Source: Sphingorhabdus sp. SMR4y (GTDB taxonomy: Bacteria; Pseudomonadota; Alphaproteobacteria; Sphingomonadales; Sphingomonadaceae). From it: a stretch of 64,000 nt of DNA. Below the pieces are notes generated by a model. It saw only the letters and a program-made list of their open reading frames with translations. It made no database searches and was not told the DNA's origin. Where the stretch lies: contig NZ_CP022336.1 of assembly GCF_002218195.1 (NCBI RefSeq), forward strand, positions 3,281,001 through 3,345,000, given 5' to 3'. This document shows positions 1-64,000 of the stretch, piece by piece. Numbering within the stretch: the first letter of the stretch is position 1; every line of letters starts with the position of its first letter. The position numbers were made by a program, and so were the translations under genes.

Positions 1-1
1 A

Positions 2-376
2 AAGCGGTTGATAGAAACTCCACATGCTCATTATCGCGAAATCCCTGTGGTATCCTCAGTTCTTCCTGATGAGTATTTTTTTCGAGCGACCTCAATAGGA
101 ACCTACCACACTAGATTTTGGGCAGGTTCTTTTTCCTTTATAGATGCCGTTTCAATAGACACACCAATTTTTGATGAAGCGATTAGAAAAATAGTCTTTG
201 AAGACATTAATTCCTTGGTGATAGTAGATCGCTATAATCGAGCCACGGCGTTTAAAAGTTATCTAGAAACAGTCTGGCAAGAAGCTGCATTTGATGTCAA
301 TTACTATGACTTTATCTCAGTTCTAGATTCTCAACGGCATTCTTTTGCGTCTGTAGAGAGAGCGCTGGGACGTTAG
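2..376 (+). CDS. C-terminal fragment of an unrecognised protein, cut by the window start
   Basis: The reading frame is open to the left edge and ends at TAG 374-376, so only the last ~124 codons are visible and the true start lies outside. I do not recognise the family. The visible part alternates hydrophobic strands (residues such as SLVIVDRYNRA) with aromatic-rich segments and has no signal peptide or membrane segment. The DNA is clearly richer in A+T than the following genes and uses codons such as TTT, ATA and AAT that are rare in the rest of the window, which suggests recent transfer. It is convergent with the acyl-CoA ligase that follows, with about 75 bases between them. Confidence 0.6.
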   Translation, partial: KRLIETPHAHYREIPVVSSVLPDEYFFRATSIGTYHTRFWAGSFSFIDAVSIDTPIFDEAIRKIVFEDINSLVIVDRYNRATAFKSYLETVWQEAAFDVNYYDFISVLDSQRHSFASVERALGR

Positions 377-452
377 TGTTCTAGCAAATATCGGTGCTGG
401 TTTTTCTATCAAAGGTACAGTTCACCCAATTGACTTGACTCTCGCCACCCCA

Positions 453-2273
453 CTACTTCTTATACAACCCGTCCAACCGCTCCTGATAGCGCTCCCTTAT
501 AACATGCCGCCTTATCTTCATGCTCGGGGTCAGCTCCTCATTCTCGATCGCAAAGGGTTCGTCGGCAAATTCGAAGCGGCGGACTTTTTCGATCACCGAG
601 AGGTCCTTGTTGACCCGGTCTACCGCTTCGCGCACCGCGGCCTTGAAGGCCGGGTTGGCCTGCAGCTTGATGAAATCATAGGCCATGCCCTGCTCGCGGG
701 ACCATTCCAGTGCCCATTCGGGGTCGGGGACGATCAGGCCGACCATATAGGGTTTCTTGTCGCCGGCGATCATCGCCTGCAGGATTTCCGGCTGGATGGT
801 GAGCATGCCCTCGACCTTTTGCGGCGCGACATTGTCGCCCTTGTCGTTGACGATCAGGTCCTTCTTGCGGTCGGTGATCGCAACCCGTCCGGCTTCGTCG
901 ATATGGCCGATATCGCCGGTGTGCAGCCAGCCGTCCTTGAGCACCTTGTCGGTCTCTTCCTGGTTGCGCCAGTAGCCGTGCATGACCAGTTCGCCGCGGA
1001 CGAGGATTTCGCCGTCCTCGGCAATCCTGACCTCGGTGTCGATCATCGGCGGGCCGACCGTGTCCATTTTCAGGCCGGTGCGCGGGCGGTTGCAGGCGAT
1101 GATCGGGCCGGATTCGGTCTGGCCATAGCCCTGCAACATGGTCAGGCCGAGCGACTGGAAAAAGACACCGATTTCCGGGTTGAGCGGGGCGCCGCCGGAG
1201 ACCATCGCCTTGATCCGTCCGCCGAAGCGTTGCTGCACCTTGGGGCGCAGCGTCTTGTCGAGAAAGGCGTCCATCAGCTTGTCGCGCTTGCGGCCCTTGC
1301 CTTCGGCTTCGCGGGCGCCAATGGCGAGCGCCTTTCCGAGCAGATAATTGGGCATCCTGCCCTGTTTCTCTACCGTCTTGATCAGCCGGGCGCGCAGCAC
1401 CTCGAACAGCCGCGGCACGACGACCATGATCGTCGGGCGCACCTCCTCAATATTGGAGGCGAGCTTCTCGAGCCCTTCGGAATAGAATATCTGCGCGCCG
1501 AGACCGATCGGGAAAAACTGGCCGGCGCTGTGTTCATAGGCGTGGCTGAGCGGCAGGAAGGAAAGGAAGACTTCCTCGTCCCAGCCGAAGTCGGTCTCGA
1601 TGACCTCGGCGGGGCCCTTGGTATTGTGCAGGATCGCGCCGTGATGCTGCATCACGCCGCGCGGCTTGCCGCCGGTGCCGCTGGTGTAGATGATGCAGGC
1701 GGTCTCGTCGCGGGTGATGCCGGAAACCTGCTCGGTCACTTCGGCGACGTCGGCGTCGCTGCCCTGAACCAGCTTGTCCCAGCTGTACAGGTCGAAGTCT
1801 CCTGACTGGCCGATGCGCAGATCATTGATCCCGATGATGATATTGGCGTCGGCGGAGCTGATAACCGAGGGCAGCAGGTTTTTCGCCAGCTTGATGTCGG
1901 ATACGATCACCGCATGGGCGCCGCTATTGTCGAGAATATGCTGGTGATCGGCTGGGGTGTTGGTTGTGTAGGTCGGCACGGTGATGCAGCCGGCGGCCAT
2001 GATGCCGAGATCGGCGATACACCATTCGGGGCGGTTTTCGGAGACCAGCATTACCCGGTCGCCCTTTTTCAGACCGATGCGTTTCAGCGACTTTGCCAGC
2101 GCCGCAACCTGCCGGGCCGCTTCGTTCCAGCTGGTCGCCTGCCACGCGCCGTCAATCTTGGCGCTCAGAAACGGTTTGTCACCGCCCTGGCGGGCGCGAT
2201 CAAAGAACATCGATACCAGATTCTGATATTGGTCGATTTCAAGATAACGGTTTTTCGGCTTTTTCTGGCCCAC
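453..2273 (-). CDS. AMP-dependent long-chain acyl-CoA synthetase
   Basis: A 606-residue ANL-superfamily ligase that activates a carboxylic acid, most likely a long-chain fatty acid, through an acyl-adenylate to the CoA thioester at the inner face of the membrane. The P-loop-like AMP motif TSGTGGKPRG is at about residues 197-206, a second core motif GYGQTESGP lies in the middle, and the hinge region GWLHTGDIG is at about 445. Full length matches the FadD15/FAA1 type. It is transcribed alone, facing an AT-rich gene fragment at its 3' end and divergent from gamma-glutamyltransferase at its 5' end. Substrate chain length cannot be read from sequence; a role in beta-oxidation or lipid recycling is inferred. 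Confidence 0.9.
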   Translation of the reverse strand: MGQKKPKNRYLEIDQYQNLVSMFFDRARQGGDKPFLSAKIDGAWQATSWNEAARQVAALAKSLKRIGLKKGDRVMLVSENRPEWCIADLGIMAAGCITVPTYTTNTPADHQHILDNSGAHAVIVSDIKLAKNLLPSVISSADANIIIGINDLRIGQSGDFDLYSWDKLVQGSDADVAEVTEQVSGITRDETACIIYTSGTGGKPRGVMQHHGAILHNTKGPAEVIETDFGWDEEVFLSFLPLSHAYEHSAGQFFPIGLGAQIFYSEGLEKLASNIEEVRPTIMVVVPRLFEVLRARLIKTVEKQGRMPNYLLGKALAIGAREAEGKGRKRDKLMDAFLDKTLRPKVQQRFGGRIKAMVSGGAPLNPEIGVFFQSLGLTMLQGYGQTESGPIIACNRPRTGLKMDTVGPPMIDTEVRIAEDGEILVRGELVMHGYWRNQEETDKVLKDGWLHTGDIGHIDEAGRVAITDRKKDLIVNDKGDNVAPQKVEGMLTIQPEILQAMIAGDKKPYMVGLIVPDPEWALEWSREQGMAYDFIKLQANPAFKAAVREAVDRVNKDLSVIEKVRRFEFADEPFAIENEELTPSMKIRRHVIRERYQERLDGLYKK

Positions 2274-2455
2274 GCAACATTTCCTCTCTCACGCTCCGGA
2301 TTGGTTCCGGGCTTGGATCATAGCGCAAGGACTAGCGCGGTTGAAACCGCTCGGCAATTCTTTAGGTGAAAACTGTTGCCGGCATGGTGGCCGGTGCCGG
2401 TGCCGTCACTGCCAATGGACAGGGCCGTTCGACCTGGTCTATAGCCTGGCCCTAT

Positions 2456-4192
2456 ATGAAAATATCCCGTCTCATCGTTGCTGCGGCAGCGTTTCTCACC
2501 GCTTCCTGTGCCCCGACCGGGCAAACTGAACCCGCCATAGTTTCGGCACCGGCAGCTTCCGCCCCACAGCAGGAAGTGCCGTTCGTCATTGCTGCCAATC
2601 CGCTGGCGGCCAAGGCCGGGCAGGATGTCCTGAAACGCGGTGGCAGCGCCATTGATGCGGCGATTGCGGTGCAGGCGATGCTGTCGCTGGTCGAACCGCA
2701 GAGCTCCGGCTTGGGTGGCGGGGCGTTCCTGACCTATCTGGATGGCGCTTCGGGCAAACTGACCATCTATGACGGCCGGGAAACCGCACCGGCGCAGGCC
2801 AGTACTTCGATGTTCCTGGGCCCCGATGGCAAGCCGCTGGGCTATCGCGAGGCGGTTACCAGCGGGCGCGCGACCGGTGTGCCGGGGGCCGTGGCGATGC
2901 TGGCGATGGTGCATGAGGAACATGGTGCGCTCGACTGGAGCAGCCTGTTTTCGGCGGCAGAACGGACGGCGGAACAGGGTTTTGTCATCAGCCCGCGGCT
3001 CGGCCGCTTTCTGGGAATCCCTTTTCCGCAGCTGAGCACGCCCGATGCCACCGCTTATTTTGCCAATGCCGATGGCGAGCGCAAGACCACCGGCGACCGG
3101 CTGAAAAATCCCGAATATGCAGACTTCGTGAGGCGTCTGGCGGCCAATGGTCCCGAGGCGCTTTACGGCGGCTCGACGGCGGCGAAGATTGTTGCCAAGA
3201 CACGCGCCGCGCCGCTGGAAGGCCGGATGACGATGGCCGATCTGGCTGGTTACAAGCCGGTCAAGCGCGAGGCGCTGTGCAATCCCTATCGCGTCTATCT
3301 GGTCTGCGTGCCGCCACCGCCGTCGAGCGGGGTGGCGCTGTTGCAACTGCTGGCGATGCTGGAAAATACCGATATCGCCATGCGCGGGCCGGATGATGCG
3401 CAGGCCTGGTTCCTGTTCGCCGAGGCGAGCCGGCTGATGTATGCCGACCGCGATCAATATGTCGGTGATCCGGCCTTTGCGTCGGTTCCGGTCAAGGGCC
3501 TGCTGGAGCCGGCCTATGTCGCCTCGCGCGCGGCCTTGATCGGCAAGAGTGCCGCTTCTTCTCCACCCGAAGCGGGAACTCCGCGCGGTGCGGTGCTGGC
3601 CGCGCGTGACCGGACGCGGGAACCTGCCGGGACATCCCATTTCATCGTCCGTGATGCCCAGGGCAATGTGGTGTCGATCACGACGACGGTGGAATCGATC
3701 TTTGGCAGCGGCCGGATGGTCGACGGCTTCTTCCTTAACAACCAGCTGACCGATTTCTCTTTCAGCCCGGTTGACGCAGAGGGTCGGCCTGCCGCCAATG
3801 CGGTTGCGCCGGGCAAGCGACCGCGCTCGTCGATGACCCCGACCATATTGCTCGACAGCGATGGCCGGTTTGCGGGCGCGATCGGATCAGCCGGTGGCAA
3901 TTCGATCCTCGCCTATGTAGCGAAATCCTTGGTTGGCGCGATCGACTGGGACCTGTCGATGCAGGAGGCGCTGGCGCTGCCCAATCTGGTGGCGCGGGGC
4001 CCCAGATTTGGCGGGGAGCTGGACAAGTTCGCGCCGGGCGTTGCAGAGGGGCTCGCGGCACGCGGTGTCGATCTGAAGCCGGGGCAGGGTGAGGATAGCG
4101 GGGTGCATGCCGTGATCATCCGCGATGGCAAGGTCGACGGCGGCTTTGATCCGCGCCGCGAGGGCGTGGTGCTGGTGGGAACCGGCGAATAG
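2456..4192 (+). CDS. ggt: Gamma-glutamyltransferase (glutathione hydrolase)
   Basis: A 578-residue Ntn-hydrolase that cleaves gamma-glutamyl bonds of glutathione and related compounds in the periplasm. I start it at ATG 2456 rather than the upstream in-frame codon at 2366, because this start gives an export signal (MKISRLIVAAAAFLTASC) with a possible but atypical lipobox (TASC). The autoprocessing and catalytic threonine is Thr393 in the motif GTSHF, followed by the conserved NNQLTDFS segment and the GSAGG oxyanion/binding loop, all in the usual order for heavy then light subunit. It is convergent with pyrD, only 15 bases away. Nearby glutathione transferases fit a glutathione theme, but there is no operon link. 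Confidence 0.93.
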   Translation: MKISRLIVAAAAFLTASCAPTGQTEPAIVSAPAASAPQQEVPFVIAANPLAAKAGQDVLKRGGSAIDAAIAVQAMLSLVEPQSSGLGGGAFLTYLDGASGKLTIYDGRETAPAQASTSMFLGPDGKPLGYREAVTSGRATGVPGAVAMLAMVHEEHGALDWSSLFSAAERTAEQGFVISPRLGRFLGIPFPQLSTPDATAYFANADGERKTTGDRLKNPEYADFVRRLAANGPEALYGGSTAAKIVAKTRAAPLEGRMTMADLAGYKPVKREALCNPYRVYLVCVPPPPSSGVALLQLLAMLENTDIAMRGPDDAQAWFLFAEASRLMYADRDQYVGDPAFASVPVKGLLEPAYVASRAALIGKSAASSPPEAGTPRGAVLAARDRTREPAGTSHFIVRDAQGNVVSITTTVESIFGSGRMVDGFFLNNQLTDFSFSPVDAEGRPAANAVAPGKRPRSSMTPTILLDSDGRFAGAIGSAGGNSILAYVAKSLVGAIDWDLSMQEALALPNLVARGPRFGGELDKFAPGVAEGLAARGVDLKPGQGEDSGVHAVIIRDGKVDGGFDPRREGVVLVGTGE

Positions 4193-4207
4193 CGTGGCAG
4201 GCAGGCG

Positions 4208-5245
4208 TTAAGCTGTGCCGACCGCCTCGGTGATACTGGCAAAGCCGTCCTGTTTGAGCAATTTGGCCAACTGGCAGTTCAACGCTGAGGCGATGGCCGG
4301 GCCTTCGTAGATCATCGCGGTGTAGAGCTGGACCAGCGACGCACCGGCGCGGATCCGTTCATAGGCATCTTCTGCCGTCGCAATGCCGCCGACGCCGATC
4401 AGCGGGACTTTCCCGCCGCTGGCCTTGCGGAAATCCTTCAGCCGTTGCAGCGCGAGGCTCTTGAGCGGTGCGCCGGAGAGACCGCCTGTTTCCGACTGGT
4501 TGGCCGACTTCAGGTCGGGCCGGGTGATGGTGGTGTTGGAAATGATCAGCGCGGCAATCTTCTGCTCCATGGCGACATCGACGATGTCGTCGATATCTGC
4601 CGGTTCGAGATCGGGGGCGACCTTCAGGAAGACCGGGGTTTTTGACTTGCCCATCGCGTCCATCACCGCGGCGAGCAGTTCGGCCAGCGCGCCCTTGTCC
4701 TGCAGCGCGCGCAGGCCCGGCGTGTTGGGCGAGCTGATATTGACCGTTAGATAGTCGGCCAGCGGCGCCATGTTCTTCGCGCCGGTGACATAGTCGGCGA
4801 TCCGGTCGTCGCTGTCCTTGTTGGCGCCGATATTGATGCCGAGGACGCCTTGGCCCATCCGCCCGCGCATCTTTTTCAGGCGGGGCAGGGCTTCCTGCTG
4901 GCCGCGATTGTTGAAGCCGAGCCGGTTGATCACCGCCTTGTCCTCGACCAGCCGGAAGATGCGCGGTTTCGGATTGCCCGCCTGCGGCAGCGGGGTCAGC
5001 GTGCCGACCTCGGCAAAACCGAAACCCATGCGGATCAGCGCGTCGGGCACTTCGCCATTCTTGTCGAAACCGGGGGCCATGCCGATCGGATTGACGAAGT
5101 CGAGACCGGCGACGCGGGTGGCCAGAACCGGGTCGGACTTGGGGGCAGGGCCCATGGGGACGGTCTTCAGACCGGCAATGGTGAGACCGTGCGCGCGCTC
5201 GGCTTCGAGCGCGAAGATGAAGGGTTTTGCGAGATTGTAGAGCAT
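4208..5245 (-). CDS. pyrD: Dihydroorotate dehydrogenase (quinone), class 2
   Basis: A 345-residue FMN flavoprotein that oxidises dihydroorotate to orotate with quinone as acceptor, the membrane-associated step of pyrimidine synthesis. The N-terminal hydrophobic helix (MLYNLAKPFIFAL) is the class 2 membrane/quinone tunnel segment. Seen motifs are the FMN-binding GLDFVNPIGMAPGFDKN, FNNRGQ at about 111-116, and the catalytic-serine motif NISSPNTPGLR (Ser172), typical of class 2 in place of the class 1 cysteine. Length is normal. A palindromic repeat doublet lies directly upstream (5282-5358). Confidence 0.97.
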   Translation of the reverse strand: MLYNLAKPFIFALEAERAHGLTIAGLKTVPMGPAPKSDPVLATRVAGLDFVNPIGMAPGFDKNGEVPDALIRMGFGFAEVGTLTPLPQAGNPKPRIFRLVEDKAVINRLGFNNRGQQEALPRLKKMRGRMGQGVLGINIGANKDSDDRIADYVTGAKNMAPLADYLTVNISSPNTPGLRALQDKGALAELLAAVMDAMGKSKTPVFLKVAPDLEPADIDDIVDVAMEQKIAALIISNTTITRPDLKSANQSETGGLSGAPLKSLALQRLKDFRKASGGKVPLIGVGGIATAEDAYERIRAGASLVQLYTAMIYEGPAIASALNCQLAKLLKQDGFASITEAVGTA

Positions 5246-5281
5246 GGTGGGGCTATGGCACTGGACAGGTTACTGCGCAAT

Positions 5282-5358
5282 GGTGCTCCGCACTTGATGC
5301 GGAGCTTTTGGCGGCGGTAGCGCAATCTCTCTAGAGCTCCGCATCAAGTGCGGAGCAC
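5282..5358. repeat. REPIN-like doublet, family GCTCCGCA, copy 1
   Basis: Two hairpins in opposite orientation. The first is GCTCCGCA-CTTGA-TGCGGAGC (5285-5305), the second GCTCCGCA-TCAAG-TGCGGAGC (5336-5356); the second is the reverse complement of the first. The same ~78-base arrangement recurs at 9511-9590 and 11262-11340, always between genes. No protein is encoded. This is the arrangement of a REPIN (two REP hairpins facing each other). Confidence 0.85.
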
Positions 5359-5420
5359 GGGACTGGAAACGCCGATATTATCTGCTACACGGCTCTCAGA
5401 AAAACATTGAGGAATATCCG

Positions 5421-6584
5421 ATGATCGCCACCCCGCAATTTGACTTTCAGCTCGGCGAAATGGCCGACCAGATCCGCGACACCACCCGCCGTTTTGCCGA
5501 AGAGAAGATCATGCCGCTGGCCCAGAAAATGGACCGCGAAGACTGGTTTCCGCGTGAGCTATGGACGCAAATGGGCGACCTCGGTCTGCACGGCATCACG
5601 GTGGACGAGGAAGACGGCGGCCTCGGTCTCGGCTATCTGGAACATGCAATCGCGGTCGAGGAAGTCAGCCGCGGCAGCGCGGCGCTTGGCCTCAGCTATG
5701 GCGCGCACAGCAACCTGTGCGTCAACCAGATCCGTCGCTGGGCCAGTCCGGAGCAGAAGGCCAAATATCTGCCGAAACTGATCTCGGGCGAGCATGTCGG
5801 TTCGCTGGCGATGTCGGAGGCGGGTGCGGGCAGCGACGTGGTGTCGATGAAGCTGAAGGCCGAAGCGGTGCAGGGCGGCTATGTGCTCAACGGCACCAAA
5901 TTCTGGATCACCAACAGCACCGATGCCGACACATTGGTCGTCTATGCGAAGACCCGTCCCGATGCGGGGTCGGGCGGGATCACCGCCTTCTTGATCGAAA
6001 AGGGCATGAAGGGTTTTTCCATCGGACAGAAGATCGAAAAGGTCGGGATGAAGGGCAGCCCGACCGCCGAACTGGTATTCGACGACTGCGAAGTGCCGGA
6101 AGAAAATGTCATGGGCCCGATCAACGGCGGCGTCGGGGTTCTGATGTCCGGCCTCGATTACGAGCGCGCGGTGCTGGCCGCGATCCCGCTCGGGCTGATG
6201 CAGGCCTGTCTCGACACGGTCATCCCCTATGTTCGCGAGCGCAAGCAGTTCGGCAAGCCGATCGGCACGTTCCAGCTGATGCAGGGCAAGGTCGCCGACA
6301 TGTATGTGCGCCTGAACAGCGCGCGCAGCTATGTCTATAATGTCAACAAGGCCTGCGACGCCGGACAGACGACACGCTTTGATGCTGCGGGCGCGGTGCT
6401 CTATGCCTCCGAATGCAGCGTGCGGGTGGCCGAGGAATCGGTGCAGGCGCTGGGCGGCGCCGGCTATACCACCGACTGGCCGGTCGAGCGCTACTGGCGG
6501 GACAGCAAGCTGCTCGACATCGGCGCGGGCACAAATGAAATCCGCCGGATGCTGATCGGACGGGAATTGATCGGGGCGGGATAG
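5421..6584 (+). CDS. ivd: Isovaleryl-CoA dehydrogenase-type acyl-CoA dehydrogenase
   Basis: A 387-residue FAD enzyme of the acyl-CoA dehydrogenase family, predicted to oxidise isovaleryl-CoA to 3-methylcrotonyl-CoA in leucine breakdown. The family signatures are present: [11 protein letters not shown] (about 130-140), WITN, and the C-terminal [13 protein letters not shown] with GTNEIRR. A glutamate at residue 248 in [10 protein letters not shown] lies at the position where isovaleryl-CoA dehydrogenases carry the catalytic base, rather than near residue 370 as in medium-chain enzymes; this is why I prefer ivd. The carboxylase, hydratase and lyase genes that normally follow in a leucine cluster are absent; instead an RNA methyltransferase starts directly after the stop codon. 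Confidence 0.88.
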
Positions 6585-7256
6585 ATGAGCGAAACTGGAG
6601 AAGATAAGACCGGTACGGACGAACGTTCCAAACCATCTGTCCGTGCGCGTGCCGATGCGATCAAACCTTTTGTCTGCAAAAATTTGATTGCGGTGATCGA
6701 AGATCCTTCGAACATCAAAAACATTGGCACCGTCATTCGGAACGTGAACGCGCTCGGTGTTGAGAAGGTCTACATTGTCGATCCTCGAAAGGCGTTGCCG
6801 GATGATTGGCAGGACATGAGAGAAAACAAGTCACTGTCCAAGACATCGGTTTCGGCGGTTAAGTGGAGCTTTGTAAAGCGGTTTGATACGACTGAAGATT
6901 GTTTCAACCATTTGGAGCGGAAAAACTTTCATTCGATCGTCACCTCGCCTCATGTGAAAGGCATGGCTAATGTTTATCTCCATGAAGGAAAATTCACTGA
7001 ACATGCAAAACTTGCGGTCTGGTTCGGGAATGAAAAGCGCGGAATCAGCGATTTGGCAATCCAAAGGAGTGATATGTGTGTCGCGATCCCGATGTTTGGG
7101 ATGATTGAGAGTCTTAACCTTGGAACGTCATCGGGAATCGTGTTCTATGAAATTGCCAAACAGAGGCGTGAGTATCAGAGCAAATACAGGAAAAGGGACA
7201 AACGTGGTGAGCGTGCCAATCCCTTGCCGACGGTTATAGCCTCTGAAGGTGGCTAA
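6585..7256 (+). CDS. SpoU/TrmH-family RNA 2'-O-methyltransferase
   Basis: A 223-residue protein with the three SpoU motifs in order: motif 1 around residues 40-58 (EDPSNIKNIGTVIRN), motif 2 VWFGNEKRGIS and motif 3 IPMFGMIESLNLGTSSGI, which together form the knotted SAM and RNA site. It would methylate a ribose 2'-OH in tRNA or rRNA; the exact target cannot be told. The ATG abuts the TAG of the preceding dehydrogenase, suggesting co-transcription, but composition is more AT-rich and codon use differs from that gene, so it may have been inserted later. The lysine- and arginine-rich tail is consistent with RNA binding. Confidence 0.88.
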   Translation: MSETGEDKTGTDERSKPSVRARADAIKPFVCKNLIAVIEDPSNIKNIGTVIRNVNALGVEKVYIVDPRKALPDDWQDMRENKSLSKTSVSAVKWSFVKRFDTTEDCFNHLERKNFHSIVTSPHVKGMANVYLHEGKFTEHAKLAVWFGNEKRGISDLAIQRSDMCVAIPMFGMIESLNLGTSSGIVFYEIAKQRREYQSKYRKRDKRGERANPLPTVIASEGG

Positions 7257-7273
7257 AGAGCCTATCACCGATA

Positions 7274-8671
7274 TCAGACCCGCAGGGTCTCCCATGGCCC
7301 GGTGATCGCATAGGTATAGCCCGGCTCCTGCACATTGACGAACAGGGTCGTGCCGTCGGGCGAGAAACAGGCGCCGCAGAATTCGCTGCGGTCCTTGTGT
7401 GCGTTGCGGGCAATGTCGTAGATTTTGCCATCGGGCGTCAGGCCGCGCAGATATTGGTCGCCGCGCCCGTCTTCGCAGAGGATGATATCATTCCACGGCG
7501 CGACCACCAGATTGTCGCACATGTCGAGGGAATCGGCGTTGGTGGATTCGAAGAACAGCTGCAACGTACCGCCTGCTTCTGCGCCTTCGTCCGGCGTGTA
7601 GCGCCAGATCTGGCCGACGCGCTGCGCGCCGCCTTCGGTGCAGGTGAAATAGAAATCGCCGGTCGTGCCATCGGTGCGCAGCGCATAGTCCAGCCCTTCG
7701 CCGCGCATGAACCGGGCAGCACCCGCCGCATGACCGCGTTTGGCCAGATCGCCGTCCGGCGCCTCGACATCTTCCAGATCGATCCACTCGACGACATGGT
7801 CCTGCCCGACAGCAAAGGGTTCCGTTGCATTGCCGCCCCAGTCCTCGGGCCAGTTGGATGTCACGGCGGATTTCCGGTTGGTAAGCGCCAGCGCCTGCAG
7901 GCGCCCGCCTTTCTCAAGTTCGCCGCGGACATTGGGAATGAAGCGATAGAACAGGCCGTCGCGCGCGTCTTCGGTCATATAGACAATGCCGGTTTTCGGG
8001 TCGACCGAGGCGGCTTCATGCGCGAAGCGGCCCATGGCTTTCAGCGGGATTGCGTCGATCAGGCCGGTCGCGCTGGACGGGGTTTCGAAGACAAAGCCGT
8101 GATATTTGCCCGGGCCCTCTTCGGGCTTGAGCATTTCTTCTTCGCAGCTGAGCCAGCTGCCCCACGGTGTCGGGCCGCCGGCGCAATTGGCCGCGGTACC
8201 GGTCAGCACCAGAAAATCCCGCTCCATGCGTTTGTGCTTCAGATCGTAGACCACCTTGCTCACGCCACCGAAAAAGGGCGAGCCGTCTTTTTTGCGGTCG
8301 TAGAGCTGGCTGTCGGAAACCCGGTCGAGCAATTCATTGCCCTTGCCGAACGGGCTGCCGACCGGAATGCTGTTCCAGTTTTCATGATTGCGCATCAAAA
8401 TGCATTTGTCGCTGTCATCGGGATGGGCGAAACAGGCCATGCCGTCGGGACGGCCGGGGCGGTAGAAGCCGTCGGACATCATCCCGCCCGCTTCACTGAT
8501 CAATGTATAGGAAAAGCCTTCGGGCAGATCGAGGCGCCTGGCCGGATCGGGAAGCAGGCTGAACGCGCGGTTGGCGCTGTGCGCGCGGGCGCATCCGGCC
8601 AGCGATACGGAGGCATAGAACAAACCTACAGCCTGCGCGGAGCGGATAAAATCTCTTCTGGATAAGGTCAT
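7274..8671 (-). CDS. PhoX-like (DUF839) Tat-exported phosphatase-family protein
   Basis: A 465-residue protein beginning with a twin-arginine signal (SRRDFIRSAQAVGLFYASV) and a possible lipobox cysteine (LAGC, residue 26). The rest is a beta-propeller-type DUF839 domain with segments typical of PhoX relatives: LMRNHEN, the tryptophan-rich stretch around GGPTPWGSWLSCEE, GRFAHEAASVDPKTG and YMTEDARDGLFYRF. Family members bind calcium and iron and hydrolyse phosphate esters in the periplasm; here the phosphatase role is inferred from family only. It stands alone, convergent with the RNA methyltransferase and divergent from a glutathione transferase. Confidence 0.85.
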   Translation of the reverse strand: MTLSRRDFIRSAQAVGLFYASVSLAGCARAHSANRAFSLLPDPARRLDLPEGFSYTLISEAGGMMSDGFYRPGRPDGMACFAHPDDSDKCILMRNHENWNSIPVGSPFGKGNELLDRVSDSQLYDRKKDGSPFFGGVSKVVYDLKHKRMERDFLVLTGTAANCAGGPTPWGSWLSCEEEMLKPEEGPGKYHGFVFETPSSATGLIDAIPLKAMGRFAHEAASVDPKTGIVYMTEDARDGLFYRFIPNVRGELEKGGRLQALALTNRKSAVTSNWPEDWGGNATEPFAVGQDHVVEWIDLEDVEAPDGDLAKRGHAAGAARFMRGEGLDYALRTDGTTGDFYFTCTEGGAQRVGQIWRYTPDEGAEAGGTLQLFFESTNADSLDMCDNLVVAPWNDIILCEDGRGDQYLRGLTPDGKIYDIARNAHKDRSEFCGACFSPDGTTLFVNVQEPGYTYAITGPWETLRV

Positions 8672-8751
8672 CGTTCAATCTTCCTGTTGTCGGTGCTAGC
8701 ATGGCGCAGTGCGAATGAGGCTGGCCCTTACAGACCAAAGAAAACAGATTT

Positions 8752-9435
8752 ATGACTTACACCCTGATCACTGCAAACCGCAACTATTCGAGCTGGTCGC
8801 TGCGTCCCTGGGTCCTGATGAAGGCGCTGGATATCCCGTTTGAGGATGAAATCGTCTATTTCGAAGAGGATAATTACGAACGGTTCCGGGAATTTGCGCC
8901 CAATGGTCAGGTGCCCTGTCTGAAGGACGGAGACCGGACGATCTGGGATTCGCTGGCGATCATGGAATATCTGGCGGAGCGGCATCCGGGCTGCTGGCCG
9001 GAAGATGAGGCGGCGCGGACATGGGCGCGTTGCGCGGCGGCGGAAATGCACGGAGGCTTCGCGCCGCTGCGCAATATCTGCCCGATGAATATCGGTGTGC
9101 GGGCCGATTTGCACCAGATCGAGCCGGGCCTGCAGCGCAATATCGAGCGGATCGGCGAGCTGTTCGCGCAGGGGCTGGATGATTTCGGCGGGCCGTGGCT
9201 GGCGGGGGAGCGGTTCACGATTGTCGACGCCTATTATGCGCCGGTCGCCTATCGGGTGCGGAGCTTTGATCTCGATATTGGTGTGAAAGGCCGTGCGTGG
9301 GTCGATCATATCATCGCCCATCCGGCGATGCGGGAATGGGAACGGCAGGCGCTGGCCGAAACGCAGCGCGAGATCGGTCATGAGGAGGAAATTGCCGCGG
9401 TGGCCACGGTGACGGCGGATTATCGGGCGGGTTAA
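8752..9435 (+). CDS. Glutathione S-transferase family protein
   Basis: A 227-residue cytosolic GST. The N-terminal thioredoxin-like half holds NRNYSSWSLRPW with a serine pair (13-14) at the place of the catalytic residue, the cis-proline segment NGQVPCLKDG, and the glutathione-binding acidic/serine pair in WDSLAIMEYL. The helical C-terminal half follows normally. The pattern resembles the zeta/maleylacetoacetate-isomerase side of the family, but the substrate is unknown. Two repeat elements of different families lie directly downstream. Confidence 0.88.
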   Translation: MTYTLITANRNYSSWSLRPWVLMKALDIPFEDEIVYFEEDNYERFREFAPNGQVPCLKDGDRTIWDSLAIMEYLAERHPGCWPEDEAARTWARCAAAEMHGGFAPLRNICPMNIGVRADLHQIEPGLQRNIERIGELFAQGLDDFGGPWLAGERFTIVDAYYAPVAYRVRSFDLDIGVKGRAWVDHIIAHPAMREWERQALAETQREIGHEEEIAAVATVTADYRAG

Positions 9436-9468
9436 GGTCGGGGAGTAGCCGTTGGTCGCCAGGCGTGG

Positions 9469-9491
9469 TTCGACAGGCTCGCCACTAACGG
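9469..9491. repeat. Single REP-like element, family TTCGACAGGCTC
   Basis: TTCGACAGGCTC followed by a GCC linker and ACTAACGGG. This is a lone copy of the family that borders the second GIY-YIG gene near 58.6-59.2 kb. It sits 34 bases after the GST stop codon and just before the next repeat doublet. Confidence 0.7.
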
Positions 9492-9510
9492 GGAATGGTC
9501 GGCGCGACTT

Positions 9511-9590
9511 TGTGCTCCGCACTTGATGCGGAGCGCTGGAGGCCAGAGATGGCGTTGTGACGGCACGGCTCCGCATCAAGTGCGGAGCAC
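9511..9590. repeat. REPIN-like doublet, family GCTCCGCA, copy 2
   Basis: Hairpins GCTCCGCA-CTTGA-TGCGGAGC (9514-9534) and GCTCCGCA-TCAAG-TGCGGAGC (9568-9588) in opposite orientation. Both 21-base hairpins are identical to those of the copy at 5282-5358, while the ~33 bases between them differ. Confidence 0.85.
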
Positions 9591-9716
9591 AATTTTGTTG
9601 CCAGGCTGGTTCCCGGATACGGTCTCTAAACTTGACTGAATCCCGGCCTTCCGGCAAAGGCGCCACATTCCAATGTTGCATCGCAGCATATCCCAGATAT
9701 TGACGAAGGACAGCCC

Positions 9717-11204
9717 ATGGCAATTCACAGCGATTTTCAGCGCGACTGGTTGTCCAATCCGAAAACCGAATTTCTGGCCGGTCTGGTGGTCGCGCTGGCG
9801 CTGATCCCCGAGGCCATCGGCTTCGCGATCATCGCCGGGGTTGATCCGCGGGTCGGGCTTTATGCCAGTTTCTCGATCGCGGTGATCATATCGCTGGTCG
9901 GCGGGCGGCCTGGCATGATCAGCGCGGCCACCGCGGCGGTAGCGGTGCTGGTGGTGCCATTGGTGCGCGACCATGGCGTCGAATATCTGTTCGCCGCGAC
10001 GATTTTGATGGGGATTTTCCAGGGAATCGCGGCGCTGCTGCGGCTCGACCTGCTGATGCGCTTTGTCTCGCGCTCGGTGATCACCGGCTTTGTCAACGCG
10101 CTGGCGATCCTGATCTTCATGGCGCAGATCCCGCAGATGACGGGCGAGGCCTTTACCGTGCAGACCTATGTGATGATCGCGGCGGGACTGGCGATCATCT
10201 ACGGCCTGCCCAAGATCACCACTTTGGTACCGTCGCCGCTGGCGGCGATCGTCGTGCTGGCCGGGGTCAGCATGTATTTCCGCGCCGATGTGTTTACCGT
10301 CGGCGACATGGGCGAACTGCCCGACAGCCTGCCTTGGCTGCATATCCCGCAGGTGCCGGTCACCTGGGAAACGCTGCAGATCATCGCGCCCTATTCGCTG
10401 GCGATGGCGGCGGTCGGTCTGCTCGAGTCCTTGCTGACGGCCTCGATTGTCGACGACATGACCGAGACCCGCAGCGACAAGAAGCGCGAAACCTATGGCC
10501 AGGGCATTGCCAATTTCGTTACCGGCTGGATCGGCGGCATGGGCGGCTGCGCGATGATCGGCCAGTCGGTGATCAATATCAAGTCGGGCGGCCGGCGGCG
10601 GCTGTCGACTTTTGTTGCCGGTGTCATGCTGCTGATACTGATCGTCGGGCTTGGCCAGTGGGTCGCGCAAATCCCGATGCCGGCACTGGTTGCGGTGATG
10701 ATCTTTGTCTCGATCAGCACCTTCCGATGGAAAAGCTTCACCGAAATTACCCATCATCCCTGGCCGTCCAACGTGGTGATGATCGCCACCGTGGTGATGG
10801 TCGTGGCGACGCATGATCTGTCGATCGGCGTCCTGACCGGCGTGCTGCTGTCCGGCATCTTCTTTGCCTGGAAAGTGCGGCAACTGGTCACGATCCAGGA
10901 TTTCGTCGAGGTCACAACGCACCGCTATGTGTTCGGCGGCCAGATTTTCTTCGGCTCGGTCGACATGCTGTACGAGGCGATGGAGTTTAACGAGGAAGGC
11001 ATCGACAAGGTCATCATCGATGTCCACGACGCGCATTTCTGGGACATCAGCGCGACCGGCATGCTCGACAAGATTGTTGACCGGCTGAAAAACGAGGGCA
11101 AGACGGTTGAGCTGATCGGCATGAACCAGGCGAGCGCTACTCTGGTCGAGAAATATAGCGAGAATGACAAGCCGTTCGAAAGCCTGGGGGTCGTCGGGCA
11201 CTAG
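9717..11204 (+). CDS. SulP-family anion transporter with STAS domain
   Basis: A 495-residue inner-membrane protein with about ten to twelve hydrophobic segments over residues 20-385 and a soluble STAS domain at about 390-495 ([23 protein letters not shown]). SulP proteins move sulfate, bicarbonate or dicarboxylates, coupled to protons or sodium; which one is carried here cannot be told. The conserved SulP signature region early in the membrane part ([19 protein letters not shown]) is present. No sulfate-assimilation or carbonic anhydrase gene is adjacent. Repeat doublets lie both upstream and downstream. Confidence 0.92.
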
Positions 11205-11261
11205 CGGTTCGCCCCGGGGTGTGCCCGTGCGCTGGCAGGGGCGCTGATTGTGAAGTGTTGC

Positions 11262-11340
11262 TGTGCTCCGCACCTGATGCGGAGCCATGGAGGCTGAAGA
11301 TTCCGTTTGGCCACAGAGTTTCGCATCAGGTGCGGCGCAC
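11262..11340. repeat. REPIN-like doublet, family GCTCCGCA, copy 3 (degenerate)
   Basis: The left hairpin is GCTCCGCA-CCTGA-TGCGGAGC (11265-11285), perfect but with a C for T loop change. The right one (about 11318-11338, TTTCGCA-TCAGG-TGCGGCGC) has lost pairing at its outer bases while keeping the matching loop change, so the two hairpins of this copy evolved together. Confidence 0.8.
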
Positions 11341-11405
11341 AATGTTCTGTTGACCAGGCCCCGCCATTGCCGCACATCTGCGGAAAAGTTTTAAAGGAGC
11401 CCCAC

Positions 11406-12038
11406 ATGATCAAGCTGCACCATCTCGAATTTTCCCGCTCGTCGCGCATCATCTGGCTCTGTGAGGAGGGCGGGATCGAATATGAGATGATCCGCTATGC
11501 CCGCGATCCGGCCACCCGGCGTTCGCCGCCGGAACTGGGCGAGATACACCGGCTGGCCAAGGCGCCGACGGTGGAAGTGGACGGCCATGTGATGGTCGAA
11601 TCCGCCGCGATCATCGAATATCTGGTCGAGCGGCACAGCGATGGTGCGCTCGGCGTCCCGGTCGATCACCCGGAGCGGGCGAAATATCTCGAATGGCTGC
11701 ATTTTGCCGAGGGCACGATGGGAATGAGCTTCATCATTACCGGCATCGCGCCGATGGTCGGTGGACTGCCCGATCTTCTGGGCGGGTTTCTGAACGCAGA
11801 AGTGGCGAAGCTGCTCGACCATCTCGAGATCGAGCTGGAAGGCAAGGACTTCCTCGTCGCCGACAAATTTACCGGCGCCGATATCAACCTGCATTATATG
11901 CTGGAGGGCCGTGCCGCGCTGGGGCAGCTTGACAGCCGTCCGAATTGCAAACGCTATTTCGAGACTTTGGCGGCGCGGCCGGGCTATCAGAAAACGGTGG
12001 AACTGGGCGGGCCTGTGTTGTTGCCCCGGCCGCGTTGA
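11406..12038 (+). CDS. Glutathione S-transferase family protein
   Basis: A 210-residue GST. ATG 11406 is preceded by AAAGGAGCC and gives a standard N-terminus (MIKLHHLEFSRSSRII); the frame is open further upstream only because it runs through the repeat. The thioredoxin-like half shows a serine pair in the SRSSRI segment, LAKAPTVEVDG with the cis-proline and ESAAIIEYLVER; the helical half follows. It is different enough from the GST at 8752 that a recent duplication is unlikely. An EamA-type transporter starts 3 bases after its stop codon, so the two are probably co-transcribed. Confidence 0.9.
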   Translation: MIKLHHLEFSRSSRIIWLCEEGGIEYEMIRYARDPATRRSPPELGEIHRLAKAPTVEVDGHVMVESAAIIEYLVERHSDGALGVPVDHPERAKYLEWLHFAEGTMGMSFIITGIAPMVGGLPDLLGGFLNAEVAKLLDHLEIELEGKDFLVADKFTGADINLHYMLEGRAALGQLDSRPNCKRYFETLAARPGYQKTVELGGPVLLPRPR

Positions 12039-12041
12039 GCC

Positions 12042-12908
12042 ATGGCTAAAATCGAAGGCAGACTGGCGACCGGCGGTCTGCTGGCCATTACGCTGTCCGC
12101 CTTTGCCGGCAATTCGCTGCTGGCGCGTGCCGCCCTTGCGGGCGAACAGATCGACTGGGCCGGCTATACGATAGTGCGGCTGGTCGCGGGGGCTATCGTC
12201 CTCGCGCTGCTGATCGGGAAGCAGAAAGGCCAGTCCGTCCGGCCGCAGCGCCGCGACCTCGTCGGCGCGCTGTCCCTGTTTGTTTACGCCGGGGCTTTTT
12301 CCTGGGCCTATATCGGTCTGGATGCGGGGCTCGGTGCGCTAATCCTGTTTCCTGCAGGGCAGATCACCATGCAGGTCATCGGTCTCACCCGGCAGATTAT
12401 CCCGTCGAAAGGACAATTGGCCGGAGCGGCTATCGCTCTGGTCGGTCTGGTCTATCTGATGATGCCCGGCGCAACGGCGCCGCCGCTGCTGAGCACGGTG
12501 GCGATGATCTGCGCAGGGATGGCGTGGGGCGTATCGAGCTGGGCAGGAAAGACAGTTGGCGACCCGTCGCTGACCACGGCGCGCTATTTCATCGGTGCCA
12601 GCCTGCTGACCTTGATGCTGTTCCCCTTCGTCGACTGGTCCATGTTCACCGGGACGGGCGTCCTGATGGCGGTGATTTCGGGTGGTGTGACGTCGGCTCT
12701 GGGTTATGTCCTGTGGTATATGATGCTCGCCCGCATATCGATAACCAGCGCCGCCGTATCGCAACTATCGGTTCCCGCTATCGCCGCTCTGGGGGGTGTG
12801 ATCTTGCTGGGCGAAATATTGACAGCGCGATTGCTGATCGGAGGGCTGATAATTCTCGCCGGTATCGGGCTGACCAGTTGGGCGTCGATCAGGGGTGGCC
12901 GGACCTAA
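12042..12908 (+). CDS. EamA/DMT-family permease
   Basis: A 288-residue inner-membrane protein with about ten short hydrophobic helices arranged as two EamA repeats, as in drug/metabolite exporters. The closing helices (GVILLGEILTARLLIGGLIILAGI) match the usual end of the second repeat. The substrate cannot be inferred. It follows the GST gene by 3 bases and overlaps the 3' end of crtZ on the other strand by 4 bases. Confidence 0.87.
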   Translation: MAKIEGRLATGGLLAITLSAFAGNSLLARAALAGEQIDWAGYTIVRLVAGAIVLALLIGKQKGQSVRPQRRDLVGALSLFVYAGAFSWAYIGLDAGLGALILFPAGQITMQVIGLTRQIIPSKGQLAGAAIALVGLVYLMMPGATAPPLLSTVAMICAGMAWGVSSWAGKTVGDPSLTTARYFIGASLLTLMLFPFVDWSMFTGTGVLMAVISGGVTSALGYVLWYMMLARISITSAAVSQLSVPAIAALGGVILLGEILTARLLIGGLIILAGIGLTSWASIRGGRT

Positions 12909-13420
12909 CCGGCCGCATCCCGTACAATCGCAACCCCGGCCTCGCGTTGCGCCCTGAGTTCCGCCTTCAGCTTTGCCGGATCGCGGGCGAAGACAAAACC
13001 GAAGCTCACGCCGCCTTCTTTGCCAATCGTCGCATGATGGAGCTTGTGGGCCTGTACCAGCCGCTTGGCATAGCCGCGCTTCGGCACATATTTGAAATAG
13101 CGCTGGTGCACCAGGCCGTCGTGGATCAGGGTGTAGATGATGCCGTAGAACAAAATGCCAAGACCAACCCATGTGCCCGGCTCCCACGCCGCTGCGCCCA
13201 TGATCAGGGGGCTGCCGATGGCGAACATCGAAATGCTCATCACCGCGCCGGCGATGCCGTAAAGGTCGTTTTTCTCGAGCTTGTTGTCATGCGGCTCGTG
13301 ATGGTCGCGGTGCCAGCCCCAGCCGAAACCGTGCATGATATATTTGTGGCTCGCCCAGGCGACACATTCCATCGCGATGACGGAAGCCAGGACGGTGGCG
13401 AGGATGGCGAGCAGGCTCAT
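12905..13420 (-). CDS. crtZ: Beta-carotene hydroxylase CrtZ
   Basis: A 171-residue membrane di-iron hydroxylase of the fatty-acid-hydroxylase superfamily that would add 3-hydroxyls to beta-ionone rings (beta-carotene to zeaxanthin). All histidine boxes are present: HKYIMH, HRDHH, HDGLVHQR and HKLHH, separated by hydrophobic segments. Length is normal for bacterial CrtZ. It begins inside the stop codon of the upstream exported protein (TAATG), so the two are translationally coupled. No other carotenoid genes (crtB, crtI, crtY, crtE) are in the window, so it is an isolated member of that pathway. Confidence 0.93.
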   Translation of the reverse strand: MSLLAILATVLASVIAMECVAWASHKYIMHGFGWGWHRDHHEPHDNKLEKNDLYGIAGAVMSISMFAIGSPLIMGAAAWEPGTWVGLGILFYGIIYTLIHDGLVHQRYFKYVPKRGYAKRLVQAHKLHHATIGKEGGVSFGFVFARDPAKLKAELRAQREAGVAIVRDAAG

Positions 13421-14229
13421 TATTCCTCATCCAATCTGCGTATGCGCGGTTGACCACCGCTAACTTCAGTCACCCACTGCAACTCATTCTGCGTCGTGAT
13501 TACGTAAAGCGGCTTTTTGGCGGCAAATACGGAAAAGACGTGAATCTCGGTCGGGACGGGATCAAGGAAATGTGTAATGCCAAACGCGACAGGTTCGTTT
13601 TTCTTGTCTCCTTTGACAGGCATGTCGAAGCAGCTGTTCATGAATTTTCGTTGGTCAATCACTGTGCCATTTTCCACCGAAAAACGATAATGCCCTCCCA
13701 GCGGAATCGAATCCCAGCCGGTCTGCGGCGTCAGCAAATAGACCAATATGGGGTCGCCTGCTTTCGCGGCAGGCAGGGTAACCAGATTAAAAGGGGATTT
13801 GCTGCACCTCTCCAGAGCCGATGCATCAATTGCTCTGCTCGCATCTATCAGTTCAATCTGTGTCGCACTCAATTCAGCCTCCTCACCGGCCAAAATCCTG
13901 CGATCGCTAACCTTGCCATCGCCCCAGACCGCCGAATATACGCCCTGCAAACGGTCACCTTCGGGTTTCCAGAAGGTCACCAGCAGGCCGGTCTCCACGT
14001 TGGTGACGACCCATCCGCGGATTCCGCTGCCGTCCAGATCCTCGATATCTTCCCGCATTGCGTCGGTCGTGTGCCAGGCGGCCTGATCGTGGCGATACAG
14101 ATCGAGCCCGCGGTCCAGGGCCAGCTGCAGCGCCTGGTCTTCGGTGCTGGATCCGGCGTTATCCTGCGCCAGGATTGAGGTGCCGGACAGGGCCAGCAGG
14201 GCGATCAGGAGGGAGCGAATGATAATCAT
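13420..14229 (-). CDS. Exported protein of unknown function, coupled to crtZ
   Basis: I do not recognise the family. The start is placed at ATG 14229 because it gives a clean signal peptide (IRSLLIALLALSGTSILAQ, cleavage after AQ); an in-frame start 28 codons upstream would bury it. The mature ~245 residues are hydrophilic, contain two cysteines (in RCSK and SCFD) and mixed alpha/beta character, and are predicted periplasmic. Its stop codon shares a base with the crtZ start, implying one transcript, but no functional tie to carotenoids is evident. Confidence 0.75.
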   Translation of the reverse strand: MIIIRSLLIALLALSGTSILAQDNAGSSTEDQALQLALDRGLDLYRHDQAAWHTTDAMREDIEDLDGSGIRGWVVTNVETGLLVTFWKPEGDRLQGVYSAVWGDGKVSDRRILAGEEAELSATQIELIDASRAIDASALERCSKSPFNLVTLPAAKAGDPILVYLLTPQTGWDSIPLGGHYRFSVENGTVIDQRKFMNSCFDMPVKGDKKNEPVAFGITHFLDPVPTEIHVFSVFAAKKPLYVITTQNELQWVTEVSGGQPRIRRLDEE

Positions 14230-14332
14230 CTGGCGAAGATAGGCCCATTTGAATGGCAATTGAAGCCACTTCTGACTTGCGCGGCCAATTGATCTGATTA
14301 AACGAAACCCCATATCGGGAAAACAGGACCTT

Positions 14333-15763
14333 ATGACAAAAGCAAAAACCCTCTACGAGAAAATCTGGGACGCCCATGTCGTCGATCAACGGGATGACGG
14401 AACGGCGCTGATCTATATTGACCGGCATCTGGTCCATGAAGTGACCAGCCCGCAGGCCTTTGAAGGACTGCGCAAGGCGGGCCGCAAGGTGCGGCGACCG
14501 GATCTGACGCTCGCGGTTCCCGATCATAATCTGCCCACCACGGCGCGGCTCGATGCGCAGGGCAACAAGATTCCGATCGCCGATCCGCAGAGTGCGGCGC
14601 AGCTGGAGGCGCTGGAAGCCAATGCGCCGGCCTTTGGCATCAAATATATCGGTGCCAGCGATATCAACCAGGGCATTGTCCATGTCATCGGTCCGGAGCA
14701 GGGTTTTACCCTGCCGGGCACGACCATGGTCTGCGGCGACAGCCATACCGCTGCGCACGGTGCTTTGGGCGCGTTGGCCTTTGGCATCGGCACCAGCGAA
14801 GTCGAACATGTGCTGGCGACGCAGACGCTGCAGCTGACCCGCTCGAAATCGATGGAAATCCGGGTCGAGGGGCTGCTCGGTCCCGGTATCAGCCCGAAAG
14901 ACCTGATCCTGCATATCATCGGCGTGATCGGCACGGCGGGGGGCACTGGTCATGTTATTGAATATCGCGGCGAAGTATTTGAACAAATGTCGATCGAGGG
15001 CCGGTTGACCGTCTCCAACATGTCGATCGAAGGTGGCGCGCGCGCCGGCCTGATCGCCCCGGATGAGAAGACCTTCGCCTATCTGAAGGGCCGTCCGATG
15101 GCGCCCAAGGGGGCTGACTGGGATGCGGCGCTGGCCTATTGGAAGACTCTGCCGACCGATGAAGGTGCGACATTTGACAAGAGCGTGACGATCAACGCCG
15201 CCGACGTGTCGCCGACCGTGACCTGGGGCACCAGCCCGGAAGATGTCGTGCCGGTGAATGGCGTGGTACCGTCGCCGGACAGCTTCGCCGATCCGTCCAA
15301 GCAGGATGCCGCGCGCAAGTCGCTGGATTATATGGGGCTTGAAGCCGGTCAGGCGCTGCAAGATGTTGCGGTGGAGAATATTTTCATTGGCAGTTGCACC
15401 AACAGCCGGATCGAGGATCTGCGGGCCGCTGCCTCGATACTGGACGGGCGCAAGAAGGCCGACAATGTCAAATGGGCAATCGTCGTGCCGGGCTCGGGTC
15501 TGGTCAAGGCGCAGGCCGAAGCCGAAGGGCTGGACCGGATATTTACCGAGGCCGGCTTTGAATGGCGCGAGCCGGGCTGCTCCGCCTGTCTCGGCATGAA
15601 TCCCGACAAGGTGCCGGCAGGCGAACGCTGTGCATCCACTTCCAATCGCAATTTTGTTGGACGGCAGGGACCGGGTGCTAGGACGCATCTGATGTCTCCG
15701 GCCATGGCCGCAGCAGCGGCGGTGACGGGAAAGCTGACCGACGTGCGCGAACTGACGAAATGA
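14333..15763 (+). CDS. leuC: 3-isopropylmalate dehydratase, large subunit
   Basis: A 476-residue aconitase-family subunit that, with LeuD, isomerises 2-isopropylmalate to 3-isopropylmalate in leucine synthesis. The [4Fe-4S] ligands are visible: Cys355 in GSCTNSR and Cys416/Cys419 in [18 protein letters not shown] and the [16 protein letters not shown] tail are also standard. The small subunit gene leuD follows after an intervening 90-codon gene rather than directly. Confidence 0.98.
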
Positions 15764-15772
15764 GAGGTTGAA

Positions 15773-16045
15773 ATGAGCGACGACAATAAAAAGGACGCAC
15801 CGTCCACGAAGGATGAGGATTCCACCGACAATGATGCCGGCAAATGGTCGACCGGGGTAAAGGTCGGTGCGGCGATCGGGTCGGCTGCGATAGCCGCCGC
15901 GCTTATTTACGCCGGCCGGCACCAGATGAAAAAACATGATGATTTCAAGGCGGCAAAGGGCAAGCCGCTGCCGAAATATGAAAATGAACCGGATTATGAT
16001 GACGACAGCGAAACCGGCTCTGTCAACAAAAGCGAAGAAAAATAA
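15773..16045 (+). CDS. Small single-pass membrane protein between leuC and leuD
   Basis: A 90-residue protein of unknown function: a strongly charged N-terminus rich in Asp, Lys and Glu, one hydrophobic helix (about residues 25-45, [18 protein letters not shown]), and a charged acidic tail. It starts 9 bases after the leuC stop behind AGAGG, and leuD starts 2 bases after its stop, so it is embedded in the leu operon. Composition matches its neighbours. It may be a resident of this operon in sphingomonads, but nothing in it suggests a part in isopropylmalate isomerisation. Confidence 0.8.
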
Positions 16046-16047
16046 AG

Positions 16048-16641
16048 ATGAAACCTGTCAAACATGTTGAAGGCCGCGCCATTCCCTTTGGCCAGAAAAA
16101 TGTCGATACCGATGTCATCATCTCGGCCAAATGGCTGAAGACGATCTCGCGGGAAGGCCTCGGGGAAGGCGCGTTCGAGTCGATCCGGGCGAAGGAAGGC
16201 AATGTTTTTGACGATCCGGAATATGCCGGCGCCTCGATTCTGATCGCCGGTGACAATTTCGGTTGCGGATCAAGCCGTGAACATGCTGCATGGGCGCTGG
16301 ACGACATGGGGATCAAGGCCGTGATCGCGCCGAGCTTTTCCGACATTTTTGCCGGCAATGCGTTCAAGAACGGCCTGCTGGCTATCGCTCTGCCGCAGGA
16401 AGCGATCAACCGGTTGATGGAGGTTGCCAAAACCGACCCGATCACGATCGACATGGAGAGCATGAGCGTAACCACGCCATTCCAGGACCGTTTCCCTTTC
16501 GACATGGATCCCTTCCGCCACCAATGCCTGGTAGAGGGGCTTGATGAAATTGACCTGACATTGGCGAAATCCGATGCCATAGAGCGGCACGAGAAACATA
16601 ATGATTCTGCTCAGCCCTGGCTCAAGCCGGTGGCTGCCTAG
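16048..16641 (+). CDS. leuD: 3-isopropylmalate dehydratase, small subunit
   Basis: A 197-residue swivel-domain subunit that pairs with LeuC. Seen motifs are the N-terminal [23 protein letters not shown] split as usual, the substrate-binding loop GCGSSREHA, and [11 protein letters not shown]. Length is typical. It is the third gene of the leuC cluster and is followed 32 bases later by an MDR-family oxidoreductase with its own ribosome-binding site (AAGGGAATG). Confidence 0.97.
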
Positions 16642-16673
16642 CGGCAGAAAACAATTCCAAGGAAGGGAATGAT

Positions 16674-17675
16674 ATGAAGGCTTTGATGTCAACCAAAGTG
16701 GGCGGACCCGATACGCTTGAAATGCTCGATGTGGCCGATCCGGTCGCAGGCAAGGGGCAGGTTCTGATCGACGTCAAAGCCTGTTCGATCAACTATCCCG
16801 ACGTTTTGATCATCCAGGACATGTACCAGTTCAAGCCACCACGGCCCTTTGCGCCGGGCGGCGAAGTGTCCGGCGTCATTGCCGCTGTCGGGGAAGGTGT
16901 TGAGGGTCTGGCGGTCGGTGACCGCGTCGCGTCGACCACTGGCCACGGCGGTCTGGTCGAAAAGGTTGTTGCCGACCAGAACAGCGTGTTCAAAATTCCC
17001 GACAGTGTCGGCTTTGAGGACGCGTCGGCGCTGCTGCTGACCTATGGCACATCGATTCACGCGCTGGTTGATCGCGGTCATATCAAGGAAGGGGACACGC
17101 TGCTGGTCCTTGGTGCGTCCGGCGGTGTCGGCATTGCCGCCGTCGAGCTCGGCAAGGCCTTTGGCGCGCGCGTTGTTGCTGCCGTCTCGTCCGAAGAGAA
17201 AGCCGCCTTCGCGAAAGAAGCGGGTGCTGACGAAACCGTGGTTTACGCACGCGCTCCGTTTGACAAGGACCAGTCCAAGGCGCTGGCCGCCCAGTTCAAG
17301 GCCGCCGTCGGCCCCAATGGTGCCGATGTGATCTATGATGCGGTTGGCGGTGACTATAGTGAGCCGGCTGTCCGCTCGATTGCCTGGGAAGGCCGCTTTC
17401 TCGTAGTCGGTTTCCCGGCCGGGATCGCGAAATTGCCGCTCAATCTGACCCTGCTCAAATCCTGCGATGTCTGCGGTGTGTTCTGGGGGGCTTATGCCAT
17501 GCGCGACCCGAAGGGCAATCGCGCCCATATCGACCGGTTGTTCAAGCTCTGGGATCAGGGCAAGATCCAGCCTCGCGTGTCGGAAGTCTTCGCGTTTGAA
17601 GATGCCGGGCAGGCCATCCAGAAAATGGCAGATCGTGGCGCTATCGGGAAATTGGTGGTAAAGGTCGCCGATTGA
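16674..17675 (+). CDS. NADPH:quinone oxidoreductase-like MDR protein
   Basis: A 333-residue medium-chain dehydrogenase/reductase of the zinc-free quinone oxidoreductase type. The Rossmann motif GASGGVGIAAVELGKAFGA lies at about 143-160; catalytic-zinc cysteines of the alcohol dehydrogenase class are absent, and the N-terminal half has the SINYPDVL and GGEVSGVI segments of QOR-like enzymes. It would reduce quinones or enones with NADPH in the cytoplasm; the true substrate is unknown. It follows leuD closely but probably forms its own unit. Confidence 0.88.
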   Translation: MKALMSTKVGGPDTLEMLDVADPVAGKGQVLIDVKACSINYPDVLIIQDMYQFKPPRPFAPGGEVSGVIAAVGEGVEGLAVGDRVASTTGHGGLVEKVVADQNSVFKIPDSVGFEDASALLLTYGTSIHALVDRGHIKEGDTLLVLGASGGVGIAAVELGKAFGARVVAAVSSEEKAAFAKEAGADETVVYARAPFDKDQSKALAAQFKAAVGPNGADVIYDAVGGDYSEPAVRSIAWEGRFLVVGFPAGIAKLPLNLTLLKSCDVCGVFWGAYAMRDPKGNRAHIDRLFKLWDQGKIQPRVSEVFAFEDAGQAIQKMADRGAIGKLVVKVAD

Positions 17676-17745
17676 TTGCCCCTCGGCACTTGCGGCGGGC
17701 TTTGCTGATGCCTATTTTTATACCAACTCAGTTCAAGGGAAGCTC

Positions 17746-18072
17746 ATGACAGATTTTAAGGATCGCGAACACGCATTTGAAACGAAGTTTGCGCGCGACG
17801 AAGAAATGCAGTTCCGGATCACCGCGCGGCGCAATCGCCTGCTCGGTCAATGGGCCGCAGAGAAGATGGGGCTGACCGCTGAGGAAACCGATGCCTATGC
17901 AAAGGAAGTCGTGGCGGCTGATTTTGAGGAAGCGGGCGATGAAGATGTCGTTCGCAAGCTTCTGGGTGATCTGACCTCCGCCGGCGTCGACATGGACGAA
18001 GCGGCCATTCGGACCGCCCTGTCCGACAAGATGGTAGAAGCCCGCCGCCAGTTTATCGAAGAGGCCAGCTAA
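17746..18072 (+). CDS. DUF1476 protein (F1FO-ATPase inhibitor subunit zeta)
   Basis: A 108-residue all-helical protein of the DUF1476 family, which in alphaproteobacteria such as Paracoccus is the zeta subunit that blocks ATP hydrolysis by the F1 motor. The family start (FKDREHAFETKFA), the RNRLLGQWAAE helix and the C-terminal KMVEARRQF segment are all present. It is the first of three closely spaced genes, followed 5 bases later by bolA and then a CGFS glutaredoxin, an order seen in other sphingomonads. Confidence 0.92.
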   Translation: MTDFKDREHAFETKFARDEEMQFRITARRNRLLGQWAAEKMGLTAEETDAYAKEVVAADFEEAGDEDVVRKLLGDLTSAGVDMDEAAIRTALSDKMVEARRQFIEEAS

Positions 18073-18077
18073 GCCCG

Positions 18078-18311
18078 ATGCCGATGGCCAGCGCAGATAT
18101 CGAGGCAATGATCCTGGAAGCCTTTCCCGACGCATCGGTAGAAATCACCGATCTTGCCGGAGATGGCGATCACTATGCCGCAAAGGTGAGCTCCGCTTCC
18201 TTTGCCGGGATGAGCCGGGTCAAGCAGCATCAAGCGGTCTATGCTGCACTGAAGGGAAAAATGGGTGGTGAACTGCACGCATTGCAGCTCACCACAACGG
18301 TTCCCGAATAG
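18078..18311 (+). CDS. bolA: BolA/IbaG-family protein
   Basis: A 77-residue BolA-fold protein. The expected core is visible: the first helix, the strand with [10 protein letters not shown], the [18 protein letters not shown] segment with the conserved R-hk-H-Q metal-ligand histidine, and a final strand (ALQLTT). The short form is nearer IbaG/BolA2 than stationary-phase BolA. BolA2-type proteins hold a [2Fe-2S] cluster together with CGFS glutaredoxins, and here the glutaredoxin gene starts 10 bases downstream, supporting that partnership. Confidence 0.92.
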
Positions 18312-18321
18312 GAGAATATAT

Positions 18322-18654
18322 ATGAGCGATGTAAACGCGAAAATCGAATCCGTGGTTACCAGCAACGACGTGGTGCTGTTCATGAAGGGTACGCCACTGT
18401 TTCCACAATGCGGCTTTTCAAGCCGCGCCGTTGCGATCCTCGAACATCTGGGCGTCGCATTTGAATCGTTCGACGTGTTGCAGGACATGGAAGTCCGCCA
18501 GGGCATAAAGGAATATTCCGACTGGCCGACCATTCCGCAGCTTTATGTCAAAGGCGAATTTGTCGGTGGCAGCGATATCATGATGGAAATGTACGAGGCT
18601 GGAGAGCTCGGCGAATTGATGGCCGAGAAAAAGGTCGCTCCCGCCGAGGCCTGA
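18322..18654 (+). CDS. grxD: CGFS-type monothiol glutaredoxin
   Basis: A 110-residue Grx4-family protein that assembles and transfers [2Fe-2S] clusters. The cluster/thiol motif PQCGFS has its cysteine at residue 30; the glutathione-binding WPTIPQLYV and GGSDI elements follow. ATG 18322 lies behind AGGAGAATATAT and gives the standard N-terminus; the upstream in-frame codons overlap bolA. It ends the DUF1476-bolA-grx cluster, just before a strong terminator. Confidence 0.95.
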
Positions 18655-18684
18655 CCCTGATCCCGGAAGGGATGTGATGAAATA

Positions 18685-18725
18685 AAAAACGGCTCGGTCT
18701 AGGAGGACCGGGCCGTTTTTCTTTG
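18685..18725 (+). terminator. Rho-independent terminator after the DUF1476-bolA-grx cluster
   Basis: A stem of ACGGCTCGGTC against GACCGGGCCGT with a short TAGGAG loop, one G-U pair, followed by a run of five T. The A-run before the stem would also serve the opposite strand. Confidence 0.9.
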
Positions 18726-18999
18726 GGGTAAGTTTCGTCGAATTCGGTAATGAAAGGGGGCAACGAAGACCAGTAAGTTTGCCCCCCTCATTATACCTCC
18801 TGCAAGGAGGATTTGGGTGTGAAGTATTAAAGACACCAAACAGGTTGCATCCCCTGTGCCAGTTTCACAAAATCCCCGTCTTTCAAAATCTTAAATGGTT
18901 TCGGCCCTGTTAACGGTTGTAAAATTGTAAGATATTCCGACAAGCGTCGGTTTTCGACCAACGACCGCTGACCATCCACCAGCGACATCGATCCCGCGA
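18726..18999. other. Gene-free stretch between the glutaredoxin terminator and the blaI-like promoter
   Basis: No convincing gene. It holds two small hairpins: GGGGGCAA paired with TTGCCCCC (18756-18786) and CCTCC-TGCAA-GGAGG (18796-18810), the second resembling a masked ribosome-binding site with no reading frame after it. The remainder to 18999 is AT-rich and shows nothing I can name. A small RNA is possible but unsupported. Confidence 0.4.
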
Positions 19000-19045
19000 T
19001 TGACTGTTTACATCCGTAGTCGATGAAACTACAAATGTAGTCACT
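19000..19045 (+). promoter_or_regulatory. Probable BlaI-type operator and promoter
   Basis: A perfect dyad ACTACA-AA-TGTAGT (19028-19041) contains the TACA-N2-TGTA core bound by BlaI/MecI repressors. A half-matching second site TACA-TC-CGTA lies at 19009-19018. A -35-like TTGACT is at 19000-19005, so both sites would cover the promoter. The start codon of the blaI-like gene is 33 bases downstream, so autorepression is likely. Confidence 0.75.
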
Positions 19046-19074
19046 GACGAGTCAAAAAGGGAGGGACCGGAACC

Positions 19075-19443
19075 GTGACCGAGCGCATTAGCGATGCTGA
19101 ACATGCCGTCATGGAAGTCCTGTGGAAGCGCGCTCCCCTGACCGCAATGGAAGTGGCGGAACAGGTTGTTGCGGAGAAGGACTGGTCGCTTCAGACGGTC
19201 AAGACCCTGTTGTCCCGGCTGGCCGCAAAGGCAGTGGTCGGCACCGAACTCGACGGTCGTCGGTTTCTCTATTCTCCGCTGGTGGAACGGGATGATTATC
19301 TCACCGGCGTATCACGAAATTTTGTGGATCGGCTTTTCGGGGGAAAGGTCACACCTTTGGTTGCGCATCTGGCGGAGGCCGATGAACTGAGCGCCGACGA
19401 CATCCGCGAAATCGAAGAGCTTTTGAGGGAGTTGAAAAAATGA
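19075..19443 (+). CDS. BlaI/MecI/CopY-family transcriptional repressor
   Basis: A 122-residue winged-helix repressor starting at GTG 19075 behind GGGAGGGACC. The family pattern is clear: ISDAEHAVMEVLWKRAPLTAMEVAEQV, the recognition helix region WSLQTVKTLLSRLAAK, then a helical dimerisation tail. BlaI-type repressors are inactivated by cleavage when their partner M56 peptidase senses a signal; that partner overlaps this gene by 4 bases (ATGA). A matching operator lies upstream. Confidence 0.93.
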   Translation: MTERISDAEHAVMEVLWKRAPLTAMEVAEQVVAEKDWSLQTVKTLLSRLAAKAVVGTELDGRRFLYSPLVERDDYLTGVSRNFVDRLFGGKVTPLVAHLAEADELSADDIREIEELLRELKK

Positions 19444-21236
19444 GCGGCGAACTGAACCAATGGATTTGGGATACCATGGTGTCGATGACCTTGCTGATGC
19501 TGCTGGTGTTGATGATCCGCAAACCGGTCAGTCATTTTTTCGGGGCGCGCATAGCCTATCTGTTGTGGATATTGCCGCTCGCCCGCCTGTTCATGCCAAC
19601 GCTGACGCTCGAGGCACCCGCCGTCTCCGAGCCCGCCGCCGCGCTGGCGCCCATGGCGCTGGGTTCGGAAATGGTTGCCACCGTGCCGGTAGAGACTACC
19701 GCCTTCAGCGCGATGGCGTCTTTCGACTGGTCGATGATCGCAATCGTCATCTGGCTTGGCGGGGCGGGCCTGCTGTTCATCAGCAAGCTGGCGGCCTATC
19801 TGCAGTTCCGGGAGGATATCGTATCCGACGGACGCCTGATCGGACGGCACGAGAATATCAAAATCCTGGAAACGGCGGCGATTAGCGGTCCGCTGGCGTT
19901 CGGCCTGTTTGAAAAATATATTGCGGTTCCGACGAATTTCTTCCGCGACTATGCGCCGCGCGAGCGAGACCTGGCGCTGGAGCACGAGATTGCCCATCAT
20001 GAATCGGGCGATCTGGCGGCCAATTTTGTCGGGTTGACGATATTGGCGCTGCACTGGTTCAACCCGGTCGCCTGGTTTGCCTGGATCGCATTCCGGCAGG
20101 ATCAGGAAACCGCATGCGACGCGCGCATCATGGCGCAAAGCGGCCGCGACGTCCGCGCTGTCTATGGCCGGACGATTGCCAAGTCGGCATCCGGTCACCG
20201 TCTGGGGCTGGCCAGTCCGCTGAACCAGAAAGACAAGATAAAGGGACGCCTCAAGATGCTCGGCCGATCGGAGAAATCTTCGCTGAGGCGAAAGCTGGGC
20301 GCCGGACTGGTTGCGGTTGCCACGGTGGTGACATTGCCGCTGACCGCGACCGTTACCTATGCAGAGGCGGTTCAGCCGCTGGACGTTCCGGAGCCAATGG
20401 CACCGGTTGCGCCGCTCGCGCCGTCGGCACCGCTGCCACCCGCGGCGCCTGTCGCTCCGGTTGCCCCTCTAGCCGACAGCGACACGGTCAACATCACGAT
20501 GCTCAACGGCCGCAAGAATTCCGATTTGTCGAAAGATTATGTGCACAAGGTCAAGCATGATGGCCGTACTGTCATCCTGCGGACCGACAAAAAGCTGAGC
20601 AAGACAGAAATTCGCGAGATGGTTGCCGAAGCGGAAAAATCCCGGCTCGCGGCGGAAAAGGCGTTGCGCGACGAAGGACTGGACCGCAGGGACATGGAAG
20701 CGAGCATGCGCGAGGTCGAGCGGGATCTGGCGCTCGCCGAGAAAGAAATGAAGCAGGAGTGGCGGGAAGCGCAGCGAGAGGTCCGTGAAGCGATGCGCGA
20801 AGCCGAGAAAGCCCGGCGCGAGGCTCTGGCGGAAGCCCGGGAAGCGCAGCGGGAAGCCAGAGAAGCCAAGCGCGAAGCGGCTGAAGAGATGACACCCGTC
20901 TCCCGCATCTCGTCGATATTCTATAGCAAGGGAAGCACGGCGTCCTCTGCAACCAGCGTCAAGGTCAACGGCCCCGATTGCGTGGCGATGAACAAGCAGA
21001 TCGCCATGGGCGGCGAGAATGGACTGGCGACGCAGGCCTGGGCCGTGGTGGCCGGATGCGGCGGGTTTGAGGTCAAAATCGACAAGGCCGCGATCCTCGG
21101 CGCAGCGTTGAAGGGGCTGAAAAAAGAACGGGCCGAGGCGGAAAAATGTGATGACAGCGATGTTGAGCGCACGAAAAAGATCCAGGAAATCGACCGCAGC
21201 ATTGCGAAGGTAAAAGCCCAGCTGGCGATGATATAG
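19440..21236 (+). CDS. M56 family (BlaR1/MecR1-like) membrane metallopeptidase with coiled-coil C-terminus
   Basis: A 598-residue membrane protein. Several hydrophobic helices in the first ~300 residues enclose the zinc motif HEIAHHE (His182, Glu183, His186) of M56 peptidases, followed by the conserved HWFNPVAWFAW segment and DQETACD. After the last helix (about 285-305) comes an Ala/Pro-rich linker and then, from about residue 390 to 480, a long Glu/Arg/Ala coiled coil. The penicillin-binding sensor domain of true BlaR1 is missing, so the signal is probably not a beta-lactam. It is coupled to the BlaI-like gene by an ATGA overlap and followed by a terminator. Confidence 0.9.
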   Translation: MSGELNQWIWDTMVSMTLLMLLVLMIRKPVSHFFGARIAYLLWILPLARLFMPTLTLEAPAVSEPAAALAPMALGSEMVATVPVETTAFSAMASFDWSMIAIVIWLGGAGLLFISKLAAYLQFREDIVSDGRLIGRHENIKILETAAISGPLAFGLFEKYIAVPTNFFRDYAPRERDLALEHEIAHHESGDLAANFVGLTILALHWFNPVAWFAWIAFRQDQETACDARIMAQSGRDVRAVYGRTIAKSASGHRLGLASPLNQKDKIKGRLKMLGRSEKSSLRRKLGAGLVAVATVVTLPLTATVTYAEAVQPLDVPEPMAPVAPLAPSAPLPPAAPVAPVAPLADSDTVNITMLNGRKNSDLSKDYVHKVKHDGRTVILRTDKKLSKTEIREMVAEAEKSRLAAEKALRDEGLDRRDMEASMREVERDLALAEKEMKQEWREAQREVREAMREAEKARREALAEAREAQREAREAKREAAEEMTPVSRISSIFYSKGSTASSATSVKVNGPDCVAMNKQIAMGGENGLATQAWAVVAGCGGFEVKIDKAAILGAALKGLKKERAEAEKCDDSDVERTKKIQEIDRSIAKVKAQLAMI

Positions 21237-21266
21237 GCCGGGGAAACCGTGTATCACGGGGCATGA

Positions 21267-21296
21267 GGGCGGTTCGTTTCGCGGACCGCCCTTTTT
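21267..21296 (+). terminator. Rho-independent terminator after the M56 gene
   Basis: Stem GGGCGGTTCG / CGGACCGCCC with a TTTCG loop and one G-U pair, then TTTTT. It closes the two-gene blaI-like/M56 unit 30 bases after the stop codon. Confidence 0.9.
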
Positions 21297-21335
21297 CGTG
21301 GTTGTTTTATGGGCTGGATATGCCACATCATTGCC

Positions 21336-22208
21336 ATGGACTTTGACCCTTCGAAATATCCCACCGGTCTGTGCGAGCAGATGGAACCGCTGGTCGCCCG
21401 CGTACTGGCCGGCAATCCCAGCCCCTACACCTATACCGGCACCCAGACTTATATTGTCGGCAATGGATCGGATCGCGCGGTGATCGATCCCGGCCCGGCG
21501 ATTGACGCGCATATCGATGCGATTATCGCAGCGGTCGGCGAGGCCAAGATCACGGCAATCATGTGCACCCACACCCATCGCGACCATAGTCCCGCCGCCG
21601 CGCCGCTGGCAGCGCGCACCGGTGCGCCGATCATTGGCTGCGCGCCGCTGGTGCTGGCCGACGACGGGCCGCGCGCCGACGAGAGTTTTGACAAGGAGTA
21701 TCAGCCGGACCGCGTGCTGGCCGATGGCGAGACGGTTTCCGGTGACGGCTGGACCATCGAAGCGGTGGCGACGCCGGGGCACACGTCCAATCATCTCTGC
21801 CTCGCGGTGCCGGAATCCGGTGCGATGTTTACCGGCGATCATGTGATGGCCTGGTCGACCAGCGTCATTGTCCCGCCCGATGGCGATATGGCCGACTATA
21901 TGGCAAGCCTGCAGAAGCTTTATGAACGCGAGGACAAGGTCTATTATCCCGCCCATGGCAAGAAGGTGACCAATCCGCGCCAGCTCGTGCGCGGGATGAT
22001 GGGCCATCGCAAGCAGCGCGAACGGCAGATATTGAAGCTGCTGGAGGAAGGCCCGGCGGTGATCACTGACATGGTTCCGCGCATGTACAAGGGGCTCGAT
22101 CCGCGGCTCAATGGTGCTGCGGGTCAATCGGTGCGCGCGCATCTGATCGACCTCAAGAAAAAGGGACAGGTGACGCAGTCTGGTGACGTCTGGGCGATGG
22201 CCGGATGA
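21336..22208 (+). CDS. MBL-fold hydrolase, LACTB2-like, with winged-helix C-terminus
   Basis: A 290-residue metallo-beta-lactamase-fold protein. The metal motif THTHRDH is at about 78-84, further ligands are in TPGHTSNH and TGDHVM, and PAHGK closes the fold. The C-terminal ~70 residues form the small winged-helix domain seen in human LACTB2-type endoribonucleases. I prefer ATG 21336 over 21309 because the extra nine codons lie close to the upstream terminator. It is not a true antibiotic lactamase by these motifs, in spite of the BlaI/M56 neighbours, from which a terminator separates it. It overlaps the next gene by 4 bases. Confidence 0.87.
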   Translation: MDFDPSKYPTGLCEQMEPLVARVLAGNPSPYTYTGTQTYIVGNGSDRAVIDPGPAIDAHIDAIIAAVGEAKITAIMCTHTHRDHSPAAAPLAARTGAPIIGCAPLVLADDGPRADESFDKEYQPDRVLADGETVSGDGWTIEAVATPGHTSNHLCLAVPESGAMFTGDHVMAWSTSVIVPPDGDMADYMASLQKLYEREDKVYYPAHGKKVTNPRQLVRGMMGHRKQRERQILKLLEEGPAVITDMVPRMYKGLDPRLNGAAGQSVRAHLIDLKKKGQVTQSGDVWAMAG

Positions 22209-22921
22209 CGGTCGAAATGTCACGCCGCCTCTGGATTGCGGTCGCGGTTGCCGGCGTGATATTCATCATATTGGGCGCGCTGGCATGGTTGCTCTTTGCG
22301 CGGGTCGAAACCAGCATCGCCCCCGATCCGATGTCGATTGCCGATGCCAGCCTGACCCATATGCAGGAGCAGAACCGGCTGACAGTCTTCTCCGCCAGCT
22401 ACAATGCCACTGTCACCACCACGTTGAGCAGGCTCGGGCTGTCCGCGCGGAAAACCCTGATCATGCCGGGAACGGTGCGCTACGAACTGGATCTGGCCAA
22501 GCTCGGTGCTGATGATGTCCGCTGGGACGCGCGGGACAACACGCTCTATGTCGAGATCCCGGCGATCGAAATCGCCCGGCCCGAGGCCCATATCGACCGG
22601 ATCCAGACCTATGATGATGGCGGCATTTTGATGGCGCTTACCGACGCGGAAAATGTCCTCGATCAGGCCAACCGGAAGAAGGGCGTTGCAGAACTGGCCG
22701 AACAGGCAAAAAATCCGGTACAGTTGCGGCTCGCCCGAGAGGCCGCGCGCCGTGCCGTCAGGCATAATTTTGCGGTGCCGTTGCAGGCTGCTGGTGTGGA
22801 AGCAAAGATTGACGCCTTTTTCCCTTACGAGCGTAGCCGCTACAAGGAACGGTGGGACTATTCGCGGCCGATCCGGGAGGTGCTGGCGGAGCAGAAACAG
22901 AAAAGGGAAGCGGGAGAGTGA
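22205..22921 (+). CDS. DUF4230 membrane-anchored protein
   Basis: A 238-residue protein with one N-terminal transmembrane helix (about 10-33, IAVAVAGVIFIILGALAWLLF) and a soluble domain of the DUF4230 type, predicted on the periplasmic side. The domain shows the recurring strand pairs of the family (VRYELDLAKL, VEIPAIEIARP). Function is unknown. It overlaps the MBL-fold gene by ATGA and the kelch lipoprotein starts 2 bases after its stop, so the three form one operon. Confidence 0.8.
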   Translation: MTVEMSRRLWIAVAVAGVIFIILGALAWLLFARVETSIAPDPMSIADASLTHMQEQNRLTVFSASYNATVTTTLSRLGLSARKTLIMPGTVRYELDLAKLGADDVRWDARDNTLYVEIPAIEIARPEAHIDRIQTYDDGGILMALTDAENVLDQANRKKGVAELAEQAKNPVQLRLAREAARRAVRHNFAVPLQAAGVEAKIDAFFPYERSRYKERWDYSRPIREVLAEQKQKREAGE

Positions 22922-22923
22922 CG

Positions 22924-23994
22924 ATGCGGGACATGTGGGTGGCGATCATGCTGTCGGGACTGATGCTGACCGGATGCGAACGCAGTCCGCAGCCGGAACC
23001 ACAGTCGGAAATCGCCGGATTTGTCCTGCCGGAACCGATTTCCAACAATGCCGTGGCGGTTGCCGACGGACCGGACGGCCCGACCCTCTATAGTTTCAAC
23101 GGGCTGAAAGCGGGCAAGAGCTGGAAAGACACGAGCAACGCTGCCTTTGCCTGTGTGCTCGCGACGGAGACCTGCAAGATCATCGCGTCCGTCCCGGTCA
23201 AGGAAGGACGGCTGGCCAGTGCCGCGGTGACTGTGGCGGGGAAAATCTATATTTTCGGTGGCTATACGGTTGCGGCCAACGGCGACGAGCTCTCCACGCC
23301 GGAGGTTTTTGCCTTTGACCCGGCGACCGGGCGCTACGAGCCAGTGGCCGACATGCCGACCCCGGTCGATGACGCGCTCGCTGTGCCTTACCAGAACCGT
23401 TTCATCTATCTGATCTCCGGCTGGCATGACGAAGGCAATGTCAGTGTGGTGCAGCTGTTCGATACCCAGACCGGTGCCTGGACCGAGGCCACGGCCTTTC
23501 CCGGCACGCCTGTCTTTGGCCATAGCGGCGGCATAGCGGGCAACAGCATCATCGTCAGTGACGGCGTGGCGTCCGTCTTTGCCGATGGCAAACGCAAATT
23601 TGTCGCGGCGAAGCTGACCTGGCGCGGCGATATCGATCCCGAAAATCCAACGCAGATCAACTGGCGCGGCGTCGACGCCCATTCCGGCCTGGCGAAATAC
23701 CGGATGGCGGCAATCGGTGACGAAGCCGGCGAGCGGATCATATTTGCCGGGGGCGGCGACAATCCCTATAATTATGACGGCATCGGCTATGATGGCGTGC
23801 CGGCGAAGCCATCGGGCGGCTTTTTCGCCTATGACCTGAAAAGCGACCGGTGGATTGAACTGGGACGGCTGGCAGAACCCAGCATGGACCATCGCGGTCT
23901 CGCGAAAGCCGGAGGATATTATTATATTCTGGGCGGGATGGATACCGAGCAGAAAGTGACCGACCGGATCGTGCGGTTTCGCGCCGCCCCCTGA
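22924..23994 (+). CDS. Kelch-repeat lipoprotein
   Basis: A 356-residue exported protein. ATG 22924 gives a lipoprotein signal (MWVAIMLSGLMLTGC), with the lipidated cysteine at residue 19. The mature part has repeated kelch-like blades, for example GKIYIFGGYTV with a following acidic turn, NRFIYLISGW, and GGYYYILGGMD near the end, forming a beta-propeller likely at the periplasmic or outer membrane face. Ligand unknown. It is the last gene of the MBL-DUF4230-kelch operon. Confidence 0.85.
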   Translation: MRDMWVAIMLSGLMLTGCERSPQPEPQSEIAGFVLPEPISNNAVAVADGPDGPTLYSFNGLKAGKSWKDTSNAAFACVLATETCKIIASVPVKEGRLASAAVTVAGKIYIFGGYTVAANGDELSTPEVFAFDPATGRYEPVADMPTPVDDALAVPYQNRFIYLISGWHDEGNVSVVQLFDTQTGAWTEATAFPGTPVFGHSGGIAGNSIIVSDGVASVFADGKRKFVAAKLTWRGDIDPENPTQINWRGVDAHSGLAKYRMAAIGDEAGERIIFAGGGDNPYNYDGIGYDGVPAKPSGGFFAYDLKSDRWIELGRLAEPSMDHRGLAKAGGYYYILGGMDTEQKVTDRIVRFRAAP

Positions 23995-24101
23995 ATGGCG
24001 AATCGCCGTGATGGACATTTGTGTCTGACTGGCGCTATATTCGCGATTGATCCCGATGGGGTCAGGGTTGCTTCAAGGGGATTTTCTCGGGAGCTGCGAA
24101 T

Positions 24102-24848
24102 ATGGGGGTTACAGACAATATAGCGAGATCGGCTGCGCAGCCGGCGGCGGGCTTTGCGCGCGACCAGCAATTTTTTGTCCGGATGTCGATCGTCCTGGCT
24201 GCGGTCATCGTCTTCGGCTTTGCCCAATTCAGTGCGCGGGGCATGGTTGATTTGCCTGCTGTGCCCGTCTGGGTCCATTTGCACGCTGTCTTGATGTTGG
24301 CGTGGCTGGGGCTACTGGTTGCGCAGAATCTGCTTGTCCAGCGCGGCAATATCGCCCTGCATCGCAAGATTGGCTGGTTTGGCGGCGTCCTGGCGCTGAC
24401 GATATGCGCCAGCGGATTTTACACCGGCTATATGGCGGTGCGGCTGCAACGCTTTCCGTCCTTTTTCGACAATAGCTATTTTCTGGCCCTGACCTTTGTC
24501 GAACTGGTCGTTTTCGCCGCCATGGTAGAATGGGCGATCGTGTTGCGGCGGCAGACCCAGTGGCATCGCCGGATCATGACCGGCGCCACTATCATCGCGC
24601 TGGAGCCGGCCTTTGGCCGCTTGCTGCCGATGCCGTTGCTCGGGGGCTGGGGCGAGTGGATCATATTGATTATCCAGCTGCTGTTCGTCGCCATATTGGC
24701 AAGGCACGACCGGACAATAGCGGGAGCGATCCATCCGGCAACGCTGGCAAGCGGTGTGATCGTGACCGCCGTGCACGTGGGGATTACCGGTCTGGCCCTC
24801 TATCCGCCGTTTCAGCAACTTGCTGATTCGATTGCCGCATCCGGCTGA
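24102..24848 (+). CDS. Multi-pass membrane protein of unknown function
   Basis: A 248-residue protein with seven likely membrane helices after a soluble N-terminus of ~28 residues. Histidines sit at helix edges (WVHLHAVLMLAW, ALHRKIGW, QWHRRIM), a pattern seen in small heme- or quinone-linked membrane families such as DUF2306, to which the later gene at 56336 belongs; membership is suggestive only. It has its own intergenic region on both sides. Confidence 0.72.
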   Translation: MGVTDNIARSAAQPAAGFARDQQFFVRMSIVLAAVIVFGFAQFSARGMVDLPAVPVWVHLHAVLMLAWLGLLVAQNLLVQRGNIALHRKIGWFGGVLALTICASGFYTGYMAVRLQRFPSFFDNSYFLALTFVELVVFAAMVEWAIVLRRQTQWHRRIMTGATIIALEPAFGRLLPMPLLGGWGEWIILIIQLLFVAILARHDRTIAGAIHPATLASGVIVTAVHVGITGLALYPPFQQLADSIAASG

Positions 24849-24968
24849 GGCTGGCGGCCATGGCATGCGAATAATTTCGCCAATTTTCGTGCTGACGGGC
24901 GTTCGACACAAGACAAATGCCATTTCGCTTCCTATATGAACCGGGCACGCATGACAGAGGAATGAAAA

Positions 24969-25982
24969 ATGGACGCACGTGGTGGAATTGGCGGCAGCCT
25001 GGCCGGGGTCGACATTGTCGAGGAAATCAACAAGCTGCGCAAGGAGCGCAATGCGATCATCCTCGCCCATTATTACCAGAAGCCGGAGATTCAGGATATT
25101 GCCGATTTTGTCGGCGACAGTCTCGAACTGTCGCGCAAGGCAGCGGAAACCGATGCCGACGTGATTGCCTTCTGCGGCGTGAAGTTCATGGCCGAAACGG
25201 CGAAAATCCTGTCGCCGGAGAAGATCGTCGTGCTGCCCGATATGGACGCCGGCTGTTCGCTTGAGGACAGCTGTCCGCCGGACAAGTTCAAGGCGTTCCG
25301 CGACGAGCATCCCGATCATATCGCGCTGACCTATATCAACTGCTCGGCCGAGGTGAAGGCGCTGAGCGACATCATCGTCACCAGTTCGTCGGCGGAACAT
25401 ATTCTCTCGCAGATTCCGCTCGACCAGAAGATCATCTTTGGCCCCGACAAGCATCTCGGCGGCTATATCGCCAAGAAAACCGGCCGCGACATGCTGCTCT
25501 GGCCGGGTGTGTGTATCGTTCACGAGGCATTTAGCGAGACCGAACTACTCAAGCTGCAGGCGCAGCATCCTGGCGCTCCGGTGGCCGCGCATCCCGAATG
25601 CCCCGCCTATATTCTCGATCACGCGGATATGGTCGGCTCGACCAGCGCGATCCTGAAATATGCCAAGGAATTTGACGGCGACACGATCATCATCGCCACC
25701 GAACCGCATATCATCCACCAGATGGAAAAAGCGGTACCGGAAAAGAATTTTATCGGCGCGCCCGGTGCGGACGGCAACTGCAACTGCAATATCTGCCCCT
25801 ATATGGCGCTGAACACGATGGAGAAGCTCTATGTGGCGCTCCGCGATCTGGAGCCACGCATCGAGATGGACGAGGAACTGCGCCTGCAGGCCCGCAAGTC
25901 GATCGACAAGATGATGGAAATGGCGAGCGCGACGGTCGGGCAGGGGGACCTGGGGCCGGCTGATCTGGCGCATGAGGGGTAG
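24969..25982 (+). CDS. nadA: Quinolinate synthase
   Basis: A 337-residue [4Fe-4S] enzyme that condenses iminoaspartate with dihydroxyacetone phosphate to quinolinate in de novo NAD synthesis. The three cluster cysteines expected for the family are visible: Cys124 in INCSAEVKA, Cys210 in HPEC, and one in the CNCNICP segment (270-275). The start ATG 24969 follows AGAGGAATGAAAA. nadC lies about 1 kb downstream on the same strand, separated by two minus-strand genes and repeats; nadB is not in the window. Confidence 0.97.
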   Translation: MDARGGIGGSLAGVDIVEEINKLRKERNAIILAHYYQKPEIQDIADFVGDSLELSRKAAETDADVIAFCGVKFMAETAKILSPEKIVVLPDMDAGCSLEDSCPPDKFKAFRDEHPDHIALTYINCSAEVKALSDIIVTSSSAEHILSQIPLDQKIIFGPDKHLGGYIAKKTGRDMLLWPGVCIVHEAFSETELLKLQAQHPGAPVAAHPECPAYILDHADMVGSTSAILKYAKEFDGDTIIIATEPHIIHQMEKAVPEKNFIGAPGADGNCNCNICPYMALNTMEKLYVALRDLEPRIEMDEELRLQARKSIDKMMEMASATVGQGDLGPADLAHEG

Positions 25983-26070
25983 GTTTTCCAGCCACTCATG
26001 GTAGTGATTTTCCAGGATCAGTGGAACCGTAGTCCGGAACGGGCATATTTAGGGGTGGAAATCGCGTAAT

Positions 26071-26098
26071 CTGGATTCCCGCCTTCGCGGGAATGACA
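26071..26098. repeat. REP element, family GGATTCCCGCC, outer copy
   Basis: CTGGATTCCCGCC-TTC-GCGGGAATGACA, with an internal hairpin ATTCCCGC/GCGGGAAT. It lies in opposite orientation to the element at 26123-26151, forming a REPIN-like pair downstream of the GIY-YIG gene. Confidence 0.85.
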
Positions 26099-26122
26099 CA
26101 GCTGTTAGGGACTAGAGCTCTC

Positions 26123-26508
26123 TTGTCATCCCCGCGCAGGCGGGGATCCAGTTGGCGCTATCTTTCGGCCCTATCATCCGTTGAGCGTGTCAAACAAGTC
26201 ATCCCAGTCCGGATTGCTCTCCTCGATCAGCCGCAATTTCCATCCTCGGTTCCATTTCTTGAGCGCCTTTTCACGGGCGATGGCATCGCGGACATCGGTA
26301 AACGGTTCGATATGGACCAGCCTCGTCACGCGATATTTCTTGGTAAATTCTGAAGCTTTGCCGTTTCGATGGGCGAAGATGCGGGCGGCGAGATTGCTGG
26401 TGACACCGATGTAGAGTGTCCCGTTCCGTTGGCTGGCGAGAATATAGACGTAATAGGTGCGGGGCATGGCCTGCTCTAGCTGGATTCCCGCCTTCGCGGG
26501 AATGACAA
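26123..26508 (-). mobile_element. Candidate minimal GIY-YIG element A bounded by REP-type inverted repeats
   Basis: Left end 26123-26151 (begins TTGTCATCCCCGCG, ends GGGGATCCAG) and right end 26480-26508 (begins CTGGATTCCCGCC, ends GGGAATGACAA) are inverted repeats of 29 bases with 26 identical positions; each can also fold as a hairpin. Between them lies only the 97-codon GIY-YIG gene, with 22 and 12 bases to spare. The ends belong to a dispersed REP family whose extra copy is at 26071. Calling it mobile is inference: no target duplication or second copy of the whole unit is visible here. Confidence 0.5.
26174..26467 (-). CDS. Stand-alone GIY-YIG endonuclease-family protein A
   Basis: A 97-residue single-domain GIY-YIG protein (YhbQ/UPF0213-like). 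The two strands carry YVYIL and LYIG (GIY and YIG equivalents), the catalytic arginine is in NLAARI, and the metal-binding glutamate in AREKALKKWNR. It ends a few residues after the domain, with no DNA-binding extension. The start ATG is 12 bases from a REP-type inverted repeat and the stop 22 bases from the other, so its promoter must lie in or beyond the repeat. It has the same design as the gene at 58692. Confidence 0.93.
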   Translation of the reverse strand: MPRTYYVYILASQRNGTLYIGVTSNLAARIFAHRNGKASEFTKKYRVTRLVHIEPFTDVRDAIAREKALKKWNRGWKLRLIEESNPDWDDLFDTLNG

Positions 26509-26551
26509 ACGGGTGGAACGGATTAACAGTTTCGGTCAGCCCTTGGCCTTT

Positions 26552-26842
26552 TTACCCCGCCATCACCCGCTTCACCACTTCCGGTTCGGCGCGGATGACC
26601 TTGAGATAGGCGCGGACCGCGGGCGGGGGCATGTGGCGGCCGATTTCATATTGGCGGATATTGGCCAGCGGAATGCCGTAGGTTTCGGCAAATTCCTTCT
26701 GCGTCATGCCGAGGTCATGACGCAGCACCCGGATGAAGCGGCCCATATGCGCACGTTCCAGACCAGCGACGCTGACGTCGAAATCTTCCGGGTCATTGGG
26801 ATCAGCGGGGATTGCGATCATAGTCTCTTTGTTCCCGGGCAT
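26552..26842 (-). CDS. XRE-family HTH regulator, antitoxin-like
   Basis: A 96-residue protein with a helix-turn-helix in the C-terminal half (LGMTQKEFAETYGIPLANI, then EIGRHMPPPAVRAYLKVI), as in antitoxins of BrnA/HigA-like and NadS-like type. A strong ribosome-binding site (AAGGAGGAGCA) precedes the ATG. No toxin-sized reading frame is found on either side: upstream on the same strand the frames are broken by stops within 60 bases and downstream lies element A. It is therefore a solitary regulator or the survivor of a toxin-antitoxin pair. It is divergent from nadC. Confidence 0.85.
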   Translation of the reverse strand: MPGNKETMIAIPADPNDPEDFDVSVAGLERAHMGRFIRVLRHDLGMTQKEFAETYGIPLANIRQYEIGRHMPPPAVRAYLKVIRAEPEVVKRVMAG

Positions 26843-27028
26843 TGCTCCTCCTTACCGAAATCAATCTTGTTGCCGGCCCGCGCTTGCTCGGTGAGAGCAA
26901 AGTCAAAATTCCTCAAATCAGATATGTGAAACACCCGATGTTCTCAAGCTGACCCCTTCGAAAAGTCATGACAGTTTCGGCCAGCCATGTTTGTCTTGAG
27001 CCCGGCGTGCTATTGGCTACAAGAGCAT

Positions 27029-27889
27029 ATGACCTTCACTCTCGATCGTTTCGACCTCGACGCTTTCGTCGCTGCCACTCTCACCGAAGACCTTGGCGCG
27101 GCTTATGGGGCAGGGGGGCGTGATGTGACTTCGGAAGCCGTCATTCCCGCCGATGCGATATTCTCCGGCGTGATGGACAGTCGTCATAATGCGGTGATCG
27201 CCGGACTGCCGATTGCCGAGGCTTTTTTCCGCTATCTCGATCCCGATGTGGAGATTGAAATCCTGGTCGCGGAAGGCGAGGCGGTGGCGGAAGGCACCGA
27301 TATCATGCGGCTGAAAGGCAAGGGTCGGGCGATGCTGACCGCCGAACGCAGCGCGCTCAATACGGTGCAGCATCTGACCGGCATTGCGAGCATGACCAGC
27401 GATTATGTGCGGCGGATCGCCGGGACCGGGTGCACGTTGCTCGACACGCGCAAGACGATACCGGGGCTGCGGGTGCTGGAGAAATATGCGACGCGGATGG
27501 GCGGGGCTCAGAACCATCGCATGGGCCTGTGGGACGCGGCGATGATCAAGGATAATCATGTCGCGGTGGCGGGGTCGGTCGGCGAGGCGGTCCGGCGTGC
27601 CCGGGAAGCGGGCGTCGAAAATATCATCTGCGAAGTCGACCGGGTGGACCAGATCGAACCGGCCTTGGCGGCGGGGGCGACGCATCTTCTGCTCGACAAT
27701 ATGGAACCGGCGACCCTGCGCGGGGCGGTGACGCTGATCGGGGGACGGGTAAAGACCGAAGCGAGCGGCGGCGTGACGCTGGAGACGATCCGCGACAAGG
27801 CGGAGACCGGCGTGGATTATATTTCGGTGGGGCGTTTGACGCAGAGCGCGCCGGCGGCGGATATCGGGCTGGATTTTGCACAGGTGTAG
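27029..27889 (+). CDS. nadC: Nicotinate-nucleotide pyrophosphorylase (carboxylating)
   Basis: A 286-residue quinolinate phosphoribosyltransferase that converts quinolinate and PRPP to nicotinate mononucleotide, the step after NadA. I start at ATG 27029, giving MTFTLDRFDL; the open frame upstream adds 14 unlikely residues. The active-site pieces are visible: ERSALNTVQHLTGIAS, DTRKTIPGLR, GGAQNHRMGLWDAAMIKDNH and the C-terminal EASGGVTLETI with DYISVGRLT. It is cut off from nadA by the GIY-YIG element and the HTH gene. Confidence 0.96.
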   Translation: MTFTLDRFDLDAFVAATLTEDLGAAYGAGGRDVTSEAVIPADAIFSGVMDSRHNAVIAGLPIAEAFFRYLDPDVEIEILVAEGEAVAEGTDIMRLKGKGRAMLTAERSALNTVQHLTGIASMTSDYVRRIAGTGCTLLDTRKTIPGLRVLEKYATRMGGAQNHRMGLWDAAMIKDNHVAVAGSVGEAVRRAREAGVENIICEVDRVDQIEPALAAGATHLLLDNMEPATLRGAVTLIGGRVKTEASGGVTLETIRDKAETGVDYISVGRLTQSAPAADIGLDFAQV

Positions 27890-28676
27890 AAAGCGTCATC
27901 CCAGCGGAGGCTGGAATCCAAACCGATCGTCCGAAGGACGTGGACTTTGGGCTGGGCCGCAGCCTTCGCTGGGGCGACGAATATGTCTATTCTTGTCATT
28001 GGCCATGGTCGCAACACCCGCCCAAGCCCAATCCTACCAGTGCCGCCCGCCGTCCGGCCTCAGCGCCCCCGCCGAGCGCAAACCCGCCTCCGAGCCCCGC
28101 CGTACTCCGCCCGTCACCAGCTATACGCTGGCGCTCAGCTGGTCGCCGGAATATTGCCGGACCCGCAAGGACAGCCATCGCGACAAGACGCAGTGCAGCG
28201 GGGACGACGGCAGTTTCGGCTTCATTCTTCACGGCCTGTGGCCCGACACGCGCGGGCCGGCCTATCCGCAATATTGCGCGCCGACCCGGGCGCTGCCGCC
28301 GGCGGTCATAAAGCGCAATTTCTGCATGATGCCGTCGACCAGAATGATGGCGCATGAATGGGCCAAGCACGGGACCTGCATGACCAGGCGGCCCGAGACC
28401 TATTTCCGCGTGTCGCGGATAATGTTCGATGCGGTGCGCTTTCCGGACATGGATCGGTTGTCGCGCAAGCCGCTGACGGCAGGCCAGTTTCGCAACGCCT
28501 TCGCCGCGGCGAACGAGGGGCTTCAACCCGATATGCTGCGGCTGAAAATCAACCGGCGCGGCTGGCTGCAGGAAGTGAAGCTCTGTCTCGGCAAGAGTTT
28601 CCGGCCACAACGCTGTCCTGCCTATATGCGGGCGGCGAAGGACGACAGGCCGGTCAAGATCTGGCGCGGGGGGTGA
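27876..28676 (+). CDS. Ribonuclease T2 family protein, start uncertain
   Basis: A secreted RNase T2 that cleaves RNA through 2',3'-cyclic phosphates in the periplasm. Both active-site boxes are present: CAS-I FILHGLWPD and CAS-II HEWAKHGTC. Cysteines are plentiful, as in this disulfide-rich family. A convincing signal peptide, RRICLFLSLAMVATPAQA, reads in frame, but no ATG or GTG precedes it: the only upstream start-like codon is TTG 27876, inside nadC, and the frame from there runs through a repeat element. Starts inside the signal (TTG 27993, ATG 28005) would damage it. The repeat may have displaced the original start, or a rare codon is used. Confidence 0.82.
   Translation: MHRCRKRHPSGGWNPNRSSEGRGLWAGPQPSLGRRICLFLSLAMVATPAQAQSYQCRPPSGLSAPAERKPASEPRRTPPVTSYTLALSWSPEYCRTRKDSHRDKTQCSGDDGSFGFILHGLWPDTRGPAYPQYCAPTRALPPAVIKRNFCMMPSTRMMAHEWAKHGTCMTRRPETYFRVSRIMFDAVRFPDMDRLSRKPLTAGQFRNAFAAANEGLQPDMLRLKINRRGWLQEVKLCLGKSFRPQRCPAYMRAAKDDRPVKIWRGG
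27894..27979. repeat. Inverted-repeat doublet, family CATCCCAGCGGAGGCTGG
   Basis: The left arm CGTCATCCCAGCGGAGGCTG (27894-27913) is matched in opposite orientation by the right arm ending CAGCCTTCGCTGGGGCGACG (27960-27979), 17 of 20 positions pairing. It fills the gap between nadC and the RNase T2 signal peptide and directly abuts the latter. Confidence 0.75.
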
Positions 28677-28959
28677 TTTCGCGGTCCGCCCAGTCGGTCA
28701 GACTGATCATGACTTTGGCCAGTTCCAGACCCTTGGCCGTCAACTGATATCCAGCAGATTGATGCTCAATAATCCCCAGGGATTTCAAGTCTCCAAGCCG
28801 GGCGTTGAGCGTTGTCGGGGACAGCATATCGCATGATTCTTGTAGTGCGCGGAATGTAAACGGCCCGTTTCGCAGCTCCCACATGATCCGCAAGGCCCAT
28901 CTTTTTCCCAGTGTTTCCAGTAGGATCATAATGGGGCGGTTGCTTTTCTGGTCGTTCAA
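28654..28959 (-). CDS. HxlR-family transcriptional regulator
   Basis: A 101-residue winged-helix protein of the HxlR (MarR-like) type, sensing redox or electrophile signals in several members. I choose TTG 28959 because it follows AAGGAAACAAGC and gives a short lead into LLETLGKRWALRIMWEL, the typical HxlR opening; the longer open frame starts in the neighbouring gene. The wing and recognition helix are in FRALQESCDMLSPTTLNARL, with one cysteine (in ESCD). It is divergent from a CMD-family gene across a region with repeated palindromic half-sites, so it probably controls both. Confidence 0.88.
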   Translation of the reverse strand: MNDQKSNRPIMILLETLGKRWALRIMWELRNGPFTFRALQESCDMLSPTTLNARLGDLKSLGIIEHQSAGYQLTAKGLELAKVMISLTDWADREITPRARS

Positions 28960-28977
28960 GCTTGTTTCCTTCTTGAC

Positions 28978-29007
28978 GCTACATATATAGTAGCATAGTT
29001 TTGCTAC
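28978..29007. promoter_or_regulatory. Likely HxlR operator in the divergent promoter region
   Basis: Three half-sites alternate in orientation: GCTAC (28978-28982), GTAGC (28990-28994), GCTAC (29003-29007). They form two overlapping dyads with spacers of 7 and 8 bases, in the 73 bases between the hxlR-type start and the CMD-family start. Confidence 0.6.
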
Positions 29008-29032
29008 AGAAACTATAGCGAGGAGTAGAAGC

Positions 29033-29581
29033 ATGGGCAATATTTTGGCCCCTGTCATGCCGCCCTATTCACCCGAGTTGACGGCAGTGATGCAACAATA
29101 TCCCCAGCAGGACGACTATTTGCTGACACTGTTCCGGGTTTTCGCGAACAGTATGCGGTTTGCGAAAAAAGCGGTGCCCAATCTGCTCGACAAGGGTAGC
29201 CCGCTAGTTATCCGAGAGCGTGAAATCGTCGTTCTCCGGACGACCGCCAATGCTCAATGCGAATATGAATGGGGCGTCCATGTCGCCATATTCGCATCCG
29301 CGGCGGGATTTTCTGAAGCGCAAATCATCGCCACAAAAAATGGCAAATACGACGATCCCGTATGGAACGAGAAGGAAAAATGCCTGCTGGCATCCGTTGA
29401 TGATCTGTGCCGCTCGGGATCCATGGCTGAAGACAATCTTGCATCGTTTCAGCGGTTTTGGTCCAGAGAGGAGCAGATGGAAATCCTCGCACTGTGCGGC
29501 ACTTACCATACGGTCAGTTTCGTTGCCAATTGCTCGGAAATCGGACTTGAGGATTTTGCCGCCCGTTTTCCGGCGGCCTAG
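29033..29581 (+). CDS. Carboxymuconolactone decarboxylase (AhpD-like) family protein
   Basis: A 182-residue alpha-helical CMD-family protein. The core helix carries REREIVVLRTTANAQCEYEW followed by GVHVAIF; the usual AhpD pair CXXC is replaced by C-E-Y-E, so only one of the two redox cysteines is left, with the conserved histidine three residues further on. Family members act as peroxidase-linked or decarboxylating enzymes; with one cysteine a thiol-disulfide cycle like AhpD is unlikely. It is divergent from the HxlR regulator and a probable target of it, and overlaps the DUF4112 gene by 4 bases at its 3' end. Confidence 0.87.
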   Translation: MGNILAPVMPPYSPELTAVMQQYPQQDDYLLTLFRVFANSMRFAKKAVPNLLDKGSPLVIREREIVVLRTTANAQCEYEWGVHVAIFASAAGFSEAQIIATKNGKYDDPVWNEKEKCLLASVDDLCRSGSMAEDNLASFQRFWSREEQMEILALCGTYHTVSFVANCSEIGLEDFAARFPAA

Positions 29582-30000
29582 AATTCGATTGTCCGCGTTC
29601 CCGGATGATGCTTGTCGAGATGCTTGCGGATGATTTTCAGGTTCTTGCTGTTCGAGCGCCAGAGAAAGTCGAACAGGTCACCGGCCAGGGGTATTGCGCC
29701 CAGCGCCGTATCAATGCCGACATTGGCCGCCATGCGGGTCAGTTGCAGCCTGGACATGCCGAGATTGCGGGCCTCCCAGACGATATAGGCACCCATGATG
29801 GCGGTCGCGATATCGCCGACCACCGGGATCAGGCCGACGAGTGAATCGAGGCCGATGGGCCGGTTGATGCCGGGGATGACAAAGGCCCGTTCCAGCACTT
29901 TTTCCATCGCTTCGACGCGGGTGCGCACCGCTTGTGGATCGCGGCTGACGTCGGGCAATTGCTCGGCGAGGCGTTTTAACTGTTCTTCGGAAATGGCCAT
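29578..30000 (-). CDS. DUF4112 membrane-associated protein
   Basis: A 140-residue protein of the DUF4112 family. The signature is the pair of amphipathic hairpins with GLIPVVGDIATAIMGAYIVWEA and GAIPLAGDLFDFLWRSN, which are probably re-entrant or short membrane segments, after a soluble helical N-terminus. ATG 30000 is chosen because GGGAGG stands 4 bases upstream. Function is unknown. It lies downstream of two peptide-binding lipoproteins, 31 bases after the second one's stop on the same strand. Confidence 0.87.
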   Translation of the reverse strand: MAISEEQLKRLAEQLPDVSRDPQAVRTRVEAMEKVLERAFVIPGINRPIGLDSLVGLIPVVGDIATAIMGAYIVWEARNLGMSRLQLTRMAANVGIDTALGAIPLAGDLFDFLWRSNSKNLKIIRKHLDKHHPGTRTIEF

Positions 30001-30031
30001 GCGACCTCCCTGTCTTAGACTACTCATACAG

Positions 30032-31519
30032 TCAGGATATGGGGATGCCGACCAGATTATTCAATGGATGCCATCCACGCGGGTTGACCGCAAAGCCGCG
30101 CTGCCCCGGCCGGGCAATAGACCAGCGTATCGGAACCGCGATGGGAATGAAATTATAGTGATCGACGAGCAGTTGCTCGACCTCGGCATAGAGCCGGGCC
30201 TTGATCTGCAAATTGGTCGCCGCATCGGCTTCGTTAATCCTTGAATCGGCATCGTTCAGGCAGACGGTCGTCTTGAAGCAGGTGAACTGCTTCAAGAACC
30301 ATTGGGCGCTGTCATAGGGAGCGATTTCGTCCAGCAACTGGACATCGGCTCTCTGGTTCAATGCGACCTTCCGCGCGTCCAGGCCCACTCTCCGGAGATC
30401 GGACTGGATGCGCTTGAACAGGATGTCGGCGCCGGCTGCATCGGGCAGCGCGATGGCCAGTGGCACGACTGGCCCTTCCGTGGCCTTCCAGCGGCTGACA
30501 TGGTCTCTGGCGAAGGCTATCCGGTCCTGCATAGTCATGCCGGCCCAATCGGGATAAGCGTTGATCCCCTCTACATCGAGCGCTTCGGGGATGATCTTGA
30601 GCCGGCTTTGCCAGGCGCTGACACCGGGAAAGGAGGTCAGCAAGGCCGGACGGTTGATCGCCATCGCCAAAATCTCCCGGTTGCCGGGAACCGCCCAGAA
30701 ACCATTGGCGCGAATGAAGCGCAATCCGAACAGGCCGGCGACCGGATCGAGCCGCAAGTCGCCGCTGCTGATGTCGCCGGCATCGACGAGCGGGAGATGA
30801 TGATATTTGCCGTTCAGCACCACTTGCACGGCACCGGCACGATATCGGGAAATGGCTACGGCTGCCGGATCACTGCGCAGCGAGACCCAGCGGTCATCCT
30901 CTTCTTCTTCATCGTCTTCTTCCTGTGACGGTTCATCGAAGAGCGACAGTTTGATCCCGTTGTCCTCGCTCAGCAGGCGCATGGGGCCGGCGCCATGGCC
31001 TGCCCGAAACAGTCCGAGCTCGGGCTGGGCAAGCAACTGCAGGAAATTGGGGTGCGGGGCATCCAGTTTGATTTCGATCACCCGGCCGGTCATCGACACC
31101 ACTTCGTCGACCACCGACACGTCATATTGCAACCGGCTTTTGCGCAATTCGCGAAAACGTTCGCGGAGCAGCCGGGCCACCCGCTCGGCGGTGATCTGCC
31201 GGCCATCGTCCCATTTCGCATCGTACAGGCGGAATATGTAGCTGAGACCATCATCCGAAACGATCCAGCGGGCCGCCAGTGCGGGCACAACCCGGCCTTC
31301 TGCGTCCAGTCCGACGAGGCCCTTGGCCATTGCCGCGCGCATGGTCGAGGAAGCGAAATTCAGGCGTGTCCCGATCGGATTGATCCGCGTTTCGCCGTCT
31401 TCAATCACGGTAACCCGGACCTGGTCCTCGTTTCCGGCGAAGCCGCACGCTGCGAGCGCCGCCACCCCAAGAGCTGCCACAAGGCCATTGAGCCAGAAGG
31501 AGGATCGGAAACGCATCAT
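30032..31519 (-). CDS. Peptide/nickel-type (SBP family 5) solute-binding lipoprotein 1
   Basis: A 495-residue extracytoplasmic binding protein with a lipoprotein signal ending in LAAC (cysteine at residue 25). The SBP_bac_5 fold is recognisable from LAARWIVSDDGLSYIFRLYD and the later lobe with GLRFIRANGFWAVPGNREILAMAINR. Unusually it holds a very acidic stretch of about a dozen Glu/Asp near residues 198-210. It overlaps the second binding-protein gene by 4 bases, so both come from one transcript, but no permease or ATPase gene is nearby. Some proteins of this fold act in sensing or in cell-wall peptide recycling rather than import. Confidence 0.85.
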   Translation of the reverse strand: MMRFRSSFWLNGLVAALGVAALAACGFAGNEDQVRVTVIEDGETRINPIGTRLNFASSTMRAAMAKGLVGLDAEGRVVPALAARWIVSDDGLSYIFRLYDAKWDDGRQITAERVARLLRERFRELRKSRLQYDVSVVDEVVSMTGRVIEIKLDAPHPNFLQLLAQPELGLFRAGHGAGPMRLLSEDNGIKLSLFDEPSQEEDDEEEEDDRWVSLRSDPAAVAISRYRAGAVQVVLNGKYHHLPLVDAGDISSGDLRLDPVAGLFGLRFIRANGFWAVPGNREILAMAINRPALLTSFPGVSAWQSRLKIIPEALDVEGINAYPDWAGMTMQDRIAFARDHVSRWKATEGPVVPLAIALPDAAGADILFKRIQSDLRRVGLDARKVALNQRADVQLLDEIAPYDSAQWFLKQFTCFKTTVCLNDADSRINEADAATNLQIKARLYAEVEQLLVDHYNFIPIAVPIRWSIARPGQRGFAVNPRGWHPLNNLVGIPIS

Positions 31520-33057
31520 CGCCTTATACGCAGAGTGCGGCTGGGATGCACATTGGAAATATTATCTTTCCAACCCGCAATCCGCTCAGCCACCAGACTT
31601 CGGGTGACATAGAAATAGAGCGGCAGGACGGGCATGTCAGCGACCAATATTGCCTCCGCTTGCCGCATCAGCGATTGCCGTCGAGCCGGGTCCGGTTGAG
31701 CGATCGCCAGCGCCAGAATCTTGTCATATTCCGGATTGTCATAGCCCGCGTAATTGCCCGCGCCATTGGTCTGCTGATGAACCAGAAGGAAATTTTCGGC
31801 TGTCGGCAGATCGGCAATCCAGCCGGACCGAGCGAGCGAGAATTCGTGCCGGCGCAGCGCCGCAAAATGCAGGGCAGCCTCGCTGTTGAACAGGCTGGCC
31901 TCGACCGCAAGCGGCTGCCACATGGCGGCCAGTGCAACGGCAACCCGGCGATGTTCGGCGGAACTGTTGAATCGAATCTCGAACCGCAGGGGATTGGCCG
32001 CGTCGACACCGGCTGATGTCAGCAGAGTGCGCGCGGCTTGCAAGCGCTTCTCGCGGGGCCAGTCCGCCCATTCCGGCCGCATCGGTTCCGTTCCGGCGAG
32101 GCCGGGAGGGAGCAGACCCCAGGCCGGAATATTTCCGACCCCGAGCACCTTGTCGGCTATCCATTCGCGTTCCACCGCCATCGACAGGGCCTTGCGGACC
32201 CTCGCGTCGTCGAAAGGCGCTGTGCGGGTGTTAAAAGCGAAGTAATAGCTGCCGAGATAGGGAACGCTATGGATGATCTCCGGATGGTTCTGCTTGAGCC
32301 ATTGGTGCCGGCTGGCCGGATAATCCGCGGCAATGTCCGCACCGCCGGCCAAGAACAAACGCATGGCTGACAGGCTGTCATCCATAGGTTTCCAGATTAC
32401 GGTCGGGGTGGGGGCGTTTCCATCGTGCCACAGCGGATTGCGCTCCAGCCGGGCGTGATCGTTCAATTTCCAGTCGGCCAGTCGATAGGGGCCGCTGGCG
32501 ATCATCGGCCGGTCTGAGGTCCATTGGTCTCCGGCCTGGTGTATCCGGTGTAGAGGGATCGCGGCCAGAGCCGGATGGGCCAGCAGCGCGGGCAGGGATG
32601 GATCGGGCGAGGCAAGCGTGACAATCACCCTGGTCCTGTCGGGCGCTGTGACGCTCGTGATATTGCCGAACAGGGCCAGCGCAGGCGCTGCTGTCCCGGA
32701 CGCGCGCAGGCGACGCAGCAGAGCCGGGAAAAGTTCGGCATCAAAAGCGGTGCCATCGGAGAAGCGCAAATTTTCCCGCAAGGCAAATGTCCAGATCAGG
32801 CCATCAGACGAATTCTGCCAGCTCTTTGCCAGGCCCGGCTCCGCCACGCCTCCGGCATCCAGACGAGTCAATCCCTCGAACTGGTCTGCGGCAACCCGAA
32901 GTGACGACAGGTCGGAGATTTTCTGCGGGTCGAGCCCCTTGATCTCCGAATCGGACAAGCGAACGATTTGCGCCGGGCCGGGCGCGCTGTCGACCGCCGG
33001 GCCGCTGTCGCAGGCAATCAGCAACAGGCAGGTGCAGAGAAGAGCGATATAGCGCAT
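31516..33057 (-). CDS. Peptide/nickel-type (SBP family 5) solute-binding lipoprotein 2
   Basis: A 513-residue binding lipoprotein, signal MRYIALLCTCLLLIAC with the lipidated cysteine at residue 16. Family features include LAKSWQNSSDGLIWTFALRE, the hinge with SGPYRLADWK, and FAFNTRTAPFDDARVRKALSMAVER, close to OppA/DppA proteins that bind peptides with the backbone at this region. It is the first gene of a two-gene unit with the other SBP5 lipoprotein. The two share fold and order but little sequence, so they are old paralogues or bind different ligands. Confidence 0.88.
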   Translation of the reverse strand: MRYIALLCTCLLLIACDSGPAVDSAPGPAQIVRLSDSEIKGLDPQKISDLSSLRVAADQFEGLTRLDAGGVAEPGLAKSWQNSSDGLIWTFALRENLRFSDGTAFDAELFPALLRRLRASGTAAPALALFGNITSVTAPDRTRVIVTLASPDPSLPALLAHPALAAIPLHRIHQAGDQWTSDRPMIASGPYRLADWKLNDHARLERNPLWHDGNAPTPTVIWKPMDDSLSAMRLFLAGGADIAADYPASRHQWLKQNHPEIIHSVPYLGSYYFAFNTRTAPFDDARVRKALSMAVEREWIADKVLGVGNIPAWGLLPPGLAGTEPMRPEWADWPREKRLQAARTLLTSAGVDAANPLRFEIRFNSSAEHRRVAVALAAMWQPLAVEASLFNSEAALHFAALRRHEFSLARSGWIADLPTAENFLLVHQQTNGAGNYAGYDNPEYDKILALAIAQPDPARRQSLMRQAEAILVADMPVLPLYFYVTRSLVAERIAGWKDNISNVHPSRTLRIRR

Positions 33058-33136
33058 GGGACCTGTCTAGATGGTTTTGCCGCCTCGACAAAGTGCAACT
33101 CTTGTGCTTGTTCATTGCCCCTAGGAGAAATGCTGC

Positions 33137-34318
33137 ATGACCGGTTTACAATATGATATTTCCAATATCGGCGAGGTCGGACCCAATATTCTGGCGCTGC
33201 TTCCCGAAATTGCGGCGCGCGCGGCGGAAACCGAGAAGGCGCGGCGCCTGCCGGCTGATCTTGCTGCAAAACTGGCCGGTGCCGGTGCTTTCAATCTGTC
33301 CAAGCCGGCGTCGCTCGGCGGACTGGAACTGGAGCCGCTCGACTTCATGAAAATTGTCGCCACGGTAGCCGAGGCAGATGCCAGTGCCGGCTGGTGCGTG
33401 ATGATAGCGGTCACATCGACGCTCGGTGCTGCCTATATGCCGGAACCGGCGGCGCGCGAAATATTTGGCGCAGAAGACGTGATCACCGGCGGTGTTTTCG
33501 CACCGATGGGCAAGGCCGTAGACAAGGGTGATCATTATCTGCTGAGCGGCCAATGGCAATGGGGGTCGGGTTCGGCCAATTGCTCATGGCTGGGGGGTGG
33601 CGCGATGATCTTCAAGGATGGCGAGTTGCAGAAATTCGACAATGGCGCGCCCTATCACCGGATGCTGTTCTTTCCGGCCAAGGACGTTGCCTTCATCGAC
33701 AGCTGGCATGTTTCGGGGCTGAAGGGGACGGGTTCGGGCGACTTTTCCATCGAGGGCCTGAAAGTCCCCAAGGAGCGCAGCGTCTCTTTTGTCGGTGACC
33801 GGCCACGCGATCCGGCTGCCTTGTACAAATTCCCGCTCTTTGGCCTGCTGGCTCTGGGAGTCTCATCCGTCGCCTTGGGCAATGCTCGCGCCGCGCTGGA
33901 AGAAATCGGCACCGTAGCAATCAACAAGAATACACCCGGTGGGGGTCGGTCAATGGCGCAGCGGGCCACGGTACAGGCGGAGCTGGCGCGGGCAACCGCC
34001 TTGCTCGGCGGTGCCTTCGGCTATCTGGAAAATGCCATTGCCCAATGCTGGAGCGAAGCGCAGGGCAGTGCGGACATTTCCGTGAAGGGGCGGGCCAATC
34101 TGCGCCTTGCCTGTACCCATGCCACGGAAATCTCCGCGGAAATCTGCAAGACCGCCTATACGCTTGGCGGCGGTGGCGCTGTCTATTCGGACAACAGCCT
34201 GCAACGTCGCTTCCGCGATGCCCATGTCGCCACGCAGCATATCGCGACCGCTCCTGCGGTGTTCGAGCTGGCCGGCCGGATATTGCTGGACCAGCCCGTC
34301 GACATGGCGATGCTGTAA
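33137..34318 (+). CDS. Acyl-CoA dehydrogenase-fold flavin-dependent monooxygenase
   Basis: A 393-residue protein of the HsaA/DszC/IacA-like class D flavoprotein monooxygenases, which use reduced flavin from a partner reductase to hydroxylate aromatic or related rings. It has the fold of acyl-CoA dehydrogenases (DASAGWCVMIA, GQWQWGSGSANCSW, GLKGTGSGDFSIEGLKVP) but lacks the catalytic glutamate and the GTNEI tail, and ends with the Acyl-CoA_dh_2-type YTLGGGGAVYSDNSLQRRFRD region split as usual. A reductase gene is not adjacent. Substrate unknown. It is divergent from the binding-protein pair. Confidence 0.85.
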   Translation: MTGLQYDISNIGEVGPNILALLPEIAARAAETEKARRLPADLAAKLAGAGAFNLSKPASLGGLELEPLDFMKIVATVAEADASAGWCVMIAVTSTLGAAYMPEPAAREIFGAEDVITGGVFAPMGKAVDKGDHYLLSGQWQWGSGSANCSWLGGGAMIFKDGELQKFDNGAPYHRMLFFPAKDVAFIDSWHVSGLKGTGSGDFSIEGLKVPKERSVSFVGDRPRDPAALYKFPLFGLLALGVSSVALGNARAALEEIGTVAINKNTPGGGRSMAQRATVQAELARATALLGGAFGYLENAIAQCWSEAQGSADISVKGRANLRLACTHATEISAEICKTAYTLGGGGAVYSDNSLQRRFRDAHVATQHIATAPAVFELAGRILLDQPVDMAML

Positions 34319-34382
34319 CAATCGGATTGATATCCAGAAAATGGACCGTCACGCTTGTCGTCGCTGCGCCGGTTTTTAAAAC

Positions 34383-34469
34383 TGGTGCGGACGGCGGGAC
34401 TCGAACCCGCACACCCATTTCGGATAGCAGATTTTAAGTCTGCTGCGTCTACCATTTCGCCACGTCCGC
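34383..34469 (-). tRNA. tRNA-Leu (anticodon TAA)
   Basis: An 87-base cloverleaf on the minus strand. The acceptor stem is GCGGACG/CGTCCGC with A and an encoded CCA at the 3' end. The anticodon arm is GCAGACTTAAAATCTGC, giving a TAA anticodon. The long variable arm expected of leucine tRNA and the T-arm CGGGTTCGAGTCCCG are visible. Confidence 0.97.
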
Positions 34470-34565
34470 ACCGGTAGCTCCAGCTTTCGCCGGAGCCTAG
34501 CGACAAGCATTATTGCGCGGGCGCGGTCAAGTCCACAGACGCAAATTAGCAGAATATTTCGTTAA

Positions 34566-34847
34566 TCAGCCCTTGTTCAGCCGCTCGCGGATTTCCTTGC
34601 CGGGCTTGAAATAGGGCACTCGCTTGGCAGGAACCTCCACCGATTCACCCGTGCGCGGGTTGCGGCCGGTGCGCGGATTGCGCTGGCGGGTCGAGAAAGC
34701 GCCGAATCCGCGGAGTTCCACGCGTCCGCCATCAGCCAGTTTCTGGCTGATCTGATTGAAAAACAGATCGACTATCTTCTCGATTTCATCCGGTTTCAAT
34801 TCCGGATTTTCTTCAGCCAGTTTTTCCAATAATTCTGAACGTATCAT
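34566..34847 (-). CDS. ihfB: Integration host factor, beta subunit
   Basis: A 93-residue DNA-bending protein of the HU/IHF family. The two-helix base is followed by [21 protein letters not shown], the beta-ribbon arm with the DNA-intercalating proline segment RNPRTG, and the closing [16 protein letters not shown]. The start and RGFGAFS region are of IHF-beta type rather than HU. Position just downstream of rpsA on the same strand is the usual arrangement in proteobacteria. Confidence 0.95.
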
Positions 34848-35016
34848 CGGTGCGCCTTTCCGATTTCCGGTCGATCCAATGAACTTCCCTGCAGGAAACT
34901 TTCGGAATCGGGCGGTCTGTCAATTTTTAGACTCTCATTGATGCCAGAAATTCTGTCTATTTTCAATGGTCTTGGCAACCTTGTCAAAAACCGGTGTCAA
35001 ATGGGATGTGCCATAG

Positions 35017-35046
35017 AAAAAGCCCGCCCCGATCGAGGGGCGGGCT
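35017..35046 (-). terminator. Rho-independent terminator after rpsA
   Basis: On the minus strand: AGCCCGCCCC, a TCGATC loop, GGGGCGGGCT, then TTTTT. The ten-base-pair GC-rich stem stands 32 bases after the rpsA stop codon and separates it from ihfB. Confidence 0.92.
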
Positions 35047-35077
35047 CTTCCGTAAATTTCCAACTGAGAATGAAGGA

Positions 35078-36790
35078 CTATTCTTCCTTCTTCTTCAGCG
35101 CGGCACCGAGGATGTCGCCGAGGCTTGCACCGGAATCGGTCGAGCCGAACTGTTCCACAGCCTGCTTCTCTTCGGCCAGCTGATGCGCCTTGATCGAGAA
35201 GTTCGGTTTCTTCGAACGGTCGAAGCCGGTGATCATCGCGTCGAGCTTCTGACCAACCTGGAAACGGTCCGGACGCTGCTCGTCGCGGTCGCGGCCCAGA
35301 TCGCTGCGCTTGATGAAGCCGGTTGCGCCATCGTCGCCCATCTGGACTTCGAGGCCGCCGTCGCGAACTTCCAATACGGTGACGGTTGCCACAGCGCCTT
35401 TCTTGAGGCCTCCGGTATCCGCGCCGCCCATGGCAGGTGCACCTTTTTCAAGCTGCTTCATACCAAGCGAAATCCGCTCTTTCTCTACATCAATGTCGAG
35501 AACGATGGCTTTGACCTGCTCGCCCTTGTGGTGGAGGTTGAGTGCGTCTTCGCCGGAAATGCCCCATGCGATGTCGGACATGTGAACCATGCCGTCAACG
35601 TCGCCTTCAAGGCCGATGAACAGACCGAATTCGGTGGCATTCTTCACTTCGCCCTCGACGGTGGCACCGATCGGATGCGTATCAGCAAAATCGGTCCACG
35701 GGTTGGACTGAGCCTGTTTCAGACCCAGCGAGATGCGGCGTTTTTCGGTATCGACTTCGAGAACGATAACTTCCACTTCCTGCGAGGTGGAAACAATCTT
35801 GCCCGGGTGGACGTTCTTCTTGGTCCAGCTCATTTCGGAAACGTGGACAAGGCCTTCGATACCAGGCTCCAGTTCCACGAAAGCGCCATATTCGGTAATG
35901 TTGGTGACCGAACCGGTGAGCTTGGTGCCGACAGAATATTTCTCGGTGGCGCTGTCCCAAGGATCGCTTTCGAGTTGCTTCATGCCAAGCGAAATACGCT
36001 GGGTATCCTTGTTGATCTTGATGATCTGGACTTTCAGCGTGTCGCCGATGTTGATCATCTCGTTCGGGTGGTTGACCCGCTTGTAGGAAAGATCGGTAAC
36101 ATGGAGCAGGCCGTCGATGCCGCCGAGGTCAACAAATGCACCATAATCGGTGATATTCTTGACGACGCCTTCGGTAACCTGACCTTCAGCCAGGGACTCG
36201 ATGAGGCCGCTGCGCTGTTCGGCGCGGGTTTCTTCGAGAATGGCGCGACGCGACACAACGATATTGCCGCGCTTGCGATCCATCTTGAGGATCTGGAACG
36301 GCTGGGCAATGTCCATCAGCGGGGTGACGTCGCGCACGGGGCGGACGTCGACCTGGCTGCCTGGCAGGAAGGCTACGGCGCCGTCGAGGTCGACCGTGAA
36401 GCCGCCTTTGACGCGACCGAAGATAATGCCTTCGACGCGATTGCCTTCGTCATATTCTTTTTCAAGCTTGTCCCAGCTAGCTTCGCGGCGAGCGCGATCG
36501 CGAGACAGCATGGCCTCGCCGTTCACATTTTCGATACGGTCGACATAGACTTCGACTTCGTCGCCAATGGAAATGTCGGCTTTCTGACCGGGAGCGGCGA
36601 ATTCGCGCAGCGCTACACGGCCCTCTGATTTCAATCCCACATCGATGACAGCCATGTCGTTTTCGATGCCGGTTACGGTGCCTTTGACGACGCGGCCTTC
36701 AAAGCCCTGGTCTTCGCCACCGAGTGATTCGTTTAACATTGCCGCGAAATCGTCGCGGCTTGGAAATGCCGTTGAGGCCATATGGTTCAA
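35078..36790 (-). CDS. rpsA: 30S ribosomal protein S1
   Basis: A 570-residue protein with six S1/OB-fold repeats, which binds mRNA at the ribosome and aids initiation on structured leaders. Repeats are seen from residue ~30 ([20 protein letters not shown]) through [20 protein letters not shown]-like units; GAFVDLGG and [13 protein letters not shown] mark the third and fourth. The length and acidic N-terminus are normal. It follows cmk on the same strand by about 200 bases and has its own terminator. Confidence 0.98.
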   Translation of the reverse strand: [570 protein letters not shown]

Positions 36791-36989
36791 TCCTTGATAG
36801 TCAATTTTTCTGGCCAGGCGGTTGGTTCCGCCGGTCTTGGACCAAAATTGCCACGGTCACCTCATGCGACCGCTGCATCCACCAGAAAACTGCCGATGTT
36901 GGTTCCTGCAAGGCCAAGCGGAAATAGCAAAAAGCTGCGCCGAAGTCGGGCCGGTTGTTAGACAGCCCGTCTTGCGCATCATTTGTCTG

Positions 36990-37634
36990 CTATGCCGGAT
37001 CTTTATCGTGCCGGCCGCTTATCCTCGCATTCACCAAGGCAATTGCCTGTTGAACGGCGGCGTCTATAGTCAAATCGGTGGTATCTAGCAAGTCTGCATC
37101 TTGCGCGGGCTTGAGCGGTGCAGTGCTGCGGTTCTTGTCGCGCTCGTCGCGCTTGAGAATGTCGGCAAGAATATCATCGAAATTGGCCGGCTCGCCGCGC
37201 CGTTTCATTTCCTCGAAACGCCGCACGGCGCGCGCTTCTGAAGAGGCTGTCACGAACAGTTTTACATCGGCATCGGGCGCGATGACCGTACCGATATCGC
37301 GACCATCCAGCACCGCGCCACCCGGTTGATAGGCAAAGTCCCTTTGCCTCTTGTCGAGTGCGCGCCGGACCTCCGGATGGATTGATACCCGGCTGGCCAG
37401 GCCGCCGACCGTTTCGCTGCGCAGTCCCGGATTGTCGAGCAGGGTACCGTCAAATATACAGGCGGCCAGCGCATCGGCAGGATCGTCGGCATTGCCGCCC
37501 TGGTCCCTGAGCGTCCAGCCGACCGCGCGATAGAGCAGGCCGGTGTCGAGAAAGGGCAGGGTGAAATGTTTCGCCAGCCTTTTGGAGATAGTGCCTTTGC
37601 CCGAAGCTGTAGGGCCATCGACCGCGATAATCAT
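36990..37634 (-). CDS. cmk: Cytidylate kinase
   Basis: A 214-residue P-loop kinase that phosphorylates CMP and dCMP with ATP. The P-loop is GPTASGKGT (7-15), followed by LDTGLLYRAVGW and the DGRDIGTVIAPDADVK segment for base recognition. ATG 37634 gives the standard N-terminus MIIAVDGP; the longer frame runs into the upstream gene, which overlaps by 4 bases (ATGA). The order aroA, small membrane protein, cmk, rpsA is a conserved cluster. Confidence 0.96.
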   Translation of the reverse strand: MIIAVDGPTASGKGTISKRLAKHFTLPFLDTGLLYRAVGWTLRDQGGNADDPADALAACIFDGTLLDNPGLRSETVGGLASRVSIHPEVRRALDKRQRDFAYQPGGAVLDGRDIGTVIAPDADVKLFVTASSEARAVRRFEEMKRRGEPANFDDILADILKRDERDKNRSTAPLKPAQDADLLDTTDLTIDAAVQQAIALVNARISGRHDKDPA

Positions 37635-37891
37635 GAATCCTGCCTCGCATGATCCCGATAGGATTTCCACAGTCCGCCCAGCGCAATGAGGATCCAGACG
37701 ATCTCGAGCAGCAAGGACGCCAGATTGAAATGCACCATCAGCGACAGGGTGAGCAGAAGGGCGCCAATCAGGTTGATACCATTGTAGACAAAGCCGTTCA
37801 CGGTCTTGGCATAGACGTTATAGGCATAGGCAGACACGATCGATATGCTGCCCAATATGCCGATCACATTGGCGGAAAATCCGTCGATCAT
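37631..37891 (-). CDS. CBU_0592-like small membrane protein
   Basis: An 86-residue membrane protein with three hydrophobic helices, the first containing IGILGSISIVSAYAYN and followed by NGINLIGALLLTLSLM. This matches the CBU_0592 family of short proteins of unknown function. It is overlapped by ATGA with aroA upstream and with cmk downstream, so it is tightly bound into the operon. Confidence 0.88.
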   Translation of the reverse strand: MIDGFSANVIGILGSISIVSAYAYNVYAKTVNGFVYNGINLIGALLLTLSLMVHFNLASLLLEIVWILIALGGLWKSYRDHARQDS

Positions 37892-39237
37892 TTGGAGGCG
37901 AGCGTCTGCATGAGGTCTTGAAACCCCGGGAAACTGGTCTGCACGGGCGTGATATCGTCGATCGCGAGGCCGGATTTTGTCACCAGGCCTGCCACTGCGA
38001 AGCTCATCGCTATACGGTGGTCCAGCGCGGTCTCGATCACCGGCTTGGTGCGCGCGCCCGGCAATGGTTTGCCGCCACTGCCTTCGATAGTCAGACCGTC
38101 GTCCTTCTCGTCGAGCTTTACGCTGAGCGCCTCCAGGCCCTTGGCCATTTGTGAAAGGCGGTCGGATTCCTTGACCCGCAATTCATGCAGGCCGCGGGTG
38201 GTGGTGGTGCCGCTGGCCATCGCCGCCGCGACGAACAGAACGGGAAATTCGTCGATCATGCTGGGCGCGATGGCCGCCGGCACGTCGATGCCGGTGAGCG
38301 GGCTGTGCCGGACATGAATATCCGCCACCGGTTCGCCGCCGACCGTGCGCTTCCTTTTGAAACTGATGTCACCGCCCATATCCTGCAGCACTTCGAACAG
38401 GCCGGCACGGGTCGGATTGATCCCGACATTTTCAATGACAATATCCGATCCGGGCACGATCAGGGCCGCAACCACCATGAAGGCAGCGGAAGAAGGGTCG
38501 CCGGGCACCTTGATCTTTTGCGGCTGCAGTTCCGCTTCGCCGGTCAGAGAGATGATCCGGCAACCCTCGGCATCGGTCTCTACATTTAGCTCCGCGCCGA
38601 ACCCCCGGAGCATGGTCTCGCTATGGTCCCGGGTAAGCACGGGTTCGACGATCCGCGTGATGCCCGGCGTGTTGAGACCGGCCAGAAGAATCGCCGATTT
38701 GACCTGCGCAGAGGCAACCGGTAGCCGATATTCAATCGGAATGGCCGGGCAAAGGCCTCTTACCGTCAGCGGCAGACAGGACTTATGGTCCGATGTCTCG
38801 CGCGCCTGGATGTCGGCGCCCATATCCGAGAGCGGATCGATCACGCGGCCCATCGGCCGTTTTGACAGGCTCGCATCGCCGGTGAAGGTTGCGGATATGC
38901 CGTGGGAAGCGATCAGCCCCATGAGCAGACGCGTCGATGTACCGCTATTGCCCATGTCCAGAACGTTGGCCGGCTGCATCAGACCGCCAACGCCAACTCC
39001 GTGAACCGTCCAGACATCGTCCTTTTTCTCGATTTTGGCCCCCATGGCGCGCAGGGCGTCGGCGGTGGCGAGAACATCTTCTCCCTCCAGCAGTCCGGTG
39101 ATCCGGCTTTTACCGATGGCGAGCGCCGACAATATCAGGGCCCGGTGGGAAATGGATTTGTCACCGGGAACGGAAATTTTGCCGCCGAGCGGGCCAGACG
39201 GCTTGAACGTTACTGGCTGGGGAGTGTTGCTTGTCAT
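37888..39237 (-). CDS. aroA: 3-phosphoshikimate 1-carboxyvinyltransferase (EPSP synthase)
   Basis: A 449-residue enzyme that joins shikimate 3-phosphate with phosphoenolpyruvate, the sixth step of the shikimate pathway. Active-site motifs are PGDKSISHRALI near residue 22, DMGNSGTSTRLLMGL, RDHSETMLRGFG, and DEFPVLFVAAA with the later RVKESDRL. The region around GNSGTSTR is typical for alphaproteobacteria. First gene of the aroA - CBU_0592-like - cmk run. Confidence 0.97.
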   Translation of the reverse strand: MTSNTPQPVTFKPSGPLGGKISVPGDKSISHRALILSALAIGKSRITGLLEGEDVLATADALRAMGAKIEKKDDVWTVHGVGVGGLMQPANVLDMGNSGTSTRLLMGLIASHGISATFTGDASLSKRPMGRVIDPLSDMGADIQARETSDHKSCLPLTVRGLCPAIPIEYRLPVASAQVKSAILLAGLNTPGITRIVEPVLTRDHSETMLRGFGAELNVETDAEGCRIISLTGEAELQPQKIKVPGDPSSAAFMVVAALIVPGSDIVIENVGINPTRAGLFEVLQDMGGDISFKRKRTVGGEPVADIHVRHSPLTGIDVPAAIAPSMIDEFPVLFVAAAMASGTTTTRGLHELRVKESDRLSQMAKGLEALSVKLDEKDDGLTIEGSGGKPLPGARTKPVIETALDHRIAMSFAVAGLVTKSGLAIDDITPVQTSFPGFQDLMQTLASK

Positions 39238-39420
39238 GTCAGAGCTTTGTTAGCGGAACGCACGAATGATTCGTGCAGGAATATCAAACGGCTTTTGACA
39301 GCGCTGCAAAGCTATGGCAAGGCGCGCCGGATTTCGCGGCTGAATTAGGCAATACTTGACTCGCCGTATAGCAGACTTACCTATCAACGAACTGATTTAG
39401 ACAGGATTTGGACACCAGCC

Positions 39421-39744
39421 ATGGTTAAACCGGAATGGGGCACAAAGCGCACATGCCCGAAATGTGGAACACGTTTTTACGATCTGGGCAAAGAAGACCC
39501 GGCTACCTGCGTTGAATGCGGAGAAAGCTTCGTGCCGGAAGCGGTACTCAAATCCAAGCAGCCTTTGCCTTTTGAAGCGCCGAAGAAGGCCGTGAAGAAG
39601 GACGAGGATTCGGTTGACGATGATGATCTGGACATCAACATCGATGATGACGAGCCGTCCCCGGACAACGAAGTCGACCTTGGTGGCGACGATGATCTGG
39701 GCGTCAGCAAAGGCAAAGGTGACGACGAACCCGACGAAACCTAA
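39421..39744 (+). CDS. TIGR02300-family zinc-ribbon protein
   Basis: A 107-residue protein of the alphaproteobacterial TIGR02300 family. The N-terminal half has a zinc ribbon with CPKCGTRFYDLGK and CVECGES (two CXXC pairs); the C-terminal half is a disordered tail dominated by Asp and Glu. Function is unknown; a zinc-bound regulatory or chaperone role is possible. It is divergent from aroA and 50 bases upstream of a tRNA gene. A TTGACT/TACCTA promoter pair with 16-base spacing is present at 39357-39384. Confidence 0.92.
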   Translation: MVKPEWGTKRTCPKCGTRFYDLGKEDPATCVECGESFVPEAVLKSKQPLPFEAPKKAVKKDEDSVDDDDLDINIDDDEPSPDNEVDLGGDDDLGVSKGKGDDEPDET

Positions 39745-39794
39745 TTTTTGATTTGCATCTTGGAGAGTGTCTGGATTAAAGGCGCTTTTCAAAT

Positions 39795-39870
39795 GGGGCC
39801 TTAGCTCAGCTGGGAGAGCGCTTCGCTGGCAGCGAAGAGGTCAGCGGTTCGATCCCGCTAGGCTCCACCA
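39795..39870 (+). tRNA. tRNA-Ala (anticodon GGC)
   Basis: A 76-base cloverleaf with acceptor GGGGCCT/AGGCTCC, one G-U pair, an encoded CCA, the D-arm TAGCTCAGCTGGGAGAGC, anticodon arm CTTCG-CTGGCAG-CGAAG giving GGC, and T-arm AGCGGTTCGATCCCGCT. Confidence 0.97.
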
Positions 39871-39969
39871 TTTTCCTGAATCTCCCAAAAAACCCGCCAA
39901 TTCCGTCCGAATGAAAAGGGCGGAACTTGCGATCATCCGACGACAGTTCGGAACCGCAGGCTGCGATTC

Positions 39970-41163
39970 TCAATGATCTTGCGATTCGGTCTGCATATCA
40001 TCTGGCGAAGCGAATAGCGGCTCTCCGAGAATGAAGCCGACGATATTGGGGCTGCCCGTCTGGGCAAGCAGCGCCTTGCCCACGATCAGCAGCGGCACCG
40101 CGATCAGGGCTCCCGCCAATCCCCAGATCCATGTGAAATAGCTGATAGCCAGCAGGATGACGACCGGGTTCATCGAAAAGCGCCTGCCGAGAATCGACGG
40201 CGTGACCAGATTGGCTTCGATGGTTTGCAGGGCGATATAGGCCAGCGTCGGGACCAGGCCACCGCTCAGGTCGCCCGTGGAGGCCGCACCGAAACCGAAC
40301 AGGAGCACCGCCATCAGCATGGGGCCTAGGTAGGGAATGAAGTTCAGTATCGCCGCCAGACCACCCCACATGAGTGGCGATTCGATATCGAGTGCCCAGG
40401 CGCCGGAGGCGACGATCACGCCCACCGCGATATTGATCGTGGTCACAGCGCCGATATAGTGGGACAGGTCTCCGGTAATGCTGCGCCCGGCCCGGGCCGC
40501 TTTCAGGCTGGTGGCCAGGGTCGATCGTTTCGACAATATGATCCGCTTTAGCCGCAGACGCGACTCGAGCATGAAATAGACCAGCAACAGGACCAGAAGA
40601 AGTTCAAGGAGCACGGCCGGGGTCGCATAGGCCGCTTCTTCCATGACGGTGGGACTGGCCAGCACCACTTCCTGGCCTCTGGATTCGCCGATGGTGGAAG
40701 AGAATTCTGTCCCCATCTGCGAAACCGACGCGGTGAACTGGCGGATATCCACCAGCCGTTCCTGCAATATGTTGGTGATATCCGGAAATCGTTCGGCCAG
40801 CTCCAGGGCCGGCTGCAGGATCAGCAGGAACCCGAACACGAGAAAGAGGAGAAAAGCGAGGACGGAGAGAAAGGCGGCGATCGGGTTTGGCATTCCCTGC
40901 TTTGCCAATGCGCCGGTCAATGGCAGCAGCATCAACATGATGACCATGGCAGCAAACAGCGGTCGGAAGAACACCGCACCGGCAGACAGAACGAAGGGCA
41001 CGGCAAGGAACAGTCCGAGCGACAAAAGGAAAATTATCGTTGAATATTGCCTTCGTGTCGGTTTCGTCTGACTCAGCGGCCCACCGGTGAAGGGCTCAAT
41101 GCTGGCATTCTGGCCGTTATGATGTGTGTCATCCTCCAATATGCTTCGTGCCTTTCCGAGCAA
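39970..41163 (-). CDS. AI-2E family (PerM-like) permease
   Basis: A 397-residue inner-membrane protein of the AI-2E/TqsA/PerM superfamily, with about eight helices and the long periplasmic loop between helices 3 and 4 (residues ~120-200). The signature near the end, LNFIPYLGPMLMAVLLFGFG and ANLVTPSILGRRFSMNPVVI, is clear. Family members export autoinducer-2 or act in osmotic Na+/H+ exchange; the role here is unknown. The first ~35 bases overlap the small gene upstream on the same strand. Confidence 0.9.
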   Translation of the reverse strand: MLGKARSILEDDTHHNGQNASIEPFTGGPLSQTKPTRRQYSTIIFLLSLGLFLAVPFVLSAGAVFFRPLFAAMVIMLMLLPLTGALAKQGMPNPIAAFLSVLAFLLFLVFGFLLILQPALELAERFPDITNILQERLVDIRQFTASVSQMGTEFSSTIGESRGQEVVLASPTVMEEAAYATPAVLLELLLVLLLVYFMLESRLRLKRIILSKRSTLATSLKAARAGRSITGDLSHYIGAVTTINIAVGVIVASGAWALDIESPLMWGGLAAILNFIPYLGPMLMAVLLFGFGAASTGDLSGGLVPTLAYIALQTIEANLVTPSILGRRFSMNPVVILLAISYFTWIWGLAGALIAVPLLIVGKALLAQTGSPNIVGFILGEPLFASPDDMQTESQDH

Positions 41164-41380
41164 ATCTCTCTGTACCGGCGGTGCATTTCGAGGCTACAAC
41201 CGGGTAATCCAGTGCGAGTGCCACATCGGATTGCAGCGCCTTGCCTTCGCTTCTCTTGCATTCGGCAAGCGTCGCGAACCTACGTTCGTCCCGCGCCATT
41301 TCCCGGCACAGGCTCATGTCGTCCGAACATCCCATCAGGATGATGGCATAAGCGAGGCTGCTGATCATATCTGGCTCCAT
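41129..41380 (-). CDS. Small cysteine-containing exported protein
   Basis: An 83-residue protein. The N-terminus (MEPDMISSLAYAIILMGC) could serve as a weak signal peptide or anchor, followed by a short domain with three cysteines (CSDD, SLCREM, AECKRSE) and a fourth in SKCTAG. Similar short proteins with the pattern GCSDD..LCR..AEC are common in sphingomonads as hypothetical genes, which is my main reason to call it. It overlaps the start of the AI-2E permease, so they may be co-transcribed. Confidence 0.6.
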   Translation of the reverse strand: MEPDMISSLAYAIILMGCSDDMSLCREMARDERRFATLAECKRSEGKALQSDVALALDYPVVASKCTAGTERFARKGTKHIGG

Positions 41381-41683
41381 CGGCTTTCTATTGCACTTGG
41401 TTGGAAAACGCGGTCATCCCCAAAAGGTTGCGAAGGACAAGTCGGTCGCCTCGGATCACGGGGGCGGACCACGCTGCGCAGCCGTTGCCATTGGCGCTTA
41501 TCGCTGTTAAACGCGGCTCCGCGCAGCCCCGGCTTCGCTCGAGCGGTTGCCAGCGGGAAAATCCGATTTTCAAACGCAATCATTTTGCCAGAACTGGCGA
41601 TAGCCTTGCGAGGCAAAGAGGCAATCACACTGTGTGAACGGCAATCCTGTGTCTGCCGATATTAGAAAGTTTCCAGAAATCTG
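41381..41683. other. Gene-free stretch before the BaiN-like gene
   Basis: About 300 bases with no reading frame I would accept on either strand. There is a GC-rich middle (GGCTCCGCGCAGCC and neighbours) and a more AT-rich end before ATG 41684. No terminator, tRNA or recognised repeat is visible; it may hold promoters for both flanking genes. Confidence 0.4.
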
Positions 41684-42868
41684 ATGGCCAAAGTACCCAC
41701 CCATTATGATGCGATAATTCTTGGTGCCGGCGGGGCCGGTCTGATGTGCGCCGCAGTCGCCGGTCAACGCGGGCGGAAGATATTGCTCATCGATCATGCC
41801 GACGAGCCGGGGAAGAAAATCCTGATTTCCGGGGGCGGGCGCTGCAATTTTACCAATATCGGCACCGCGCCGGACCGTTATCTGTCGCAAAACAAGCATT
41901 TCGCCAAATCGGCGCTCAGCCGCTATTCTGCCGCTGATTTCATCGCGTTGGTCGACCGCCATGGCATCGACTGGCACGAAAAAACGCTCGGACAGCTTTT
42001 CTGTGACGGCTCGGCGCGGCAGATTGTCGATATGTTGTTGTCGGAATGTCCGGAAAACAGCGTCACGCTGTCGCTGGGAAAGACAATCAGTGCCGTCAGC
42101 CATAATGACGGTCGCTATCGCGTCGAATATGGTGGTGAGACGGCCTTTGCACCCTCGCTTGTTGTTGCGACTGGCGGTCCTTCCATCCCGAAAATGGGGG
42201 CAACCGGATTCGCTTATGATCTTGCCCGCCAGTTCGGCCTGAAAATTGTCGAGCCACGGCCCGCGCTGGTGCCCTTGACCCTGGGCGGCGAAGAAACCCT
42301 TTTCCGGTCGCTCTCCGGCGTGTCCGCCCCGGTTATCGCGCGCTGCGGGAAAACGGCATTTCGGGAGGCCGCCCTGTTCACCCACAAAGGGCTGTCCGGT
42401 CCGGCGATCCTGCAGATTTCATCCTACTGGCAGCATGGCGAATCGATCGAGATTGACTTTCTCCCAGACCTTCAGGATGATTGGCTGGTCCAGGCGAAGA
42501 AATCCTTGCCGCGGCTTTCGCTCAGAAAAGCGATCAACGCTCATCTGCCCGCCCGGTTAACCGACACGCTGGTCGAGCGGATTGCGCTCGAAGGAGAGTT
42601 GGGAAATCTGACCGACAAGAAGCTGGATGAGGCGGCGCGCCGTCTGTCGCACTGGCGTTTCATGCCCAGCGGAACCGAAGGTTTCGCCAAGGCCGAAGTC
42701 ACCGCCGGCGGCATCAGCACGGCGGAACTTTCGTCGAAAAATATGGAAGCTAGGCAAGTACCCGGTTTTTATGCTATTGGCGAAGCCGTTGATGTCACCG
42801 GCTGGCTCGGTGGCTATAATTTTCAGTGGGCTTGGGCGAGTGGCCATGCTGCCGGCAAGGCAATATGA
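41684..42868 (+). CDS. HI0933/BaiN-like flavoprotein
   Basis: A 394-residue FAD protein of the HI0933/YhiN family. The dinucleotide fold is at residues ~8-38 (IILGAGGAGLMCAAVAGQRG), the family motif SGGGRCNFTN follows, and the C-terminal FAD site is VDVTGWLGGYNFQWAWASG. Members include bile-acid reductase BaiN and proteins of unknown substrate; an NADH-linked reductase activity is inferred. Length is typical. A DEAD-box helicase gene follows 98 bases later on the same strand. Confidence 0.9.
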   Translation: MAKVPTHYDAIILGAGGAGLMCAAVAGQRGRKILLIDHADEPGKKILISGGGRCNFTNIGTAPDRYLSQNKHFAKSALSRYSAADFIALVDRHGIDWHEKTLGQLFCDGSARQIVDMLLSECPENSVTLSLGKTISAVSHNDGRYRVEYGGETAFAPSLVVATGGPSIPKMGATGFAYDLARQFGLKIVEPRPALVPLTLGGEETLFRSLSGVSAPVIARCGKTAFREAALFTHKGLSGPAILQISSYWQHGESIEIDFLPDLQDDWLVQAKKSLPRLSLRKAINAHLPARLTDTLVERIALEGELGNLTDKKLDEAARRLSHWRFMPSGTEGFAKAEVTAGGISTAELSSKNMEARQVPGFYAIGEAVDVTGWLGGYNFQWAWASGHAAGKAI

Positions 42869-42966
42869 TCCCAGCGCAAACCGTCTAACAATAACATGAT
42901 CTTCATAAACCGCAGGCGACTGGCAGTTCCGCGCGGCTTTCACATTTGCCACGGAATACAGATATT

Positions 42967-44931
42967 ATGCCTTTCTCGACATTATCCCCGCTTATCGCCG
43001 AGGCGCTTGCGGCACACGAATATGACAAACCGACGCCGGTTCAGGCCGCTGTTCTCGAACCGGAGGCGGATGGCCGCGACCTTATTGTCTCGGCCCAGAC
43101 CGGCTCCGGCAAGACCGTGGCCTTTGGTCTGGCGATGGCGCCGCAACTGCTTGACGACAACGGGCGTTTCCCGTTTCTGGTCGAGCCGCTGGCGCTGGTG
43201 ATCGCACCGACCCGCGAGCTTGCCCTTCAGGTGAGCCGCGAACTGACCTGGCTCTATCAGCCGGCCGGTGCGCAGATCGCGACCTGTGTCGGCGGTATGG
43301 ATGCTTCGAAGGAACGCCGGACGCTGCGGCGCGGCGCGCATGTCATCGTCGGCACACCGGGCCGGCTGCGCGACCATCTCGAACGCGGTGCGCTCGATCT
43401 CAAAAACCTTCGTGCGGTGGTCCTCGATGAAGCGGACGAAATGCTCGATATGGGATTCCGTGAAGATCTGGAAGAAATTCTGGATGCTACCGGGGAAGAG
43501 CGGAGAACCCTGTTGTTCTCGGCGACCATGCCGAAATCGATCGTATCGCTCGCCAAACGCTACCAGAAGGATGCGCTGCGCATCTCCACGGTCGGCGAAG
43601 ATCGCGGCCATGGCGATATTGCCTATCAGGCGATCACGGTCGCGCCTGCCGACACGGAGAATGCCGTGGTCAACCTGCTGCGTTTTCACGAAGCGGAATC
43701 GGCCATGCTGTTCTGCGGCACGCGTGAGGCGGTGCGCCGTCTGCACGCCAGCCTTGTCGACCGCGGCTTCAGTGCCGTGGCGCTGTCCGGCGAACATACG
43801 CAGAGCGAGCGCAATCAGGCGATGCAGGCCCTGCGCAGCAAGCGTGCCCGCGTCTGTGTCGCGACCGACGTTGCGGCGCGCGGGCTGGATCTGCCGACCC
43901 TGAGTCTCGTCATCCACGTCGAGATTCCGCGCGACGCCGAGACCTTGCAGCATCGTTCCGGGCGGACCGGGCGTGCCGGTAAAAAGGGGACGGCGGTCAT
44001 CATCGTGCCGTATCAGCGACGCAAGCGGGTTGAATCCATGCTGCGCGGCGCGAAAATCAATGCCGAGTGGAAAGACGCACCGACGCGGGCCGATATCCGC
44101 AAGAATGATGCGGAGCGGTTGATCGAGACCCTGTTGCAGCCGGTAGAGATCGACGACGATGATAGAGAGCTGGCGAAGCGCCTGATGGCTGAGAAAACGC
44201 CGGAAGAGATCGCGGCAATGCTGGTGCAGTCGCACCGCGCCAAAATGCCGGCGCCGGAGCAGATGCTCGATCGTGGTGCCCAGTCGCAACCCGCGCCAGG
44301 CGGTCCGCGCCCTGGGTTTGAAGACACGGTCTGGTTCAAGATGAATGTCGGCCATAACCAGCGCGCGGACGCCCGCTGGCTGCTGCCGGTGCTGTGCCGC
44401 CGCGGCCATATCACCAAGAATGAAATCGGCGCGATCCGGATCAACGGTGACGATACATTGTTCGAAATTCCGCGACGGGTGGTGGACAAGTTTACCGCCG
44501 CCATTGCCGAAAAGAGAGAAACCGGCGGCGATGATACCGATGATATCGTGATCACCCAGTTCGAGGGCAAACCGCGCGACGAAGCCAAGCGCAACCGCAA
44601 GGGCGGGCGAGGCGACAATGCTGCGGGCAAACGTGATTACAGCAATGCCAGCAAGAAATTTGGCGGCAAGAAGTTCGGCAAGAACAAGTTCGGCGACAAG
44701 AAGCAGGGTAACAAGCCCGGCGGCGGCAAGCCTTACCAGAAGCGCAAGCCGGAAGGTGAAGGCGGCTCCGACGGGGGCGGGTTCAAGAAAAAGGCTGACT
44801 ATAAGAAAGCTGACCATAAGGGTGATCGCAAGTCCGGCTCCAGAGACAAGTTTGGCGGCGGCGGCAAGAAGCCGCATCGCGGTAAGCGTCCCTATGAGGG
44901 CGCAAAATCCGGCGAGTCCAAGGCGGACTGA
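42967..44931 (+). CDS. DEAD-box RNA helicase with DbpA-like RNA-binding domain and basic tail
   Basis: A 654-residue ATP-dependent RNA helicase, probably in ribosome assembly. ATG 42967 gives a standard N-terminus. The Q-motif (KPTPVQAAVLEP), Walker A AQTGSGKT (43-50), VLDEADEMLDMGF, the SAT motif LLFSATMP and DVAARGLDLPT / QHRSGRTGRAG appear in order. Residues ~455-520 form a DbpA/CsdA-type RNA-binding fold, with DTVWFKMNVGHNQRADARWL and GAIRINGDDTLFEIP. The last ~110 residues are low-complexity Lys/Gly (KKFGGKKFGKNKFGDKK). A DUF188 gene starts 8 bases after the stop. Confidence 0.95.
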   Translation: MPFSTLSPLIAEALAAHEYDKPTPVQAAVLEPEADGRDLIVSAQTGSGKTVAFGLAMAPQLLDDNGRFPFLVEPLALVIAPTRELALQVSRELTWLYQPAGAQIATCVGGMDASKERRTLRRGAHVIVGTPGRLRDHLERGALDLKNLRAVVLDEADEMLDMGFREDLEEILDATGEERRTLLFSATMPKSIVSLAKRYQKDALRISTVGEDRGHGDIAYQAITVAPADTENAVVNLLRFHEAESAMLFCGTREAVRRLHASLVDRGFSAVALSGEHTQSERNQAMQALRSKRARVCVATDVAARGLDLPTLSLVIHVEIPRDAETLQHRSGRTGRAGKKGTAVIIVPYQRRKRVESMLRGAKINAEWKDAPTRADIRKNDAERLIETLLQPVEIDDDDRELAKRLMAEKTPEEIAAMLVQSHRAKMPAPEQMLDRGAQSQPAPGGPRPGFEDTVWFKMNVGHNQRADARWLLPVLCRRGHITKNEIGAIRINGDDTLFEIPRRVVDKFTAAIAEKRETGGDDTDDIVITQFEGKPRDEAKRNRKGGRGDNAAGKRDYSNASKKFGGKKFGKNKFGDKKQGNKPGGGKPYQKRKPEGEGGSDGGGFKKKADYKKADHKGDRKSGSRDKFGGGGKKPHRGKRPYEGAKSGESKAD

Positions 44932-44939
44932 TTCTTTCG

Positions 44940-45407
44940 ATGACCGGTGCCATTCAGATACTGGTTGATGCGGACGCCTGCCCGGTAAAGGATGAAATTT
45001 ACCGGGTGGCGGATCGTCACGGCGTGGCCGTGGTGATCGTCAGCAACAGTCCGTTCCGAGTGCCCAATCATCCGCTGGTCAGCCGGGTGGTGGTCAGCGA
45101 CGCCTTTGATGCAGCCGATGACTATATCGCAGAGCGCAGCGGGGCGCGCACGGTCGTGGTCACGTCCGACATCTTGCTGGCCGATCGATGCGTGAAGGCA
45201 GGAGCAGCCGTCGTCGCATCGAATGGCAAGCCGTTCACTGCGGATTCCATCGGAGCGGCGGTGGCCACGCGGGCGATCATGGCAGACTTGCGCGCCGGCA
45301 TGGGTAGCGAAAATATCGGCGGCCCGCCGCCATTCAGCAAGGCAGACCGTTCGCGCTTTCTGTCGTCTCTCGATGAAATACTGGTGCGCTTAAAGCGGCT
45401 TGGCTAG
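44940..45407 (+). CDS. YaiI/YqxD-family (DUF188) protein
   Basis: A 155-residue PIN-like-fold protein. The family pattern is plain: ILVDADACPVKDEIYRVA at the N-terminus with catalytic-type aspartates, DAFDAADDYIAERS, VVTSDILLADRCVKAGA and the closing NIGGPPPFSKADRSRF. Function is unknown, possibly a nuclease. It follows the helicase gene and overlaps the 3' end of the surface protein by 4 bases. Confidence 0.93.
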   Translation: MTGAIQILVDADACPVKDEIYRVADRHGVAVVIVSNSPFRVPNHPLVSRVVVSDAFDAADDYIAERSGARTVVVTSDILLADRCVKAGAAVVASNGKPFTADSIGAAVATRAIMADLRAGMGSENIGGPPPFSKADRSRFLSSLDEILVRLKRLG

Positions 45408-47353
45408 TCGATCGTAACCTGAAAGGTCAGCGCGAAGCTGCTCGCCGGTGCCAATGAAGCGGCCGTTGCCGTGATGGTGGACCCGGACAGATATGCCCCA
45501 TAGGGATCGCTCTCGTCACTGCCGGTGGCATCATCATCTTCTACCGTTGTTGCGGATCCGCAATTGCTGCCGCTTCGCATGGTTCCGGGATTATAGGTGA
45601 ATGGCCCGGAGAGGTTGTCGGTCGCGACAATCGAATCCGCGGTCGCTGCGCCGCTGTTGCTGATCAGGATGCAATATTGCACGATGGCATCGGGTATCCG
45701 TTTCGGATTGTCAGACCCATTGACCGGATCGCTGATAATCGAGCTGATCTTGGTCACGCTGAGGGTGGTCGTCGGCCGGCAGAATGTGATGTCATGGATC
45801 GACATCGCCTGATTGCCCGAAGACGTCGGTGTTGTTGGCAGGTGATTGCCATAGACAATGGTGACCGAGTCGACCGGTGAGGTGAAGGTGACGACGACAT
45901 TGCCAAAGGGATCGGTGGCACCCGATGCCCCGTCGCCAATGACGCTGTTGCCGCTGACATAATTTGCGGTGTTGTTGGACAGGGTGGGCAGCACGGTGCT
46001 GCCGTTATATGTGCCGGTGACGGTGACCCTGTCGGTGAACTGGTTGGCAGCATAGTCGATATCGAAAATCTTGAACTGAAGCCCAGGAACGGCAACCGGC
46101 AGCGTCAGGGTCGTGCTCGAACTGTGCGTCTCGTTGCCGTTGTTCATATAGAAATAAAGTGCCCGGGTGCCGGACGCACCGCCGCCCGAATTGCTGGTGG
46201 TTATTTCCGGGGTACCGTTGATGAAACCGTTTGGCGGCTGGGTGACATTGAACAGGATATTGCCCAGGCCCGACACATTATAGGTTTGACTGAGCGAACC
46301 GGACGGTGACCATGCGGTCGGAGAGGCCCAGCTGAACTGGATCTGGTTGGCAGTGGAGCAAACGGAAGTCAGCGGCGGTACATAGCCCGGCAGACGACCA
46401 CCGGCAGTGAAGCTGACGCTGGCATAATCATCCTCGCTGGTTACGCCGTTATTGGGCGTGGAATCATGGTCATAGGCTGATGAGGTGCGGATCTGCGCGG
46501 TGTTGGTAATGGTTCCGGACGAGGCGGTGATGGTGACGCTCAATTCGATCGTGACTGTCTGTCCCGGCGCTATGGCAGTGCCCAGGGTCCAAATTCCGCC
46601 GCTATAGGTGCCGGTGCCCGATGTGCCGGTGAGGGTGACGCCGGCCGGCAGATTGTCGCTGACCGTGACACCGGTTGCTGTCAGTTCCGATGTCGCAGAG
46701 TTGGTCACCGATAACGTATATCGTCCGGTGTTGGTGGACGTTGCGCCAAAACTTTTGGTCAAGGACAGGTCCGCTGACGGCGCAAGCTGGGTTATGTAGA
46801 GGTCGGCCCGGCGAAAGGATCCGGTATCAATGCCCTGCTGGTCGCAAATCCTGAGCGTCCATGTGCCAAAGGCATTTTCCCCGTCAAAGGCGGACAGGCT
46901 GTTCTGCGGCGTTCTGCTGCTGGCATATACCGGTGTGAGGGAGTCATTGGATGTGTGCGAAGCGATGGAGCCGTCATTGCCTTCATCGTCAAACTCGACA
47001 TTCAGATTGTTCGCGCTCCCACCGACATAGTCCATCAGCGTGACGACGGTACCGCCGGGCGAGGTCAGGCTGATTTCCAGATCGCGGCGGTAGGTGTGGT
47101 CCAGCAGGACGCCAATATTGACATCGCCGATTATGTAGCTTGTGCCGACGTTGAAATAGCGATCCACTGTCGCCGGACAGGCATTGTCCGGGATCGAGGC
47201 TGTGCTGCTGTTCGAATAGGTGGTTACGGTCTGGGCTTCGGCCCGCGCTCCCGCGAACAGAAGCGTCGCGCACAGGCAAAGCAGTCCCCACATCCATGCG
47301 TGAACGGTCAATCGGCTCTGGCCCCCGAAAGATTTCCCCAAAAACATGGGCAT
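45404..47353 (-). CDS. Secreted surface protein with P domain and DUF11 repeats
   Basis: A 649-residue exported protein. A long signal peptide (helix WMWGLLCLCATLLFAGARA, cleavage near AEAQ) precedes a proprotein-convertase P-domain at ~45-190 (NIGVLLDHTYRRDLEISLTSP and FGTWTLRICDQQGIDTG), then a DUF11 repeat at ~195-300, a central region of ~200 residues resembling a jelly-roll, and a second DUF11-like repeat at the end. Composition is rich in Thr, Ser, Gly and Asn with few Lys, typical of cell-surface or secreted proteins; no autotransporter barrel or sorting tag is visible, so it is probably released. A CTAA-N7-TTAACC element (47371-47385) upstream resembles a CtrA site. Confidence 0.85.
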   Translation of the reverse strand: MPMFLGKSFGGQSRLTVHAWMWGLLCLCATLLFAGARAEAQTVTTYSNSSTASIPDNACPATVDRYFNVGTSYIIGDVNIGVLLDHTYRRDLEISLTSPGGTVVTLMDYVGGSANNLNVEFDDEGNDGSIASHTSNDSLTPVYASSRTPQNSLSAFDGENAFGTWTLRICDQQGIDTGSFRRADLYITQLAPSADLSLTKSFGATSTNTGRYTLSVTNSATSELTATGVTVSDNLPAGVTLTGTSGTGTYSGGIWTLGTAIAPGQTVTIELSVTITASSGTITNTAQIRTSSAYDHDSTPNNGVTSEDDYASVSFTAGGRLPGYVPPLTSVCSTANQIQFSWASPTAWSPSGSLSQTYNVSGLGNILFNVTQPPNGFINGTPEITTSNSGGGASGTRALYFYMNNGNETHSSSTTLTLPVAVPGLQFKIFDIDYAANQFTDRVTVTGTYNGSTVLPTLSNNTANYVSGNSVIGDGASGATDPFGNVVVTFTSPVDSVTIVYGNHLPTTPTSSGNQAMSIHDITFCRPTTTLSVTKISSIISDPVNGSDNPKRIPDAIVQYCILISNSGAATADSIVATDNLSGPFTYNPGTMRSGSNCGSATTVEDDDATGSDESDPYGAYLSGSTITATAASLAPASSFALTFQVTID

Positions 47354-47461
47354 TCCCTATCCCGCCAGGGCTAATTAATGGTTAACCATGCGACAGCAAG
47401 GAAAGGTTTTACAAGTATTGCAGGCAGGTTACATCGCAGGAGGCGACCCAGACGTGCCCAA

Positions 47462-48226
47462 TCAGGCCGGATTCCAGTCTCCGCGGCCGGCCATCCAGAG
47501 GCTGATGGCAGCGAGCGCCGCAGTATCGGCGCGCAATATCCGGGGACCGAGCGAGACCGGCACCGACTGGGGGAGGGCGCGGATTAACGCGTTTTCGGCA
47601 TCGGAAAAACCGCCTTCCGGACCGATCAGGATCGCGGCCGGGCCGTCATGGGCAACCAGCGCCTTGCGGAAACTGCCTTCGCCGCTTTCATGGATGCGCT
47701 CGTCGGCAAAGAAGAGATGGCGGTCGGCGGGCCATTGCTCGAGCAGGTCGGTCAATTTTAGCAGCGGATCGAGTATCGGCAGGGCGGTGCGTTCGCATTG
47801 TTCCGCTGCCTCGATCATATGGGCACGCAGTTTCTCGTGCTTGATATTGGGGCTCTGGGTGCGCTCGGTCCGCACCGGAATCATTTTGGCGACGCCCAGT
47901 TCGGTCGCCTTTTCCGCGATCCAGTTGAAACGGTCCTTCTTGATCGGCGCGGTGCACAGCCAGAGGTCTGGAACCGCTTCCCGTTCGCGGGTCTTGCCAT
48001 CGATGGTCAGAATCAGGTCGCGTTTTCCAAGGGCTGCAACATGGGCGAGATATTCACCGCTACGATCGTCGAACAGCTTCACCGGATCACCCTGCTTGAT
48101 CCGCATGACCTTGAGCAGATAATGGGCATGGCTGCCGTCGAGCCGGATTTCGGCGCCGTCAGCGAGCGCGAGATCGACATAGAGACGCGGGGCGCTTTGT
48201 GGCGGGTAGGCGGGTGTGGCTGGCAT
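47462..48226 (-). CDS. rsmE: 16S rRNA (uracil-1498-N3)-methyltransferase
   Basis: A 254-residue SPOUT-class methyltransferase that modifies U1498 in the decoding region of 16S rRNA. The N-terminal PUA-like part (DGSHAHYLLKVMRIKQGDPVKLF) is followed by the knot: TKMxxxR-type RTERTQSPN, ILIGPEGGFSDAE and LGPRILRADTAALAAI. It stands alone. Confidence 0.95.
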   Translation of the reverse strand: MPATPAYPPQSAPRLYVDLALADGAEIRLDGSHAHYLLKVMRIKQGDPVKLFDDRSGEYLAHVAALGKRDLILTIDGKTREREAVPDLWLCTAPIKKDRFNWIAEKATELGVAKMIPVRTERTQSPNIKHEKLRAHMIEAAEQCERTALPILDPLLKLTDLLEQWPADRHLFFADERIHESGEGSFRKALVAHDGPAAILIGPEGGFSDAENALIRALPQSVPVSLGPRILRADTAALAAISLWMAGRGDWNPA

Positions 48227-48255
48227 GGAGAATGTTTAGCGCTCGCTTCTGCTTT

Positions 48256-48382
48256 CGTCATGCTGAATTTATTTCAGCATCTCTTTCGGAAGAATGCACA
48301 TGTCCGAGGGAGGTCCTGAAATAAACTCAGGATGACGAGTGAAACAAGTTCAGGATGAGGCGTGAGAGAAGTTCAGGATGAC
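48256..48382. repeat. REPIN-like cluster, family TCATCCTGAA..TTCAGGATGA
   Basis: TCGTCATGCTGAATTTATTTCAGCATC (48256-48282) faces GGTCCTGAAATAAACTCAGGATGACGA (48312-48338). Two partial tandem copies of the right half follow (AAACAAGTTCAGGATGA, 48342-48358, and AGAAGTTCAGGATGACGA, 48366-48383). Located between rsmE and ubiA. Confidence 0.75.
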
Positions 48383-48412
48383 GAACCAGGGAAATGGCGA
48401 TAAGCGACTGGC

Positions 48413-49330
48413 ATGTCCGATCCGTCCAACCAAATCGTCCCCGATTCCGAACATAGGGGCATTGTCGGCCTGCTGCCGACCGCAGCCCGGCCCTTCGCCC
48501 TGCTCGCCCGCTTTGACCGCCCGATCGGCTGGTGGCTATTGTTCTGGCCCTGCGCCTGGGGTGTGGCGCTGGCTGGCGGTGCGGTCGTGCGCTGGGACCT
48601 GCTGCTGTGGCTGTTGCTCGGATCGATCGCGATGCGCGGCGCGGGTTGTGTCTATAATGATATCGTCGATCGCGATCTCGACCGTCAGGTGGAACGAACC
48701 CGCTCGCGGCCTCTGGCCAGTGGTGCCACATCGCTGAAAGCGGCCTGGATATGGCTCGGGATTTTGTGCCTGATCGGCCTGACCGTCTGGTTTCAGGTCA
48801 ACACCACCGCCAAGCTGGTTGCGCTGGGCAGCCTCGCGCTGGTGGCCGCCTACCCGTTCATGAAACGCATCACCTGGTGGCCGCAGGCCTGGCTGGGGCT
48901 GGTGTTCAGCTGGGGCGCGCTGGTCGGCTGGCTGGCGATAGTGCCGCAGTTTCACTGGGCCATGGTCTTGCTCTATTGCGGGTCAATATTCTGGGTGATC
49001 GGCTATGACACGGTCTACGCGCTGCAGGACCGGGAAGATGACGCGCTGGTCGGTATCCGGTCGAGCGCGCTGCGGCTGGGCGAGAATGTGCGCTTTGGCG
49101 TGCTGTTCTTCTATCTTGTCGCGCTCTCGAGCTGGGCCGGAGCATTATGGATGATGCGTCCGCACTGGCTGGGTCTTGTGGCGCTGGTGCCGGTCGGGCT
49201 GCACCTCCTCTGGCAGGTCACGACACTGAAAACCGGCAATGGCGATGATGCACTGGCCAAATTCCGGTCCAACCGCTTTGCCGGTCTGTTGATGTTTCTT
49301 GCTTGCGTGGTTCTCGGCCTGGCGGGCTAG
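48413..49330 (+). CDS. ubiA: 4-hydroxybenzoate polyprenyltransferase
   Basis: A 305-residue membrane prenyltransferase that attaches the polyprenyl tail to 4-hydroxybenzoate in ubiquinone synthesis. The first Mg-diphosphate motif YNDIVDRDLD lies at about 81-90 and the second, DREDDALVGI, at about 205-214, on the cytoplasmic side between hydrophobic helices. The final helices close normally. No other ubi gene is adjacent. Confidence 0.95.
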   Translation: MSDPSNQIVPDSEHRGIVGLLPTAARPFALLARFDRPIGWWLLFWPCAWGVALAGGAVVRWDLLLWLLLGSIAMRGAGCVYNDIVDRDLDRQVERTRSRPLASGATSLKAAWIWLGILCLIGLTVWFQVNTTAKLVALGSLALVAAYPFMKRITWWPQAWLGLVFSWGALVGWLAIVPQFHWAMVLLYCGSIFWVIGYDTVYALQDREDDALVGIRSSALRLGENVRFGVLFFYLVALSSWAGALWMMRPHWLGLVALVPVGLHLLWQVTTLKTGNGDDALAKFRSNRFAGLLMFLACVVLGLAG

Positions 49331-49418
49331 CGTCCGGAGAAATTGGATTGCGTTTCGCAACCCATGAGAGCTATGCTGTTTAATCGAATAACTAATCCAG
49401 TCTCCCAGAGATATTTGC

Positions 49419-50435
49419 ATGAAGAAACGCCGCCTGGGCCGAAGCCCGATCTATGTATCCGAAATCTGCATGGGCACGATGACCTTTGGCAGCGGTGCGG
49501 ACGAAGCGATGTCGCACCGGATCATGGACGAATCGGTCGAGGCGGGGATCAATTTCTTTGACACGGCAGAAAATTATCCGGTCCCACCAAAGCGGGAATG
49601 GGCGGGGGAAACCGAGAAGATCGTCGGCCGCTGGATGAAGGGCAAGGATCGCGACAGCCTGATCATCGCCACGAAAGTGTCCGGTCCCAGCCATGGCTGG
49701 ATAGAATCGGCGCAGCGTGCCGGTATGACGGCCCTCGATCGCCACAATATTGTCAAGGCGCTGGATGACAGCCTCAAGCGGCTGCAAACCGACTATATCG
49801 ATCTCTACCAGACCCACTGGCCCGATCATGGCACGGCTTATGACGAGACAATGGAAGTGCTCGACGAGGAAATCCGCAAGGGCAAGATCCGCGCGATCGG
49901 CTGCTCCAACGAAACCAGTTGGGGGCTGATGAAATCGCTGGAAGCCTCCGAGCGGCTGGGCGTCACCCGCTATTGCACGATCCAGAATAATTTCAGCATG
50001 AACAATCGCCGGTTCGAGGATGAACTGGCGCAGGTCTGCCGGATGGAAGGGGTCAGCCTGATCCCCTATTCGCCGCTCGCCGGTGGTGCCCTGTCGGGCA
50101 AATATAATGACGGCGCGATGCCGGAAGGCGCGCGTTTTTCGGCTTATTTGAATATGGGCGGTCGGCAGAAGAAAATGGCGGAGCGTTTCGTCAATCCCAA
50201 GTCGGAAGAATCGACCAAACGGTTCATGGCTATTGCCGAGGAGCTGGGCGTTGCCCCGGTGACACTCGCGACCGCCTGGTCCAAGCAGCATGATTTCGTC
50301 GCCTCCACCATTGTTGGCGCAACCCACACCGACCAGCTGCCCGAAATCTTTGCAGCCGCCGATCTCGAGCTTAGCCCCGAGATGATGAAGCGGATCTACA
50401 AGATCAGCCGGGAAATCATGTACCCGATGGGCTGA
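49419..50435 (+). CDS. Aldo/keto reductase, Tas-like
   Basis: A 338-residue NADPH-dependent reductase with the (beta/alpha)8 fold. The catalytic tetrad is present: Asp and Tyr in FFDTAENY, Lys in IIATKVSG, His in LYQTHWPDHG. The NADP-binding end with STIVGATHTDQLPE is normal. The pattern resembles E. coli Tas. First of three closely spaced oxidoreductase genes (32 and 26 bases between them), which may form a detoxification or catabolic operon. Confidence 0.92.
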   Translation: MKKRRLGRSPIYVSEICMGTMTFGSGADEAMSHRIMDESVEAGINFFDTAENYPVPPKREWAGETEKIVGRWMKGKDRDSLIIATKVSGPSHGWIESAQRAGMTALDRHNIVKALDDSLKRLQTDYIDLYQTHWPDHGTAYDETMEVLDEEIRKGKIRAIGCSNETSWGLMKSLEASERLGVTRYCTIQNNFSMNNRRFEDELAQVCRMEGVSLIPYSPLAGGALSGKYNDGAMPEGARFSAYLNMGGRQKKMAERFVNPKSEESTKRFMAIAEELGVAPVTLATAWSKQHDFVASTIVGATHTDQLPEIFAAADLELSPEMMKRIYKISREIMYPMG

Positions 50436-50466
50436 GCGCCTGAAGCCCGAAACAGAAAGACAATCT

Positions 50467-51402
50467 ATGAACCGTTTCCTCGAACATTGCGGCGCGAAAT
50501 ATCCGATCGTACAGGCGCCAATGGGCTGGATCGCCCGCTCGCAACTGGCCTCGGCTGTGTGTAACGCCGGCGGGTTTGGTATTATCGAGACTTCGTCGGG
50601 AGAGACCGAAGCCTGCATGGCCGAGATCGAGAAGATGAAGGAATTGACCGACGCCCCGTTCGGCGTCAATCTGCCGATCATGTTCCTGAAAGACCCGGCG
50701 ATTCTGACCCGCGTCTGTGAATCCGGCGTGAAATTCGTGACAACCTCGGCCGGCAGTCCGCGCAAATTTGTCGGGCCGCTGCAGGAAGCGGGGATCGTGG
50801 TCTATCATGCGGTCCCGACCGTTGCTGCGGCAATGGGGTGTGTCGAGGCTGGCGTCGACGGTCTGATCGTCGAGGGCGCGGAAGGTGGCGGTTTCAAAAA
50901 TCCCGAGGAAGTCTCTACCCTGGTGCTGTTGCAGGCGATCCGGCGACAGACCGATATCCCGATGGTCGCTGCAGGCGGCATTGCCGACGGCAAGGGGATG
51001 GCTGCGGCTTTCGCGCTGGGCGCGGAAGGGGTGCAGATGGGCACGCGTTTTGTGTCGAGCGCAGAAAGCCCCGTGCACCATAATTACAAGCAGGCGATAC
51101 TCGATGCCAAGGAGACCGGCACCTATGTGCTCAACAAGAAAGCCTCACCCTGCATCCGCGCGCTGAAGACCGAGCGGACCGCAAAAATCCACGAGGACGG
51201 AGTGATGCCGCCGGATACGTTCAAGGGCATCATGGATGTCTATTTCGGTGGCGATATGGAAGCCTCCGTAGGTCTCGCCGGACAATCTTCCGGTTTGATT
51301 GACGAGGTGAAAACTGCCAAACAGATTATCGACGAAACGGTGAGCGAATTTTTCGAAATCACCGCAGGACTGGGCGCGCTTGCCGCCGACAGAAATTTCT
51401 AG
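50467..51402 (+). CDS. Nitronate monooxygenase-family FMN protein, catalytic His missing
   Basis: A 311-residue TIM-barrel flavoprotein of the NMO/2-nitropropane dioxygenase family. The FMN site is visible in YPIVQAPMGWI, GFGIIETSS, GVNLPI, and AAGGIADGKG with GTRF. Class I enzymes have a histidine after the Gly-Gly of the EGxEAGGH-type motif; here the sequence is VEGAEGGGFKNP with Phe, so classic nitronate chemistry is doubtful and an enoyl- or other reductase role is possible. Middle gene of the oxidoreductase trio. Confidence 0.87.
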   Translation: MNRFLEHCGAKYPIVQAPMGWIARSQLASAVCNAGGFGIIETSSGETEACMAEIEKMKELTDAPFGVNLPIMFLKDPAILTRVCESGVKFVTTSAGSPRKFVGPLQEAGIVVYHAVPTVAAAMGCVEAGVDGLIVEGAEGGGFKNPEEVSTLVLLQAIRRQTDIPMVAAGGIADGKGMAAAFALGAEGVQMGTRFVSSAESPVHHNYKQAILDAKETGTYVLNKKASPCIRALKTERTAKIHEDGVMPPDTFKGIMDVYFGGDMEASVGLAGQSSGLIDEVKTAKQIIDETVSEFFEITAGLGALAADRNF

Positions 51403-51427
51403 AAACACAGAAGAGAGGAATATCCCT

Positions 51428-52561
51428 ATGAGTCAATTTCCCGACGCAAAGCAACTGTTCACTACCGTCACCGAGGACGGCAAATCGATCCTGTCGATCG
51501 AACCCTATGACGTGCCCGAGCCGAAAGAGCATGAAGTCGTCGTCCGGATGGAAGCGGTGCCGATCAATCCTTCCGATCTCGGCCTGCTGACCGCCGCCGC
51601 CAATATGGACACGGTGCGTAGCGAAACCGTCGACGGCCATCCGGCGCTGGTAGCGGATGTCGATGCGGCGATGCAGCCGTTCTTCAAGGGTCGTGCGGGC
51701 AAGAAACTGGCCGCTGGTAACGAAGGCGCAGGCACAGTGGTTGCCGCCGGTTCTTCCGACGCGGCGCAGGCACTGATGGGCAAGGTCGTGACGATTGTTG
51801 GCGGCGAAATGTATCGCACCCATCGCGTCATGCCCGCGGCCATGTGCGTGCCTTTGCCAGAAGGGGCACCCGCTAAGGAAGGCGCGTCGCTGTTCGTCAA
51901 TCCGATGACCGCTCAGGGCTTCGTCAACACCATGCGCGCGGAAGGCCATGAAGCGCTCGTCCATACCGCAGCAGCGTCCAATCTCGGGCAAATGCTGGCC
52001 AAGCTGTGTCTCAAGGAAGGGATCGATCTGGTCGCGATCGTGCGCAGCGATGAACAGAAGAAAATTCTCACCGATATCGGTCTGACTCACGTGATCGACA
52101 GCAGCAAGAGCGACTTCATGGAGAAGCTGATCGCGGCGTTGGCCGAAACCGGCGCGACGCTTGGCTTCGACGCCATCGGCGGCGGCAAGATGGCGAGCTA
52201 TATCCTGACCGCAATGGAAAAGGCGGCGGCCGTGCGCGGCGCGGAATTCAGCGTCTATGGTTCGACCGTCCACAAGCAGGTCTATATCTATGGCCGTCTC
52301 GACACCGGCGAAACCATTCTTGGCGGTGGTCTCGGCCTCTACTGGGGCGTCGGCGGCTGGCTGCTCACCCCGCATCTGGAAAAGGTCGGCCGCGACCGGA
52401 TGATGGAAATGCGCATGTTTACCGTCGAAGAGCGCAACGGTATCTTCAACAGCGACTATTCGAGCGAGATCAGCCTGATGGACATGATCGATCCGGAAAT
52501 CGCCAAGGGCTACGAGAAGAAGGCGACCGGCGAGAAGGTGCTGGTGAATCCCAGCCTGTAG
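51428..52561 (+). CDS. MDR-family dehydrogenase
   Basis: A 377-residue medium-chain dehydrogenase of quinone-reductase type. ATG 51428 follows AGAGAGGAATATCCCT. The N-terminal half has PINPSDLGLL and GNEGAGTVVAAG; the Rossmann segment is HTAAASNLGQMLAKLCLK, with Ala-Ala-Ser in place of the usual Gly-rich turn, and IGLTHVID follows. It has an unusual ~25-residue insert after PSDL. No structural or catalytic zinc ligands are evident. Third gene of the trio. Confidence 0.87.
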   Translation: MSQFPDAKQLFTTVTEDGKSILSIEPYDVPEPKEHEVVVRMEAVPINPSDLGLLTAAANMDTVRSETVDGHPALVADVDAAMQPFFKGRAGKKLAAGNEGAGTVVAAGSSDAAQALMGKVVTIVGGEMYRTHRVMPAAMCVPLPEGAPAKEGASLFVNPMTAQGFVNTMRAEGHEALVHTAAASNLGQMLAKLCLKEGIDLVAIVRSDEQKKILTDIGLTHVIDSSKSDFMEKLIAALAETGATLGFDAIGGGKMASYILTAMEKAAAVRGAEFSVYGSTVHKQVYIYGRLDTGETILGGGLGLYWGVGGWLLTPHLEKVGRDRMMEMRMFTVEERNGIFNSDYSSEISLMDMIDPEIAKGYEKKATGEKVLVNPSL

Positions 52562-52579
52562 AGACTCGCGATAGGGATA

Positions 52580-52671
52580 TCATCACCCAGGACCCGATCC
52601 TGAGGCCAGAGCGGCAATGCGCTTACTGTGGTGCCTGCCGCTCTGGGTCCTGAAACAAGGTCTGGATGACA
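52580..52671. repeat. Repeat with 54-base core, copy A
   Basis: The core 52606-52659 is identical, all 54 bases, to 53257-53310. The core includes the inverted repeat CCAGAGCGGCA / TGCCGCTCTGG (11 bp arms). The outer parts are REP-like, ending GATGAC on the right and TCATCACCC on the left. The two copies are direct repeats on either side of the GFA-like gene. Confidence 0.85.
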
Positions 52672-52700
52672 GGGCCCTTTCCCTCAGGGGAGAAGGACGG

Positions 52701-53201
52701 TTACCCAAATAACATCGCGATGCGCGACGTGATCAGCCGCCAGAACAGCTTCGCCCCGAACGCCCGGTAGACCGGCGCATCACCGGGCAGCGGCAGGGTG
52801 GACGTGCGATATTGCGTCTGGGTCCGCATTTCGACGGGCGGGACATCACCGGCGAACCGACTGGCATAAGCCGAGGTCCAGTGGCCTTTTGCAAATTTCA
52901 GAAACATCGCGCTGTTGCAGCAGGAGGCGACCATCCGCCGGGTCGGGGTGTCGGGTGCATTCTGATAGCCGCGCAGCAGTTCCGCGCCTTTGACGCAGGA
53001 AAAGCGATCGTCGCGATAGGTCAGATAGTGGGTTCCGCTGTCTTCCTCGCGGACTTTGGCGGCACCGTCCAGCGCTTCCAGCATTTTGGCGCCCGCCTGA
53101 CAGTCATCACAGTAGCAGACACCGCTGAGGATCGGCCCGCCGACAGCCTGACAGCGGACTTGGCCGCATTGGCAGGTGGAGATCAGGACTTGGTCGGCCA
53201 T
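52701..53201 (-). CDS. GFA/Mss4-fold cysteine-rich protein
   Basis: A 166-residue zinc-ribbon protein related to glutathione-dependent formaldehyde-activating enzyme (GFA/CENP-V). ATG 53201 gives MADQVLISTCQCGQVRC at the start. The cysteines of the Mss4 fold are visible: STCQCGQVRCQA, YCDDCQAG and ASCCNSAM. Enzymatic activity is not assured; many relatives have no known substrate. It lies between two direct copies of a 54-base repeat. Confidence 0.83.
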   Translation of the reverse strand: MADQVLISTCQCGQVRCQAVGGPILSGVCYCDDCQAGAKMLEALDGAAKVREEDSGTHYLTYRDDRFSCVKGAELLRGYQNAPDTPTRRMVASCCNSAMFLKFAKGHWTSAYASRFAGDVPPVEMRTQTQYRTSTLPLPGDAPVYRAFGAKLFWRLITSRIAMLFG

Positions 53202-53230
53202 GGTGTTAAGGCTAGCGCATTTTCGATAAT

Positions 53231-53323
53231 TCGTCACCCCGGACTTGATCCGGGGTCCAGAGCGGCAATGCGCTTACTGTGGTGCCTGCCGCTCTGGGTC
53301 CTGAAACAAGTTCAGGATGACGA
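53231..53323. repeat. Repeat with 54-base core, copy B
   Basis: The left part holds a perfect hairpin ACCCCGGA-CTTGA-TCCGGGGT (53236-53256), then the 54-base core shared exactly with copy A (53257-53310), then TTCAGGATGACGA, matching the family at 48312-48338. The ends TCGTCA and TGACGA are inverted to each other, as in a REPIN. Confidence 0.85.
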
Positions 53324-53350
53324 ATACCTCCTTAACGAACTCACAGGTGG

Positions 53351-53731
53351 CTAGGCGTAACTGACCACTTCCCACTCGATGCCGTTCCAGTCGAAGAAAT
53401 AGAAGCGGCGGCCGGGATCGTAGTCGGCATGGCTGAACGGTTCGAGACCGGCAGCGATGACTTTCGCTTCCACCGCATCGAGATCATCGACGGTCACACC
53501 GATATGGTTCAGCGGCTCGCCCTTGTTGAAGGTGGGATCGGCCGCCCGCACATCCGGGTGGGTGTAGAGCGCGATATATTGATCCTCGGTACCGACATGG
53601 ATCGTGTTGCCCCCGGCCATTGCCGGTCCTTCCCACCGGACTTGCCAGCCGAAAAGATCGTGCAGCAGATCGGCGCTCCGTTGCGGATCGGTGACCGTGA
53701 TATTGGCGTGTTCCAGTTTTCCTTTGGTCAT
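53351..53731 (-). CDS. VOC (glyoxalase-like) protein 2
   Basis: A 126-residue vicinal oxygen chelate protein, with both beta-alpha-beta-beta-beta modules: the metal-side start KLEHANITVTDPQRSADLLHDLFGW and NHIGVTVDDLDAVEAKVI, ending YFFDWNGIEWEVV. Metal-ligand positions His in LEHANI, His in NHIGV and Glu in EWEV are kept, so it may be an active metalloenzyme. Overlaps VOC protein 1 upstream by 4 bases; both are likely read from the SoxR-type promoter. Confidence 0.88.
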   Translation of the reverse strand: MTKGKLEHANITVTDPQRSADLLHDLFGWQVRWEGPAMAGGNTIHVGTEDQYIALYTHPDVRAADPTFNKGEPLNHIGVTVDDLDAVEAKVIAAGLEPFSHADYDPGRRFYFFDWNGIEWEVVSYA

Positions 53732-54129
53732 TTTTCATTTCCTTTCTCACTAATTGAATTGTTGATCCGCCACGGCGGGAAGCGGCGGTTCGTGCCGCCA
53801 TGGAACAGGCAGAGCGGGTTCCCGGCTGGGTCGCGGAGCCGTGCTTCGCGCCAGCCCCAGCTCTGGTCTGTTGGCTGTGTTTCGAAGGCGATGCCGGCGG
53901 ATTGCAGCTCGGCGACGGTTTCGTCGATATGATCGCATTCGAAATAGATGATGGTCGCCGGTTCGCCGACTGTCTCGACCGCGTGAAGCGAGAAGGTCTC
54001 GCCGCTGGCGGTCTCGAACCGTGCATATCGGGGCGGGGAGTCGACGATCTGGACGAGACCGAATTGGCGGTAAAATGCCACCGACCGGGCGTAATCGACG
54101 CATCCTACCGTGACCTGATTGAGTTTCAT
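53728..54129 (-). CDS. VOC (glyoxalase-like) protein 1
   Basis: A 133-residue VOC protein starting at ATG 54129 (MKLNQVTVGCVDYARSVAFY). Its second half has YFECDHIDETVAELQSAGI and LRDPAGNPLCLFH. Where VOC enzymes carry His/Glu metal ligands it has Gln in LNQVTV, so it may bind substrate without a metal, as fosmidomycin- or bleomycin-binding relatives do. The start lies 107 bases downstream of a SoxR box-containing promoter, with VOC protein 2 coupled behind it. Confidence 0.87.
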   Translation of the reverse strand: MKLNQVTVGCVDYARSVAFYRQFGLVQIVDSPPRYARFETASGETFSLHAVETVGEPATIIYFECDHIDETVAELQSAGIAFETQPTDQSWGWREARLRDPAGNPLCLFHGGTNRRFPPWRINNSISEKGNEK

Positions 54130-54235
54130 TTTCTGTCTTCCTCGCGTTGTTGACGGCGCTTGAATGGAAGAATTGGAAGCATGTTTGCCGCTTTTCCGGC
54201 GGCCTTTCGAGTCCGCCAATTCTCCATGCTTGCGA

Positions 54236-54266
54236 TTCGTACAACCTCAAGCTAAGTTGAGGTCAA
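54236..54266 (-). promoter_or_regulatory. SoxR box in a 19-bp-spacer promoter for the VOC genes
   Basis: Read on the minus strand: -35 TTGACC, 19 bases, -10 TACGAA. The spacer is filled by CCTCAAGCTAAGTTGAGG (plus-strand 54245-54262), a close match to the SoxR box and nearly a perfect dyad. An over-long spacer is the hallmark of MerR/SoxR-activated promoters. soxR itself is 66 bases away in the opposite direction. Confidence 0.92.
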
Positions 54267-54327
54267 GAGATTATTTTCCTCTCCGTGCGCAGCATGGGGA
54301 GGAAAGAGTTGAAGGAAGCAACCAGTC

Positions 54328-54771
54328 ATGCCCGAAACCAAAGCCCTCACCATCGGCGCGCTCGCTGCGCGGACCGGCTTGTCGGTCTCCGCGATCCGCT
54401 TCTACGAGGAAAAGGGCCTGATCGAACCGTTCCGTTCGGCTGGCGGCCAGCGGCGGTTCCTGCGCTCGGATATTCGCCGGTTGAGCTTCGTCCTGATTGC
54501 CCAGCAACTGGGGCTGACGATCGGGGAGATCGAAAAGCAGCTCGCCGGTCTGCCCCATGGGCGCACCCCGACCCAAGCCGACTGGACCCGGATCAGCAAG
54601 GCGATGCGCGGCGTGATCGACGGCCGGATTGCGGAGCTGGAGCGGACCCGCGACCGGCTTGATGGCTGCATCGGTTGTGGCTGTCTGAGCCTGCAGAAAT
54701 GTGCGCTTTATAATCCGCAAGACCGGGCTGGGCTGAAGGGGCCGGGGCCGCGGCTGGTGCTGGGCGACTGA
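54328..54771 (+). CDS. soxR: Redox-sensing transcriptional activator SoxR
   Basis: A 147-residue MerR-family dimer with a [2Fe-2S] cluster. The winged helix at the N-terminus (LTIGALAARTGLSVSAIRFYEEKGL) is followed by a long dimer helix and the cluster site CIGCGCLSLQKC (Cys114, 117, 119, 125), the exact CX2CXCX5C of SoxR. It activates genes when oxidised by redox-cycling compounds. The SoxR box lies in the divergent promoter. Confidence 0.97.
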   Translation: MPETKALTIGALAARTGLSVSAIRFYEEKGLIEPFRSAGGQRRFLRSDIRRLSFVLIAQQLGLTIGEIEKQLAGLPHGRTPTQADWTRISKAMRGVIDGRIAELERTRDRLDGCIGCGCLSLQKCALYNPQDRAGLKGPGPRLVLGD

Positions 54772-54870
54772 ACGGCCTGTTGTTATCGCCGGCTGTCGGC
54801 GCAGGGAGTTTTTTTGAACGGGTGGGTTCATGGTCGGGAACGCTTGTCGATGTAACGCGTAGTCACTGGC

Positions 54871-55575
54871 ATGAAACACTCAGAACTGCTCGACCAGAGT
54901 CGCCGAGCCAAACGCCAGGAAGAACTGCAGGAGGCCATCGCGTCGATGATCTCGCAGCCGCAGTTTCCCTGTGTCGGGGCCAAATCGGCGCTGGCGCGGG
55001 ATAATCTCAAGGTGATTGCCGGGCACAGTCTCGGCAGCAATTGGGACGATTTGCAGATCCATCGCGAGTTGCTCGCCTGGGCACGGGAATATCGGGATTC
55101 GTCGGAAGGGTTGCGCAGCCTTGCCGTCATATTTGACGGGCCGACAGATCTGTCTGAATCCGAATTCGAGAAACTGTTGTGGGAGCGGATCCAGTCGATG
55201 GCGGACAAGGATGCCTGGCGCGGCCAGAGCTATGACGAACGGGTCAGCGCCGATCCCGATGATCCGCATTTTTCGCTCAGCTTTGGCGGTGAAGCCTTTT
55301 TCGTGATCGGCCTGCATCCCAACGCATCGCGGCCCGCCCGCCGTTTTTCCAACCCGGTTCTGGTGTTCAACCTGCATGACCAGTTCGAACGGCTCCGAGA
55401 ACAAGGCAGCTATGACAAGATGCGCAAAACCATTCTGGCCCGCGACGAAAAGCTGGCCGGCGACATCAACCCGATGCTGGCCCGATATGGCGAGTCCAGC
55501 GAAGCGCGGCAATATAGTGGCCGCAAGGTCGACGATGACTGGCAATGTCCTTTCCAGGATCGGCGCAGCCTGTGA
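54871..55575 (+). CDS. YqcI/YcgG (GntA/RohS-like) heme-dependent oxygenase-family protein
   Basis: A 234-residue protein with the FPC-to-CPF signature of the family: QFPCVGAKSAL near residues 31-41 and DWQCPFQDRRSL at the end. Relatives GntA and RohS are heme-dependent N-hydroxylases of guanidino or amino-imidazole substrates. Conserved histidines are in IHREL and IGLHPNASRPARR. The next gene, a DUF1989 protein, overlaps it by GTGA, so the two are coupled, consistent with guanidino- or urea-type substrates. Confidence 0.85.
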   Translation: MKHSELLDQSRRAKRQEELQEAIASMISQPQFPCVGAKSALARDNLKVIAGHSLGSNWDDLQIHRELLAWAREYRDSSEGLRSLAVIFDGPTDLSESEFEKLLWERIQSMADKDAWRGQSYDERVSADPDDPHFSLSFGGEAFFVIGLHPNASRPARRFSNPVLVFNLHDQFERLREQGSYDKMRKTILARDEKLAGDINPMLARYGESSEARQYSGRKVDDDWQCPFQDRRSL

Positions 55576-56183
55576 GCAGCTTTCGCATCGCGCCGCGCTC
55601 GGGTGTCGCATTCCGGTTGAGGAAAGGCGAACATCTTGACGTGATCGACCCGGATGGCGGGCAAGTTTCGGATCTGCTCGCCTTCAACGCCGACGATATC
55701 CGGGAGGTCCTGTCCAATGGCCGGACCTTCGATTATGAGGAAACCATCCAGCTGAGCGAAGGCAATTGCCTCTGGTCCAACCGCTCACGGCGGATGCTGA
55801 CCCTGGTCGAGGACACGGTCGGGTCGCATGACTTTCTGCTGACGCCGTGCAGCGAGGATACGTTCAAGCATTTCTATCCCGACAAGCCGGTGCACCGCGG
55901 CTGTTTCGGAAATCTGGCGGAGGCTTTGGCCCCTTTCGGGGTCGAGAAAGACGCCATCCCCTGCGCTTTCAACGTCTTCATGAACGTGCCGGTCGATCAG
56001 GCTGGAAAGCTGGAAGTGCTGCCGCCGACCAGCAAGGCCGGCGACCGTTTGCGGTTGCGCGCGGAAATGGATCTGGTGATCGGATTGACGGCGTGCTCGG
56101 CTTACGCGTCGAATGGCGGTACGTTCAAGCCGATCGACTATCGGGTGCTGCCGAATGAGGCATCGCGAGCGCCAGAGGATTAA
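55572..56183 (+). CDS. DUF1989 (urea carboxylase-associated) protein
   Basis: A 203-residue protein of the DUF1989 family (urea carboxylase/amidolyase-associated). GTG 55572 overlaps the previous stop (GTGA) and starts at SSFRIAPRSGVAF. Family features are DPDGGQVSDLLAF, the metal-site stretch with HRGCFGNL and PCAFNVFMNV, and the closing GLTACSAYASNGGTFKPI. No urea carboxylase or allophanate hydrolase is present here, so the pair with the YcgG-like gene stands apart from urea degradation. Confidence 0.88.
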   Translation: MSSFRIAPRSGVAFRLRKGEHLDVIDPDGGQVSDLLAFNADDIREVLSNGRTFDYEETIQLSEGNCLWSNRSRRMLTLVEDTVGSHDFLLTPCSEDTFKHFYPDKPVHRGCFGNLAEALAPFGVEKDAIPCAFNVFMNVPVDQAGKLEVLPPTSKAGDRLRLRAEMDLVIGLTACSAYASNGGTFKPIDYRVLPNEASRAPED

Positions 56184-56335
56184 AGCTTTAGCGCCTTGCG
56201 CAATTTCTCGTTGATCCGGGCCGGGTGAGCGTGCCATCGGCGGGGCGGACGAATGTGCTGCCATTGCAAATGGCAGTCCAGCCAAACTGATCCTTCGGGG
56301 GATTACGGTGGCTAAAAATCCATGGAAAAGCAGCT

Positions 56336-57850
56336 TTAGCTTATCGCTCGTGACCGGGTTTCGCGGCTATTGAACAGGCAGAAAAATCCGGTGAATGTGG
56401 GGCCGAGAATGGCTCCGCCGGCGGCCAGAATATAGCCATGACCCACATCAAGATAGTGTTGGGGAATAACGTCCAGAGCATACCAGAGCGCATGCATCCA
56501 TAGCAAAAGGACCGGTGCGAAGGCGAAGTTGGACGCAAAGACCATCACCTCACGCCACAGATTTTCCCGTCCCAGATTTTGGAAAAGCAATGCGATCATG
56601 GGGAAGGCAATCATCGATGTGCCGGAGACCAGATAGAATCCGCCGCCGGACGTCACGGCCATACTGGGCTCGCCCAGCCGCAATCCCCAAACTATCTGGA
56701 ACGCGCCCGCCAGCACGGAGCTGACGTAGAAGGCGTTGCGCGCCAGTGACGATTTCTCGTCGCGGATCATCAGCCAAACGCCAGAGATGATCGCTATGCA
56801 GAGCGCAGTCGTGAAAATGATGTTCTGGAGGGTTTGGCCATCAAACAATGCCGAGTCCGCAGCCAATGTGCTGGCAGGAACGATAGTATTTGCAACGATC
56901 CAGCTGCCGAGTCCGGGAAAGGCCAGATATTGTGCCACTGCTGTGATCACGCCGATCGTGGCCAGGAAGGTGACCGAGGTCGCAAGGGGACGACCGGGGG
57001 GTGTGATGGCTATGGGTCGGGGTCGGACAGGCGAAGACGCCCGGTTCCAGGCAAAGATCAGATAGCCAATCAGCAAGCTCTGCCAGAAGGTCAGGATATT
57101 GACCAGATTATTGACTTCTCCCTGTGTGAGGTGCGGATAGATTGATCCGAATATTATCCAGTCCAGACGCTGTATCGGGGCATTGATAAAGGCTACAAAT
57201 GTGTAGACCTGAAAGCCAAGATGCAGAGCGAAGTTGCGTTTCCTGATGAAGTAAATTGCCAGCGTCTGGGTGATCAGGGTGCTGATCACCAGGAACCAGA
57301 GCTGGATGTAGAATGTAAAACCCTGAAAGGTGTTTTCCACGCCGGCGTGCAGCAGCTGATAGACGCTGGCAAAAATCATCGTGTAGACCGCCAATATATA
57401 GGCCCCGCCGATGGTGCGATGGGCTTTGCGGTAGTTTCTGCGGAAAGCTGGCCAGAACTGGAATATCCCCAGGATGATACAGGCGCCGCCCAGAAACATA
57501 TGCACGCTCAGCACGGATTTTTGCAGGTCCGGCATCGATGCATAATAGCGTGTCGGATCGGTTGTCCCGTTCGAGCCAAAACCGAAATAGGTGCCGGTAA
57601 TGCCGGCCATGAAATTGTTCCAATAGGGATAGGCCTGCCGGGCCTCTGCTGCGACCTCGGCATAAGGCGCGCCCGCGTTGCTCTTGGCCTCGACATTGTC
57701 GAGCATGGCGATGTGGCTTTCATCGAAGTTGGATGGCAGAATATGCTTGCCGGCCTCCATTGCCATGAACGCGTAAAATACAATGCCCAGCGCGAAGACA
57801 ATCCAGATCAGGTTCAGGCTCGATGCCATTGGACGCGACAGAATTTTCAT
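56336..57850 (-). CDS. DUF2306-type multi-pass membrane protein
   Basis: A 504-residue protein with ten or more hydrophobic helices. The central part (residues ~110-235) matches DUF2306: MFLGGACIILGIFQFWPAFR, YRKAHRTIGGAYI with conserved histidines, HAGVENTF, and HLGFQVYTFVAF. The function is not known; histidine placement suggests possible heme or metal binding. It is divergent from a MarR regulator across a long dyad, so expression is probably MarR-controlled. Confidence 0.85.
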   Translation of the reverse strand: MKILSRPMASSLNLIWIVFALGIVFYAFMAMEAGKHILPSNFDESHIAMLDNVEAKSNAGAPYAEVAAEARQAYPYWNNFMAGITGTYFGFGSNGTTDPTRYYASMPDLQKSVLSVHMFLGGACIILGIFQFWPAFRRNYRKAHRTIGGAYILAVYTMIFASVYQLLHAGVENTFQGFTFYIQLWFLVISTLITQTLAIYFIRKRNFALHLGFQVYTFVAFINAPIQRLDWIIFGSIYPHLTQGEVNNLVNILTFWQSLLIGYLIFAWNRASSPVRPRPIAITPPGRPLATSVTFLATIGVITAVAQYLAFPGLGSWIVANTIVPASTLAADSALFDGQTLQNIIFTTALCIAIISGVWLMIRDEKSSLARNAFYVSSVLAGAFQIVWGLRLGEPSMAVTSGGGFYLVSGTSMIAFPMIALLFQNLGRENLWREVMVFASNFAFAPVLLLWMHALWYALDVIPQHYLDVGHGYILAAGGAILGPTFTGFFCLFNSRETRSRAIS

Positions 57851-57892
57851 CTCTTTCTCCGGAATATTTCGTCCAACTTGCCTGTCTGCTTA

Positions 57893-57947
57893 TAGACCAT
57901 GATGTTGCATGCGCAACATTAAGTTGTATATGCAACATCATGGTCTA
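57893..57947. promoter_or_regulatory. Long inverted repeat between the DUF2306 gene and marR
   Basis: Arms of 18 bases, TAGACCATGATGTTGCAT (57893-57910) and its perfect complement (57930-57947), with a 19-base centre. Inside are smaller dyads GTTGCATGCGCAAC and GTTGTATATGCAAC, the usual size of MarR sites, so two dimers could bind. It stands 43 bases upstream of the DUF2306 start and 40 bases upstream of marR. Confidence 0.8.
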
Positions 57948-57986
57948 TTGTCTTGTTTCCTCCAGCCAAAGCGGATAGCAAAATCT

Positions 57987-58526
57987 ATGGCATCTCCACC
58001 GGCAGACATATTGCCTTCGACCATGTTCCTGTCGGAAGTCGAGGACGAGCAGACGGGAAAGCTGATGCAGACGATCAGTCTTTCGCGCAGCCCCCTGGCT
58101 TTGCTTTCCTTTGCTGCAAACCGTTTTACCGGCGCTGCCGCAGCCTATTTTCAGGAACAAAATGATCTGGGGTCCGTGGACTGGCGCATGCTGTTCATAC
58201 TCGCACAGCAGCCCGGCATTACTGCGGCGCGCGCATCTGAAACAATCGTCGTCGACAAAGGATCGGTCAGTCGTTGCCTGCACCGGCTGGCAAAAAGAAA
58301 GCTGGCTTTTGCGGGCGAACTGCACGCCAATGGACGAAGCCGCGGCTGGCATCTCACCGAGTCCGGTCGCGATATGCACAACGCGATATTGCATGTGGCT
58401 CTGGAAAAACAGCAACAGCTTTTGCACGGCTTCGCACCGGCAGAAGTAGAGCAACTGTGCACGCTTATTCAGCGCTTTCTTGACAATCTCGAAGCGGTTG
58501 AAACCGGAGCGGATGACCGGGGCTGA
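57987..58526 (+). CDS. MarR-family transcriptional regulator
   Basis: A 179-residue winged-helix regulator. I use ATG 57987 since earlier in-frame starts lie inside the dyad. The HTH is GITAARASETIVVDKGSVSR with the wing KRKLAFAGELHANGRSRGW; the dimerisation helices surround it. It is divergent from the DUF2306 gene. The effector is unknown. Confidence 0.9.
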   Translation: MASPPADILPSTMFLSEVEDEQTGKLMQTISLSRSPLALLSFAANRFTGAAAAYFQEQNDLGSVDWRMLFILAQQPGITAARASETIVVDKGSVSRCLHRLAKRKLAFAGELHANGRSRGWHLTESGRDMHNAILHVALEKQQQLLHGFAPAEVEQLCTLIQRFLDNLEAVETGADDRG

Positions 58527-58556
58527 TCGGCTAAGCCGGACTTTTAGGCTGGTGTC

Positions 58557-58583
58557 GGGGTTCGACAGGCTCACCCCTAACGG
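58557..58583. repeat. REP element, family TTCGACAGGCTC, outer left copy
   Basis: GGGGTTCGACAGGCTC followed by ACCCCTAACGG. It is inverted relative to the element at 58644, with which it forms a REPIN-like pair upstream of the second GIY-YIG gene. Confidence 0.85.
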
Positions 58584-58643
58584 ATGTCGGGTTGTCAGAG
58601 CGGCCATCTTGAGAACTTGATAGAAGCGGTCAATCGGCGTTTT

Positions 58644-59011
58644 CCGTTAGCCCTGAGCTTGTCGAAGGGCGTCTATCGATTAATAACAGTCATGGCCTTC
58701 TACGCCTACATATTGAAATGTTCAGACCACAGTTTCTACACCGGTCATACCGACAATCTGGAGCAACGCGTTGCCCAGCATCAGAGCGGTATCTTTACCG
58801 GATATACGTATAAAAGACGCCCCGTGGAGCTGGTCTGGTCCGAGAATTTCCCGACCCGTTACGAGGCTTTGGAGGCCGAGAAACGGATCAAGGGCTGGAC
58901 GAGAGCCAAAAAACAGGCGCTGATCGATGGTGACTGGGATTTGCTCTGTGCGCTTGCCAGAAACCGCAGCGATAGATGATAGGCGTCCTTCGACAGGCTC
59001 AGGACTGACGG
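58644..59011 (+). mobile_element. Candidate minimal GIY-YIG element B bounded by REP-type inverted repeats
   Basis: Left end 58644-58671 (begins CCGTTAGCCCTGAGC, ends GAAGGGCG) and right end 58984-59011 (begins CGTCCTTCGACAGG, ends CTGACGG) are inverted repeats, 24 of 28 positions alike. Between them is only the 95-codon GIY-YIG gene, 20 bases from the left end and 4 from the right. Further elements of the same repeat family lie outside at 58557, 59035 and 59138. Same design as element A but a different repeat family. Mobility is inferred. Confidence 0.5.
58692..58979 (+). CDS. Stand-alone GIY-YIG endonuclease-family protein B
   Basis: A 95-residue single-domain GIY-YIG protein. YAYIL and FYTG stand for GIY and YIG (Thr replacing Ile), the catalytic arginine is in NLEQRV, and the glutamate in EAEKRIKGW. 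ATG 58692 gives the standard start; the longer frame upstream reads through the repeat. It has about the same length and layout as protein A at 26174 but clearly different sequence, so the two genes are not recent copies of each other. Confidence 0.93.
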   Translation: MAFYAYILKCSDHSFYTGHTDNLEQRVAQHQSGIFTGYTYKRRPVELVWSENFPTRYEALEAEKRIKGWTRAKKQALIDGDWDLLCALARNRSDR

Positions 59012-59034
59012 TGCAGGGATAGTGATCATGAATT

Positions 59035-59063
59035 CCGTTAGCCCTGAGCCTGTCGAAGGGCGC
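59035..59063. repeat. REP element, family TTCGACAGGCTC, outer right copy 1
   Basis: CCGTTAGCCCTGAGC followed by CTGTCGAAGGGCGC. It is inverted to the right end of element B (58984-59011), so a REPIN-like pair lies after the GIY-YIG gene as well. Confidence 0.85.
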
Positions 59064-59096
59064 TGCGCGGCGCAACGGGCAGGTGACTGAAACCTA

Positions 59097-59459
59097 TTAT
59101 TTCGGCCGACCGGGAACCGTATTGACAGACCAGAGGCGGGGTTCGACAGGCTCACCCCTGACGGCAGAGGTCGGCACGGTTTTCAAATAGCTTTGGATGT
59201 GGGCCGCGGTCATCGTGGCTGCTTCAGAACCACCATCCGGCATACCCATATAGTTTTGCTCAATATCAACCAAATGATCGACAACTTCTTCTTGAGGTGC
59301 GTTATGCCAAATCATGCCTGCCGCTCGGAGCAGATAGGTATCATATTCGTCTTCGCAATCTTCCCGATGGTCCTTGAGTCCAATCGGATCCCAAAACGCC
59401 CACCCAATTTCTCTCAACTGGGAGATTTTTATCTTAGGTCTGGCATTTCGCAAGGACAC
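59097..59459 (-). CDS. Small conserved protein with a REP-encoded C-terminus
   Basis: A 120-residue cytoplasmic protein of unknown function. The first ~95 residues are acidic and helical (REIGWAFWDPIGLKDHRED, DEYDTYLLRAAGMIWHNAP) and resemble short hypothetical or immunity-like proteins. The last ~22 residues (SAVRGEPVEPRLW and onward) are translated from a REP element at 59138-59164, which overlaps the end of the gene and has apparently replaced or extended the original tail. It is divergent from nothing nearby and lies 3 bases upstream of the smc stop codon, with smc on the same strand before it. Confidence 0.7.
   Translation of the reverse strand: MSLRNARPKIKISQLREIGWAFWDPIGLKDHREDCEDEYDTYLLRAAGMIWHNAPQEEVVDHLVDIEQNYMGMPDGGSEAATMTAAHIQSYLKTVPTSAVRGEPVEPRLWSVNTVPGRPK
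59138..59164. repeat. REP element inside a coding 3' end, family TTCGACAGGCTC
   Basis: GGGGTTCGACAGGCTC followed by ACCCCTGACGG. The element lies inside the reading frame of the small conserved gene and encodes the residues RGEPVEP on the minus strand. Confidence 0.85.
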
Positions 59460-59462
59460 AAC

Positions 59463-62900
<3,438 letters not shown>

Positions 62901-62972
62901 GGAATGTCTCCCGCGCCGACTGTGTCAGTCACCCCTTGCAATGCGCGCCCCCTCTTGCGACTGGTCCAGCGC

Positions 62973-63716
62973 CTATCTGACGCCGGCCTCCTTCAGTTTC
63001 GCTTCGACCATGGCCCAGTTGGTGCCGTCAATCTTCTGCCCGTTGAGCAGGAAGGTCGGAGTTCCCTGGATATCATATTCCTCGACCGCTTTCTGCGTAT
63101 TGTTCATCAGTGCTTCGGCTGCTGCGCTGTCGGCGAGACAGGCCTTGGCCTGATCCTCCGAAATGCCACGCTGCTGGAAGAAGCTGATCAGACCGAGTTC
63201 GTCGGCAAGACGGACAAAACGGGTATCCGGTGCCGAGCCGAGAATGTTGCTGTAGGTTGCTTCGCCCATGGCCTGGGCTTTCTCGAACATCGTCGCCTGG
63301 TAGCTCAAGGCCTGTTCGGTCAGCGGGAAAAACGGCCCTTCGCCGCCGCAGCGGGACAGGATCGCTGCGGAGAGATCGAGCGGATCACGCACGAAATTGC
63401 GAATTTCAAAACTGACCCGGCCGCTTTCGACATAATTGTCGCGCAGGGGCACAAAGGCCTGTTCGCCGAAGTCCTTGCAGTGCGAGCAGGTGATCGACAT
63501 ATATTCGACCAGCTTGAGCGGTGCGTCGGGATTGCCCATGACGATGCCGCCGGCTTCGGTTTTCGAAACCGTTTCAGACCATTTCTGTCCGGCGGGCGCC
63601 TCGACCGCTTCGATCGAACCGGCAGCGCTGGCTCCGGCCTCGCTCTCGCTTGCTTCGCCGCAAGCAGTCAGCGCCAGTGCAAGGGCCAAAGGTGCAATAT
63701 AGTTGAATGTGCGCAT
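62973..63716 (-). CDS. DsbA-like thioredoxin-fold lipoprotein
   Basis: A 247-residue exported thiol oxidoreductase. ATG 63716 gives a lipoprotein signal ending LTAC (cysteine at residue 19), then a linker, then a DsbA/thioredoxin_4 domain with the active site CSHC (Cys77, Cys80) and the cis-Pro loop IQGTPTFLLNGQ. It would form or shuffle disulfides of envelope proteins. A second gene of the same type follows upstream, so a tandem pair. Confidence 0.9.
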   Translation of the reverse strand: MRTFNYIAPLALALALTACGEASESEAGASAAGSIEAVEAPAGQKWSETVSKTEAGGIVMGNPDAPLKLVEYMSITCSHCKDFGEQAFVPLRDNYVESGRVSFEIRNFVRDPLDLSAAILSRCGGEGPFFPLTEQALSYQATMFEKAQAMGEATYSNILGSAPDTRFVRLADELGLISFFQQRGISEDQAKACLADSAAAEALMNNTQKAVEEYDIQGTPTFLLNGQKIDGTNWAMVEAKLKEAGVR

Positions 63717-63750
63717 ATTCTGTTCCTGCTGTGATGAATGGATCAAATGT

Positions 63751-64000
63751 CTATCGCGGAAGGCCCGCCAATTTCGGTTGCAATGCTGTCCAGCTATGGA
63801 CTTTGGCGAGCGGTTGGTCGCCGATCGTGAAGCTTGGTGTGCCGGTCAGCTTGAGCGTGGTCCTGGCATATTCCGTCATCGCCAGAATCTTGTCCTGTGC
63901 GGTCTTGTCCGCAAGACAGGCGTCGATCTGGGCATCGGTAAAGCCGCGGCCCTTCATCAGTACGTCAAGACCGGCGGCCTTGCTGATTTTCTTGAGCCGC
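63751..64000 (-). CDS. Second DsbA-like protein, cut by the window end
   Basis: Only the last ~82 codons are visible; the frame is open to the right edge. The cis-proline loop LTGTPSFTIGDQPL and the preceding helix (FTDAQIDACLADKTAQDKIL) match the C-terminal half of thioredoxin_4-type DsbA proteins, but the active-site cysteines lie outside. It is 35 bases upstream of the complete DsbA-like gene and in the same direction, indicating a two-gene unit. Confidence 0.85.
   Translation of the reverse strand, partial: RLKKISKAAGLDVLMKGRGFTDAQIDACLADKTAQDKILAMTEYARTTLKLTGTPSFTIGDQPLAKVHSWTALQPKLAGLPR

Follow-up and report, generated by a model that had tools for sequence, protein, structure and literature searches.

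What is a small nuclease gene doing between two inverted copies of a palindromic repeat? In the window, the whole stretch of 64,000 nucleotides from Sphingorhabdus sp. SMR4y that was analysed, a single GIY-YIG gene with inverted hairpins on both sides occupies positions 58644-59011 (element B, 368 bp), and a second such gene lies at 26071-26507 (element A). We consider it probable that element B is a cognate nuclease-hairpin pair resembling Ssn, a system described below, in which the hairpins have multiplied and the gene has kept a fixed locus.

Direct reading of the sequence confirmed the preliminary description of element B with respect to its length, its gene of 95 codons, its stop codon and its inverted ends: the two arms are identical at 24 of 28 positions, a repeat finder lengthened them to 34 nt at 85%, and four bases separate the stop codon (58977-58979) from the right arm. 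The gene is intergenic, with a MarR-family gene on one side and smc (PF02463) on the other, and thus does not lie in an intron, an intein or a target gene, as a homing endonuclease gene would. The two hairpins belong to a cluster of five copies with alternating orientation (Table 1), and these are all the perfect copies of the TTCGACARGCTCA core in the window; with at most one mismatch the core matches seven times in the window, compared with 0.41 matches expected. In the complete genome (3.48 Mb) the core is present in 130 copies, divided 68 to 62 between the two strands, compared with one copy of the control, the pattern read backwards. The hairpin is composed of a CGTT tag, a variable stem of 5 bp and a loop of 11 nt, and has no CCA tail.

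Table 1. Positions of the genes and hairpin copies of elements A and B in the window
Feature	Positions	Strand	Remarks
Element A outer hairpin, CGTC-1 type	26071..26098	+	repeat search
Element A hairpin, 3' side of gene	26123..26151	-	repeat search, flank comparison
Element A GIY-YIG gene, 97 codons	26174..26467	-	PF01541 match
Element A hairpin, 5' side of gene	26480..26507	+	repeat search, flank comparison
Outer left hairpin copy, TTCGACARGCTCA family	58556..58583	+	stem GGGG/CCCC; sequence reading, repeat search
Element B left hairpin, tag CCGTTAG outside	58644..58671	-	5-bp stem, 11-nt loop; z -1.35 vs shuffles
Element B GIY-YIG nuclease gene, clade 1a	58692..58979	+	95 codons plus stop; PF01541 1.1e-18
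Element B right hairpin, tag outside	58984..59011	+	intended stem not best fold by energy alone
Further hairpin copy, outer right	59035..59062	-	sequence reading, repeat search
Further hairpin copy, outer right, stem GGGG/CCCC	59137..59164	+	sequence reading, repeat search

The hairpin of element A fits CGTC-1. The repeats of the two elements had been described beforehand as unrelated and their proteins as clearly different, and both statements hold: the hairpins belong to two different families, and the proteins are 37% identical over 87 columns. The two cases in 64 kb had also been held to argue against coincidence; in the genus, hairpin-flanked genes make up 15 locus clusters, elements A and B among them. 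The genome contains five PF01541 loci, four of which encode small proteins, all four amid palindromic repeats; the fifth is a 648-aa frame of UvrC size. A relative of element B at 1.96 Mb (L004) has a frame without the start of the domain, and its hairpins are of the same family as those of element B, with the tag CCGTTCG rather than CCGTTAG.

The open reading frame of element B, read from the ATG at 58692, matches the Pfam family GIY-YIG (PF01541, E = 1.1e-18) and no other Pfam family at E <= 0.001; a longer open frame begins at 58584, and the relatives favour the ATG at 58692 as start. Residues Y6, Y16, G18, R26, H30 and E63 are conserved in 117-119 of the 119 hairpin-flanked relatives, and with them the predicted active site is kept. 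For clade 1a, to which the gene belongs, dN/dS has a median of 0.08 (11 of 21 pairs computable, synonymous sites near saturation), and by this estimate the gene is under purifying selection. The predicted model of the protein (mean pLDDT 92.6) matches best the UPF0213 structures 1ZG2 and 1YWL, followed by the branched-DNA nuclease Slx1 at an E value above 0.001. By its PF01541 match, its kept residues and its 1ZG2/1YWL-like fold the protein belongs to the single-domain UPF0213-like GIY-YIG superfamily; the UPF0213 proteins (structures 1ZG2 and 1YWL; YazA and YhbQ) are its nearest solved sequences and folds. In clade 1c (L006, L007, L008, L010, L014, L036; neighbours taken by us for yqeY and dnaG) the 3' end of the open reading frame contains the right-hand hairpins, and the tail of the protein is there encoded by repeat sequence.

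A rival explanation takes the gene for an ordinary one of the host, the hairpins beside it being there by chance or as terminators and co-inherited with it at a conserved place. How often such genes are flanked was determined in 32 genomes of the genus, in which 85 small GIY-YIG loci were parsed (UvrC-length matches and four weak partial matches left out) and 78 tested, four with proteins under 60 aa and three with short flanks being excluded; a locus was counted as flanked when it had an inverted flank pair scoring above the best of 50 shuffles. Outside a lineage of 80-82 aa, 64 of 72 single-domain genes were flanked, 54 of the 72 with a score of 35 or more; within the 80-82-aa lineage the same test found none of six genes flanked. 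Against chance speaks that random placements of a 288-bp pseudo-gene in this one window were flanked in only 11 of 285 cases. Four of these 285 placements scored 35 or more, all around one place; those starting at 53538-53653 share an inverted pair of score 38 (in a section of about 53290-54190) that is neither element A nor element B.

For clade-1 relatives in named genomes elsewhere, taken as the best 80 of 545 listed (L154 was dropped because of a short flank), 55 of 59 loci with at most 150 aa were flanked and 1 of 20 with longer open frames. Six of the longer frames were scanned, and five contained an extra domain, a SpoU methylase in three, a pseudouridine synthase and a JAB domain in one each. 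In these five (L121, L132, L144, L173, L176) the clade-1 GIY-YIG domain is fused in frame with the extra domain and there is no flanking pair; the fused proteins are possibly a domesticated branch. In Sphingomonas parapaucimobilis (L210) the annotation places the gene between nrdR and a gene for an RNA methyltransferase, and here there is a modest flanking pair. Of 18 loci picked by hand from the matches in the plasmid collection 11 were flanked; among these 18, no flanking pair was found at YazA (Bacillus, Listeria), at the YhbQ-like locus (Enterobacter) and at three others. The YazA and YhbQ-like loci thereby differ from element B, and the existence of such relatives favours an ordinary host gene. 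A Photobacterium relative of the element A protein likewise had no flanking pair. Two further surroundings may be mentioned: on a Planktothrix plasmid (L208) the neighbours of a single-domain GIY-YIG gene are a type IIL restriction-modification gene and DISARM drmA, and on plasmid AZO_p3 of Azospirillum lipoferum (L201) sufB and sufC enclose a GIY-YIG gene that has CGTC-type hairpins.

The hairpin type follows the nuclease lineage. The preliminary description had suggested that each nuclease lineage may be matched to its own palindrome, as RAYTs are to their REPs, and this is supported. Protein and hairpin distances correlate, both for 15 representatives of the locus clusters in the genus (Mantel r = 0.365, p = 0.0002) and for 70 loci (r = 0.66, p = 0.0001), and the loop changes once in the tree given below; the match is, however, not strictly one to one, because CGTC-1-like hairpins flank at least three lineages (L003 type, L022, L049). 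One nuclease between repeats of several families, which had been named as the pattern speaking against a match, was not seen: no lineage had clearly unrelated hairpins, a few loci being unclassifiable. Since the hairpin type goes with the nuclease lineage, the data suggest that each enzyme recognises its own repeat.

In the tree of 76 clade-1 proteins, which has few columns, many open forks, a long Flavobacterium branch and seven rows with no scored loop, a single change divides loop A (TGAGCYTGTCGAA) from loop B (TCGAGCGAAGTCGA). The loop-B clade of 13 rows has an SH-aLRT value of 97; twelve rows were scored as B and the thirteenth was left unscored by the pattern. In the protein, positions 14, 38, 64 and 68 distinguish the two loop groups. 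Loop A accompanies clade-1 relatives in Flavobacterium, Endozoicomonas and Vineibacter, and also in several assemblies of Chloroflexota, which are metagenome bins and could contain stray contigs. The same loop goes with relatives in Chloroflexota, Bacteroidota and Gammaproteobacteria. The core was present in 14 of 16 genomes outside the genus, with 73 copies in Flavobacterium, 235 in Endozoicomonas, 48 in SAR202 and 232 in Vineibacter. One Chloroflexota assembly (L150) has a single core copy and its gene is nonetheless flanked; a Dehalococcoidia genome has 26 copies and a different flanking loop of its own; and no core copy was found in Rhodanobacter, with a different flanking loop, and in Dependentiae, with no flanking pair. 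The closest named relative among those listed is an uncultured Sphingorhabdus assembly that has both the gene and the smc end.

With the best 80 of the 545 listed relatives, 37 loci did not have their longest neighbouring ORF in common with another. The same loop accompanies one clade at a large number of loci, other phyla included, and for this reason we have rejected the reading of passenger hairpins or terminators. That clades 1a, 1b and 1c have one locus each, flanks and gene being inherited together, would agree with an ordinary host gene, which we nevertheless hold to be highly improbable.

The inverted ends could also be the terminal repeats of a transposon of 368 bp that moves gene and ends together. 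In the genus, clades 1a, 1b and 1c each form one flank-matched locus cluster, of 7, 5 and 6 loci respectively. The same holds for most of the remaining lineages; the clustering was by single linkage, in which the largest cluster mixes several lineages and the MPFQP type occurs in more than one cluster. Because clades 1a-1c each keep one locus, the gene has not been seen hopping. Clade 1a adjoins smc (PF02463) in 7 of the 32 genomes (six among 30 loci compared, and G020 by coordinates), in G013 in inverted orientation. At the junction of smc with a gene that we take to be soxR, the full element is present in G013 and G007, a lone hairpin in G030 and a degenerate one in G002, with which both loss and gain of the element are compatible. 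The inversion at smc and the lone hairpins fit a transposon; the single locus per clade, on which ground we have rejected the movement of the whole element, does not, nor does the finding that the two gene-bearing loci of the hairpin family in this genome belong to different clades and that no empty site was found among the loci examined. A transposon of this kind is in our opinion very improbable.

In being fixed the gene resembles a RAYT, and in being scattered the repeats resemble REPs. It could thus be asked whether a RAYT, a Y1 transposase, moves the repeats and the GIY-YIG gene is only a passenger. A Y1 match was found in 13 of the 32 genomes of the genus; the other 19, several of them rich in hairpins, gave none. 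There was no Y1 match, and no RAYT was found, in the present genome despite its 130 hairpins, and G006, G007, G013, G016, G019 and G030, with 18 to 82 copies, are likewise without a Y1 match. A RAYT as mover was rejected on account of the present genome; it is contradicted unless the RAYT was lost after the spread, and we give it next to no credence.

What has multiplied can be read from the copies themselves. Of the 104 copies in this genome fitting a longer pattern 100 were listed, and in 82 of these all four stem pairs tested were Watson-Crick, whereas shuffled arms gave 25 on average and 38 at most; the loop was fixed by the pattern, and loop conservation is thus outside this test. Judged from these sequences the stems covary. 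The case for the single hairpins rests on this covariation, because energy alone does not set them apart (weak folding, z -0.2 to -1.4). The tag follows the nuclease paralogue: in the five genomes that have clade 1a but not 1b, TAACGG accounts for 98 of 179 copies; in the two that have an intact 1b but not 1a, for 2 of 88; and in G008, whose 1b gene is truncated, for 13 of 48.

Many copies form doublets with the tags outside and no gene between them. The count of such gene-less doublets, which the preliminary description had called for, gave 26 for this genome, taking up 52 of its 100 listed copies, compared with two gene-bearing loci, one of them damaged at the start of the gene; in G006 it gave 18 (36 copies) among 64. 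Of 51 doublet matches at the loci examined, 30 are 71 or 72 bp long (range 61 to 95); the search pattern fixed their ends, and one locus entered the count twice (L013 and L101). Whole doublets are mostly 71-72 bp, with 44-45 from start to start. By eye, the spacers of 17 or 18 nt and the outer flanking bases are unrelated between sites, orthologous sites excepted, and the doublets are for this reason not recent copies of one another. A search with joined flanks for empty sites of doublets gave 0 spanning matches among the loci examined. When four doublets were folded as single strands, each gave a single long hairpin (z -5.3 to -10.2). Both hairpins of a doublet share the stem in only 2 of 26 cases here and 2 of 18 in G006, fewer than the 5.5 (P 0.047) and 5.7 (P 0.018), respectively, predicted by re-pairing. 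Stems that covary internally, in hairpins whose partners are unlike them, point to the single hairpin as the unit that may be recognised. Heterodimers are mentioned for most families of REPs, and called unexplained, in an earlier comparison (PMC3733652).

Does the number of hairpins depend on the gene? In the genus, uncorrected, the 15 genomes with a clade-1 gene have a median of 48 copies and the 17 without it a median of 1 (p = 9e-5), where truncated or interrupted 1b genes (G000, G007, G008) were scored as present and the interrupted gene of G003 (L065), which has a separate locus, went under clade 1b. Restriction to 1a/1b gave p = 0.006, and subtraction of nine flanking copies p = 0.03. 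Corrected for kinship with an smc tree of 30 genomes, there were four independent pairs, on average 1.6 for and 0 against, significance being out of reach. In G030 no clade-1 gene was detected in the presence of 42 copies, its near relatives G031, G023 and G024 having 0 to 7, and this genome counts against a strict dependence of the repeat on the nuclease. No clade-1 gene was detected in G016 (82 copies, 87% complete), G015 (24 copies, 67%) and G012 (16 copies, 82%); G021 (73% complete) has the gene and 3 copies. Three other hairpin families have fewer copies, are found also in genomes without the gene, and show a link of gene and copies that weakens or vanishes after subtraction of the flanking copies; for the GTGCTCCGGG hairpin the excess was gone once two flanking copies had been subtracted (p = 0.09).

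A paper of 2025 reportedly describes Ssn, a group of GIY-YIG enzymes that are specific for a repeated Neisseria sequence, at which they cleave single-stranded DNA, and that have many homologues with sequences of their own; Ssn is also said to be linked to natural transformation in Neisseria. The likeness to element B is a single-domain GIY-YIG enzyme tied to a repeated palindrome; a repeat at the gene and across the genome, as in Ssn-type systems, is present for element B. The element A protein is 60% identical, and the element B protein 36%, to a gonococcal protein in an array of dRS3 with 11 repeats within 2.27 kb; this protein may be Ssn. The hairpin of element B differs from dRS3 by its 5-bp variable stem, its 11-nt loop and its CGTT tag. 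If Ssn is as described, the pairing principle is already known and element B is a sphingomonad branch of it with a distinct hairpin class. The hairpins could then mark self DNA or control exchange, the enzyme cutting incoming or displaced single strands at them, as would hold for Ssn; the gonococcal relative of the element A protein in the dRS3 array is in favour of this, but no finding here points specifically to uptake, and we regard the proposal as rather unlikely.

REPs fall into a GTAG and a CGTC superfamily, the latter, with Neisseria dRS3 as CGTC-1, being defined by a CGTC tag, a stem of 8-9 bp, a loop of 4-5 nt and a CCA tail, and CGTC repeats seem to be without a dedicated transposase (PMC3733652). 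Measured by this definition, element A and several hairpins of the genus fit by eye (CGTC or TGTC tag, 8-bp stem, 4-nt loop, CCA tail), dimers being common, whereas element B with its CGTT tag, 5 bp, 11 nt and absent CCA tail falls outside. With RAYTs (REPtrons) and REPINs element B shares a gene flanked by its own inverted repeats and a 4-nt tag plus hairpin (PMC2817692, PMC3116915, PMC8266576), and its gene-less inverted doublets share with REPINs a preferred spacer length, a variable spacer sequence and the fold into one long hairpin; in REPINs, too, the spacer is constrained mainly in length and hairpin capacity (PMC3116915). It differs in having a GIY-YIG enzyme instead of a Y1 HUH transposase and CGTT instead of GTAG as tag, in doublets shorter than the GI REPIN of the same paper, and in that the hairpins of one doublet tend to have different stems. 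RAYTs read both tag and hairpin on single-stranded DNA (PMC8266576), and this serves here as an analogy.

On our preferred reading, that of a cognate pair, the GIY-YIG enzyme would recognise the single-stranded stem-loop through its loop (TTCGACARGCTCA) and the 4-nt tag (CGTT), and would probably cut at or beside the hairpin when this becomes single-stranded during replication, repair or DNA uptake. The gene would stay between two hairpins at a fixed, vertically inherited locus, the multiplying part would be the hairpins, many of them arranged as REPIN-like doublets that have their tags outside and no gene, and the enzyme may have a role in spreading or keeping them. What was observed is the architecture, the copy number, the covarying stems, the match of hairpin type and nuclease lineage, the purifying selection and the kept active site; binding, cleavage and strand preference are predictions. 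Counting against this reading are the copies in G030, G016, G015 and G012 with no gene detected, the weaker link in the three other hairpin families, the L150 and Dehalococcoidia genomes, the unflanked Photobacterium relative, the lack of a strict one-to-one match, the absence of an empty site among the loci examined and the weak folding of single hairpins. A search by title and start of abstract, with most subscription journals outside its reach, found among the papers listed none linking GIY-YIG enzymes to REP, RAYT, REPIN, palindromic or CGTC repeats; a link of these enzymes to CGTC-type REPs and REPIN-like doublets was not met within the literature searched. CGTC-type REPs have been described as seemingly without such an enzyme of their own (PMC3733652), and the GIY-YIG enzyme is a candidate for this role.

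An extension of the cognate-pair explanation, of which we are less sure, is that small GIY-YIG nucleases are dedicated, lineage-specific dispersers of CGTC/CGTT-tagged REPs, as RAYTs are for GTAG ones. The correspondence of hairpin and nuclease, the REPIN-like doublets in unrelated surroundings, the higher uncorrected copy number in genomes with a clade-1 gene and the lack of a Y1 match in this genome speak for it. GIY-YIG enzymes hydrolyse DNA; we know of none that joins DNA strands, and this counts against dispersal, as do the doublets, which are not recent copies of each other, the absence of an insertion event among the loci examined, and G030 with its many copies and no gene detected. Dispersal is thus a tentative proposal, possible rather than probable.

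With 15 locus clusters in one genus, several of them of CGTC type, a candidate enzyme can be named for these repeats, natural pairs together with a natural loop switch are available for mapping specificity, and where a large class of bacterial repeats comes from becomes a question for ordinary biochemistry. If the enzymes cut single strands at the hairpins, the natural pairs would be a ready set of sequence-specific single-strand nucleases. If dispersal is true, bacteria would have gained REPIN-like repeats by a second, non-HUH route as well, and numerous pairs of nuclease and hairpin would have evolved in parallel in several phyla.
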